Shown here one piece after another: positions 1 to 41,811 of a DNA stretch of 41,811 bases. The stretch is from NCBI GenBank assembly GCA_016214895.1, contig JACRMR010000020.1:1-41811 (forward strand), written 5' to 3'. Numbering within the stretch: position 1 is the first letter of the stretch; every line of letters begins with the position of its first letter. The DNA comes from a candidate division KSB1 bacterium (GTDB taxonomy: Bacteria; Electryoneota; RPQS01). A program made the translations under genes and the position numbers. A model generated the notes under the pieces. It was given only the letters and a program-made list of their open reading frames with translations. It did not search any database and had not been told where the DNA came from.

Positions 1-103
1 TATATTAAACAAACCAAAACATGAGCGCGTGCCTACTATCTGTCCCATCTGCCATCATCCGGAAGCCGTCCACCCCGACGAACGGATGCGCCCCAAATCG
101 GCC

Positions 104-219
104 TTCAAGTTTCAAGTTTCAAGTTTTAAGTTTTAAGTTTTCAATGAGTAAAGCAATTTGTTCGGTCAAATAATTATTGCGAGACCCATCGTTTTTCATC
201 CTTGTTCCTTGTTCCTTCC
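104..219. repeat. Short tandem repeats (7-bp units)
   Basis: Five consecutive 7-bp units of the form TTYAAGT lie at 104-138 (three TTCAAGT, then two TTTAAGT). A second 7-bp motif, CCTTGTT, occurs twice at 200-213 and is followed by CCTTCC. The rest of 1-219 shows no gene that I can support. Such tracts are prone to slipped-strand length change, but nothing here indicates a function. Confidence 0.8.
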
Positions 220-252
220 AAAAAAAGCGGGCCGGAACTCTCGTCCCGACCC
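220..252 (-). terminator. Rho-independent terminator of ferritin
   Basis: Read on the minus strand, a 10-bp stem (GGGTCGGGAC with GTTCCGGCCC, two G-U pairs) closes a GAGA loop. It is followed by GC and a run of seven T. It lies about 25 bp past the ferritin stop codon and fits a strong intrinsic terminator. Confidence 0.85.
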
Positions 253-277
253 ACTGCAACCACACGCACGATAGCGT

Positions 278-772
278 TTAGCCGCCGGCGCGCTTCTTGA
301 GTTCCTTGTCGATCCACAAGAGGGACGACATGCGATTCTCGACGGCGGCGATGCGCGCGAGGATCTCCGCGGCGACTTCTTCCTCTTCCTGCTGCTCCGT
401 GATGAACCAGTGCAGGAAGACTTGCGTGCGGTAGTCGTTCTCTTTCAGCGCCAACGCGTAGAGTTCATGGATGTTCCTGGTGATGTGCTGCTCGTGGGCC
501 AGCACTTTCTTGAACAGCTCCTCGGGAGAGCCGAACTCGGCGGGCGGCTGCTGAATCGCTTCGAGCGTGACCTTGGCGCCATTTGAAATGAGGTGCTCGT
601 AGAACTTCATCGCATGACCGCGCTCTTCGTCTGACTGCACTCGCATCCAGTGCGCGAAGCCCTTCAGATTCAGGTTTTCGACGTGAGCAGCCATCGAGAG
701 ATAGAGATAGGAAGAGTAGTACTCCTCCTGGAGCTGGTGATTCAGCTTGCCGGCCATCGCGGGTGTGAGCAT
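278..772 (-). CDS. ftnA: Ferritin (non-haem, FtnA type)
   Basis: A 164-residue iron-storage ferritin that should oxidise Fe(II) at a di-iron centre and store it as a mineral core in a 24-subunit shell. The ferroxidase ligands fall at the positions known for E. coli FtnA: Glu17, Glu50, His53 (in DEERGHA), Glu94, and Gln127/Glu130 in ITEQQEEEE. Length matches the family. The ATG at 772 is chosen because an AGGAG Shine-Dalgarno lies about 8 bases upstream and the protein then begins MLTPAMAGKL, as in other FtnA proteins. An in-frame extension to 850 has no family similarity and is probably leader. The gene is monocistronic, with a promoter at 860-888 and a terminator at 220-252. I see no convincing Fur box. 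It lacks the haem-binding Met and size typical of bacterioferritin. Confidence 0.95.
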   Translation of the reverse strand: MLTPAMAGKLNHQLQEEYYSSYLYLSMAAHVENLNLKGFAHWMRVQSDEERGHAMKFYEHLISNGAKVTLEAIQQPPAEFGSPEELFKKVLAHEQHITRNIHELYALALKENDYRTQVFLHWFITEQQEEEEVAAEILARIAAVENRMSSLLWIDKELKKRAGG

Positions 773-859
773 GACGGAGTCTCCTATTGTATTAGTACAC
801 CGATGAATCCTGAACGAATCGAGTTCGCAAGTGGTCCCACCGTTCGGCAACCAAACTGG

Positions 860-888
860 AATATAAGACCAAATCGTGAATTATTCAA
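860..888 (-). promoter_or_regulatory. Sigma-70-type promoter for ferritin
   Basis: On the minus strand, TTGAAT (883-888) and TATATT (860-865) are separated by exactly 17 bp, in an AT-rich patch upstream of ferritin. The implied 5' leader is about 80 nt. Confidence 0.6.
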
Positions 889-1084
889 GCTTTATGTTAG
901 AGACTGTGGCGAACCATATATGGAGCAAATAAGACTGACCCGGGGATAAGGAGTGTGCAATCGGGCAAGGCTTGCACGGGTGAAACGGCCTCTGCCTCTC
1001 CGAGCGGGGGTCAGGGAAATCGTTCGTGAAGGGAAATCAGGTATATACCGAATCAGGCACGCCGTGAAGTCGGGCGATTATCGC

Positions 1085-1113
1085 TTGACAATGTACGGAG
1101 GCGGGCCTAAATT
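1085..1113 (+). promoter_or_regulatory. Strong sigma-70-like promoter
   Basis: A consensus TTGACA (1085-1090) is followed after 17 bp by TAAATT (1108-1113). A second TTGACA overlaps at 1112-1117 but has no -10 at the right distance. Transcription would start near 1120 and meet the terminator ending at 1263. Confidence 0.55.
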
Positions 1114-1119
1114 GACAAT

Positions 1120-1263
1120 GTCCTTCTCACCTTGGCGGCACATGGCCTTAGCGGAATCCGACCGTTCTGCGACAGGTCCGCACAAATATGAATAGAGGTA
1201 GGCGAGACGATTGAGACCTCAGGGTGGATGGCGCAAGGCGGAACCGCGAGGTTCCGCTTTTTT
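1120..1263 (+). ncRNA. Candidate small RNA or terminated leader (~145 nt)
   Basis: A consensus-like promoter at 1085-1113 and a classic intrinsic terminator at 1238-1263 bracket about 145 nt with no convincing reading frame. I could not match it to SRP RNA, tmRNA, 6S RNA, RNase P RNA or a riboswitch class that I know. It could be a free-standing small RNA or an attenuating leader for the gene at 1404. The call rests only on the flanking signals. Confidence 0.35.
1238..1263 (+). terminator. Rho-independent terminator
   Basis: A perfect 8-bp stem (GCGGAACC / GGTTCCGC) with a GCGA loop is followed directly by six T. The T-run is only on the plus-strand side, so it ends a rightward transcript although no protein gene precedes it. 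Confidence 0.85.
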
Positions 1264-1403
1264 ATGGAGTCAAATGTCGGCCGGCAGCAGCGCGATCGTC
1301 CTTGTGCAACAATCCGATGGCAGCGGAGGCGTTACGGATGCGCAACGTCACAGGTCGGGCGCGCGGAGTTGGAGGATTAGTCGGGAATTCGTATCTTGTG
1401 GTC

Positions 1404-2450
1404 ATGTCCACACCGAAAGTAGTTACGCAGAAGTTAGCGCACGGGTTCCCGGCGAAGTTGGCGGAGTATCACGCGTTGGCGCAGCCGTTGGAGGCGGATC
1501 TTACTCCGGCGCTGTTCACGTTTTTGCGCGCGCGCGAGCTTGTCATCAGCTACAGCGAAGTCGATGTACTCTCGGGACTGGCATCGCAATTTTTGTATTC
1601 GCGGGAGGAGCCGGAGTGTGTGAATTTGAGCTTTGTGCCGCCGGTGGAAACGTTGTTCAAGTCGCTGGGGATCTCGTGGAAGGAATTGACTCCGTCGGGA
1701 TCCGACGCGGCGTACGCGGTGTTTCGCGATCGGGTCGATGCGGGATCGCCGATTCTCGCTCGCTTGCGCGAGCCGTTGATTGTCTATGGCTACGGCCAGA
1801 GTATCATTGAGCAGTTTGTGTACGCGGCGCGAGCCGCGGAGCGGATGCAGGAAGTTGCGATCTCGCGCTCGGCCTGCGATCGGGACTATTGGCGATATCC
1901 GTTGGACGAGGGCAACACTCTGATCGTGATCGACGAGGCGCCGCGGGGGATTCCGCGCGCGATCGAACTCTGTCATGTGGCGGCGTTGCGCACGGTACGG
2001 GCGTGGAAGACGCCCGTGCTGGCGGGCTGTTCAAGCGGGGCCCACGCTTACCAGGCGCTGGCGGAAGATCTTCGCGGTTCGATGGTGGATTTTGCGCGAG
2101 CATGCAGCCGGCCGTGGATGGGTCGCGCGTTGTGGCGGCAATGGACATCCCGCGACAGCAGTCGCGTCTATTTTGATTGCATGGCGCCGCGGTTCGGCGG
2201 GGCGGAACGCGCGGCCTTCAATAAGGCGGCGTTCTGTTATCAACAATGTGTGGTTTCGTGGCGGAAGTTCGCGGCGATTTTGGGGCCGACCTGGAACCAC
2301 GCGGCGGTCGGTTTTAACGGCAATTATCCCGCGGAGTTTGTTTCGCGGTGGCGCAACCGGACGTTGCGCGAGCGCGCGGCGAGCTGCGTGGATGAGGCGG
2401 CGGACTGGGAGCATCGCGCCGTGAATGAGTTGTTGCGCGTGATTGCGTAA
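1404..2450 (+). CDS. Unrecognised cytosolic protein, possibly BtrH/C39-like
   Basis: A 348-residue soluble protein with no signal peptide or membrane segment. I do not recognise it with confidence. The N-terminal third (a 'SEVDVLSGLASQFLY' stretch, then a DAGSPILARL ... YGYG segment near residues 105-130) and a later 'TLIVIDEAP' strand followed by helices with a 'CSSGAHAYQAL' stretch recall BtrH-N/C39-peptidase-like proteins, but the catalytic pattern is not clear. The ATG at 1404 is preferred because translation upstream crosses the terminator at 1238-1263 and looks non-coding; its own ribosome-binding site is weak. The stop is 10 bp before the next start, so it is probably co-transcribed with the DinB-like gene. 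Confidence 0.6.
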   Translation: MSTPKVVTQKLAHGFPAKLAEYHALAQPLEADLTPALFTFLRARELVISYSEVDVLSGLASQFLYSREEPECVNLSFVPPVETLFKSLGISWKELTPSGSDAAYAVFRDRVDAGSPILARLREPLIVYGYGQSIIEQFVYAARAAERMQEVAISRSACDRDYWRYPLDEGNTLIVIDEAPRGIPRAIELCHVAALRTVRAWKTPVLAGCSSGAHAYQALAEDLRGSMVDFARACSRPWMGRALWRQWTSRDSSRVYFDCMAPRFGGAERAAFNKAAFCYQQCVVSWRKFAAILGPTWNHAAVGFNGNYPAEFVSRWRNRTLRERAASCVDEAADWEHRAVNELLRVIA

Positions 2451-2460
2451 GGAATCGAAG

Positions 2461-2988
2461 ATGGTTCCGGAATTGAAGCCTTGGGTAGAGCGGACGTTCG
2501 TGCTGGAGCTGCCGGACTGGCGATTTCCGCTGGAATTGGAGCGGCTGCGGAGCGGACCGGTGAGCGCGGAGCAATTAGTCAGCGGGTTAGAGCTTGACGT
2601 CTTGACAACACGAATTGACGGTGCGTGGTCGATCCAGGAGCAGCTCGGGCATCTGATTGATTTGGAGACGCTGGGCATGAGCAGGCTTGACGATTTCGCG
2701 GCGGGTAAGTCCGTGCTGAGTGCGGCGGACATGACCAATGCGCGGACGAACGAGCGTGAGTACAATCGGGCTTCGATTCGAGAGCTGCTAAGGGAATTTC
2801 GCGAGGCGCGGCAGCGCTTCACGACCCGGTTGGAGGAGCTATCCCCCGGGGATCAACAGCGGCGGGCGCTGCATCCACGGGTTCGGCAGGACATGCGTCC
2901 GGTCGATCTGATGTATTTCGTTGCGGAGCACGATAATCATCATTTGGCCCGGATATCCTCGATCATCCGCGAGGCGACAGGGCATTAG
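2461..2988 (+). CDS. DinB/YfiT-like four-helix metalloprotein
   Basis: A 175-residue protein of the DinB-like superfamily (four-helix bundle, usually with a bound metal; members include thiol transferases and many damage-inducible proteins of unknown role). The expected three-His site is visible: one His in 'QLGHLIDLE' and the HxxxH pair in 'AEHDNHHLARI' near the C-terminus. Length is normal for the family. The ATG at 2461 has an AAGGAA element about 7 bases upstream; a TTG start 18 bp earlier would overlap the previous gene. It follows the unrecognised gene by 10 bp and is closed by the terminator at 3066-3091. Substrate cannot be inferred. Confidence 0.8.
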   Translation: MVPELKPWVERTFVLELPDWRFPLELERLRSGPVSAEQLVSGLELDVLTTRIDGAWSIQEQLGHLIDLETLGMSRLDDFAAGKSVLSAADMTNARTNEREYNRASIRELLREFREARQRFTTRLEELSPGDQQRRALHPRVRQDMRPVDLMYFVAEHDNHHLARISSIIREATGH

Positions 2989-3065
2989 AGAGGGAGCCTC
3001 CTAAGAGAAAAGTCGCAGACGCGGCGCTGGCGAGTTATCGACAACTTATTGATTGTAAATATGTT

Positions 3066-3091
3066 AAGCGGCACGATGCCGCTTTTCTTTT
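3066..3091 (+). terminator. Rho-independent terminator
   Basis: An 8-bp stem AAGCGGCA / TGCCGCTT with a CGA loop runs into a T-rich tail (TTCTTTT). It lies about 80 bp after the DinB-like gene and just before the aconitase promoter. Confidence 0.75.
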
Positions 3092-3093
3092 GC

Positions 3094-3122
3094 TTGAATA
3101 TCTGACGGAGGATTGCGATATT
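3094..3122 (+). promoter_or_regulatory. Putative promoter of aconitase
   Basis: TTGAAT (3094-3099) and GATATT (3117-3122) are spaced by 17 bp directly after the upstream terminator. The leader to the ATG at 3220 would be about 90 nt. Confidence 0.45.
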
Positions 3123-3219
3123 GTAAGATTCACCAAGATCGCGGCCGGGACGCCGTGAATGTCAGCCGTAACGAGCGTGCAGCACGGAGCTATTCTCGGA
3201 CACGCAGGAGCAAGTTAAG

Positions 3220-5499
3220 ATGGTACAAGTGGAATCCACGCGCGAATTCGTCGCGTCGGCATACAAGCAAATTGAAGCGCGGCTGGCGCTGGTTCGGCAG
3301 CGCGTAGGCCGGCCGTTATCATTGGCGGAGAAGGTTATTTTCGGGCATCTCGATGATCCGCTCGGCGCGGAACTGAACGCGGGGAAAAGCTATTTGCAGT
3401 TGCGTCCGGACCGGGTAGCGATGCAGGATGCGACGGCGCAAATGGCGTTGCTGCAATTCATGAGCGCGGGGTTGAAATCGGCTGCTGTACCGTCGACGGT
3501 GCACTGCGATCACCTGATTCTGGCGCGCGTGGGCGCCGGAGCAGATTTGCAGAGTGCGCAGGTGACCAATGAAGAGGTCTATAACTTCCTGCGGACGGTC
3601 TCGCAAAAGTACGGGATCGGATTCTGGAAGCCGGGCGCGGGGATCATTCATCAGGTGGTATTGGAGAATTACGCATTTCCGGGCGGTCTGATGATCGGGA
3701 CCGACTCGCACACGCCGAATGCGGGCGGCCTGGGGATGTTTGCCTCGGGCGTGGGGGGCGCCGACGCGGTGGACGTGATGGCGGGGCTGCCGTGGGAAGT
3801 GCTGTATCCGAAGCGGATCGGCGTGCACTTGACGGGGCAGTTGACAGGCTGGTGCGCCCCGAAAGACGTGATTCTGGTGTTGCTGGGAATTCTGACGGTG
3901 AAAGGCGGCACGAACGCGGTGATCGAGTATTTTGGTCCGGGCGCGGAGACGATATCGGCCACGGGCAAGGCGACGATTTGCAATATGGGCGCGGAATTGG
4001 GCGCGACGACCTCGCTGTTTCCGTTTGACGCGCGGATGGACGCGTACTTGCGCGCGACGGAACGGGCGGGACTGGCGGAGCTGGCGGATGCTCACAGGCA
4101 CTTGCTGGCGGCGGATGCGGAAGTGATGTCGGACCCGGCCAAGTATTTTGATCGCGTGATTGAGATTGATTTGGACAAGTTGGAGCCCTTCGTCGTCGGT
4201 CCGCACAGCCCGGACGCGGCGCGGCCCGTTTCGCAGTTGGCCCAGGCTGCCCGTGAAAACGGTTGGCCGCTGCAGCTCAGCAGTGCGTTGATCGGGTCGT
4301 GCACGAATTCATCCTATGAGGATATCTGTCGATCGGCTGACGTTGCGGATCAGGCGGCGGCGGCGGGCGTGAGGGCCACGATTCCGTTTTACGTGACACC
4401 GGGGAGCGAGCAGGTCTTCCGCACGATTCAGCGCGACGGACAGATGGCGCGACTGGAGCGCGTCGGCGCGACCGTATTGGCGAATGCCTGCGGTCCGTGC
4501 ATCGGTCAATGGAAGCGCGAAGACGTGCGGGAAGGAGAGCCGAATTCGATCATTTCGTCTTACAATCGAAATTTTCCGGGCCGCAACGACGGCAGCGCGA
4601 GTACGCTGTCGTTTATCACGAGTCCGGAGATTACGGTGGCCTACGGCTTGGCGGGCACGTTGGATTTCAATCCGTTGACCGACGAGATTAACCTCGACGG
4701 CAAGTCGCTTCGCCTGCGGCCTCCGGCTCCGGCGCCCGATTTGCCGGCGAACGGATTTGTCCGCGACGTTGAAGGTTACCTTGCTCCGGCGGCCGATCGT
4801 GGCCGGATTGACGTGCAGGTGAAGCCGGACTCGGATCGGTTACAGGTGCTGGCGGCCTTCGCGAAGTGGGACGGCCAGGATTTCATCGAACTGCCGCTCT
4901 TGATCAAGGCGGTGGGCAAGTGCACGACGGATCATATTTCGCCGGCCGGGAAGTGGCTGCGGTATCGCGGCCATCTTGACAACATCTCCGACAACATGTT
5001 CAGCGGGGCGATCAACGCGTTCACGAAGGCGGCGGGCAAGATCGCGCATCCGCTCACCAGCGTGGCGAATCTCGAGGTCTCGAAGGTGGCGCGCGATCTG
5101 AAGGGTCGGGGGTTGCGGTGGGTCGTCGTGGGCGACGAGAACTACGGCGAGGGGTCCTCGCGCGAACATGCCGCGATGTCGCCGCGGTTTCTCGGCGGCG
5201 CGGCGGTGATTACGCGCAGCTTTGCGCGAATCCACGAATCGAATCTGAAGAAGCAGGGCATCCTGCCGTTGACGTTTGCGAATTCGTCCGATTACGACAA
5301 GGTTCGCGACGGGGACCGGATCTCGCTGCTCGATCTTGCACAGCTCGCGCCCGGCCGCGGTGTGACGATGATTCTCAAACATCGCGACGGCGCCTGGGAA
5401 GAAGTACCGCTGAATCACTCGCTGAATGCGGAGCAGATTCAGTGGTTCAAGGCGGGCAGCGCGCTCAACATGCTGCGGGACAAGCAGGCGCAGGCATAG
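3220..5499 (+). CDS. Aconitate hydratase, mitochondrial type
   Basis: A 759-residue aconitase interconverting citrate and isocitrate in the TCA cycle. The [4Fe-4S] ligands are Cys361 (in IGSCTNSS), Cys424 and Cys427 (in ANACGPCIGQ), close to positions 358/421/424 of mature mammalian mitochondrial aconitase. Other conserved stretches are 'GTDSHTPNAGGLGM', 'TTDHISPAG' and the C-terminal swivel-domain signature 'GDENYGEGSSREHAA'. Length and motifs fit the mitochondrial-type branch found in several FCB bacteria, not AcnA (about 890 aa) or AcnB (about 860 aa). ATG 3220 is preceded by AGGAGCAAGTTAAG. It appears monocistronic. No terminator is obvious in the repeat-rich DNA that follows. Confidence 0.96.
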   Translation: MVQVESTREFVASAYKQIEARLALVRQRVGRPLSLAEKVIFGHLDDPLGAELNAGKSYLQLRPDRVAMQDATAQMALLQFMSAGLKSAAVPSTVHCDHLILARVGAGADLQSAQVTNEEVYNFLRTVSQKYGIGFWKPGAGIIHQVVLENYAFPGGLMIGTDSHTPNAGGLGMFASGVGGADAVDVMAGLPWEVLYPKRIGVHLTGQLTGWCAPKDVILVLLGILTVKGGTNAVIEYFGPGAETISATGKATICNMGAELGATTSLFPFDARMDAYLRATERAGLAELADAHRHLLAADAEVMSDPAKYFDRVIEIDLDKLEPFVVGPHSPDAARPVSQLAQAARENGWPLQLSSALIGSCTNSSYEDICRSADVADQAAAAGVRATIPFYVTPGSEQVFRTIQRDGQMARLERVGATVLANACGPCIGQWKREDVREGEPNSIISSYNRNFPGRNDGSASTLSFITSPEITVAYGLAGTLDFNPLTDEINLDGKSLRLRPPAPAPDLPANGFVRDVEGYLAPAADRGRIDVQVKPDSDRLQVLAAFAKWDGQDFIELPLLIKAVGKCTTDHISPAGKWLRYRGHLDNISDNMFSGAINAFTKAAGKIAHPLTSVANLEVSKVARDLKGRGLRWVVVGDENYGEGSSREHAAMSPRFLGGAAVITRSFARIHESNLKKQGILPLTFANSSDYDKVRDGDRISLLDLAQLAPGRGVTMILKHRDGAWEEVPLNHSLNAEQIQWFKAGSALNMLRDKQAQA

Positions 5500-5539
5500 G
5501 GACGTCGGCGCGGCTCGTAGTTCGTAAGTTGGGGCAGGG

Positions 5540-5615
5540 GAAGACACCTGCCGCGGCGGGGAAGGTGAAGACACCTGCCGCGGCGGGAAAGGTGAAGACA
5601 CCTGCCGCGACGGAG
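5540..5615. repeat. 27-bp direct repeat, about 2.8 copies
   Basis: The unit begins GAAGACACCTGCCGCGGCGG and occurs at 5540-5566, 5567-5593 and, partially, 5594-5615, with few mismatches. The 27-bp period equals nine codons and both strands stay open through it, but there is no start or flanking coding signal, so I regard it as non-coding. Confidence 0.85.
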
Positions 5616-5654
5616 AGGATTAGGACCGTAACGCTGGAACGCTGAGAACCGTAT

Positions 5655-5828
5655 CCCCCCCCGCTGAAGCGGAGGGGGGACGAATCCGATTCCGGCCGGG
5701 TTGCGAAGACTTAACCCGGCTCGGCGACCATGTGCTGCCAAGGCTATAGGCGATAGATTCCGGCGGGGACACAGTCCCCGCTCGGCGAAGATGCAGAACC
5801 CCCCTATGTCCCCCCGTGAACGGGGGGG
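5655..5828. repeat. Cluster of four palindromic (REP-like) elements
   Basis: Four inverted repeats occur in 175 bp. They are 5655-5679 (C-run plus CCGCT / AGCGG plus G-run), 5695-5720 (GCCGGGTT / AACCCGGC), 5763-5781 (GCGGGGAC / GTCCCCGC) and 5810-5827 (CCCCCCG / CGGGGGG). The second and third share flanks: GATTCCGGC before and CTCGGCGA after. This looks like a dispersed palindromic repeat family. With the direct repeats it fills the 340-bp gap 5500-5839, which otherwise holds no gene. Confidence 0.75.
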
Positions 5829-5839
5829 AGATCCGACTA

Positions 5840-6361
5840 ATGGAAGTATATCTGCTCAGACATGCCATCGCGGCGGACCGGGGAACGCCGGGGTTGGTCG
5901 ATGACGACCGTCCTCTGACAGCCGACGGGATCGACAAGATGAAGAAGGCCGCGCGCGGGATTGCGGAACTCGCGAAGGGCTTCGATCTTGTGCTGACGAG
6001 TCCACTGATCCGCGCGCAGGAGACGGCGCGGATCGCCGCCGAGGCCACTTCGAGCAGCGAACGGATCGGGGTTGCGAAGGAGTTGTTGCCGACGGCAACG
6101 ACGCGGGAGATGTATTCGCTCTTGATGACACACCGTGCTCTCGAGCGAATCCTGCTCGTAGGGCATGAGCCGAATCTGAGTAGGTTTGCGACGCATCTGT
6201 TGGGCGGTACGAGCAGCGTGATTGAGTTCAGGAAAGGTTCGCTCTGCCGCATCGACCTCACGCCCTCCACCCCGCGCGAGTCGGGGGTATTGATTTATCT
6301 GCTGCCGCCCAGGGCCCTGCGGGCTTTGGGTTCCAAGGGTCGTCAACCCCACCATTCATGA
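5840..6361 (+). CDS. sixA: SixA-type histidine phosphatase
   Basis: A 173-residue histidine-phosphatase-superfamily protein of the small SixA branch, which removes phosphate from phospho-His in proteins. The N-terminal catalytic RHA motif (MEVYLLRHAIA, Arg7-His8), 'TSPLIRAQETA' and the second catalytic His in 'LVGHEPNL' are all present. The ATG at 5840 places RHA where the family has it. Its Shine-Dalgarno (GGGGGAG, ending at 5830) forms part of the 3' arm of the hairpin at 5810-5827, so folding could limit initiation. The stop overlaps the next start as ATGA, so it is translationally coupled to the kinase-like gene. Context with Ppx/GppA suggests phosphate or polyphosphate control, which is inference. 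Confidence 0.88.
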   Translation: MEVYLLRHAIAADRGTPGLVDDDRPLTADGIDKMKKAARGIAELAKGFDLVLTSPLIRAQETARIAAEATSSSERIGVAKELLPTATTREMYSLLMTHRALERILLVGHEPNLSRFATHLLGGTSSVIEFRKGSLCRIDLTPSTPRESGVLIYLLPPRALRALGSKGRQPHHS

Positions 6362-7065
6362 TTCGACAATTCGACAAGGCACATCACTATCCGGGCCGTT
6401 TGATCATCGTGGAAGGTATCGACGGGTCGGGCAAGTCCACGCAGTTGCAATTGCTTCAGAAATGGCTCTTGAACGAGGGCTACGAGGTCTTTTTCACGGA
6501 GTGGAATTCGTCGGCGTTGGTCAACGAGACGATTCGCCGCGGCAAGAAGAAGAATCTGCTGACGCCGACGACGTTCAGCGTGCTGCACGCGACGGATTTT
6601 GCGGACCGGCTGGCGCACTTGATCATTCCGCCGCTGAAGGCGGGGATGATCGTGCTCGCCGACCGCTATGTGTACACGGCGTTCAGCCGCGACGTGGTGC
6701 GGGGTGTGCATCGCGACTGGGTTCGCGATATGTACGGCTTCGCCCCGCGTCCCGATCTGGCCTTTTACTTCCGGGTCCCGATCGACATTTCGTTGAAGCG
6801 GATTCTGACGGGCCGGCCGCAACTGAAATTTCACGAGGCGGGCATGGATTTGAATCTCGCGGATGACTATCAGGAGAGTTTCAAAATATTTCAGAGCATG
6901 GTGCTGGACGAATACGACCGGCTGTCGGTTGAGTTTGGATTGACGGTGATGGACGCGACGCAGCCGATTTCGGCGCAGCAGTCCTTGATCCGGCGGATCG
7001 CGAAGGAGATGTTGAAGGGCTACAAGCAGGCGCCGTTCATGCCGGAGCGGAGGCAGCATGTCTGA
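6358..7065 (+). CDS. Thymidylate-kinase-like P-loop kinase, copy 1
   Basis: A 235-residue member of the thymidylate kinase fold. Walker A is intact (EGIDGSGKST, residues 19-28) and the TMK-type 'ADRY' motif lies at 101-104. The C-terminal half holds a long insert around 'RPQLKFHEAGMDLNL' that resembles the LID region but is not a textbook TMK lid. It starts inside the sixA stop codon and its end overlaps the next gene by 8 bp. The pairing with a second copy, SixA and Ppx/GppA argues against it being the housekeeping dTMP kinase. A nucleotide or polyphosphate-linked phosphotransfer is possible, but the substrate is not visible in the sequence. Confidence 0.8.
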   Translation: MIRQFDKAHHYPGRLIIVEGIDGSGKSTQLQLLQKWLLNEGYEVFFTEWNSSALVNETIRRGKKKNLLTPTTFSVLHATDFADRLAHLIIPPLKAGMIVLADRYVYTAFSRDVVRGVHRDWVRDMYGFAPRPDLAFYFRVPIDISLKRILTGRPQLKFHEAGMDLNLADDYQESFKIFQSMVLDEYDRLSVEFGLTVMDATQPISAQQSLIRRIAKEMLKGYKQAPFMPERRQHV

Positions 7066-7792
7066 ACCCGGGACCGATTACATCGGCGTCGGCCTGCCGT
7101 ACGTTGACATCAGCGACATCAGCGGGAAGTTGATCGTGATTGAGGGTACCGACGGCGTCGGCCGTTCGACGCAAATCGATGAGCTGCGGCGTTGGTTGGA
7201 GGTGAACGGGTATGGCGTGGTGACTACGGGCTGGACGCGCTCGAGTTTGATGGGCAAGGCCATCGACGAGGCGAAAGAAGGCCACACGCTAAACGTGCAC
7301 ACGTACAGTTTGCTGTATGCGGCGGATTTCGCGGACCGGCTGGAGCACGAGATCATTCCGGCGTTGAAGGCCGGCTTTATCGTGCTGGCGGATCGCTACG
7401 TGTACACGGCGTTTGCGCGGGCGCTGGTGCGGGGCGCGGACCGGGACTGGATTCGCAAGGTGTTCGGGTTCGCGTTGCAGCCACACATGGTGTTTTACAT
7501 GACGATTGAGCTGGAGCAGTTGGTGCCGCGGGTGATCAACAGCGATACGTTGCGGGAACGCTATTGGGCGGATGGTTACGGCGAGGGCTTGAACTATTGG
7601 GAATCGGGGATGGATCTCAAGCTGGGGGAGGATTTCTACGACAGTTTTGTGGAATATCAGCGGCTGATTCTCGCGGAATTTGACCGGATGTCCGAGGAAT
7701 ACAAGTTTCACGTTGTTAGCGCGTCGCGCAGTTTACAGGACACGAATCGTCGGCTGAAGGAAGGGATCGAGGCCTTACTGAATCGTGGCTGA
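7058..7792 (+). CDS. Thymidylate-kinase-like protein, copy 2, Walker A Lys to Arg
   Basis: A 244-residue paralogue of the preceding protein, with the same spacing of the P-loop, the 'ADFADRL' helix, the 'ADRYVYTAF' motif (DRY at 112-114) and the 'ESGMDLKL' segment. The P-loop reads EGTDGVGRST: Arg36 replaces the Lys that holds the ATP phosphates in nearly all P-loop kinases (codon CGT at about 7163). The rest of the fold is intact, so it is not an obvious pseudogene. It could be a regulatory pseudokinase partner of copy 1, or an enzyme with altered nucleotide handling. It overlaps copy 1 by 8 bp and the Ppx/GppA gene by 8 bp, so all are one translationally coupled operon. Confidence 0.8.
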   Translation: MSEPGTDYIGVGLPYVDISDISGKLIVIEGTDGVGRSTQIDELRRWLEVNGYGVVTTGWTRSSLMGKAIDEAKEGHTLNVHTYSLLYAADFADRLEHEIIPALKAGFIVLADRYVYTAFARALVRGADRDWIRKVFGFALQPHMVFYMTIELEQLVPRVINSDTLRERYWADGYGEGLNYWESGMDLKLGEDFYDSFVEYQRLILAEFDRMSEEYKFHVVSASRSLQDTNRRLKEGIEALLNRG

Positions 7793-9341
7793 GGCTCCGC
7801 GCAAATTAGCGGCGATCGATATCGGCACGAACTCGATTCACCTGCTGCTCGTGCAGATCGACGGTCGCAGCGGGAAGTTCAAGGTGATCGGTCGGGCCAA
7901 GGAGCCGGTGCGCCTGGGCGCGGGCTCGCCGGACTTGAAGCACCTGTCCGAGGCGGTGATGGCGGCGGGGATCGAGGCGATCTCGAAGTTCAAGGCGATG
8001 GCGGATGCGGCGAAGGCTCCGCTGCGCGCGGTGGCGACGAGCGCGGTGCGCGAGGCGCTGAATCAGGCGGAGTTTATCCGGCGCGTGCAGGCGCAGACGG
8101 GTGTGCGGGTGGAGGTGGCATCGGGGTTTGAAGAAGCGCGCTTGACCTACCTTGGCGTAATGCAGGCACTGCCGGTGTTCGCGAAGCGCGTGTTGCTCAT
8201 CGACATTGGCGGCGGCAGCACGGAGTTTCTGGTCGGCGACCGGGGCCAGATTCTGTTCGATAATAGTCTGAAGCTGGGCGCGGTACGGCTGTCGCAGCGG
8301 TTCTTTCCGACGGGGAAGATCGAGCGCGGGGCGGTCACCCAGTGCCGGGACTACGTCGCAGGCACGGTGTTTCCGGTAGTGCGCGAGCTGCAGCGCGCCA
8401 GTTATGATGTCGCGGTGGGGAGTTCGGGCACGATTCAGGCGATGGCGCGGATGATTCGCGGGATGCGCCGGGAATCGACGACGGGGATGACAAACGCGTT
8501 CGTGATTCAGCGCGCGGAATTGAAGAAGGTCGTGGGTGCGATTACGAAGGCGCGAACGGTTGCGGAGCGGCGACGGTTGCCGGGGTTGGATCCGGGGCGG
8601 GCGGATATCGTGATCGCGGGCGCGCTGATCGTCGAGCAGATATTCGCCGAATTGGGTTTGCGCGAGTTGACGGTCTCGGATTTTGCGCTGCGGGAAGGGA
8701 TCATCGTTGACTCGATTGAGAAGAGCCGGCGGCGCGGGCGACCCGATCACGAGGGGGATATACGCTGGCAAAGCGTCTTGCATTTGGCCGAGCACTACCA
8801 GTATGAGCGCGGACACGCGGCGCAGGTGGCAAAGCTGGCGCTCAGCATCTTCGATCAAACGGCGAGTCTGCATCGGTTGGATGCCGTGGCGCGGGAGTAT
8901 CTCGAAGCGGCGGCGGTCTTGCATGAGGTGGGCGGTTACATCTCGCATGCGCGGCACCATCAGCACTCGTACTATTTGATCAAGCACGCGGAGTTGCTGG
9001 GATTCACGGAGAACGAGATCGATGTGATTGCGAACGTGGCGCGCTACCACCGCAAGAGCCATCCCAAGATGACACACGACGGCTATGCCCGGCTGAATCC
9101 TGAGGAACAGCTGTTGGTTCGGAAGCTGGCGGGGATTCTGCGGATCGCGGACGGTCTGGACCGGACGCATTCGGGGGTGGTGTCAGCGGTAACCTGCCGG
9201 ATCCTGAAGGGTTCGGTACATTTTTCGTTGCAACATCGCCGTAATGCCTCGGTCCATTTGGAGGAGTGGGCGGCGGGGATGAAACGGCAGTTGTTTGAGG
9301 AGACTTATCGGACCCGGGCAGTGTTCGGCAGTCAGACCTGA
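7785..9341 (+). CDS. Ppx/GppA-family phosphatase with C-terminal HD-like domain
   Basis: A 518-residue exopolyphosphatase / guanosine pentaphosphate phosphatase of the actin-like ATPase superfamily. Phosphate-binding loops are visible: 'IDIGTNSIHLL' (about 11-21) and 'LIDIGGGSTEF' (about 137-147), then 'GSSGTIQAM'. The C-terminal third is the HD-like domain of long Ppx proteins, with 'ARHHQHSYYLI'. Its metal motif reads His-Glu (LHEVGG, about 379), where the usual residues are His-Asp. The start is GTG at 7785, overlapping the previous stop by 8 bp; this fits the coupled operon and gives a normal N-terminus. Whether it prefers polyphosphate or pppGpp cannot be told. It is last in the SixA/kinase-like operon. 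Confidence 0.88.
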   Translation: MAEAPRKLAAIDIGTNSIHLLLVQIDGRSGKFKVIGRAKEPVRLGAGSPDLKHLSEAVMAAGIEAISKFKAMADAAKAPLRAVATSAVREALNQAEFIRRVQAQTGVRVEVASGFEEARLTYLGVMQALPVFAKRVLLIDIGGGSTEFLVGDRGQILFDNSLKLGAVRLSQRFFPTGKIERGAVTQCRDYVAGTVFPVVRELQRASYDVAVGSSGTIQAMARMIRGMRRESTTGMTNAFVIQRAELKKVVGAITKARTVAERRRLPGLDPGRADIVIAGALIVEQIFAELGLRELTVSDFALREGIIVDSIEKSRRRGRPDHEGDIRWQSVLHLAEHYQYERGHAAQVAKLALSIFDQTASLHRLDAVAREYLEAAAVLHEVGGYISHARHHQHSYYLIKHAELLGFTENEIDVIANVARYHRKSHPKMTHDGYARLNPEEQLLVRKLAGILRIADGLDRTHSGVVSAVTCRILKGSVHFSLQHRRNASVHLEEWAAGMKRQLFEETYRTRAVFGSQT

Positions 9342-9418
9342 GTGCCGGTCGGGACCGATTTCGATAGCTTTTCACATTCTTCGTTGTGCGGTTTAACCTG
9401 GTCGAAGGAGGCTGATTC

Positions 9419-11326
9419 ATGCGGCAGTTGCCCAAGGCTTACACGCGTCCCGTAGTCGGTTTCGGTTTGATGGCGTTGACGATTGCGCTGTCGTGCACGG
9501 GATTGTTTGCACAGGAATTGAAGGAGCGCAAGGACGTTCCGGACAAGTACAAGTGGGACTTGACGGATATGTATAAGACGGACGCGGATTTGGAGCGGGA
9601 TCTGCAGGCGATCGAAGGGATGTTGCCGGGTCTATCGGCTTACAAGGGCAAGATCAGCCAGTCCCCGGACGACTTGTTTGCCTACTTCAAGGCGATGGAG
9701 CCGGTTCACATCAAGCTGGACAACGCGGTGGGCTACGCCCACATGTCCTACGATCAGGACACGCGCGTGACGAAGTACAGCGGCTACAAGGACCAAGTGG
9801 ATAATTTGGCGAGCAAGGTCTATGAGTCGGAGTCTTGGTTCATTCCGGAGCTGGTGACGTTGACGACAGAGACTTTGGAGGATTGGTATAAACAGAAGCC
9901 GGAGTTGGCTTTGTACCGGCAGTGGATCGACAATCAGCTGCGCACGAAGCAGTACACGTTGAGTTCGCGGGAAGAGGAGTTGATCGCGATGGCCGGTCCG
10001 GCGTTGCACGCCGTCGGCAATGCCAACACGGCGCTACGCAACACGGACATCAAGTTCCCGACGATCAAGGACGATCAGGGGAACGACATCGAGATTTCGG
10101 AAGGCCGGGTGGCGATGCTGATGGAGAATCCGAACCGTGAAGTTCGGCGCAACGCGGCGTTGGGGCTGCTGAATACGTATATTCAGTACAAGAACACGGC
10201 TTCGGCGCTGATGAGCGGGAACGTTCAGTCGAACATGTTTAACGCGCGGGCGCACGGCTACAATTCGGCGTTGCAGGCCTCGATGGACAATGAGAACATC
10301 GACACGACGGTTTATCTGAATCTGCTCACGACGGTGAAGGACCACATCACGCCATTGCAGAAATACGTGGAACTGCGGCGCAAGGCGTTGGGCATCGACA
10401 GCGTCCATAGTTACGACATGTTCGCTCCGTTGGACGAGTCCACGACCTTGAAGTACACGTATGAAGAGGCGGTGGCGATGCTGAAGACGGCATTGAAGCC
10501 GCTGGGGACGGAGTACAATAAGGCGATGGCCAAGGCGTTCGAGGATCGCTGGGTTGATGTGTACGAGACGGCGGGGAAACGATCCGGCGCATACTCGTGG
10601 GGCAGTTATGCCAGCCATCCCTACCAGATGACGAACTTCAACGGGACGTTCGACGACATGTTCACGCTGGGCCACGAACTGGGCCATTCGATGCACACGT
10701 GGCACTCGTCGAAGGCTCAGCCGTTCATCTACGCGGACTACACAATCTTTGTCGCGGAAGTGGCATCGACCTTCAACGAGTCGTTGATCATGGACTATAT
10801 GATCAAGCGCGAGACGGATCCGAAGAAGAAGCTCTACCTCGTGACGCAATACATCGATCAGATTCGCGGGACGTTGATCACGCAGGTGATGTTCGCGGAT
10901 TTTGAGTTGAAGATGTACCGCGCGGCGGAGGCGGGCGAGCCGTTGACCTCGGAAAAGCTGTCGGAGCTTTACCTCTCGACGATGCAGGAGTTCTACGGTC
11001 CGCGCTTCGCGTACGACGAGCAGTATGCCTACACGTGGATCCGGATTCCGCATTTCTACCGGAATTTCTACGTGTACAAGTACGCGACGTCCTATTCGGC
11101 GGCGCAGGGCTTGTCCCAGCGGGTGCTGAGCGGCGGCGACAAGGAGTTGAAGGCGTATCTCGGATTCCTGTCGGGCGGTTCGTCGAAATACCCACTCGAC
11201 TTGCTGCGCGGCGCGGGGGTTGACATGGCCAAGCCGGACGCGATCAAGGCGGTGATGACCAAGTTCGAGGAACTGGTCGGGCAGATGGAAAGCCTGATGC
11301 TGCAGACGGGGATGATGAAGGGCTAA
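9419..11326 (+). CDS. pepF: Secreted M3-family oligoendopeptidase F
   Basis: A 635-residue zinc metallopeptidase cleaving oligopeptides. It begins with a signal peptide (positive RQLPKAYTRP start, hydrophobic 'GFGLMALTIAL', 'LFAQ' cleavage-like end near residue 31), so it should act in the periplasm or outside; most PepF proteins are cytosolic. The HEXXH motif is HELGH at 419-423 and the third zinc ligand is the Glu in 'FVAEVASTFNE' (about 447), the family spacing. The N-terminal 'DKYKWDLTDMY' stretch is typical of PepF. ATG 9419 has a strong GAAGGAGG about 7 bases upstream. It is apparently monocistronic, ended by the terminator at 11351-11386. Confidence 0.93.
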   Translation: MRQLPKAYTRPVVGFGLMALTIALSCTGLFAQELKERKDVPDKYKWDLTDMYKTDADLERDLQAIEGMLPGLSAYKGKISQSPDDLFAYFKAMEPVHIKLDNAVGYAHMSYDQDTRVTKYSGYKDQVDNLASKVYESESWFIPELVTLTTETLEDWYKQKPELALYRQWIDNQLRTKQYTLSSREEELIAMAGPALHAVGNANTALRNTDIKFPTIKDDQGNDIEISEGRVAMLMENPNREVRRNAALGLLNTYIQYKNTASALMSGNVQSNMFNARAHGYNSALQASMDNENIDTTVYLNLLTTVKDHITPLQKYVELRRKALGIDSVHSYDMFAPLDESTTLKYTYEEAVAMLKTALKPLGTEYNKAMAKAFEDRWVDVYETAGKRSGAYSWGSYASHPYQMTNFNGTFDDMFTLGHELGHSMHTWHSSKAQPFIYADYTIFVAEVASTFNESLIMDYMIKRETDPKKKLYLVTQYIDQIRGTLITQVMFADFELKMYRAAEAGEPLTSEKLSELYLSTMQEFYGPRFAYDEQYAYTWIRIPHFYRNFYVYKYATSYSAAQGLSQRVLSGGDKELKAYLGFLSGGSSKYPLDLLRGAGVDMAKPDAIKAVMTKFEELVGQMESLMLQTGMMKG

Positions 11327-11350
11327 GTCCTGCTTGAGGCTGTTTTGGGA

Positions 11351-11386
11351 AAGGGCCGGATCGTGACGATCCGGCCCTTGGTTTTT
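11351..11386 (+). terminator. Rho-independent terminator, possibly bidirectional
   Basis: A 12-bp perfect stem (AAGGGCCGGATC / GATCCGGCCCTT) with a GTGAC loop is followed by GGTTTTT. It sits between the convergent pepF and beta-helix genes. On the minus strand the tail is only TTTCCC, so it may also slow transcription from the right. Confidence 0.88.
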
Positions 11387-11404
11387 CCCGGGGTATGCCA
11401 GCGG

Positions 11405-13027
11405 CTATTTCAGCAGCACGAGTTTCTGTGTGAGCAACGGACGATTTTGAACTGCGTGCTTGGCGCGTAGAAAATAGATGCCGCTGCTGAGCTGGCCGGC
11501 ATTGAAAGAGATGTCGCGGGTGTGGATCACGGGGCCGTGGAAGACGTCGGCGATGCGGCGGCCTAGGAGATCGAAGATTTCGATTTGATAGATATCGGCT
11601 TCCGGTGCGCTGAAGCGGATGCGCGTTTCGGAATTGAAGGGATTGGGGAAGACGAGCAGCGAGCTTGCTCTGGGCAGCGGAATATCCGGCTCACCGGCAT
11701 CGCGAAAACTCGTATCGGGATACCACGGGTCGAAGCTCACATTACCCCGCACTTCGTCTCCCAAACCTGCCGGGTTCTCGCTCAGATTGTACGGTCCAGT
11801 TGCGTCACCCCAATAATTCAGAGTCGCGTCCAAGCTCTCGTGAGCGGCAAACACAGCGTAGGAGTTCATGCAGAATGTGTTTTCACGCAGCAGATGCAAA
11901 TTACCGAGCGTATCGACAGCCACCACAGCCGCTGAAGCCGGGGAGATAGCGCTAAATCGATTTCGTCGCAGCTCCACGGAAGTGTGAAGTGTATATAGAT
12001 GCAGGCCTTTGACGTCGGTTGCTCCCGGTAGCGCTCCCTCACAACTGTCCATAGAGTTATTCTCAAACAGTACGCGCGGATTGGACGCTTCGACTTCATC
12101 GGTGATCGTAATCGGGATGGCGGAACCCTGGGAGACAAAATTGTGTCGCCAGTGATTGGATTGTACCGCGATCAGCGCCGCGGTCCGGGCAACGATTTCA
12201 AATGACGGTCCCGCGATCCCCAACCCGTTGAACCCGCAGTTCTCCACGACCGTCCGTCCAAGCGTGTACACATGGACCGGAGACTGCAAACATGTTCCCG
12301 GGCCGAAGCTGCAATTTCGCAGCACGTTTTCGGAGCGATAGAGACCAACCCAGCCGAGCTCGGTCAGGCCACTGAAACTACAGTTCTCGATGAAGGAACT
12401 ATCCAGCCCGCGCATTCCTCCCACGCAATGGCCTTCCACTCTACAATCTGTCGCCTGTAAGCGGCCTTGTGCAACGGCGCACCCATTGGTGACGTTGCGG
12501 AACACACAATGCGCGATGGTGACCGGAGTATGAAGATTGGGGGTCGTGTAGTCGATGCCGCCATAAGTGGAATCGAAGATGCATCGACGGGCCACAATTG
12601 GCTCGCCTGTCGCGTAGGCGATCCCGCCCGGACATAACATCCCGATGCGACGTGGGTACATCTGGCGGCGGTTAACAAAGCGGAAATCCAGTATCGAAAC
12701 CTGGCTTCCTGCTGGTAGATAAAGGCATGCCACGGTGTCGGACCCGGACAGGGCGGACGGGTCAATCACTGGGCGCGGATATTCGCCGGTGTCCGGATCA
12801 ACCTGCCCGCACAGCACAAACTGAAGCGGAGGCGCAACCAGCGCCTCCGCATACGTCCCGGTCTCGACCAGCACCGTGTCACGATCAGTCAGTGCCACGA
12901 ATGCTTCTTGAATCGTAGCGAATTCGGAGGGCACCCGCAAGGTATGCGCGTACCCGGAGCCCGCGACGAAGGCAATGATGCCAACTGCGCTGACAACTCT
13001 TCCGCGCAATATTACCAGGCGGGACAT
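11405..13027 (-). CDS. Secreted beta-helix protein with C-terminal sorting domain, copy 1
   Basis: A 540-residue exported protein. A signal peptide (MSRLVILRGR, then a hydrophobic stretch ending 'GYAHT') precedes 'VPSEFATIQEAFVAL', the usual opening of right-handed parallel beta-helix proteins. Many short Asn- and Cys-containing repeat strands follow ('ENNSMDSCEG', 'RRNRFSAISP'), then 'NYWGDATGPY'. The last 80 residues ('VFPNPFNSETRIRF', 'FDLLGRR', 'LSSGIYFL', 'KLVLLK') form a type IX-like sorting/anchoring tail. ATG 13027 is chosen to start at the signal peptide; it overlaps the upstream gene by 16 bp, so translation is probably coupled. Function is likely surface-associated or extracellular; carbohydrate binding is a guess. 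Confidence 0.85.
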   Translation of the reverse strand: MSRLVILRGRVVSAVGIIAFVAGSGYAHTLRVPSEFATIQEAFVALTDRDTVLVETGTYAEALVAPPLQFVLCGQVDPDTGEYPRPVIDPSALSGSDTVACLYLPAGSQVSILDFRFVNRRQMYPRRIGMLCPGGIAYATGEPIVARRCIFDSTYGGIDYTTPNLHTPVTIAHCVFRNVTNGCAVAQGRLQATDCRVEGHCVGGMRGLDSSFIENCSFSGLTELGWVGLYRSENVLRNCSFGPGTCLQSPVHVYTLGRTVVENCGFNGLGIAGPSFEIVARTAALIAVQSNHWRHNFVSQGSAIPITITDEVEASNPRVLFENNSMDSCEGALPGATDVKGLHLYTLHTSVELRRNRFSAISPASAAVVAVDTLGNLHLLRENTFCMNSYAVFAAHESLDATLNYWGDATGPYNLSENPAGLGDEVRGNVSFDPWYPDTSFRDAGEPDIPLPRASSLLVFPNPFNSETRIRFSAPEADIYQIEIFDLLGRRIADVFHGPVIHTRDISFNAGQLSSGIYFLRAKHAVQNRPLLTQKLVLLK

Positions 13028-13554
13028 GCCGCAGTTGGAACATAGACCCGGGCCTCGGCTTTGCAATCACAAAGCGTGCAATACAACACGTCGCATTTGT
13101 GTAGCCCGACCCTGAACTCGTAGACGTGATTCTGAACTAATGGTACCCCGTTGGTCGCGCGATAGCACCCGGACTCGCAGTGTCCGCCCTGGTCGAGCAC
13201 GGTAGTGCAAGTCCAGACTTGGCCCGTGCCTGTATCAGTCAATTTCGCGCATGTTATACAATTGTGGCATATTGATTGGTCGCACTTGACGTTCTTGCAT
13301 TCAAATTTGTAGTTATCCGTGCAGGGAGCGCTGAACGTCGTTACAACATCCCCCGCGGCACTCGAACACGTTTGACTTGCGTCGCAGGCGTCATCGACTA
13401 AGTCCCAACAGACGTTGCAGTCCGGGGAGTCGGGCTGCGCCAAACCGGTCTCGGACATTGCCATCAAGCAGCCCGCGATCGTCACGAGGCCAAGCGCCTT
13501 TACTCGCCCGTCCCTGAAGGCAGCGGCAATTGCCGAAAACAAGATGTACTTCAT
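13012..13554 (-). CDS. Small Cys-rich secreted protein of unknown function
   Basis: A 180-residue protein with an N-terminal export signal (hydrophobic 'ALGLVTIAGCLMAM', cleavage probably after 'TGLA'). The mature part is very rich in cysteine, about 18 residues, in clusters such as CNVC, CHNCITC and CDVLYCTLCDC. These could form disulphides outside the cell or, less likely, bind metal. I know no family match. ATG 13554 has AAGAGG 6-7 bases upstream and a promoter at 13610-13638. The stop lies inside the start region of the beta-helix gene (16-bp overlap), so the two are expressed together. The arrangement repeats at 15541-17701. Confidence 0.75.
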   Translation of the reverse strand: MKYILFSAIAAAFRDGRVKALGLVTIAGCLMAMSETGLAQPDSPDCNVCWDLVDDACDASQTCSSAAGDVVTTFSAPCTDNYKFECKNVKCDQSICHNCITCAKLTDTGTGQVWTCTTVLDQGGHCESGCYRATNGVPLVQNHVYEFRVGLHKCDVLYCTLCDCKAEARVYVPTAACPAW

Positions 13555-13609
13555 GTCAACCTCTTGCTAAGTCTGCGATAGAGAGTATTCGTCGCAGCGG
13601 GTCTGTAAT

Positions 13610-13638
13610 ATAGTACGCAATTGGCTGGAAAAAGGCAA
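13610..13638 (-). promoter_or_regulatory. Putative promoter of the Cys-rich/beta-helix pair
   Basis: On the minus strand, TTGCCT (13633-13638) and TACTAT (13610-13615) are 17 bp apart, about 55 bp upstream of the ATG at 13554. Confidence 0.45.
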
Positions 13639-13685
13639 GCCTCTCCATGAGGAATCTGAGAACTCTCGCAAGATTAGAATTAACA

Positions 13686-13750
13686 TATAGTAAAATTGGA
13701 TCGCATAGCTGGTCACAACGTTTGGAAAACGGTGGAATCACCACTATCTT
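13686..13750 (+). promoter_or_regulatory. Candidate promoter(s) of the deiminase gene
   Basis: TTGGAA (13722-13727), 17 bp, then TATCTT (13745-13750) would start transcription almost at the ATG at 13758 and give a leaderless mRNA; no Shine-Dalgarno is visible before that ATG. A TATAGT at 13686-13691 is an alternative -10 but has no good -35. Confidence 0.3.
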
Positions 13751-13757
13751 TGATCTC

Positions 13758-15461
13758 ATGAAGAAACACAGTATCAGAGCGATCTGGCTTGGAGCGGTAT
13801 TCCATTTGATGACTGCGTCGTTGTGCGCTCAGATGGTCGACGATTCAGGAATTCAGCTCTTGCCGCGCGGGTTAGCTCCCGGTGAGCGAGCGGTGGCGCC
13901 TCGTACGCTGGACTATTTGACGACGCCTCCGGCGGAGCCGGTGCGCGCGGTGGCGGAATGGGAAGAGGTGGAAGCGCTGATGGTGCGTTGGCCGAATAGC
14001 ACGTCGTGGAACGCGCTGTGGGCGCAGTTCATCGCGCCGGTGGCGCTGGATCTCAAAATCTATGTCATCTGCGCAACTGCCGGGCAGGCCATCTCCGCGG
14101 AGAACTACTTCATCGCGCAGGGCGTACCGGTTGACTCGATGGAGTTTCCGGTACAGGCGACGAACTCGGTTTGGATTCGGGATTACGGTCCGTGGTGGGC
14201 ATGGCGCGAGAATTCGTGGGACCGCGCGATCGTGGACTGGATTTACAACCGGCCACGACCGCAGGATGATTCGATTCCGGAGTGGGAGGCGCGGGAATGG
14301 GGTCATCCCTACTACGGACCGAATCTGGTGTTTACGGGCGGCAATTTCATGGTGGACGGTTGGGGTCGGGGGTTTTGCAGCGAGCTGGTGTTCGATGAGA
14401 ACGTACCCACGGTCGATACGCGGCCCGAATTGGACAGTGTGATGAGTGCCTTCATGAATTTGGACACGATGTACACGTTTCCGCGCTTCTTCGGCATCGA
14501 TCACATCGACATGTCGATGAAGCTGCTCAACGATCATACAACGATCTTGAACCAGTACCCTGCCGGTAATTCCTTCAATGCGGTGATGGACAGTTGCGCG
14601 GAGATTCTGGCGGGGATCACGAATCCGTGGGGCGAGGCGGTCGCGGTGCATCGCGTACCGACGCCGTCGTGGAGCGGCGGGGTTCCGTTCACGTACACGA
14701 ACGCGATCTTCGTGAACAACAAGGTGTTGCTGCCGATCTACAGCCGCGCGGAAGACACGGCGGCGCTGGCGCTCTGGGACTCGTTGCTGCCGGGCTATTC
14801 GATTCACGGATTCGACTGCAACACGATCATTCCGTCACAGGGCGCGATTCACTGCGTGGTGAAGGAGGTCATTCACCGTCATCTGATTCGCATTGAGTAT
14901 GCGCCGCTGCCCGCCGCGCTGACGACTCCGGCGCAGGGGTTGATTGACGCGCGCGTGGTGTCGCTGGGAACACTGGATCGGGACTCCCTACAACTATTCT
15001 TCGCCACCGACGCGGCGGGACCGTGGCAGACCGTGGGGTTCGATTCCAGCGGAATCGAGCACTATGCGGCGACCCTGCCCCCACAGTTGGCGGGTGGTCC
15101 GGTGTACTACTACGTGCGCGCGAAGAATGTGGAGGGGAATTGGACGACGATGCCGCGTTACGGACCGGACGCGCACTATCTGACGCGGTTCGCGGCGGGC
15201 GAACCGGCGGGGCCGCAGCATTTGGTCGCGAATCGCAGCGGCGATGATCTGACGCTATCCTGGGATGCGGTCACGCAGGACGTAAACGGCATACCGATCG
15301 CCGGCGTTGAGTATGATGTTTACGGTTCGCTCACATTGGGCTCGATTGTGCAGGCGGGAAATCTGCTGACGACCACGAGTTCTCCCACCGCCCTGCTCGT
15401 GGGCGAGGCGATCGGCGCATCGACTCTTCGCTACTTTCAGGTCGTCGCGCGATTGCCTTAA
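13758..15461 (+). CDS. Secreted agmatine/peptidylarginine deiminase-family protein
   Basis: A 567-residue guanidino-group-modifying protein of the PPAD/agmatine deiminase family, which hydrolyses agmatine or protein arginine. A signal peptide (MKKHSIRAIWL ... SLCAQ) predicts export, as for P. gingivalis PPAD. Catalytic motifs are present: 'VWIRDYGPWW' (about 139-148), 'FTGGNFM', His249 in 'GIDHIDMSMK', and the nucleophile Cys366 in 'GAIHCVV'. After about residue 380 come an Ig-like segment ('YYYVRAKNVEGNW') and an FN3-like domain ('LTLSWDAV ... EYDVYGSL'). No type IX sorting tail is visible, unlike its neighbours. ATG 13758 puts the signal peptide at the N-terminus. Cytosolic agmatine deiminases are shorter and lack these extra domains. 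Confidence 0.85.
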   Translation: MKKHSIRAIWLGAVFHLMTASLCAQMVDDSGIQLLPRGLAPGERAVAPRTLDYLTTPPAEPVRAVAEWEEVEALMVRWPNSTSWNALWAQFIAPVALDLKIYVICATAGQAISAENYFIAQGVPVDSMEFPVQATNSVWIRDYGPWWAWRENSWDRAIVDWIYNRPRPQDDSIPEWEAREWGHPYYGPNLVFTGGNFMVDGWGRGFCSELVFDENVPTVDTRPELDSVMSAFMNLDTMYTFPRFFGIDHIDMSMKLLNDHTTILNQYPAGNSFNAVMDSCAEILAGITNPWGEAVAVHRVPTPSWSGGVPFTYTNAIFVNNKVLLPIYSRAEDTAALALWDSLLPGYSIHGFDCNTIIPSQGAIHCVVKEVIHRHLIRIEYAPLPAALTTPAQGLIDARVVSLGTLDRDSLQLFFATDAAGPWQTVGFDSSGIEHYAATLPPQLAGGPVYYYVRAKNVEGNWTTMPRYGPDAHYLTRFAAGEPAGPQHLVANRSGDDLTLSWDAVTQDVNGIPIAGVEYDVYGSLTLGSIVQAGNLLTTTSSPTALLVGEAIGASTLRYFQVVARLP

Positions 15462-15487
15462 CCACCGCGATATGGTCTGCACTGAGA

Positions 15488-15519
15488 AGCCCGCGATCGC
15501 TCGCGGGCTGCTTGGTTTT
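15488..15519 (+). terminator. Rho-independent terminator
   Basis: A 9-bp stem AGCCCGCGA / TCGCGGGCT with a TCGC loop is followed by GCTTGGTTTT, 26 bp after the deiminase stop. Confidence 0.75.
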
Positions 15520-15540
15520 GTGGTGACTCGTCGTACTCAG

Positions 15541-17265
15541 CTATTTCATCAGCACAAGCTTCGCGGTCGCGAGGGGGCGATTGTCAAGACCGGCTTGAAC
15601 GGTCGCGAAATAAACACCGGAAGCAGCATCCGCAAGATCAATTCGAACGTCCCTGCTCGTGACGACCGTCCCTTTCCACGCATTTCTCACCCGTTGGCCC
15701 GTCACCGACGTCAACGTGATCGCGTATTCGCCCGGCAGCCCCACTTGCACGGTTAGTGTTGCGGAGTTATTGAATGGATTCGGGTAAACGGACACGGACG
15801 TGGAGGACGGAATCCATGCCGGCGGTCGGGAGCGCCCAACCGCAAACACCGTGTCTTCCGCCCAAGGTCGAAACAGGACGTCACTCCCGATGCGGTCACC
15901 GAGGCCAGCGGAGTTGCTGTCGGGTTCGTACGGACCGGAGGGATCGCCCCAATAGTTCATGGTAAAGTCCATGGGCTGCGCCGGATGAGGGTTGTTGGAG
16001 CCGACGGCGCCGGGGAAGTTGTTGCGAAAGATGTTGTAGTGTCCGACGATGTTCTCGCTATTGTAGCGGAGGATCCCGCCGCACGGGGTGTCGAAGCCGT
16101 AGGTCGTGCTGCAGGCTTCGATCAGGTTGTGTTCAAAGACGAGCGGATTCGAATTCTGCACGAAAGCGCCGACACCACTCGACGGCCCTTTGCAGTTGCG
16201 GAAGATGTTGTTCTCGAAGCGTCCGCGATAGAACTGGGTATGGAAGCAACCCTCGCCGACCCACCCGTGCTCACCGCCGAGCACGGTCATATTCTCGAAG
16301 GTGTTTCCCTCGACAATCAAGTTGAACAGATTCCGGCCGTCGCTGCACAAGATGGACCCTGTTCCGTACACCAGATTGTCCCGAAAGACGTTATCGCGGA
16401 GGGTGACATCGTCTTCATCAATCATGAATAACGCCCCGAAGAACGGGTCCGTTGCGTGACAGCTCGCGATCGTACATCCTTCAACGACCAGGTCACGGCC
16501 AAAGCTAACGAGCACGACAACGCCCGCGAACACGAGCCCCTCGAACATGCAGTTCTTAATCTCGCACGTCGTACCCGCACCGATTTCGATGCATGGCCCA
16601 ATCGCGGACTCTGACTCGGGGTTAGGCTTGAAGGCATTGTCTTCGATCCGGGATGGTTCGCTCCACGCCCAATTGTCAACCGAGATTAGATCGCCTTCAA
16701 AGTGATTGTCCTCGATTCGATTCGCGCGAAATAGTACTGAGCTGTGCATGAACAAGCCGACGAGGTGAAAGCTACATGAGTTTTCGCGCATGATGTTGTG
16801 CTTGATCACGGGGGAGTTGTCCACCACGTGGAACACGCCCCAGGTTGTCTTCCACTCCCCGAAGTACGGAAAACGCGTGCCATGGCCGCCGGTCAGCGTG
16901 AATCCGGACACGACATTCCCATCGACACAAAGGGTGTCCATTGTGATGAGCGTAGCGGTATCCTGGTTGGCAAAGGAGTTTCCGTCGATCACGGTTCCGT
17001 AGATATCCGCAGAATCGCCGGAAAGCTCGTAGTGGCTCATCAAGGTCAGGCGGTGCTCCGGGAAGCGAATCAACTCAGGATACAGACCGCGATCTACGAG
17101 TATGGTGTCCTCCGGTTGGGAGGCCGCCATAGCTTCCACGATGGTGGCATGGTCGGCGGGGACATTGCGGACGAAGGCCAGGGCAACGCTCGGGGGAAGA
17201 ACGGCGACCAATAGACACAGGGCGGCGGGCAGGAACGCCCACCGCCCCGAGCTCAGGGAGCGCAT
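15541..17265 (-). CDS. Secreted beta-helix protein with C-terminal sorting domain, copy 2
   Basis: A 574-residue exported protein similar in plan to the one at 11405-13027. It has a signal peptide (hydrophobic 'LPAALCLLVAVLPPSVALA'), then 'VPADHATIVEAMAASQPEDTIL', many parallel-beta-helix coils with Asn ladders ('RDNVFRDN', 'VEGNTFENM', 'ENNIFRNC'), 'MNYWGDPSGPYEP', and a C-terminal sorting tail ('VYPNPFNNSATLTV', 'SVTGQRVR', 'ASGVYFATV', 'AKLVLMK'). The ATG at 17265 lies one base after the stop of the upstream gene, so the two are co-translated. It is probably displayed on the cell surface through a type IX-like route. The ligand or substrate is unknown. Confidence 0.86.
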   Translation of the reverse strand: MRSLSSGRWAFLPAALCLLVAVLPPSVALAFVRNVPADHATIVEAMAASQPEDTILVDRGLYPELIRFPEHRLTLMSHYELSGDSADIYGTVIDGNSFANQDTATLITMDTLCVDGNVVSGFTLTGGHGTRFPYFGEWKTTWGVFHVVDNSPVIKHNIMRENSCSFHLVGLFMHSSVLFRANRIEDNHFEGDLISVDNWAWSEPSRIEDNAFKPNPESESAIGPCIEIGAGTTCEIKNCMFEGLVFAGVVVLVSFGRDLVVEGCTIASCHATDPFFGALFMIDEDDVTLRDNVFRDNLVYGTGSILCSDGRNLFNLIVEGNTFENMTVLGGEHGWVGEGCFHTQFYRGRFENNIFRNCKGPSSGVGAFVQNSNPLVFEHNLIEACSTTYGFDTPCGGILRYNSENIVGHYNIFRNNFPGAVGSNNPHPAQPMDFTMNYWGDPSGPYEPDSNSAGLGDRIGSDVLFRPWAEDTVFAVGRSRPPAWIPSSTSVSVYPNPFNNSATLTVQVGLPGEYAITLTSVTGQRVRNAWKGTVVTSRDVRIDLADAASGVYFATVQAGLDNRPLATAKLVLMK

Positions 17266-17266
17266 C

Positions 17267-17701
17267 TCAGTTCTCTTGGCAGTTCGTCGGACCGCCGCCG
17301 GTTACGATTGCCTGCACAGGACCAGCGGACTGTGGAGGCGTGGAGGTGCCGGTGCTCGCGAAACGTGCTTTCAGGATGTAATTCTGGTTCGGGTGACCAA
17401 GCGCATATGGCCCGCCGATATCGTTGCCTCCACACTCCCTTTGCACGAAATACGCTTCAGCAGGCCGCTCGAATTTCGCCTGTGACCACCAGTGGTATTG
17501 CGCGCTTGGACAAGTCACCCCGATTTGGTCCTTGCCTGGCGAACAAAGAGTCAGGTAAGCCGCGCTGGTCCCGGCGAGCACGGTTGTCTCACCGTCAACC
17601 CAGTTCGATCCATTCCATGACGTAGAAACCGATCCCCCCCACGCGAAAAGCAGAGCAGGCACGACGACGGCCAGCAGTGATACAACCAAGTTGCGTTTCA
17701 T
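17267..17701 (-). CDS. Small secreted protein of unknown function
   Basis: A 144-residue protein with a clear signal peptide (MKRNLVVSLLAVVVPALLFA). The mature part is Trp/Gly/Ser-rich at the start ('WGGSVSTSWNGSNW'), has four cysteines and ends 'GGGPTNCQEN'. No family is recognised. It does not obviously share sequence with the Cys-rich protein at 13012-13554, but it holds the same position: first gene of a pair, directly before a sorted beta-helix protein. ATG 17701 has GGGAGG about 7 bases upstream; a longer in-frame start 36 bp earlier would spoil the signal peptide. A strong promoter lies at 17777-17805. Confidence 0.75.
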   Translation of the reverse strand: MKRNLVVSLLAVVVPALLFAWGGSVSTSWNGSNWVDGETTVLAGTSAAYLTLCSPGKDQIGVTCPSAQYHWWSQAKFERPAEAYFVQRECGGNDIGGPYALGHPNQNYILKARFASTGTSTPPQSAGPVQAIVTGGGPTNCQEN

Positions 17702-17776
17702 TTCCCGACCTCCCGTTGTTTGATTGGCGTTTGGCAAAACAACTTCTACCGATCGGCCTCACGAGTACTCTGCTAT

Positions 17777-17805
17777 AAGATATCGCGTGTCCGCAAGCAT
17801 GTCAA
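17777..17805 (-). promoter_or_regulatory. Strong sigma-70-type promoter
   Basis: On the minus strand, consensus TTGACA (17800-17805) is followed after 17 bp by TATCTT (17777-17782). The leader to the ATG at 17701 is about 65 nt. It drives the small-protein/beta-helix pair. Confidence 0.65.
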
Positions 17806-17832
17806 GTGTCCACCACAGGCGATGCCAAATCG

Positions 17833-17882
17833 TATCCAAAAAACAAAACATTGGCTTGCACGCAAAGCGACAGAAATGTCGC
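17833..17882 (-). terminator. Possible terminator after pyrD
   Basis: On the minus strand, GCGACA / TGTCGC (17867-17882) closes a TTTC loop and is followed by only three T, with a longer T-rich tract further on (to 17833). It lies 26 bp past the pyrD stop and may end the long minus-strand operon. Confidence 0.4.
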
Positions 17883-17907
17883 AGGTCAAGATGCCGCCGT
17901 GCCTCCA

Positions 17908-18927
17908 TTACGTTGATGTAACAAGGCACTTCACGCATCCAGGTCCGAGGTACACCAAGGCAGTGTAGAGATCAACCAGACTCGCACCACTGCGCACGAT
18001 ACTGCGCACCTGCTGCGATGTGCCGATCCCACCCGCCGCGACAATGGTCTGCGACGCGCTCAACCCGGAGCGCAAGAGGCTCACCACTTCCAGCGTGCGC
18101 GGGTAGAGCGGCGCGCCGGAAAGTCCGCCGCGCTCGAGGGCCGCGGCACGCGGCACGAGTTGACGACGGACAGTCGTATTTCCGGCGACGATTCCGGCGA
18201 GTCCGAGTTCCCGCGTGAGCCGGGCGATGGCCGTGATATCCGCGTTGTTGAGGTCGGGCGCGATCTTAACCAACACCGGTTTCCCGCCGCGCCGTTGGTC
18301 GAGCTCCATGAGCGGGGCGAGGATCAATCGCAACGAGTCAACCGCTTGCAGATCGCGCAGGCCGCTCGTGTTGGGCGAAGAGACATTCACGACGAAGTAG
18401 TCGCCCAGCTCGTACAAGTGGTCCAGCACGGCGGAGAAATCGTGCACGGCCTGTTCCGGGTCCGTATCGGCGTTCTTCCCGATATTGATGCCGATCGGGA
18501 TTCGCAGCAGACCCGTTTCGCGCACGCGCAGCAGATTCGCGGCGACCGCGTGCATGCCCTGGCCGGGAAAACCGAGCGCGTTGACGAGCGCTTGCGCCTC
18601 CGGAAACCGCCAGATGCGCGGCTTCGCGTTGCCGGGTTGCGGGCGCGGCGTGACCGTGCCGATTTCGACGTGGGAGAAGCCCAGCTCCTGCATCGCTAGC
18701 ACGACTTCCGCATTTTTGTCGAAGCCCGCGGCCAATCCGACGGGATGATCGAAGGACAATCCCAGCACGCTGACCGGTGCCCGTCGCGGCATTCCCGCGA
18801 GCACGCGCAACAGGGCGCGGCCCGCCGCGGATCGCTGCAACATCGACAAGCGCCGCAACATGTGCTCGTGGACAAGCTCGGGGTCGAGCCGGAAGAGCAG
18901 CGGTTTTACCAGACGGTAGAGTGCCAT
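17908..18927 (-). CDS. pyrD: Dihydroorotate dehydrogenase, quinone-type (class 2)
   Basis: A 339-residue FMN enzyme oxidising dihydroorotate to orotate in pyrimidine synthesis, with electrons passed to membrane quinone. The N-terminal amphipathic helix 'MALYRLVKPLLFRLDPELVHEHML' region is the class 2 membrane-binding domain. Conserved stretches are 'GLAAGFDKNAE', 'EIGTVTPRPQPGN', 'NVSSPNTSGLR' (with the class 2 catalytic Ser) and 'GGIGTSQQV'. It ends 'YLGPGCVKCLVTST', near the usual family end, so it is probably complete. It starts three bases after the upstream Omp85 gene stops and is last in the minus-strand operon. Its link to an outer-membrane assembly operon looks incidental. Confidence 0.95.
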   Translation of the reverse strand: MALYRLVKPLLFRLDPELVHEHMLRRLSMLQRSAAGRALLRVLAGMPRRAPVSVLGLSFDHPVGLAAGFDKNAEVVLAMQELGFSHVEIGTVTPRPQPGNAKPRIWRFPEAQALVNALGFPGQGMHAVAANLLRVRETGLLRIPIGINIGKNADTDPEQAVHDFSAVLDHLYELGDYFVVNVSSPNTSGLRDLQAVDSLRLILAPLMELDQRRGGKPVLVKIAPDLNNADITAIARLTRELGLAGIVAGNTTVRRQLVPRAAALERGGLSGAPLYPRTLEVVSLLRSGLSASQTIVAAGGIGTSQQVRSIVRSGASLVDLYTALVYLGPGCVKCLVTST

Positions 18928-18930
18928 AAC

Positions 18931-20229
18931 TTAGAACCGGATCCCGGCTTCGAGACTGAGGGAGGTCTCGCCGTCGCGATTGATCTCCCAGCTTGCTTCG
19001 ACCACGTGCACGTACGGCGCCCGGACCAGCAGGCCGACGGCAGCGGCGAAGCCGTCAACGCGCGTGCCGTCCAGTTGTAACTCGAATCCCTCCGCGGCAA
19101 TCAACCCGCTGACGCCCCACGGCAATCGCTTTCCGTAGCTGCCGAACGCGGGGAGGGAATAGGTGGATTCGCGGAGTAGCGGAAAGCGGAATTCGGCCTC
19201 ACCGGAGAGGTAGTTGGCGGCCTCAGCTTTGCTCGTTCGATAGCCGCGAAAACCGCGATTGAATCCGGAGTAGTAGTGCGACCACGCGGGCGTGGAGTTC
19301 GTGGCCGTGCCACCGGTGGCGCGTAACGCGATGACCGGCGGCCGATGTTCATCGCGAAGGGGCCACATTCCGGGGGCTGCCCAATAGCCGCGCAGCTCGG
19401 CACTGGTGCGCACGAAGTCGGCGGTTCCGACGACGAGATTGGTCAACGCGCGCGCGTAGGCTCCGCGCGCCGGATACCATTCGAGATCGCGTCGATCCAG
19501 CACCGCGAACGGCGAGCACCAGACGGTGTAATCGGTTTTGCCCTCCGCCGGGAGGTCAGTGTCCTGGATCACGTGTTGGTAGCGGAGCTCGCTGCCGACG
19601 CGGGAGCGCGCGCCCTGGCGCGTCGCGACGGACACGCCGATTCGATTATCCCGCAGGGAGCGACTCGAATCGAGCACGGCGCTATGCCGATCCGAGATCT
19701 TGAGGCTTTGGAAGAAGAGTTCCGTAGCGATCGGCAGCCGCGGCGAGAGCCAGCGGGTAGCATAGCCGCCGGTGACACCGGTGTTGGTTCCGAACTCGGT
19801 CATTAACCAGATGCGGCTGGCCGCTCCGCGGAAGTTGAGATCGAGACCGCCGAGCATCACGGCGGCACGCTCGAAGAAGTCCTGGACTCCGCGTACGTCG
19901 GCGGGCCGGCCCTCGGTAAACGCCACGGAAACAATCGGGATGTAAGGCCAGGACTCGGTGACCGAAACGCGCACGCGGCCCGCGGAGTCCGCGGCGATCG
20001 AGACATCGTTGAAGATGACCAGATTGTTCAGGCGATTGCGCGCCTGCACCAGTTGCGCTTCCGCGACGGTATCGCCGACTGCGAACTCCAGTTCGCGGAG
20101 CACGACCCATTCCCGGGTTCGGTGCAGGCCGTCGATCTTCAGCTCGCGCACCGTTATCGCGCCGTGAGCGACCCCTGCAACCAAGAGGCTCAGTAGGACC
20201 AGCAGTCCAACGCGCCGCGGAGATTTCAT
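18931..20229 (-). CDS. Small Omp85-family outer membrane protein, single POTRA
   Basis: A 432-residue protein with a signal peptide (MKSPRRVGLLVLLSLLVAGVA), one POTRA-like unit ('ITVRELKIDGLHRTREWVVL ... VRVSVTES', about residues 25-100) and a beta-barrel ending in Phe ('LSLEAGIRF'), as expected for BAM-recognised outer membrane proteins. BamA has five POTRA domains and TamA three, so it is neither. The ATG at 20229 forms an ATGA overlap with the tamB stop and has AGGTGG 7 bases upstream; an ATG 6 bp earlier is possible. The position directly after tamA-tamB suggests it works with TamB, perhaps as a second outer-membrane exit. That is inference. Confidence 0.78.
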   Translation of the reverse strand: MKSPRRVGLLVLLSLLVAGVAHGAITVRELKIDGLHRTREWVVLRELEFAVGDTVAEAQLVQARNRLNNLVIFNDVSIAADSAGRVRVSVTESWPYIPIVSVAFTEGRPADVRGVQDFFERAAVMLGGLDLNFRGAASRIWLMTEFGTNTGVTGGYATRWLSPRLPIATELFFQSLKISDRHSAVLDSSRSLRDNRIGVSVATRQGARSRVGSELRYQHVIQDTDLPAEGKTDYTVWCSPFAVLDRRDLEWYPARGAYARALTNLVVGTADFVRTSAELRGYWAAPGMWPLRDEHRPPVIALRATGGTATNSTPAWSHYYSGFNRGFRGYRTSKAEAANYLSGEAEFRFPLLRESTYSLPAFGSYGKRLPWGVSGLIAAEGFELQLDGTRVDGFAAAVGLLVRAPYVHVVEASWEINRDGETSLSLEAGIRF

Positions 20230-23200
20230 CGCCATTCCACCTGAAACACGGCTTTGATTTCGGAGGCATCCTTGCCGTACTGCAACGCGCTGAGTTTCAG
20301 CCAATCGAGCAGCCTGTACTCGACGGTGACCTCCTGCCCGCTCTGAATGCTCTCCACCGGTTGCAGGACGCGGACGAACAGGCGGTCCGTCACGTAGGAA
20401 CCCACTTCGAGCGATCCCTGCGTGAGATTCCCTTGGTCCGAAGCGCGGTATTGCAGCAAGTCCAATCCGGCCATTTTGCCGACCACGGACGAGAGCTGAC
20501 TGAGTCCCGCCGCGGCGATCTGCTCCTGGAGTCCGCCGCCATCTCCGTCGGTTGAGGGTACGAAAGCCTGAATCAGGGCATAGATCACTTCGGCCGCGGT
20601 CATGCTGTCGCCGTCCGCGGTGGTCCCGGACAGCTCCGATCTCGTCTCCAGGAGCGTGCCGGAGAGACTGACCGAAAGCTGCTCGTCGTGGATGGACGTG
20701 TAGAAGGCGCGGATCGCCAGCTCGGGATTCGTGATGTCGCCTTTGAAACTGACGCGCCCGGAGTCCTCGGGGACGCGGAACTCCTTGCCCAGGACTTCCA
20801 CGGTTCCCTTGCGAACGAGAATGTCGCCGTTGATGTAAGGCTCCTCCCAGGCGTTCTTGTAAAGCCACAATTCGCCCGCCAACTCGACGTTGACGCCGCC
20901 GCCGCGCAGCCACATGTTGCCGGGGATATCGATGTGAATGGCATGGGACATTGGTCGATAGATCCGATCCGCCAGGGAATTGGCTTGCGCGGTGGTATCG
21001 CCGCGCAGCCGCGCGACCTCGCTTGCGACGTCAATGGCCTCAATCTGCTTGGTGGTCGCTTGTGTGATGCGATAGAGCGCTTCGCGGAAGCGCAGATCTC
21101 CGGTCGCGGTCAGCGAATCCAACGGTCCATGGAGTATTACATTGCCGTCAAGCCGGGCCTGGATCTGCCGGGAATTCACGGCCTGAAAGTTGTCGAAGTT
21201 CAGATTCAAGGCGAGGCTTTCCGGGGCGGGAAACGCCATCACGGCGGAACCGTCGCCGCGGACATGGCCGTCCGCTTCCACGTCCAAGCGACTGACGCGC
21301 AGCGTATCGCGGTCAACGTCGAGGGTGACGTTTGCGTTTTCATAATTCAGGCCATATCGCTGGTCACGATAGCCGCCATTCTGCAACCGCAACTGACCGG
21401 ACCAACTCGGGATGGCCGGGGAACCGAGAATGAGGAAGTCACCACTGAGCTCGCCGGTCACCGTGGTTCCATAGGGCAGGATCGGATCCAACGCAGCCAG
21501 CGTCTGTCGCGTGAGTGTGACGGTGCCGAACATCGGCAGGCTGTCCAACAGTTGGAATCCGCCGTCGAAGGTCAGGAACGCCGGCAGCGTGGCATGGCCG
21601 AATGCCAACGAGTCCGCCTCGCGGATCATGAGCAATTCCAGGTCGGTCGCCGTGGACGACGTCGAAGCGTTGACTATCACGCGATCGAGCACGGGCGTGC
21701 CGCGAACCACCACGGTGTCGAGCGTCAGGGAGAAGTCGCCGGCGAGATTAGAATCGGGTCCCGAGAACTGAGCGCGAATATTCAGGACCGCGTCCGGCAG
21801 TTTGCGCTTCGTGATTTCCGCAATTCGTGAGAGGCGGATGGCCGACAGCTCGACGGCGAAATCCTGCTCACCGGGCCGCGCCAGCGTGCCCGCGGCCAGG
21901 AGCGATCCGAAGGGCGACTGCACACGCAGGGCATCCAGCTCCACAGTGGCACCCCGGAACGTGACGATGGTGGTTCCTTCCGTTTTCCAGATGGCGCCGA
22001 ACGCGAGCGCAGCAGCGTGCGTAAGGATCAGCCGGAATTCCCCGGGTTCGGTTTGCACGCGCAGGTCGCTGGTGAGCTCGATCGAGTCGGCCCTCGCCCA
22101 GACGCGCAGGGTCACCCCAAGATCCTCGAGCGTACCATCCGCGAGCACCGACAGTGAGTCGATCCGCTGTCCCCTTGCCTCGATTCGGCGCGCGCGCGCC
22201 ACGGCGCGGAGCGAGCGTTCGCTCAAATTGAAATCCTGAAGGCGAATTGCAATTTCGCGAACGGAATCCGCGCCGAGCGAAAGCTCCGATGCGCGCAGGT
22301 CTCCGGCCAGCCAGACAGCCGACGAATCTTGCGGCCGAAGTGAAACTACTCCGTGCAGATGAGCCTCAAGCGTTCCGGTCAGCGAGTCCAGAATGGGGAA
22401 GGCCGTTGCGAGCGGCCGAAGTCCCGAAATCCGCGCTCCGGGAATGTCGAGCTTCCAGGTTGCGGAATCCGATAGCGCTCCGTAAGCCGACATCACGACC
22501 GGGAATCCATAGGCCCAGACCCGCGCGGTGTCGAGCGAGAAGCTGACGGCATCGGACATGTGCGCGACCGCACTCAAGGAGTCAATCCGATAGGTGCCGA
22601 ACTGCAAAACGCCGAGTTGAGCGGATACGGCCAGCGTGCGCCGGTCGGAGCCGAAGTTCTGCATCGTGCACATCAATTTACCGGACATCGGTGAGAGCGA
22701 GTCGGGAATGTCCGGCAACAGATGGTGAAGCAGCAATTGCTCGACCGTTGCGCGGAATTCGAGATCACTTGTGCGCGGATCGAATCCGAATACGGTAATC
22801 TCAGCCGCGAACGTTCCGCGAGCGGCGCCGCCGTGAATTTCGGCGCGAAGCATCGAGTCGGCGGTGGTTGCCCGGAGCTTCAGCGCGGTCAGGTCATAGC
22901 GTCCGTACGTGATGGAATCGAGATTCGCTGACACCGTCCAACCGTTGAGCGCATCAGCGGTTCCGGCGTTGTGAAGGGCAACGGTTCCGCGCACGGCAAG
23001 TTCGGTGGTGTCGGACCAGAGGCTCGAAGGCAATAACGGGTCAAAACTAATTTCGCCGGCCAGCGCGACACCGCGCGGGGGGAAGGGCAGCTCGACCGCC
23101 CCGTGCAATCGCCCGACGTGCGGACTCGCGATTTCAAATCGGGTCCGGAGCGAATCGTCAGCCGTTGCGTATTGCAGGTGTCCATTCAACAGACCGACCG

Positions 23201-23909
23201 GAATCAGCGGTGTCGCGAGCGACGCCGCAAATGCGGAATCGAGCAGGAACCCGACGGTGCCGGAGCATGACGGCAGGGAGTCCAGCAAGCCGATCTTGCC
23301 GCCGGCGTCGATGCTGAGCTGGGCCGGATCGTCGAATGTAATACTATAGTCCAACGCGGCAGTCTCATAACGGAGACTGCCCGACAGCAACCAGCGCTCG
23401 CTGCGATAGCTGAAGAGGGTGTCAAATGCGATCGCCGTGCAATCGGCGCGCACCGCAAATTCGTCGATCACCACCTTCCAGTCCGACGTGGCGGCAGCCG
23501 GGACCGTTTGGGGCACACGCGGCGCGAGCGCGGCGGCAATATTCGCCGCGCGGCTGCTATCGAAAGCAATGTCGGCGCGAAACCCGGAGACGGTGAGCAA
23601 TCGAATGTGCGCAACGTGGTCGGGCAGTTCCGCCAGTGCGACTTGCGCACGCAACGTATCGAACCCGGCGATGAACCCGCCCCGTTCATCCAGCAGGCGC
23701 ACGCCGGCAAGCTCCAGCTCGCCGTTCCAGCGCGCGTGTACCGATGTGAACAGCAGCTGACCGTGAATTCGCCGGTTGACGATGTCCAGCGCACGGTGAG
23801 CCGCATAGGTCTGGACGGCACGAGTCAACGCAGCCGCGGCCAAGCCAACGACCACGGTCAGGAGTGTCAGGGGGAGCCAGAGCAGGCCGATGCGCAGCGC
23901 GCGCTTCAT
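20226..23909 (-). CDS. tamB: TamB-like inner-membrane/periplasmic bridge protein
   Basis: A 1227-residue AsmA/TamB-family protein. One N-terminal membrane anchor ('IGLLWLPLTLLTVVVGLAAAAL') is followed by a very long run of repeated beta strands (taco-shaped hydrophobic groove in known TamB structures). The C-terminal TamB domain is recognisable ('LWLYKNAWEEPYINGDI', 'SLSGTLLETRSELSG', 'GSYVTDRLFVRV', 'VTVEYRLLDWLKL'). TamB proteins bridge inner and outer membrane and, in E. coli, move phospholipids outward together with YhdP and YdbH. The start overlaps the tamA stop as TAATG and the stop overlaps the next start as ATGA. Length matches E. coli TamB (1259 aa). Confidence 0.9.
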   Translation of the reverse strand: MKRALRIGLLWLPLTLLTVVVGLAAAALTRAVQTYAAHRALDIVNRRIHGQLLFTSVHARWNGELELAGVRLLDERGGFIAGFDTLRAQVALAELPDHVAHIRLLTVSGFRADIAFDSSRAANIAAALAPRVPQTVPAAATSDWKVVIDEFAVRADCTAIAFDTLFSYRSERWLLSGSLRYETAALDYSITFDDPAQLSIDAGGKIGLLDSLPSCSGTVGFLLDSAFAASLATPLIPVGLLNGHLQYATADDSLRTRFEIASPHVGRLHGAVELPFPPRGVALAGEISFDPLLPSSLWSDTTELAVRGTVALHNAGTADALNGWTVSANLDSITYGRYDLTALKLRATTADSMLRAEIHGGAARGTFAAEITVFGFDPRTSDLEFRATVEQLLLHHLLPDIPDSLSPMSGKLMCTMQNFGSDRRTLAVSAQLGVLQFGTYRIDSLSAVAHMSDAVSFSLDTARVWAYGFPVVMSAYGALSDSATWKLDIPGARISGLRPLATAFPILDSLTGTLEAHLHGVVSLRPQDSSAVWLAGDLRASELSLGADSVREIAIRLQDFNLSERSLRAVARARRIEARGQRIDSLSVLADGTLEDLGVTLRVWARADSIELTSDLRVQTEPGEFRLILTHAAALAFGAIWKTEGTTIVTFRGATVELDALRVQSPFGSLLAAGTLARPGEQDFAVELSAIRLSRIAEITKRKLPDAVLNIRAQFSGPDSNLAGDFSLTLDTVVVRGTPVLDRVIVNASTSSTATDLELLMIREADSLAFGHATLPAFLTFDGGFQLLDSLPMFGTVTLTRQTLAALDPILPYGTTVTGELSGDFLILGSPAIPSWSGQLRLQNGGYRDQRYGLNYENANVTLDVDRDTLRVSRLDVEADGHVRGDGSAVMAFPAPESLALNLNFDNFQAVNSRQIQARLDGNVILHGPLDSLTATGDLRFREALYRITQATTKQIEAIDVASEVARLRGDTTAQANSLADRIYRPMSHAIHIDIPGNMWLRGGGVNVELAGELWLYKNAWEEPYINGDILVRKGTVEVLGKEFRVPEDSGRVSFKGDITNPELAIRAFYTSIHDEQLSVSLSGTLLETRSELSGTTADGDSMTAAEVIYALIQAFVPSTDGDGGGLQEQIAAAGLSQLSSVVGKMAGLDLLQYRASDQGNLTQGSLEVGSYVTDRLFVRVLQPVESIQSGQEVTVEYRLLDWLKLSALQYGKDASEIKAVFQVEWR

Positions 23910-25765
23910 TAGAACGGCGCTCCGAACGAGAAATGAATTGCGTAGGGACGGTCGCCGAAGGGATTCGGGCGAAGTTGGTAGCCGTAATCGACGCGCAGCG
24001 GTCCGACGAGGGTGACAAAGAGCAGGCCGATACCCGCCGACGGATACAGATTGCTCGGTTGCACGCCATCCGGCTCACTCCAGACGTTTCCGGCATCGAC
24101 GAAGCCCGCGAGACTGACGGGTCCCCAGACGTTACGGCGCAGCTCGGCGGTCAGGCTCAGCATCAGATTTCCGCCCAGGATGGTTTTCACGTTTCCTGCG
24201 GCTCGTGGCGATAGTCCATCCATCCTCCAGCCGCGGACGGTGGAGGGACCGCCCAAGGTGAAGCGTTCAAACGACGGTGTTTCCGCGGAGTCATGCAGCG
24301 GCCCCATCACCCCGGCGTCGGCCTTTCCGGCGAGGACCGTAAATCGACCCTGGGGTATCAGCACCTTCGTTTGTATAACGGATTTCCAGTAGCGGTAGAA
24401 CACGCGATAGGCGGCGCCGGATTCACTCAGGGTGATCCCGACGAAGTGGCCTTTGCGGGGAACGAGCGGATGATCACGGGTGTCCCAGCCGAGCGAAACG
24501 GTCTCGATGGATTTGGTGAAGTGGATGGTCCCGAGGTCCGTCCCAGATTCATCTTTCTGATCGGTCAGCGTACGACCGGCTTCGTTGGAAACGGAGACGC
24601 GGGCCTTCTCGGAGAGATTCATCGAGAAGATCGTCGTGGCGGTGCGGTCTTCGACGATCGCGAGCGGGCTGCTTTCGCGTGTCCAGGCCGGCACGATCGT
24701 GAGGTCGGTGCGATTCCACGGGACGTGCGGATAGAACAACTTGAGTTTTGCCTCGCGCTGGAACTCCGCATAGACGCCGGATAACGTCATGCGGCGTCCA
24801 TGTCCGAAGAAGTTCAGATCGGTAAATTCGACGTCGCCGCGCGCCCGTTGCACGGAGTGATAGCCGGCTCCGTAGCGCAGCCGGTAGCGATTGCCCTCTT
24901 CGGTGGCGACGATGACGGGGAGTGTATCTCCGGGAGCGGAGAGATCGGGGCGAACGGTCACGTAGCGAAACGTTTCGAGGCGCACGAGGTTTCGTCGCGT
25001 GAGTTCGAGCTTTGCCGGCGAGTAGGGTGAGTACGGGGCGTAGGCGAGTTCGCGGCGGGCCGTGGCCTCGCGCACTTGCCGAAGACCGGTGACCGTAGTC
25101 CTGCCGAGGTAGCAGAAGTGTCCGGGGAAGAGGGTGAACGTGACGTGCCCGGTATTGGCCACGCTATCGACGGCGGTTCGCGTTTCCACACGCGCGCGGG
25201 CGTGTCCGATCGTGCGCAATTTGTACGCGAGTGTGTCGGCCGAGGTTTTGATGGCGGAGGTTGAAAACCGCTTGCCGATACCGATCGGCATGAGGGCGGA
25301 CCAGCGCGCGGAATCCACACCCGCTCCGGAATCGCTGCCCATCACGATGTTCCAGTTGCTGACGATCGTCGGCTCGCCTTCGCGAATCTCCACTTGCAGG
25401 CGGAGTTCCTCGCGCTCGGGGTCGGGAAACACGCGTCCGGCAACTTCAATGTGGAGGAAGCCTTCGCGGGCATAGAATCGTTCGACCCGCACGACATCGG
25501 CGGCGAAATCGTCAGCGAAGAAGATCGTGCGACCGCCGAGCCGGACGTATCGCCGCAACCAGGTGGGCTTTTCGGTGGCCATGACGTCCAGCAACTCGGC
25601 CCGTGAGAAGCTGTGAATTCCGGGGAATTCGATGACACGAATACGCCAGCCGTTGAAAGCCTGCCAGCGGTCGTAATCGTCGGGGTTCAATCCGGCGAAA
25701 ACGAGACTGACAGCTCCGAGCAGCGCGAGCAGGACACAGGGGAAGAGTCGTGGCGGACTCAGCAT
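23909..25765 (-). CDS. tamA: TamA-like Omp85 outer membrane protein
   Basis: A 618-residue Omp85 protein with a signal peptide (LFPCVLLALLGAVSLVFA), POTRA repeats up to about residue 290 ('VIEFPGIHSFSRAELL', 'GRTTVTGLRQVREATARRELAY') and a 16-strand-type barrel with the lid-loop region 'GGPSTVRGWRMDGLSP' (the VRGW/VRGF motif of Omp85) and 'GNVWSEPDG'. It ends in Phe ('HFSFGAPF'). The first ATG is at 25765; a TTG two codons earlier is possible. A perfect inverted repeat (25770-25797) lies directly before the start and no Shine-Dalgarno is visible, so initiation may be structured. Overlap with tamB (TAATG) marks it as TamA, not BamA. Confidence 0.88.
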   Translation of the reverse strand: MLSPPRLFPCVLLALLGAVSLVFAGLNPDDYDRWQAFNGWRIRVIEFPGIHSFSRAELLDVMATEKPTWLRRYVRLGGRTIFFADDFAADVVRVERFYAREGFLHIEVAGRVFPDPEREELRLQVEIREGEPTIVSNWNIVMGSDSGAGVDSARWSALMPIGIGKRFSTSAIKTSADTLAYKLRTIGHARARVETRTAVDSVANTGHVTFTLFPGHFCYLGRTTVTGLRQVREATARRELAYAPYSPYSPAKLELTRRNLVRLETFRYVTVRPDLSAPGDTLPVIVATEEGNRYRLRYGAGYHSVQRARGDVEFTDLNFFGHGRRMTLSGVYAEFQREAKLKLFYPHVPWNRTDLTIVPAWTRESSPLAIVEDRTATTIFSMNLSEKARVSVSNEAGRTLTDQKDESGTDLGTIHFTKSIETVSLGWDTRDHPLVPRKGHFVGITLSESGAAYRVFYRYWKSVIQTKVLIPQGRFTVLAGKADAGVMGPLHDSAETPSFERFTLGGPSTVRGWRMDGLSPRAAGNVKTILGGNLMLSLTAELRRNVWGPVSLAGFVDAGNVWSEPDGVQPSNLYPSAGIGLLFVTLVGPLRVDYGYQLRPNPFGDRPYAIHFSFGAPF

Positions 25766-25769
25766 AAGC

Positions 25770-25797
25770 AATTACAGCCCATAACTGGGCTGTAATT
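25770..25797 (-). promoter_or_regulatory. Perfect 11-bp inverted repeat before tamA
   Basis: AATTACAGCCC and GGGCTGTAATT flank six bases. In the mRNA the hairpin ends four bases before the tamA ATG, where a ribosome-binding site would normally be. No T-run follows, so it is not an intrinsic terminator. It could be an operator dyad or an RNA hairpin controlling tamA translation. Confidence 0.6.
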
Positions 25798-25818
25798 AGC
25801 TGAATTTCAACGGGAAAG

Positions 25819-27390
25819 TCAAGCCTCGCTGGGGCGCAGGTGTCGCGGAGTGTGGGGGGCGAACCAGTGTCTGCCGGCAAGGAATTGGATCCACTCGGCC
25901 GCCAACGCCTCGGCTTCGTGAACACCGCCCGCGGAACGGACTTCACTGGTCAATTGGTCGAGGCCGGCGATGGCGGCTTTCATTCCGTCCGGGTCCGGCA
26001 GGTTCTTGTTGGCGAGTGCGGCGGTGAGTTGGAGCGCGATGACGTCGGTCATGGCTCGCACGAAGCTCTCCGACCACGAGGCGAAGTCGGTTTCCACGAT
26101 CTGGGCGAGCGTCCGGCCGGCTCGCGAGACCTGTCCCTTGCGTTCGTCCACCACGGCGGAGTTTTTACCGGTCAAGCTCCCCACCAGACCGGAGCGCTTG
26201 CCTCCGCCATCGGGAAAGACCCTCTTTTCGTCAAAGCTCGACCCAATCTTTGCCGCCAGCGGCCGCGGGTTCCACTGCGCGATGTTCTCGGCGAAGCCGA
26301 TTCGATGTAGATCGACGCGGGAGGCGAGTCCGCCCAAGCCGTTGACGAACTCGCCCATGCGATCGGTGAGAAAAGCATTTAGTTTGGCGAATAGGGCGGG
26401 CAGCCCGACGGCGGCGAGATAAGAATCGCTGTCCGGACCCTTCTTTTGGGCATCCCAGAAGGCGACCATCGCCGGGCCACTTGCGCGAGCGACCACGTGC
26501 TCATCAATGGCGTTATGGAGGCCGTTCATCCAGTTTCGACGATACTGCTCCAGCGTTTGCTGAGCGACTCGCAGTTGGGCGGCATAGCGGTCGAGCGCGG
26601 TCTGGTACTGGCGGCGCCGCTCTTCGATTTGACCGATCAGGCGCTCCGCGACCCACTTCCACTGGGTGATGGCGCGCACGTCCTGCTCGTCGTCAGAATC
26701 GTTTTGAACCGACGCCACCTGATCGAACAATGCGCGGCGGCTGTCCTCAAACTCCAGTTCGGACACGGGGGTGATCCAGAGCTTCTGTCCGAGCGCCGTG
26801 AGTCGCGCGCGAAATTCAGTTGGCAGCTGTTCTTCCACGGCAAGCGCGGCTCGCTGATGCAGAAAAGTCTCCACGACGACCGGTCGTTCGAACAGCGGGA
26901 CGAGGGCGGCGGGATGCGGGATCCAGATCAGCCGCCAGGCCGCGTCGCCGAAGAGTCGCTGCTCGATGCGAATGACTTCGTCGCTGCCCAGATCGCCGCT
27001 CAGCAGCGAGGCGAGCGTATTGCGTGACACTTCGCGATCGGTCTTGCCGTAGTGGATTCTGATGGCTTCGACGCCGCCGCACTCCCAACTCCAGATGAGC
27101 GGGGACTCGGGCACGAGCACGGCATCGATCAACAGGCCGAACTGCGCGGCGGATTGTCGGACCCAGTCCGGGCTGCCGCCGCAAAACATCAGGCCCGGCC
27201 GTTGGTCACGTGCCCGCACGAGCGCATCGAGATCGGGCAGCGCGCAGCCGGTCTTGCGACAGATGGTTTGCAGCTCGAGCAGCGACGGGATGCTGCCCCG
27301 TTTGGACTGCTTTTCCGCCGCGTGAACAATCTGTTCGAGTAATCTGGCGGCCGCCGGAGCGGTCCGTTCAAACGAGCGCATTTCGATCAC
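25819..27390 (-). CDS. Unknown protein, possible GTPase-dead dynamin-like
   Basis: A 523-residue protein without signal peptide. I do not recognise a named family. By eye the N-terminal 230 residues follow the order of bacterial dynamin-like GTPases. A strand ends in 'LMFCGGSPDWVRQS' where G1 (GxxxxGKS) would be, then come 'VEAIRIHYG', a helix-rich stretch, 'WRLIWIPHPAA' where DTPG would be, and a 'KLWITPVSELE' strand. No nucleotide-binding residue is conserved, so it should not hydrolyse GTP. Residues about 230-300 are heptad-like helix ('IEERRRQYQTALDRYAAQL'), then a helical C-terminal half with a mildly hydrophobic 'FVNGLGGLA' stretch. It starts with GTG at 27390 in a GTGA overlap with the upstream stop, so the two are coupled. 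Confidence 0.6.
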   Translation of the reverse strand: MIEMRSFERTAPAAARLLEQIVHAAEKQSKRGSIPSLLELQTICRKTGCALPDLDALVRARDQRPGLMFCGGSPDWVRQSAAQFGLLIDAVLVPESPLIWSWECGGVEAIRIHYGKTDREVSRNTLASLLSGDLGSDEVIRIEQRLFGDAAWRLIWIPHPAALVPLFERPVVVETFLHQRAALAVEEQLPTEFRARLTALGQKLWITPVSELEFEDSRRALFDQVASVQNDSDDEQDVRAITQWKWVAERLIGQIEERRRQYQTALDRYAAQLRVAQQTLEQYRRNWMNGLHNAIDEHVVARASGPAMVAFWDAQKKGPDSDSYLAAVGLPALFAKLNAFLTDRMGEFVNGLGGLASRVDLHRIGFAENIAQWNPRPLAAKIGSSFDEKRVFPDGGGKRSGLVGSLTGKNSAVVDERKGQVSRAGRTLAQIVETDFASWSESFVRAMTDVIALQLTAALANKNLPDPDGMKAAIAGLDQLTSEVRSAGGVHEAEALAAEWIQFLAGRHWFAPHTPRHLRPSEA

Positions 27391-29945
27391 TTACCGGCTC
27401 CCGTCAAGGGCAACCAGCGCAGGGCAAATTGAACGGCAATGCCCAGCGCCGCGAGCAGCGCGAGCATGGTGAAGACCTTGTGATTTTCCAGCTTTTGTTC
27501 GGCCAGACTCTGGTTCATTTCATTGCGCAGGGTCTGGCCGCGTTCGTTCAACGTGTTCTCCATGAACTCAAACTTGGAGGCCAGCAGGCTGGCGAGTTCT
27601 CTGCGGAAGGCGGGAAGTTCTTCGGCCTGCAACGCTTTCAGTTCAGTCGCCACGCGGTTAGCGGCCTCCCGCCCGGCATCGAATTTGGCGGCGGTGGCGG
27701 CGTCGAAGGCCTCGATCCGTTCACAGAGCGTTTCCGTCCGGGTCTCGGTCTCGGTTCTGACGTGCGCGAACGATTGCCGCATTTCCTCGAATCCGCCGTC
27801 GATGTGTTTGATGGATGTGCGCACGGCCTCAATATCGGTGGCGTGCTTTTCCATGCGCTTGTCGAGAATCGGATAATATTTCTTGGTCGCCGCGTTATCG
27901 GCGAGCAGCAGTTCGAGCTTCTCCTTGCTGAGCGACAAGAGATTCTGCGTGTCGCTGGAGATGGCGTTCAGCGCGATCTGGTCGCCCTGATGCAGCGACT
28001 GGTAAAGGTGCGCATAGCGGTCCAGCGCCTGCGGCACGGTGGCGATTTGCTTGATGAACGCGTCGGTGGCGCCATCGATGACGGTTTTGAGTCGCGCCGC
28101 ATTGTCATCGTAGTTCGCGCGGATGGCTTCGCGCAGCACGGCCAGCGCGGAGTCCTGTTTTGCCCGGAGCGCGGCCACATCGGATGACACCGCTTTGACA
28201 TGGCTCTCCATGGCGGCGGTGAAGGATGCACTCGAGGAGCGGAGGGCCTCGAGCTGCTCATCGAAGCGTTTGGAGCTATGCCCGATCAGGGATTGCAGAT
28301 CGCGTTGAAACTGTCCGCGATCTTTGTCCACGTCGCCGATTCGCGATTCGATCCCCGCGGTGCGCGTGAGCACCTCCTCCATCCGCTCATTCATGGTTTT
28401 GTGAATGAACTCGCGGAGGGATTCCAGCGTTTCCAGCCAGACTTCGGAGATCTGATGCAGCGTCTGCTGCGTTTTTTCGAAGTCGGCGCTGAGCGATCGT
28501 TCAATGCGTTCGCGCACGTCGCGCAGACCGTTTTCGATCTTTTCCCGTTGCGCGCGGCCGTCGGAGAGCGCCAGTTCGGTGGCGGATGTGGCGGCCTGTT
28601 CGGCGCGGGCCAGTGCGGCACCGAGCTGAGCGAACTGTTGCCGGTCGTCGTCGATCTTTTCGGTCAGTTGCCGATTTTCGGTTTCGAGCAGGCGCAGCGA
28701 TTGAAGCTGGGCGTCACTGAGCAGCCGTCCCTGCTCGCGCTGTTCGGCGGTCAGCGCTTCGAGCGCCGCCTGATTTCCGGCCATGCGTTCGCGGTTGGCG
28801 CGATCACTGTCCCGCAATTCGCGGAGGATGCTGTCGAGCTGGGCGATGGACTCGTAAATCTGGACACTATCGGAGTTCATGCGTTCGCTGTGCTTGCGCA
28901 TGACTTCGGTAAGATTCCGTTCGAGTTCGGACATGGCCCGTTGCACACCGGACAATTCCTGACCTTGCGAATCGCGCAGGGCGTCGATCTGATTGACGAT
29001 GCGGTTTTCGGAGGCACTCATGCTTGCGGTGACGAGCTCGGGCGAGATTTGCGGAACCGGAGTTCCCTCGTGGGAGGACGACTGCGCCGCGGCAATCGAG
29101 CCGCGCGCCTCCACCTGCGCGGTCACCAGAACCTGAATTTGATCGCGCAGCCGGGAGACGACCTGGTCCAGGTCTCCGCGCACCTTGGTACCGACGTCGC
29201 CCATCACGGCGTTGATCGTGCGATCGAGTTTGTCCAGCAGCTCGCCGCGGTCTTCGGAATCTCGCGAGAGGCGTTCACCGATTTCTTTGCGATAGCGTCT
29301 CAGCTCCTCGACGACCGTGGTCTCGGTCCGGGTCAGTGCGTTTCGCACATCCTCCGACATTTCCAGACTGACCGGCCCGGCCGGTACCTGTTGCTGGATG
29401 ATCTCGCGGATGACCGGTTCGGGGGATCTCGGCGCTGTCACGGCCAGCTGCTCCGATTCGGACTCGAGCTTCCTGAAGAGCGAGTCCATCTGACCGGAGA
29501 GTGCCTGGAGCCTGGCCTCCATTTCGGAGGTCACGCGTCCGATCGCGTCGCGGCTGGCCGCGTTCTGCTCCTGCATGAGTTCGGTTTCGCCGCGAAGTGC
29601 CTGTTCGAGCTGGGAATGGGTGGAAAGCAGGTCGGCGACGACACCGCCGGCGCGTTCCTGAATGTCGGCGGCGTTGGCCTTCATGGCCATCTCGAGCTCT
29701 TTTACCCCCTCCAGCAATCTTGTCCCGGCAGGACCGAACACTTCGCGCAACCGGTCAACTCCGCGAGCAATCTGTTGCAGAGTTTCCTCAGAACGCTGTA
29801 AATTGTCAATGGCGCCGATCAGGCGGGCGAGTTCATCACGGAAGGCCGGAATAAACTTTTGTTCCGTAAGCTCTTGGCTGAGATTCTCGAGGAAGTTCTG
29901 GAGCGGTTCGACGAGTTCGAGATGGGATCCTGGCTTCGGTGTCAT
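27387..29945 (-). CDS. Large tail-anchored coiled-coil protein
   Basis: An 852-residue, nearly all-helical protein with heptad-like repeats and almost no Cys or Trp, ending in one hydrophobic segment ('VFTMLALLAALGIAVQFAL') and a short positively charged/neutral tail. This predicts a C-terminal membrane anchor with the coiled coil in the cytoplasm. No enzyme motif is visible. The fold recalls methyl-accepting proteins, EzrA or RmuC-like rods, but there is no MCP signalling hairpin and no nuclease domain. ATG 29945 is chosen because the helical register begins there; the upstream in-frame extension is Arg-rich and non-coding in character. It is first of the six-gene minus-strand run and overlaps the next gene (GTGA). 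Confidence 0.7.
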   Translation of the reverse strand: MTPKPGSHLELVEPLQNFLENLSQELTEQKFIPAFRDELARLIGAIDNLQRSEETLQQIARGVDRLREVFGPAGTRLLEGVKELEMAMKANAADIQERAGGVVADLLSTHSQLEQALRGETELMQEQNAASRDAIGRVTSEMEARLQALSGQMDSLFRKLESESEQLAVTAPRSPEPVIREIIQQQVPAGPVSLEMSEDVRNALTRTETTVVEELRRYRKEIGERLSRDSEDRGELLDKLDRTINAVMGDVGTKVRGDLDQVVSRLRDQIQVLVTAQVEARGSIAAAQSSSHEGTPVPQISPELVTASMSASENRIVNQIDALRDSQGQELSGVQRAMSELERNLTEVMRKHSERMNSDSVQIYESIAQLDSILRELRDSDRANRERMAGNQAALEALTAEQREQGRLLSDAQLQSLRLLETENRQLTEKIDDDRQQFAQLGAALARAEQAATSATELALSDGRAQREKIENGLRDVRERIERSLSADFEKTQQTLHQISEVWLETLESLREFIHKTMNERMEEVLTRTAGIESRIGDVDKDRGQFQRDLQSLIGHSSKRFDEQLEALRSSSASFTAAMESHVKAVSSDVAALRAKQDSALAVLREAIRANYDDNAARLKTVIDGATDAFIKQIATVPQALDRYAHLYQSLHQGDQIALNAISSDTQNLLSLSKEKLELLLADNAATKKYYPILDKRMEKHATDIEAVRTSIKHIDGGFEEMRQSFAHVRTETETRTETLCERIEAFDAATAAKFDAGREAANRVATELKALQAEELPAFRRELASLLASKFEFMENTLNERGQTLRNEMNQSLAEQKLENHKVFTMLALLAALGIAVQFALRWLPLTGAGK

Positions 29946-30241
29946 CGTGTAAGTCTGAGTGTGGTTGAGAATTACGGTCCTATTCCGGCCAAAGAAGCGC
30001 AAGGTAAGTACCAAGCGAGGTTTCCGAAAGGAAACGCGGGGCGGAGCACGGTCGCTCGACCGTCTGGTGGCACGGGTACGGGATTCGCAGGTTGGCTGAC
30101 GTCGCGGTCTTGCAACTTTCCGGCTGGTAAGCCTCTCGTAAACAATGAACCACGAGGCTCGACGGGCGTCAAATCGGCGAAATGCCAATCAATGTTTGGT
30201 CGTGTTAGACACAGTAAATAACTGTTTTGTACGAAACTCCT
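29946..30241. other. Divergent intergenic region with stable hairpins
   Basis: This 296-bp region separates the minus-strand coiled-coil/Tam operon from the plus-strand export operon. It holds GTTTCC-GAAA-GGAAAC (plus strand reading, a GNRA tetraloop) and ACGGTC-GCTC-GACCGT in close succession between about 30015 and 30065. I could not match it to a known riboswitch class, and no confident promoter was found for either side. Confidence 0.45.
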
Positions 30242-31519
30242 ATGAAATCGAAGAAAAAGCGCCTCTGGACCATCATCATCATAGTCCTCGTGATCGCGGG
30301 GGCGACTGTTGGAGCCTTGACCAGCAAGCGGAAGGACACGCGGACGGCGGTGACAACCGAAGGAGTCGAGTACCGGCGGCTGATCTCCACGGTTTCGGCC
30401 GAGGGCGAGGTTGAGCCGGTCGATCAGGTCAAGATCTCGGCGGAGATTCCGGGTCGGATCACGGAATTGCCGGTGAAAGAGGGCGAGATGGTGACGAAGG
30501 GTCAGTTCCTGGTCGAACTTGATCCCAAGACCTATGCCGCGAATCGCGAGTCGGCTCAGTCCATGCTTCGATCCGCGCGGGCTTCTCGCGACAAAGCCGA
30601 GGCGGACTTGAAGCGGGTTCGCGAGCTGGTAACCAAGGGCATGGCGTCGCAGGCCGATCTGGACGCCGCTCTGGCGGGATCGGAACTGGCGGCGGGCGAG
30701 CTTGATCGAGCGGTTGCGGGCGAGAAGAGTGCCCGGGAAAGCCTTTATAAGACGCGCATCGACGCTCCGATGAGCGGGACGATTTCGCGGCTGAACAAGG
30801 AGATTGGCGAGTTGACGTTGGGTTCGCAGTTCCAAGAGGACGTGATCATGGTCATCGCGGACTTGACGAAGATGCAGGTCCGCTCGCAGGTTGACGAGAA
30901 TGACATCACGGGGGTCAAGCTCGGCGATTCCGCGCTGGTCGAGATCGACGCGTATCCCGACACCTCGTTTCGCGGGATTGTGACCGAGATCTCGCAGAGT
31001 GCGACGCAAGCGGGCCAGCTGGGTTCGGAGCAGGTCGCCAAGAACTTTGACGTGAAGATTGCGATCGTCGATACGATTCTCGGGATTCGACCGGGGATGT
31101 CGGCGACGGTGGATATTGCGACGGACAAGCGGGATCACGTGTTGTCGGTGTCCTTGCAGTGCGTGGCCCTGCGCGACAAGGAAGAGGGCAAGGTGGTTGA
31201 GCTGACCGAGAAGAAGGAGAAGAAGTCGGCCCGTCAGGTTGCCGCGGAAGTAAAGTCGGGGACGGCGGACAGTTCGCTGTTCAAGCGCGAGCAGCCGCAA
31301 GAGGGGGTGTTCATTTTCGCCAAGGATTCAGCGGTATGGCGGCCGGTGCAGACGGGGCTCTCATCGGACCGCTATATGGAGATTCTCGGCGGCTTGTCCG
31401 AGGGTGACTCGGTGGTCAACGGTCCGTACAGCGTGCTCGCTCGCGATTTGAAGCACGGCGACAAGATCAAGTTGAAAGCGAAGGACGAGAAGGGCAAGGG
31501 CGCGAAGGGCGGCAAGTGA
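30242..31519 (+). CDS. HlyD/MacA-family periplasmic adaptor
   Basis: A 425-residue membrane-fusion protein of an ABC-type export pump. One N-terminal membrane segment ('LWTIIIIVLVIAGATVGAL') is followed by a biotinyl-lipoyl half ('AEIPGRITELPVKEGEMVTKG'), a helical hairpin (about residues 100-170), the second lipoyl half ('IDAPMSGTISRLNKEIGE') and beta-barrel domains. The C-terminal part carries an unusual charged insert ('EKKEKKSARQ') and a Lys-rich tail ('KLKAKDEKGKGAKGGK'). ATG 30242 follows a weak ribosome-binding region; a TTG five codons earlier is possible. It stops 12 bp before the ATPase gene. Together these form a MacAB-type system; the cargo is unknown. Confidence 0.88.
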   Translation: MKSKKKRLWTIIIIVLVIAGATVGALTSKRKDTRTAVTTEGVEYRRLISTVSAEGEVEPVDQVKISAEIPGRITELPVKEGEMVTKGQFLVELDPKTYAANRESAQSMLRSARASRDKAEADLKRVRELVTKGMASQADLDAALAGSELAAGELDRAVAGEKSARESLYKTRIDAPMSGTISRLNKEIGELTLGSQFQEDVIMVIADLTKMQVRSQVDENDITGVKLGDSALVEIDAYPDTSFRGIVTEISQSATQAGQLGSEQVAKNFDVKIAIVDTILGIRPGMSATVDIATDKRDHVLSVSLQCVALRDKEEGKVVELTEKKEKKSARQVAAEVKSGTADSSLFKREQPQEGVFIFAKDSAVWRPVQTGLSSDRYMEILGGLSEGDSVVNGPYSVLARDLKHGDKIKLKAKDEKGKGAKGGK

Positions 31520-31531
31520 AACAGCGGAGCC

Positions 31532-32257
<726 letters not shown>

Positions 32258-32263
32258 CCGATC

Positions 32264-33490
32264 ATGATACGGTTCTTCATCGATGTATTCGAGGGCGTGG
32301 GGATCGCGCTGAAGGCGCTGGCCCGCAACAAGCTGCGGGCGGTACTCACGACGCTGGGGATTGTGATCGGGGTGGCCACGGTCATCTTGATGGTGGTCAC
32401 GATTCTTGGTCTGAATCGGTCCATCGCCAATCAGTTCGAGTTTCTCGGCTCGAATACGATCTATGTCTCGAAGTGGACGTGGATTTTCGGCGAGGGTGAC
32501 TGGCGGTCGATGATGAAGCGGCGTGAGATGAAGGTCGAATACGCGGCTTACATCGAGCAGGAGTCTCAACTGGCCGAGGCCGTGACGCCGTTTGCGCAGG
32601 CCATGCGTGCGGTCAAGTTTCGGGGGGGCACGATCTCGCGGCTGCCGGTGTTCGGTGTGGATGAAGACTATCTGGTAACGAACTCGGTGAAGATTGAGTT
32701 GGGTCGTTTCATCAACGAACAGGATTGTGCGCGCAATCGCCAGGTGTGCGTGATCGGCTACGGGGTTGCCGACAAGCTTTTCGATCAGGTTCCGCCGGTT
32801 GGTCAGAAGTTGGATGTGGGCGGGAAGAAGTTTCAGGTCATCGGCGTCAACGAGAAGATGGGGCGCTTTTTCGGTCAGGACATGGACAACTTCGTGTTGA
32901 TCCCGATCGGGGCGTGGCAAAAGACCTACGGCCGGCGTGACGACATGGACATTATCGTGAAGGCCTACGACGGCAACCAGACCGAAGACCTGAAGTGGGA
33001 ATTGAAAGGCATCATGCGCCGCGCGCGCGGCCTCGAGGCGACCGAGCCGGACGACTTCGGGGTGAACTTACAGACGATGATTCTCGACTTTTTCAAGGCG
33101 ATCACGGCCGGGGTGTACACCGGCGGCATCTTGATCGCGTTCATCTCGTTGCTCGTGGGCGGCATCGGCATCATGAATATCATGCTGGTTTCGGTGACTG
33201 AACGCACGAGCGAAATCGGGTTGCGCAAGGCGCTTGGCGCCCGCCGCTGGCAGGTAGCCTGGCAATTCCTGGTCGAGGCCGCGGTGATCTGTTCGGTGGG
33301 CGGGATCTGCGGAATTCTGCTTGCGGCCGGCGGCAGTTATGCGATGGACAGCTTCATCAAGACGACCATGCCATTGTGGGTGGTGCTGCTGGGCATCATC
33401 TTTTCGGCGGTGGTCGGTGTGTTCTTCGGTCTTTACCCCGCGCTGAAGGCTGCGCGGTTGTCGCCGATCGAAGCCTTGCGACAGGAGTAG
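32264..33490 (+). CDS. MacB/FtsX-type ABC permease, copy 1
   Basis: A 408-residue permease with the MacB topology: one N-terminal transmembrane helix ('TTLGIVIGVATVILMVVTILG'-like), a periplasmic MacB-PCD domain of about 220 residues, then three C-terminal helices. The hallmark 'GIGIMNIMLVSVTERTSEIGLRKALGA' region and the ending 'GLYPALKAARLSPIEALRQE' are present. It begins six bases after the ATPase stop and ends three bases before the second permease. It probably pairs with the latter as a heterodimer. Confidence 0.9.
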   Translation: MIRFFIDVFEGVGIALKALARNKLRAVLTTLGIVIGVATVILMVVTILGLNRSIANQFEFLGSNTIYVSKWTWIFGEGDWRSMMKRREMKVEYAAYIEQESQLAEAVTPFAQAMRAVKFRGGTISRLPVFGVDEDYLVTNSVKIELGRFINEQDCARNRQVCVIGYGVADKLFDQVPPVGQKLDVGGKKFQVIGVNEKMGRFFGQDMDNFVLIPIGAWQKTYGRRDDMDIIVKAYDGNQTEDLKWELKGIMRRARGLEATEPDDFGVNLQTMILDFFKAITAGVYTGGILIAFISLLVGGIGIMNIMLVSVTERTSEIGLRKALGARRWQVAWQFLVEAAVICSVGGICGILLAAGGSYAMDSFIKTTMPLWVVLLGIIFSAVVGVFFGLYPALKAARLSPIEALRQE

Positions 33491-33493
33491 TCG

Positions 33494-34750
33494 ATGACGT
33501 GGCTGCGCGGACTCATTCAATATTCGGTATGGGAATCGCTGCGGATGGCGCTGGGCGCGATGTGGGCGCACAAGCTGCGCGCGGCGCTCACGCTGCTGGG
33601 CGTGATGATCGGCGTGATGACGATCATCTCGACGATGACCGTGCTGGGGGGAATCAAGCACTCGATCACGACCTCAATGCAGAATTCGCTGGCGGTGAAC
33701 GTGTTTCAGGTGCAGCGCTACGACGATAACGGCGGTGGCATTCACATGGGTCCGCGCCAGCGTCAGCGGCGACCGGAAATTGAACCCGAGTATGCCGACG
33801 TGATCCGCGAACGTTGTCCCTCCGTGCGGGCGGTGGGCGTGGAAGCCTGGGAATTCGGTTACACGCTGCGGCGCGGCTCGTTGGAATCGAATCCGAGCCA
33901 GCAGATCGCGGGCGGGTCGGCGGAGTTTGCGTTCAACAACGGCTACAATCTGGCGCTGGGTCGTCCGATCACGCAGCAGGACATCGCCGCGGACCGGGAC
34001 GTGATCGTGCTGGGCTGGGCCGCGTACAAGAAGCTGTTCGACCGTTTGAGTCCGCTTGGCAACTTCGTCCGCGTGGCCGGGCACAAGTTTGAGGTGATCG
34101 GCGTCTTTGAAGAGCGCGGTTCGTTGCTGGGGGAGAGCAAGGACAACGACAATTGGATCCCGATCAGCGCATGGTTTCGCGTGTTCGGCGACCGTTCGGT
34201 TAATCTAACGGTTCAAGCATGGAGCGGCGGGGTCTTCGATCAGGCACAGCAGGAAGTCATCGAAGCAATGCGCTCGGTGCGCGGCCTGAAGCCCGGTCAA
34301 AAGAACAATTTTGCGATGTGGACGCCCGACATGGTGCAGAACCAATTTAATCAGATGACCGCGGTCGTCGGGATCGCGGCGTTCGGGATTTGCGCGATTT
34401 CGTTGTTGGTGGCGGGGATCGGCATCATGAACATCATGTTGGTTTCCGTGACCGAACGCACGCGCGAGATCGGTTTGCGCAAGGCATTGGGCGGGACCCG
34501 TTCATCGATCTTGCGGCAGTTCCTGATCGAGGCGTTCATGCTGTCGCAAGTCGGCGGACTGGTGGGGATTATGTTGGGTTACATTGTGGCGGCGGTGATC
34601 AATAATCAGCTGCATTTTCCGGCCCCGATACCGATTTGGGCGGTCTCGCTGGCGGTTATATTTTGCAGCGTGATCGGTATCGGGTTCGGCATGTGGCCGG
34701 CGATCAAGGCGGCGCGCCTCGATCCGATCGAGGCCCTGCGTTACGAGTAA
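33494..34750 (+). CDS. MacB/FtsX-type ABC permease, copy 2
   Basis: A 418-residue paralogue of the preceding permease with the same layout: N-terminal helix ('AALTLLGVMIGVMTII'), periplasmic domain, three C-terminal helices with 'GIGIMNIMLVSVTERTREIGLRKALGG', and the end 'MWPAIKAARLDPIEALRYE'. Its periplasmic domain contains a polar 'GPRQRQRRPEIEPEY' loop not seen in copy 1. With a single ATPase and one adaptor in the operon, the two permeases are likely to form a heterodimer around the ATPase dimer. Confidence 0.9.
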   Translation: MTWLRGLIQYSVWESLRMALGAMWAHKLRAALTLLGVMIGVMTIISTMTVLGGIKHSITTSMQNSLAVNVFQVQRYDDNGGGIHMGPRQRQRRPEIEPEYADVIRERCPSVRAVGVEAWEFGYTLRRGSLESNPSQQIAGGSAEFAFNNGYNLALGRPITQQDIAADRDVIVLGWAAYKKLFDRLSPLGNFVRVAGHKFEVIGVFEERGSLLGESKDNDNWIPISAWFRVFGDRSVNLTVQAWSGGVFDQAQQEVIEAMRSVRGLKPGQKNNFAMWTPDMVQNQFNQMTAVVGIAAFGICAISLLVAGIGIMNIMLVSVTERTREIGLRKALGGTRSSILRQFLIEAFMLSQVGGLVGIMLGYIVAAVINNQLHFPAPIPIWAVSLAVIFCSVIGIGFGMWPAIKAARLDPIEALRYE

Positions 34751-34766
34751 TCGGCGGCCGTTCGTT

Positions 34767-34798
34767 CAGGTGATCCTGAGGAGTGACCGCTTGCGGTC
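34767..34798. repeat. Small inverted repeats before the S9 peptidase
   Basis: CAGG-TGAT-CCTG (34767-34778) and GACCGC-TT-GCGGTC (34785-34798) lie in the 70-bp gap between the second permease and the peptidase. Neither has a T-run. They may be a protein-binding dyad or an RNA processing or stability element. Confidence 0.35.
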
Positions 34799-34820
34799 GT
34801 GAGCATTGTGAGGTAAACGG

Positions 34821-36731
34821 ATGATGCGTGTTGCGTTATTGCTTTCTCTAATTCTGTTCAGCATGACCATGATTTCGACGGCCAAGAGCGCGGCGGACTT
34901 GCCGCTTGAGGAGTTTTTCAAGACCTACCGAGTGGGCAGCCTTGCTTTTTCTCCGGATGAGTCCGAGTTTGCGTTCATCTCCGATAAGAGCGGCAAGCAC
35001 CAGGCATATCGGATGCCGGTGCAGGGCGGCGACTGGCAGCGATTGCTCGAAACGGATGATGCGATCACTTCGATCACGTGGTGCCCCACGGATCGCTCGC
35101 TGATCATCTTCGGCATGGACCAGGGCGGGGATGAGAATTACCATCTTTATCGAACGACTCCCGCGGGCCAGACCTTCGAGGACTTGACACCGTGGGCCGG
35201 GAAGCGGGCCACACTGATCGGCTGGTCACACAACGGCTACTACCTCTACTTCAACTCAAACCGGCGCGACGACCGGTTCATGGATACCTATCGGCTCGAC
35301 GTTCGCACCATGCAAACGGAGGTTGTTTTTGAGAACAACACGACCTTCAGCGTTGACGCGATCTCGCCGGACGACCGGGTGCTCATTCTGAACGAGTTTC
35401 TGAACGTGACATCGTCGAATTTGTACACGTACGATGTCACGACCAAGGAGACGAAGGCGTTCACAACGCAGGCAGACGGTGAAGCGAATTACGGGTTCGC
35501 CGACTTCTCGCCCGACGGCAAGCTATACTATGTCTTGAGCGACCGGGGTTCCGAATTTACGCACCTGAAAACATACGATCCGGCCACGCAGCAATGGGCG
35601 ACGGTATTGCAGCCGGAATGGGATGTGGTCAGCGCCTCGTTCAGCTACAAGAACACATATCTCATCACCGCCGTCAACGAGGGCGGAATCTCGCGGGTGA
35701 CGATTGTGGATCACAAGTCCGGCAAGCCGGTGGCGCTGCCGCCGTTGCCTGCGGCGGAAATTATTCCGGTGGGTTTCAGCCGCAGCGAACGCTACTTGCG
35801 GATCTACGTCAACGCCGACAACATCCCCGGCGATCAGTATGTGTTCGACCTGCATGAGAACAAGTTGACCAAGCTAACGGACCTCTTCGATACGAGCGAG
35901 TTGCGTGAGGAAATGATGGTGACCTCCCGCTTGGTTTCATATCCGTCGTTTGACGGCAAGCAGATTCCGGCGTGGTTGTATATTCCGAAGCACTTGCCGA
36001 AAGGCGGCAAGGCTCCGGTCGTGATCGACGTGCATGGCGGGCCGATGGCCCAGGAGACTCCGGCGTACAAGCCGTGGACGCAATTCCTGCTGAGTCGAGG
36101 TTTCATCGTGGCGTCGCCGAATGTGCGCGGGTCAACCGGATATGGGAAGTCGTACTACCTCGCCGACGACCAGAAGTGGGGCGAGGATCCGCTGCAAGAT
36201 GTGGTGTACCTGAAGAAGTATCTTGCCGGCGTGCCCGAGGCGGACACGTCCCGCACGGTGATCTGGGGCGGCTCGTATGGCGGATACATGGTGTTGGCTG
36301 CCTTGGCGTTTACACCCGAGGAATTTACGCTCGGTTTGGATTGGGTGGGTCCGTCGAATCTGTTCACATTGCTCAGTTCGATTCCCCCCTATTGGGAGCC
36401 CTATCGCGCATATTTTTACAAAGAGATCGGTAATCCGGAGCTTGCCGCCGACAGCGCGCGGATGTACAAGCAATCGCCGGTCTTCTTTGCCGACCGGATT
36501 CAGCGGCCGTTGTTCATCGTGCAGGGCCGGAACGATCCGCGCGTGAAGGTGGCGGAATCGGATCAGATCGTGGACGCCGCGCGCAAGAACGGAAAAGAAG
36601 TCGAGTATCTGATCTTTGAGGATGAAGGTCATGGACTTCGCAAGCGGGAAAACAAGCTCAAGGCTTATGCCGCGATGTATGAGTTCATGCGGCATCACCT
36701 CGGCATGAACGGGACGGACCGGATCGATTAG
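34821..36731 (+). CDS. Secreted S9-family prolyl oligopeptidase-like peptidase
   Basis: A 636-residue serine peptidase of family S9 (DPP IV / acylaminoacyl-peptidase branch). A signal peptide (MMRVALLLSLILFSMTMIS) predicts export. Residues about 30-360 form a beta-propeller ('SLAFSPDESEFAFISDKSG', 'YGFADFSPDGKLYYV'). The C-terminal alpha/beta hydrolase domain has Ser485 in 'WGGSYGGYM', Asp572 in 'QGRNDPRV' and His604 in 'DEGHGL', a complete triad. ATG 34821 has GAGG about 8 bases upstream; the next codon is also ATG. It follows the MacAB-type genes by 70 bp and may be part of the same transcript. Confidence 0.92.
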   Translation: MMRVALLLSLILFSMTMISTAKSAADLPLEEFFKTYRVGSLAFSPDESEFAFISDKSGKHQAYRMPVQGGDWQRLLETDDAITSITWCPTDRSLIIFGMDQGGDENYHLYRTTPAGQTFEDLTPWAGKRATLIGWSHNGYYLYFNSNRRDDRFMDTYRLDVRTMQTEVVFENNTTFSVDAISPDDRVLILNEFLNVTSSNLYTYDVTTKETKAFTTQADGEANYGFADFSPDGKLYYVLSDRGSEFTHLKTYDPATQQWATVLQPEWDVVSASFSYKNTYLITAVNEGGISRVTIVDHKSGKPVALPPLPAAEIIPVGFSRSERYLRIYVNADNIPGDQYVFDLHENKLTKLTDLFDTSELREEMMVTSRLVSYPSFDGKQIPAWLYIPKHLPKGGKAPVVIDVHGGPMAQETPAYKPWTQFLLSRGFIVASPNVRGSTGYGKSYYLADDQKWGEDPLQDVVYLKKYLAGVPEADTSRTVIWGGSYGGYMVLAALAFTPEEFTLGLDWVGPSNLFTLLSSIPPYWEPYRAYFYKEIGNPELAADSARMYKQSPVFFADRIQRPLFIVQGRNDPRVKVAESDQIVDAARKNGKEVEYLIFEDEGHGLRKRENKLKAYAAMYEFMRHHLGMNGTDRID

Positions 36732-36768
36732 TGGTCGCGGTGTTTCTCCGCACACTGTGACCATGATG

Positions 36769-36806
36769 AAACCCCGACGCTGACGAGCGCCGGGGTTTGT
36801 GTTTCT
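36769..36806 (+). terminator. Rho-independent terminator
   Basis: AAACCCCG / CGGGGTTT (36769-36776 and 36791-36798) with an inner CGCT/AGCG pairing is followed by a GTGTTTC tail. It lies between the convergent S9 peptidase and SRPBCC-hydrolase genes and may act in both directions. Confidence 0.65.
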
Positions 36807-36846
36807 CGGAAAGTGGTTAACGGCAAACTCCGCTGCGAGCTGATCT

Positions 36847-37944
36847 CTACAGTTTCAGGCGCTTGTCGAGATAGACCAACGTCCGCTGGAGTGCTTCGTA
36901 GGTGATTGCCGCGTCGTAATCGGCGGCGTAGTTTGGATCCGCGAAGGCAGCGGCGGTGCTCAACAACACGATATCAACGCGCACACCGGCCTGGGACATC
37001 GCCTGACTGAACGCGGTGACCGTGGGACCGGGGCGTGTGAGATCGCGCTCACCGAATACAGCCTGGACCGGGCATGAAACGCGTTTCAGTGCATCCGGTC
37101 CCGGCCACTCGCCGGGATACCAGCAGGCACATCCACGCAACTTGGGCTGCGCGGCACCGGCGCTGATCGCCATGGAGCCGCCGTAGCCAATGCCCCAGAC
37201 CGCGATTCGCGATGTTTGGATATCCGGATTCTGCGCGAGGTATTGATAGACCTGCAATGCGGAAGCGACGGCCTCACTATCCACGACGAGCGTCGTGAAG
37301 CGTTCGGCTTGCTTCGGGTCGGATGTGACCTCGCCTTTGAACATATCAACGGCAACGGCGACATAGCCACTCAGCGCGACGGAATCGCAGAAGGCCCGGA
37401 TGGTGGAATTCAGGCCGAACCGATCATGCAGCACGATCACGGCAGGCGCGGCCTCCGCCGTGGCGGGGCGAGCGACGTACGCGCCCGGTGTCGCGTTCAA
37501 GTAGCCGGCCAGCTTGTCGAGTCGCGGCTGCCACCAGTCAGCCAATTGGGTGCGCGCATCGGAGGTATCGGCGGACCCGGCGGAGACCACGACGTCTTGT
37601 AACTGCACGCGGGTCCCGCTCCCCTGCCAATCGAAATGAAACGTCACGTTATGGGTGTCCGCGGCAATGATGTTATACTTCAGCGAGTCTCCCGGCCACG
37701 CCCCGCTGACCAGTCCTTCATCCAACCCGCCATTGGCAAAGGTAATCCGCCACGGCCCGCCCGCGGTGGCGGTGAACACAGCGTCGGCGGCGTCGAGCCA
37801 TTCGACCAACTGCCAGTCCGTGGTCAGCGCGCGGTAGGCTTGCAGCGGCGTCGCGGCGACGTTGAAGTACGTGGCGAGCGTGTGCGTCGTCGGCTGAGCA
37901 TACGCCATATTGACGCACAGCGCGAGGCAAATGAGCAGTTTCAT
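36847..37944 (-). CDS. Exported SRPBCC + dienelactone hydrolase-like fusion, catalytic residues missing
   Basis: A 365-residue protein with a signal peptide (MKLLICLALCVNMAYAQ). Residues about 20-145 look like an SRPBCC/AHSA1-type ligand-binding domain ('VAATPLQAYRALTTDWQLVEWL', 'GGPWRITFANG'). Residues about 155-365 look like dienelactone hydrolase ('APAVIVLHDRFGLN', 'GYVAVAVDMFKGE'). The nucleophile elbow GxCxGG reads G-I-G-Y-G-G (251-256), so Cys/Ser is replaced by Gly253. The H-A-F catalytic His region reads A-A-A-F (Ala near 332). It is therefore probably not a hydrolase and may bind a ligand. ATG 37944 has a perfect AAGGAGG, 6 bases away; earlier in-frame starts lack this. Confidence 0.82.
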   Translation of the reverse strand: MKLLICLALCVNMAYAQPTTHTLATYFNVAATPLQAYRALTTDWQLVEWLDAADAVFTATAGGPWRITFANGGLDEGLVSGAWPGDSLKYNIIAADTHNVTFHFDWQGSGTRVQLQDVVVSAGSADTSDARTQLADWWQPRLDKLAGYLNATPGAYVARPATAEAAPAVIVLHDRFGLNSTIRAFCDSVALSGYVAVAVDMFKGEVTSDPKQAERFTTLVVDSEAVASALQVYQYLAQNPDIQTSRIAVWGIGYGGSMAISAGAAQPKLRGCACWYPGEWPGPDALKRVSCPVQAVFGERDLTRPGPTVTAFSQAMSQAGVRVDIVLLSTAAAFADPNYAADYDAAITYEALQRTLVYLDKRLKL

Positions 37945-38016
37945 ATTGGCCTCCTTCAAATGGCATGTTGGCGAGAATATACGAAATTTATTGCGAATCG
38001 GAAAGGCGCTGGAACG

Positions 38017-38039
38017 CGAAAAGGCGGGCATGACCCGCC
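38017..38039 (-). terminator. Rho-independent terminator of the HD-GYP gene
   Basis: On the minus strand, GGCGGG / CCCGCC with a five-base loop is followed by TTTTCGC, 24 bp after the HD-GYP stop. The stem is short (6 bp) but all G-C. Confidence 0.55.
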
Positions 38040-38062
38040 TCGCCGACCGCATCACAATCTGC

Positions 38063-39241
38063 TTAATGCGCGAGTTCCAGTCGCGAATGTGTTTCGGCGG
38101 CCAGATCGACGGTCCGCGGAGTGATCCGGTTTCCTTTGGCGTCGCGGACCAGTACCACGATCGGGTGGTGGGGCTTGGCCGAGTTCGGCTTCATGACGGC
38201 GGCGGCGCAGCCATCCAGACCTTTGGTGGTCGCCTCGACGATCCGCACCATCGAACCTGTCGGGAAGATCGAGATGGTCTCGACCAGTAGCTTCACAACT
38301 TCCGAGTTGTAGATACTGCGCGACTGTCGCACGATCTCCGTGATGGCCGCCTCGGGAGACTGCGGTGCTCCCTTTCGACCGGCGATCAGGTTATCGTAGG
38401 CATCGGCAACGGCCACGATTTCGGAGAGCGGGAACATGGATTCCGTGGGCTTCGCGCCGTTGACGTAGGGTTTCGTATTCTTACCCCGGACACCGAGCGG
38501 ATAGCCCAGTCCGTCCTGCCGTTCGTGATGATAGAGGATCCCGGCCTGCGCCATGAAGAAGCGGTCGGTGCTATTTCCGAACATGGTGTGCCCGAACACA
38601 GGGTGCTCGCGCATCATGAAATGTTCATCTTCGCTGTACTCGTGCGGCCGCTTGGCCAGCAGTTCGGGAAAGGCCATTTTGCCGAGGTCGTGCAGAAACG
38701 CGGCGATTCCGAGTTCGAGCAGGTCGCGTCGCGAGTACAGCAGCCGGCGGCCGATCAGCACGGACAGCATGGTGACGTCAATCGCGTGTTCCTGATTGTA
38801 GCCGGTATTGCTCTTGATCAGGGTTTGATTGAGAATCAGCGCGGAGGAGTCCATGATCTCATCGACGATCGACGCGATCTCGCCCGAGACGCGCTCCACG
38901 TCCACGACGTTCCGGAACTCCGGCGCCTTCTCGATCACGGTCTTGAGTTGCTCGGGGGATACCGGTCGTTGGGCGGCGGCCTCGGCGATCCGCAGCATGG
39001 TATTGGAAACGACGGCGCTGGCGCGGTTGCGCGTCTCTTCGGAGATCGTTTCCTCGGGCAGAATATCCTCGGTCCCGTCTTCCACAATATAGAGCGCGGT
39101 CCGCCCCGTACCCAGCACGCGGTGGATGATCTCCGCTTCCAGCGGGAAGCCGGCGCGCAGCAGCAGCTGCCCGTCGTCCGAGAACAACGACTTGCCGAGC
39201 ATCATTCCCGGCTGCAAATCCTTGACAGGACAAATTCGCAT
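38063..39241 (-). CDS. HD-GYP domain c-di-GMP phosphodiesterase-like protein
   Basis: A 392-residue cytosolic signalling protein. Residues 1-60 are a small beta domain common before HD-GYP ('VKDLQPGMMLGKSLFSDDG'). The HD-GYP domain spans about 140-310: HD at 184-185 in 'FLHDLGKMAFP', a further His in 'MREHPVFGH', and the diagnostic 'HHERQDGLGYP' at 238-248. The metal-binding and GYP residues are intact, so it should hydrolyse c-di-GMP. The C-terminal 80 residues are a small beta extension. ATG 39241 is 23 bp after the PAS gene stop, so the two are probably co-transcribed and the PAS protein may sense a signal for it. Confidence 0.92.
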   Translation of the reverse strand: MRICPVKDLQPGMMLGKSLFSDDGQLLLRAGFPLEAEIIHRVLGTGRTALYIVEDGTEDILPEETISEETRNRASAVVSNTMLRIAEAAAQRPVSPEQLKTVIEKAPEFRNVVDVERVSGEIASIVDEIMDSSALILNQTLIKSNTGYNQEHAIDVTMLSVLIGRRLLYSRRDLLELGIAAFLHDLGKMAFPELLAKRPHEYSEDEHFMMREHPVFGHTMFGNSTDRFFMAQAGILYHHERQDGLGYPLGVRGKNTKPYVNGAKPTESMFPLSEIVAVADAYDNLIAGRKGAPQSPEAAITEIVRQSRSIYNSEVVKLLVETISIFPTGSMVRIVEATTKGLDGCAAAVMKPNSAKPHHPIVVLVRDAKGNRITPRTVDLAAETHSRLELAH

Positions 39242-39264
39242 AGACTACAAGTTCACTTCAAGGC

Positions 39265-40044
39265 TTATTCATGGGCGGTGTCGCGGCTATACTGCAACAC
39301 CATCTGTTCGACGTCATTTCCACTCATCAGCGGCAGGCATTCGATCCAGGCGGGATTGCCTCCCGGGTCTTGATCGCGGAGGGCCATGCGCAGTTTCATT
39401 TCCACGGCTCGCGTAAAGGCGGACAGGGCCTCGGCGGAGAGGCAGTGCCTGACATGGAGATCGAGCATGTTTGCCGGGCGGAAGCCGAAGACATCCGTCA
39501 TGGCTTGATTGCGGTACAGGATTGCGCCGTCCGTCCCGGCGATCAAGATTCCGACGGCGAGGTGGTCGAGCACATTCCGCGCGTGCTCATCCTGTTCGGC
39601 CCGCAGCATATGGTGATAGGTACGATGCTCGAGGATGGCTTCGAGGTCGCGGGTGTACTCGGACAGGGTTTCGCCCGGCGTCTCTTCGGTGATGCCCGCG
39701 AGGCCGTGGCGACGCGCGGACCAGACACACAGCACCGCATCGAGTTCGCCGATGGAGTTGCGCTGCGGCAAGGCGGTCAAATAGTTGAGTTCGGCTTCGT
39801 CGTGCGCGGTTTGGAGTAATACCGGCTCGTCGGCGACCGGCTCGTCGCCGACGAGCTTGTCGATAATTTCCGACCACCTTGAGGCGACGGTCAGCCGGTT
39901 CAGCAGTGAGGCGGCATTCGACCGCTCGCGCCAAAGTTGATTGGCCTGCCGATTTTCGTAGATGACATCGCCATCCGGGCGGATCAGCATGATCGCGAGC
40001 CGGCTGTCCTCGAGGAGGGCTTGTGCGGTGGTTGCGGTTAACAA
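39265..40044 (-). CDS. Two-PAS-domain sensor protein without output domain
   Basis: A 259-residue soluble protein with two PAS-like domains: 'LLEDSRLAIMLIRPDGDVIYENRQANQLW' region (1-110) and 'VLDHLAVGILIAGTDGAILYRNQAM' region (about 155-245), joined by a helix. There is no kinase, GGDEF or DNA-binding domain, so it would act by contact with a partner, most likely the HD-GYP protein encoded 23 bp downstream. The start is uncertain: TTG at 40044 keeps the full first PAS domain, while the first in-frame ATG (39990) would cut into it. No good Shine-Dalgarno is visible for either. Confidence 0.72.
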   Translation of the reverse strand: MLTATTAQALLEDSRLAIMLIRPDGDVIYENRQANQLWRERSNAASLLNRLTVASRWSEIIDKLVGDEPVADEPVLLQTAHDEAELNYLTALPQRNSIGELDAVLCVWSARRHGLAGITEETPGETLSEYTRDLEAILEHRTYHHMLRAEQDEHARNVLDHLAVGILIAGTDGAILYRNQAMTDVFGFRPANMLDLHVRHCLSAEALSAFTRAVEMKLRMALRDQDPGGNPAWIECLPLMSGNDVEQMVLQYSRDTAHE

Positions 40045-40581
40045 GATACGCTCATGGCGAAGTGAATGTTGAACATTTCGTCAAGGGGGCATCCGCAATT
40101 CAGAGACCAATTCGACGGGAATCTGCGGGGCGTCGAATTCTCTAAGCGCGGCAAGCCTTCCGTCCGCGGACTGTCTAATCTGGCTCGCACAGCGGGCTGC
40201 CGTTACCTCCGTTTGATGCAGCATCGTGGAACAAATTGCCTTCGGCGCGACATAGAGCATAAAGGATATATAAACAACATATTAAGAGGTTTATCTGAAT
40301 TCGCAAGGAGGGAGCGTCGGGGTCCATGGTATGAACGGGGGTGCACGCATGTGCATAGATTGCGCGGAGTCAGTGCAGTGGGCATCGTCGCCCGATGCAG
40401 TGGTGGGCGGCGGAGTTGACTCTCTGCGGAACATTTGTTAGCTTGAGTACTGTGCTATAACTCTGTATGTTGCCTCACTATACGCGTTACGAGGCCCGGT
40501 CGCAGGGCTTTTGACTCGCGGATGAGACAGGACAGGCGATATCGAATTCTCGGAGTTTCAAATACGCGGAGTTCAAACAAG
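40045..40581. other. Long intergenic region between divergent genes
   Basis: This 537-bp gap has no convincing protein gene. AT-rich DNA at 40255-40295, an isolated AAGGAGGGAG near 40302 without a useful reading frame, a small inverted repeat GCATCG / CGATGC near 40383-40400, and a promoter-like element at 40435-40461 are all that I can point to. Confidence 0.5.
40435..40461 (+). promoter_or_regulatory. Extended -10 promoter candidate
   Basis: TGCTATAAC (40453-40461) is an extended -10 element. The best -35 is weak (TTGTTA at 40435-40440, spacing 15). It would give a leader of about 110 nt for the gene at 40582. Confidence 0.4.
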
Positions 40582-41811
40582 ATGATGAAGAATCGTACGC
40601 CGGTTTGGGGGAGCGCATTGCTGGGGCTGCTCACCGTACTGCTCACCAGTCTGACCACGCAGGCTCAGCCATGCCCTGACCCCCGGCGCTGGGCGGACAG
40701 TCTGGGAGCGCCGATCCGTCAGGGCCACCACATCGAATGGCAGCGCGCGCTGGGCCGTCGGTCCACCGGAGAGATCGTGGTAACCTGGAGCGACACTCGA
40801 ACGGGTGACCGTGACCTCTACGGACAGATGATCAACCCGGACGGCTCGCAGCGATGGGTGACGACCGGCATTCCGCTGGCGCGTTATCCGCAGTATCGCC
40901 AAGAGGATTGCGATGTGACGCCGGTGACTGACGGCGGCTGGATTATGGCCTGGATTGAGTTCCGCGAGGACAGTACGGGCGACATTTGGGCCCAGAAGAT
41001 CAACGATCTGGGACAGCCGGTCTGGCCGGCCAACAATTTTACGGGCGTTCGTGTGGACGTATTTTCGACGCCGGTGAATGAGCTGACGGTCCGCATCGCA
41101 CCCGATTTGGCGGGCGGCGCGATAATCGCATGGGAGGACACGCGGCGCGGCGATCCGGCTGAGATTTACGCACAGCATGTTGACGCCAACGGGAATACCT
41201 GGTCGCAGGTCTTGGCGGTGACCGATACCCTGGGCGAGCAAATCGGCATCACGGCCGATAGTGACGGACAGGGCAACATGATCGTGGCCTGGAATGACAA
41301 GCGGCTTGCCAGTGACCAGAATATTTACGCGGCGAAGATTACTCCGCAGCGGACGCTGCCGTGGGGATCGGGCGTGAATGGCATCTGTGTCTGCTGCGCG
41401 CCGGGTTCGCAGGACGGCGTGAAGATTTGTCCGGACGGTAACGGCGGCGCCTATCTGGTGTGGCGCGATCAACGTGGTGGCGCGCAGCGCGACCTGTACG
41501 CGCAGCGGGTCAACGGTTCGGGGACTGCGCTGTGGCAGGCGGATGGCGTGGTCGTTTGCGATGCCATCGAAGACCAGAATTCTCCGCGCATTTCGATCAG
41601 CATGAACGGTGGCGCGCCGGACGGAGCGTTTATTGTCTGGGAAGATGTGCGCGTGAACGGGTATATCGAAGAGACCTACGCTCAGAAGCTTTCGCCGCCG
41701 AACGGCGCGTCGCTGTGGCAAGCCAACGGTCTCAAGATTTGCGGCAATGCCGAGTCCGGCGGAGTCGGGCAGACCCGCCAGGGCGGGCGGCAGACAACGG
41801 ATCTGGCGGGC
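40582..41811 (+). CDS. Secreted beta-propeller-like repeat protein, truncated by window end
   Basis: An open frame of 410 codons from ATG 40582 (a second ATG follows at 40585) with no stop before the window ends, so the C-terminus is missing. A signal peptide (hydrophobic 'ALLGLLTVLLTSLTTQAQ') predicts export. At least six repeats of about 55-60 residues follow the pattern 'VxWxDxRxGxxDxYAQxxNxxGxxxW', for example 'VVTWSDTRTGDRDLYGQ', 'IIAWEDTRRGDPAEIYAQ' and 'AYLVWRDQRGGAQRDLYAQ'. Such repeats occur in large secreted propeller-like proteins of FCB bacteria that often end in a sorting domain, which would lie beyond the window. Function unknown. Confidence 0.82.
   Translation, partial: MMKNRTPVWGSALLGLLTVLLTSLTTQAQPCPDPRRWADSLGAPIRQGHHIEWQRALGRRSTGEIVVTWSDTRTGDRDLYGQMINPDGSQRWVTTGIPLARYPQYRQEDCDVTPVTDGGWIMAWIEFREDSTGDIWAQKINDLGQPVWPANNFTGVRVDVFSTPVNELTVRIAPDLAGGAIIAWEDTRRGDPAEIYAQHVDANGNTWSQVLAVTDTLGEQIGITADSDGQGNMIVAWNDKRLASDQNIYAAKITPQRTLPWGSGVNGICVCCAPGSQDGVKICPDGNGGAYLVWRDQRGGAQRDLYAQRVNGSGTALWQADGVVVCDAIEDQNSPRISISMNGGAPDGAFIVWEDVRVNGYIEETYAQKLSPPNGASLWQANGLKICGNAESGGVGQTRQGGRQTTDLAG

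Follow-up and report, generated by a model that had tools for sequence, protein, structure and literature searches.

Here we describe a gene that very probably encodes a protein with the fold of the dynamin superfamily and without its GTPase motifs, as judged from structure prediction. The gene lies on a 41,811-nucleotide stretch of contig JACRMR010000020.1 (hereafter, the window), in a 3.2 Mb genome of 26 contigs from a candidate division KSB1 bacterium, and appears from comparison with relatives to have been kept across an order of bacteria about which little is known. The accepted picture of dynamins is that of membrane machines driven by GTP. A family of dynamins maintained without a GTP site would separate the role of the architecture (to assemble, tether and shape membrane) from that of the motor and, if the reading is true, would mean that the dynamin architecture can be of use without GTP.

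Predicted structure

The gene and the two parts of its product are as follows.

25819-27390, minus strand: predicted pseudo-GTPase dynamin-like protein (523 amino acids, GTG start; 10 full-length family members)
26698-27207, minus strand: predicted shortened Rossmann-like head replacing the dynamin G domain (residues 62-231; from the model elements, pLDDT and the match to mitofusin-1, 5gnr)
25927-26694, minus strand: predicted helical stalk (residues 233-488; from the model and structure comparison)

The protein was modelled with AlphaFold from an alignment of three sequences. The best model had a mean pLDDT of 71, with values of 70-92 per ten-residue block over residues 61-230; it came from one of five runs, the other four reaching 51-60. 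A Rossmann-like core, without which the dynamin reading proposed in a preliminary description of this DNA would fall, is indeed modelled within residues 50-230. The head starts with strand 66-70, helix 74-82, strands 99-105, 109-114 and 117-121 and helix 123-131, continues with strands 141-147 and 153-157, helices 160-166 and 170-177 and strand 179-185, and ends with helix 191-199, strand 203-207 and helices to residue 230. Helix 233-303 and the remainder of the helical stalk, to residue 488, follow. The modelled head, of about 165 residues, has no sixth strand.

When the model was compared with the PDB by Foldseek, BDLP ranked first (E 9.3e-9), IniA second to fourth, Cj-DLP among the top matches and LeoA 23rd, bearing out the resemblance to the G domain and stalk of bacterial dynamins that had been noticed by eye in the order of strands and helices, and giving the BDLP/IniA/LeoA-type top match that had been expected from it. 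All 30 matches at E<=0.001 belong to the dynamin superfamily, as do all 50 of the best rows. VIA-align matched the model to Fzo1 (Z 12.4, rmsd 6.6, 267 residues) and, over model residues 62-237, to mitofusin-1 (5gnr; Z 11.5, rmsd 3.2, 156 residues). A library of viral models gave five matches at E<=0.001, four of them named dynamins and the first-ranked one unnamed. A second model, built with another member of the family (32% identity to the window protein) placed first, had a pLDDT of 62.4 and was poorly modelled at residues 97-150; both models were built on the same three sequences and are, thus, not fully independent. Its significant PDB matches by Foldseek (6 of 6 at E<=0.001) again all belong to the dynamin superfamily; its stalk aligned with that of MxA (Z 10.0, rmsd 4.6, 180 residues) and its head with EHD4 (Z 7.1, rmsd 3.5, 132 residues). 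Since all 30 and all 6 significant matches fall in one superfamily, chance resemblance to dynamins is unlikely.

By sequence, the protein is isolated. Searches of Pfam, NCBIfam and PDB sequences gave nothing convincing for the window protein, for its nine full-length homologues or for the ten-member alignment, and PADLOC gave no match for the window protein. Weak matches to terpene synthase, PIN and Kv beta-2 varied between members or lay far under the cut-off and were set aside. Comparison of the family with 13 intact bacterial dynamins by hhalign gave a probability of 0.2-0.3% (E 0.19-0.25), no better than reversed controls, and comparison with all 29 dynamins gave 8.6% locally and 13.9% globally, against 7.0% and 11.3% for the reversed query. 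One local match to the 13, at residues 93-135, is in the register predicted by structure but is not significant. Because sequence profiles show no homology, the dynamin assignment rests on predicted structure: the model combines a Rossmann-like head of GTPase type with a long helical neck or stalk after it, and homology recognisable by Dynamin_N or by profile was not found.

The lack of a significant profile match could instead mean that the protein is no dynamin and combines an independent Rossmann-like domain with a helical bundle, or belongs to another TRAFAC-type group (EHD, Rag, septin). EHD and Rag structures are indeed listed, at lower Z, and a designed helical bundle (4uos) reached Z 12.2 on the stalk. 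As the designed bundle scores as high, the stalk match alone is weak evidence, an objection that spares the match of the head. We consider this alternative quite unlikely, given that the significant PDB matches of both models are without exception dynamin-superfamily proteins, with head and stalk in the same order.

Loss of the GTPase motifs

The model and a motif scan place the former nucleotide-binding motifs as follows.

27151-27180, minus strand: putative former G1/P-loop (residues 71-80, GGSPDWVRQS; only Gly71 kept)
26905-26922, minus strand: putative former G3 (residues 157-162, IPHPAA), just past strand 153-157
26755-26784, minus strand: putative former G4 (residues 203-212, KLWITPVSEL), the last head strand and the residues that follow it

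In the model, strand 66-70 leads through residues 71-73 to helix 74-82 at the usual place of a P-loop, and the end of strand 153-157 coincides with the place of DTPG. The two substituted motifs given in the preliminary description, GGSPDWVRQS for G1 and IPHPAA at the DTPG place, were located in the open reading frame at these positions, and the loss that they indicated proved to be family-wide. GxxxxGK[ST] is present in none of the 10 full-length members, and neither lysine nor Ser/Thr is found at the P-loop position in any of them; [NT]KxD is likewise absent from the G4 place throughout (0/10), the single NKLD of member L016 falling in the stalk. DxxG is absent from the G3 region of nine members, including the window protein, whereas DVEG stands there in L020, which has none of the other motifs. 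The G1, G3 and G4 motifs of an active dynamin GTPase were, thus, not found in the window protein, and members of the family most likely do not bind nucleotide, as far as motifs can tell.

Four residues are invariant in the family: Gly71 (the first P-loop glycine), Trp100, Trp152 and Trp156. A dynamin fold whose pocket has acquired new residues, such as the three tryptophans, might bind an unusual nucleotide or small ligand and act as a slow switch. The invariance of Gly71, the DxxG of L020 near G3 and the position of residues 62-81 among the better conserved stretches (0.41) would fit such a switch. The family, however, has no P-loop lysine or Ser/Thr and no NKxD/TKxD in 10/10 members, its G4 region is among the least conserved (0.23) and the model is without the sixth strand, so that we regard ligand binding of this kind as improbable. 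With the motifs lost throughout the family and the fold predicted, the observation of the preliminary description is confirmed and its interpretation, a dynamin-like protein that has lost its GTPase motifs, is supported by the models.

Conservation and selection

Two stretches outside the motifs stand out in the ten-member alignment.

27229-27288, minus strand: the family's most conserved stretch (residues 35-54), before the head; the best 20-residue stretch, with a mean pairwise identity of 0.58 versus 0.33 overall
26164-26226, minus strand: conserved Gly/Lys-rich stalk loop (residues 389-409); identity 0.48 over residues 391-410, with a low-pLDDT loop at 396-409

Conservation peaks at residues 35-54, 342-361 and 391-410. 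Residues 35-54 are a candidate contact site for the partner described below. The Gly/Lys-rich loop, which connects helices of the stalk, may be a lipid-contacting tip; helix lengths in the model would place it close to the distal end of the stalk, the site of the lipid-binding paddle in BDLP.

The loss of catalytic motifs is also what a decaying pseudogene of an ordinary dynamin would display. The ten full-length frames, however, are open, of 514-523 residues as aligned, and stand in a fixed gene order. In four pairs of homologues, moreover, third codon positions change most, and dN was 0.31-0.59 and dS 1.40-3.67, giving dN/dS of approximately 0.09-0.32, ratios that are rough because dS is at or near saturation. 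These ratios argue for a maintained pseudo-GTPase under purifying selection and not for a decaying gene, making a pseudogene extremely improbable. Predicted fold, motif scan and dN/dS together describe a fold maintained by selection with its catalytic motifs lost, the mark of a pseudo-GTPase.

Distribution

Of the 13 genomes that represent the window's order, which belongs to Zhuqueibacterota (KSB1), 11 contain homologues, full-length in 10; the other 26 phylum genomes searched (39 in total) gave none. One homologue lies on RPQS01000034.1, from a metagenome-assembled genome of candidate division KSB1, a name that a taxonomy lookup resolved to Candidatus Zhuqueibacterota of the FCB group. Named genomes gave no match to the single protein as query, the alignment as query led to two loci, and a profile search of 242 relatives gave no convincing homologue outside the order. 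The protein alignment consists of 10 rows and leaves out a 95-residue fragment (G008) and weak matches in G086 and G013, which were not recovered with the profile; a match in G228 (E 0.089) was ignored. In this alignment and in that of the partner, several rows are open frames cut back to the aligned region, so that the residues with which they begin may not be true starts. In G002 and G003, the only genomes of the order that gave no match, contigs break inside the coiled-coil gene or just before that of TamA, and absence of the pseudo-dynamin cannot be read from such broken contigs.

We also searched the phylum for an intact dynamin. Dynamin_N found no real dynamin in the 39 phylum genomes and gave two weak matches, which we take to be MnmE; the same search finds matches in 6 of 14 named control genomes, including E. 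coli and B. subtilis. A profile of the 13 intact dynamins gave partial matches only in the phylum genomes, covering at most 110 of its 609 positions. Separately, an MnmE-like frame of 642 amino acids (L053, G009:C73) has a long insert in its N-terminal part, presumably resembling a DUF559-type endonuclease-like stretch.

These searches bear on the possibility that the protein belongs to a heteromeric dynamin machine as its inactive half, with the active half supplied by a gene at another place in the genome, much as in Campylobacter DLP1/DLP2, where both halves are active. Bacterial dynamins are often paired, according to the part of PMC6104087 available to us, and several pairs of dynamin matches on one contig appeared in the search. 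With no real dynamin found by Dynamin_N in the 39 phylum genomes, and with the dynamin profile giving only the partial matches above, we judge a missing active half very unlikely.

A putative membrane-anchored coiled-coil partner

Directly upstream of the pseudo-dynamin gene lies a gene for a long coiled coil.

27387-29945, minus strand: partner, an 852-amino-acid coiled coil with a C-terminal anchor (best start, the ATG at 29945)
27420-27476, minus strand: C-terminal hydrophobic segment of the partner (residues 824-842; best 19-residue hydropathy 2.31)

The partner's stop codon and the pseudo-dynamin's start codon share bases in the sequence GTGA. The membrane-anchored coiled coil named as a partner in the preliminary description is no peculiarity of the window: each of the 10 full-length loci encodes a coiled coil with a hydrophobic anchor at its C-terminus. 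The coiled coil was detected in 13 of the 31 genomes searched, all 13 belonging to the window's order, and the hydrophobic segment is C-terminal in 11 of 11 partner sequences (the partner alignment covers 11 of the 13 genomes, two partial sequences being left out). The pseudo-dynamin family itself has no segment of transmembrane strength (best 19-residue means of 1.10-1.78). Within the partner, the first ~90 residues are strongly conserved, residues ~600-720 are conserved and the middle is variable. The partner matches no family convincingly, and none of the Pfam matches shown for the window's copy reaches the cut-off; matches to apolipoprotein, baculovirus PEP and ZorA were taken as coiled-coil composition.

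The TamA-TamB neighbourhood

Downstream of the pseudo-dynamin, the window encodes two envelope proteins, whose genes resemble those of a machine that builds the outer membrane.

23909-25771, minus strand: TamA-like Omp85 protein with POTRA repeats, the next gene downstream (Omp85 E 1.8e-38, POTRA E 3.4e-11)
20226-23909, minus strand: TamB protein (TamB E 2e-40)

An Omp85/POTRA protein, thus, stands beside a TamB-domain protein, as Pfam matches and adjacency show. The order coiled coil, pseudo-dynamin, TamA-like Omp85 and TamB is adjacent in 10 of 10 loci (the window and L014-L022), operon membership being deduced from spacing and order. TamA neighbourhoods in 11 genomes from other families of the phylum (L085-L094 and L099) contained no coiled coil, no homologue and no intact dynamin. 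TamB-type proteins contribute to lipid transport across the envelope. The idea that the pseudo-dynamin serves TamA-TamB, suggested by gene order, is possible, if doubtful; the constant neighbourhood is a lead on inner-membrane parts that may work with these envelope proteins.

Several other features of the region were noted. Another Omp85 protein (18931-20187, minus strand), smaller than the first and likewise carrying a POTRA repeat, comes after TamB, placing two Omp85 proteins around one TamB; it follows TamB in 9 of the 10 loci, the sequence of the tenth being cut off within TamB. Next to the coiled coil, 8 of the 10 loci carry a divergent MacA-MacB-type set, which is not found there in the two loci of the sister family. 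The stretch that separates the stop codon of the pseudo-dynamin from the start of TamA holds a hairpin (25770-25797, minus strand) with a perfect stem of 12 bp and a loop of 4 bases. It was considered as a conserved control element and rejected, its sequence not being kept in nine relatives; L015 and L020 have other hairpins, of 9-10 bp, at this junction. Promoter and terminator scans of 25600-30400 stayed at chance level. Elsewhere in the window, two beta-helix proteins (11408-13066 and 15544-17265, both minus strand) carry Por_Secre_tail sorting domains, a sign that the genome may encode a type IX secretion system.

A possible mechanism

We propose that the shortened Rossmann-like head, without P-loop lysine or base-recognition motif, together with the dynamin-like stalk, would work without nucleotide. 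The tail-anchored coiled coil encoded upstream would recruit the pseudo-dynamin to the cytoplasmic face of the inner membrane, where the pseudo-dynamin would assemble via its stalk, with the Gly/Lys-rich loop touching lipid. The result would be a fixed scaffold or tether and not a GTP-driven motor, and, as the constant neighbourhood suggests, this scaffold might serve envelope transfer at TamA-TamB sites. We give about even chances to the protein forming a scaffold together with the coiled coil, a reading in which both partner binding and membrane contact are inferred. The full proposal, a dynamin lineage now obligately nucleotide-free and held by a coiled coil as an inner-membrane scaffold that organizes TamB-type envelope transfer, is speculative and probably wrong in at least some part.

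Comparison with known systems

The top structural matches, BDLP of Nostoc, IniA of Mycobacterium, Cj-DLP1/2 of Campylobacter and LeoA of E. coli, consist of a head and a helical stalk, as predicted here. These proteins have GTP-binding motifs, whereas the window family is without them and has a head of about 165 residues, the sixth strand of which is missing in the model. In the pairing of a tail-anchored coiled coil with a dynamin-type protein, the arrangement is analogous to that of Mff, a tail-anchored dynamin receptor that recruits an active GTPase; the analogy would lie in the pairing.

In E. coli, too, a dynamin-like protein is encoded together with another protein: in the pair RdcA/RdcB (YjdA/YjcZ), RdcB binds the GTP-dependent RdcA, as described in the available part of PMC6510439. 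RdcA, however, keeps GxxxxGKS, which the window family is without, and needs GTP hydrolysis; RdcB, unlike the long anchored coiled coil of the window, is small and soluble. Dynamin is not mentioned in the available part of PMC7159879. Cj-DLP1/2 tethers liposomes with or without GTP, according to the available part of PMC6104087, providing a precedent for nucleotide-free tethering. Pseudo-GTPases, that is, GTPase folds without catalytic motifs, include CENP-M and domains of p190RhoGAP, which act as scaffolds or interaction domains; those named in the available part of PMC10211241 are, however, eukaryotic small-GTPase folds and not stalked dynamins. Going by the models, the known kind to which the window protein would belong is the dynamins, and the variant that it would represent is a family-wide pseudo-GTPase.
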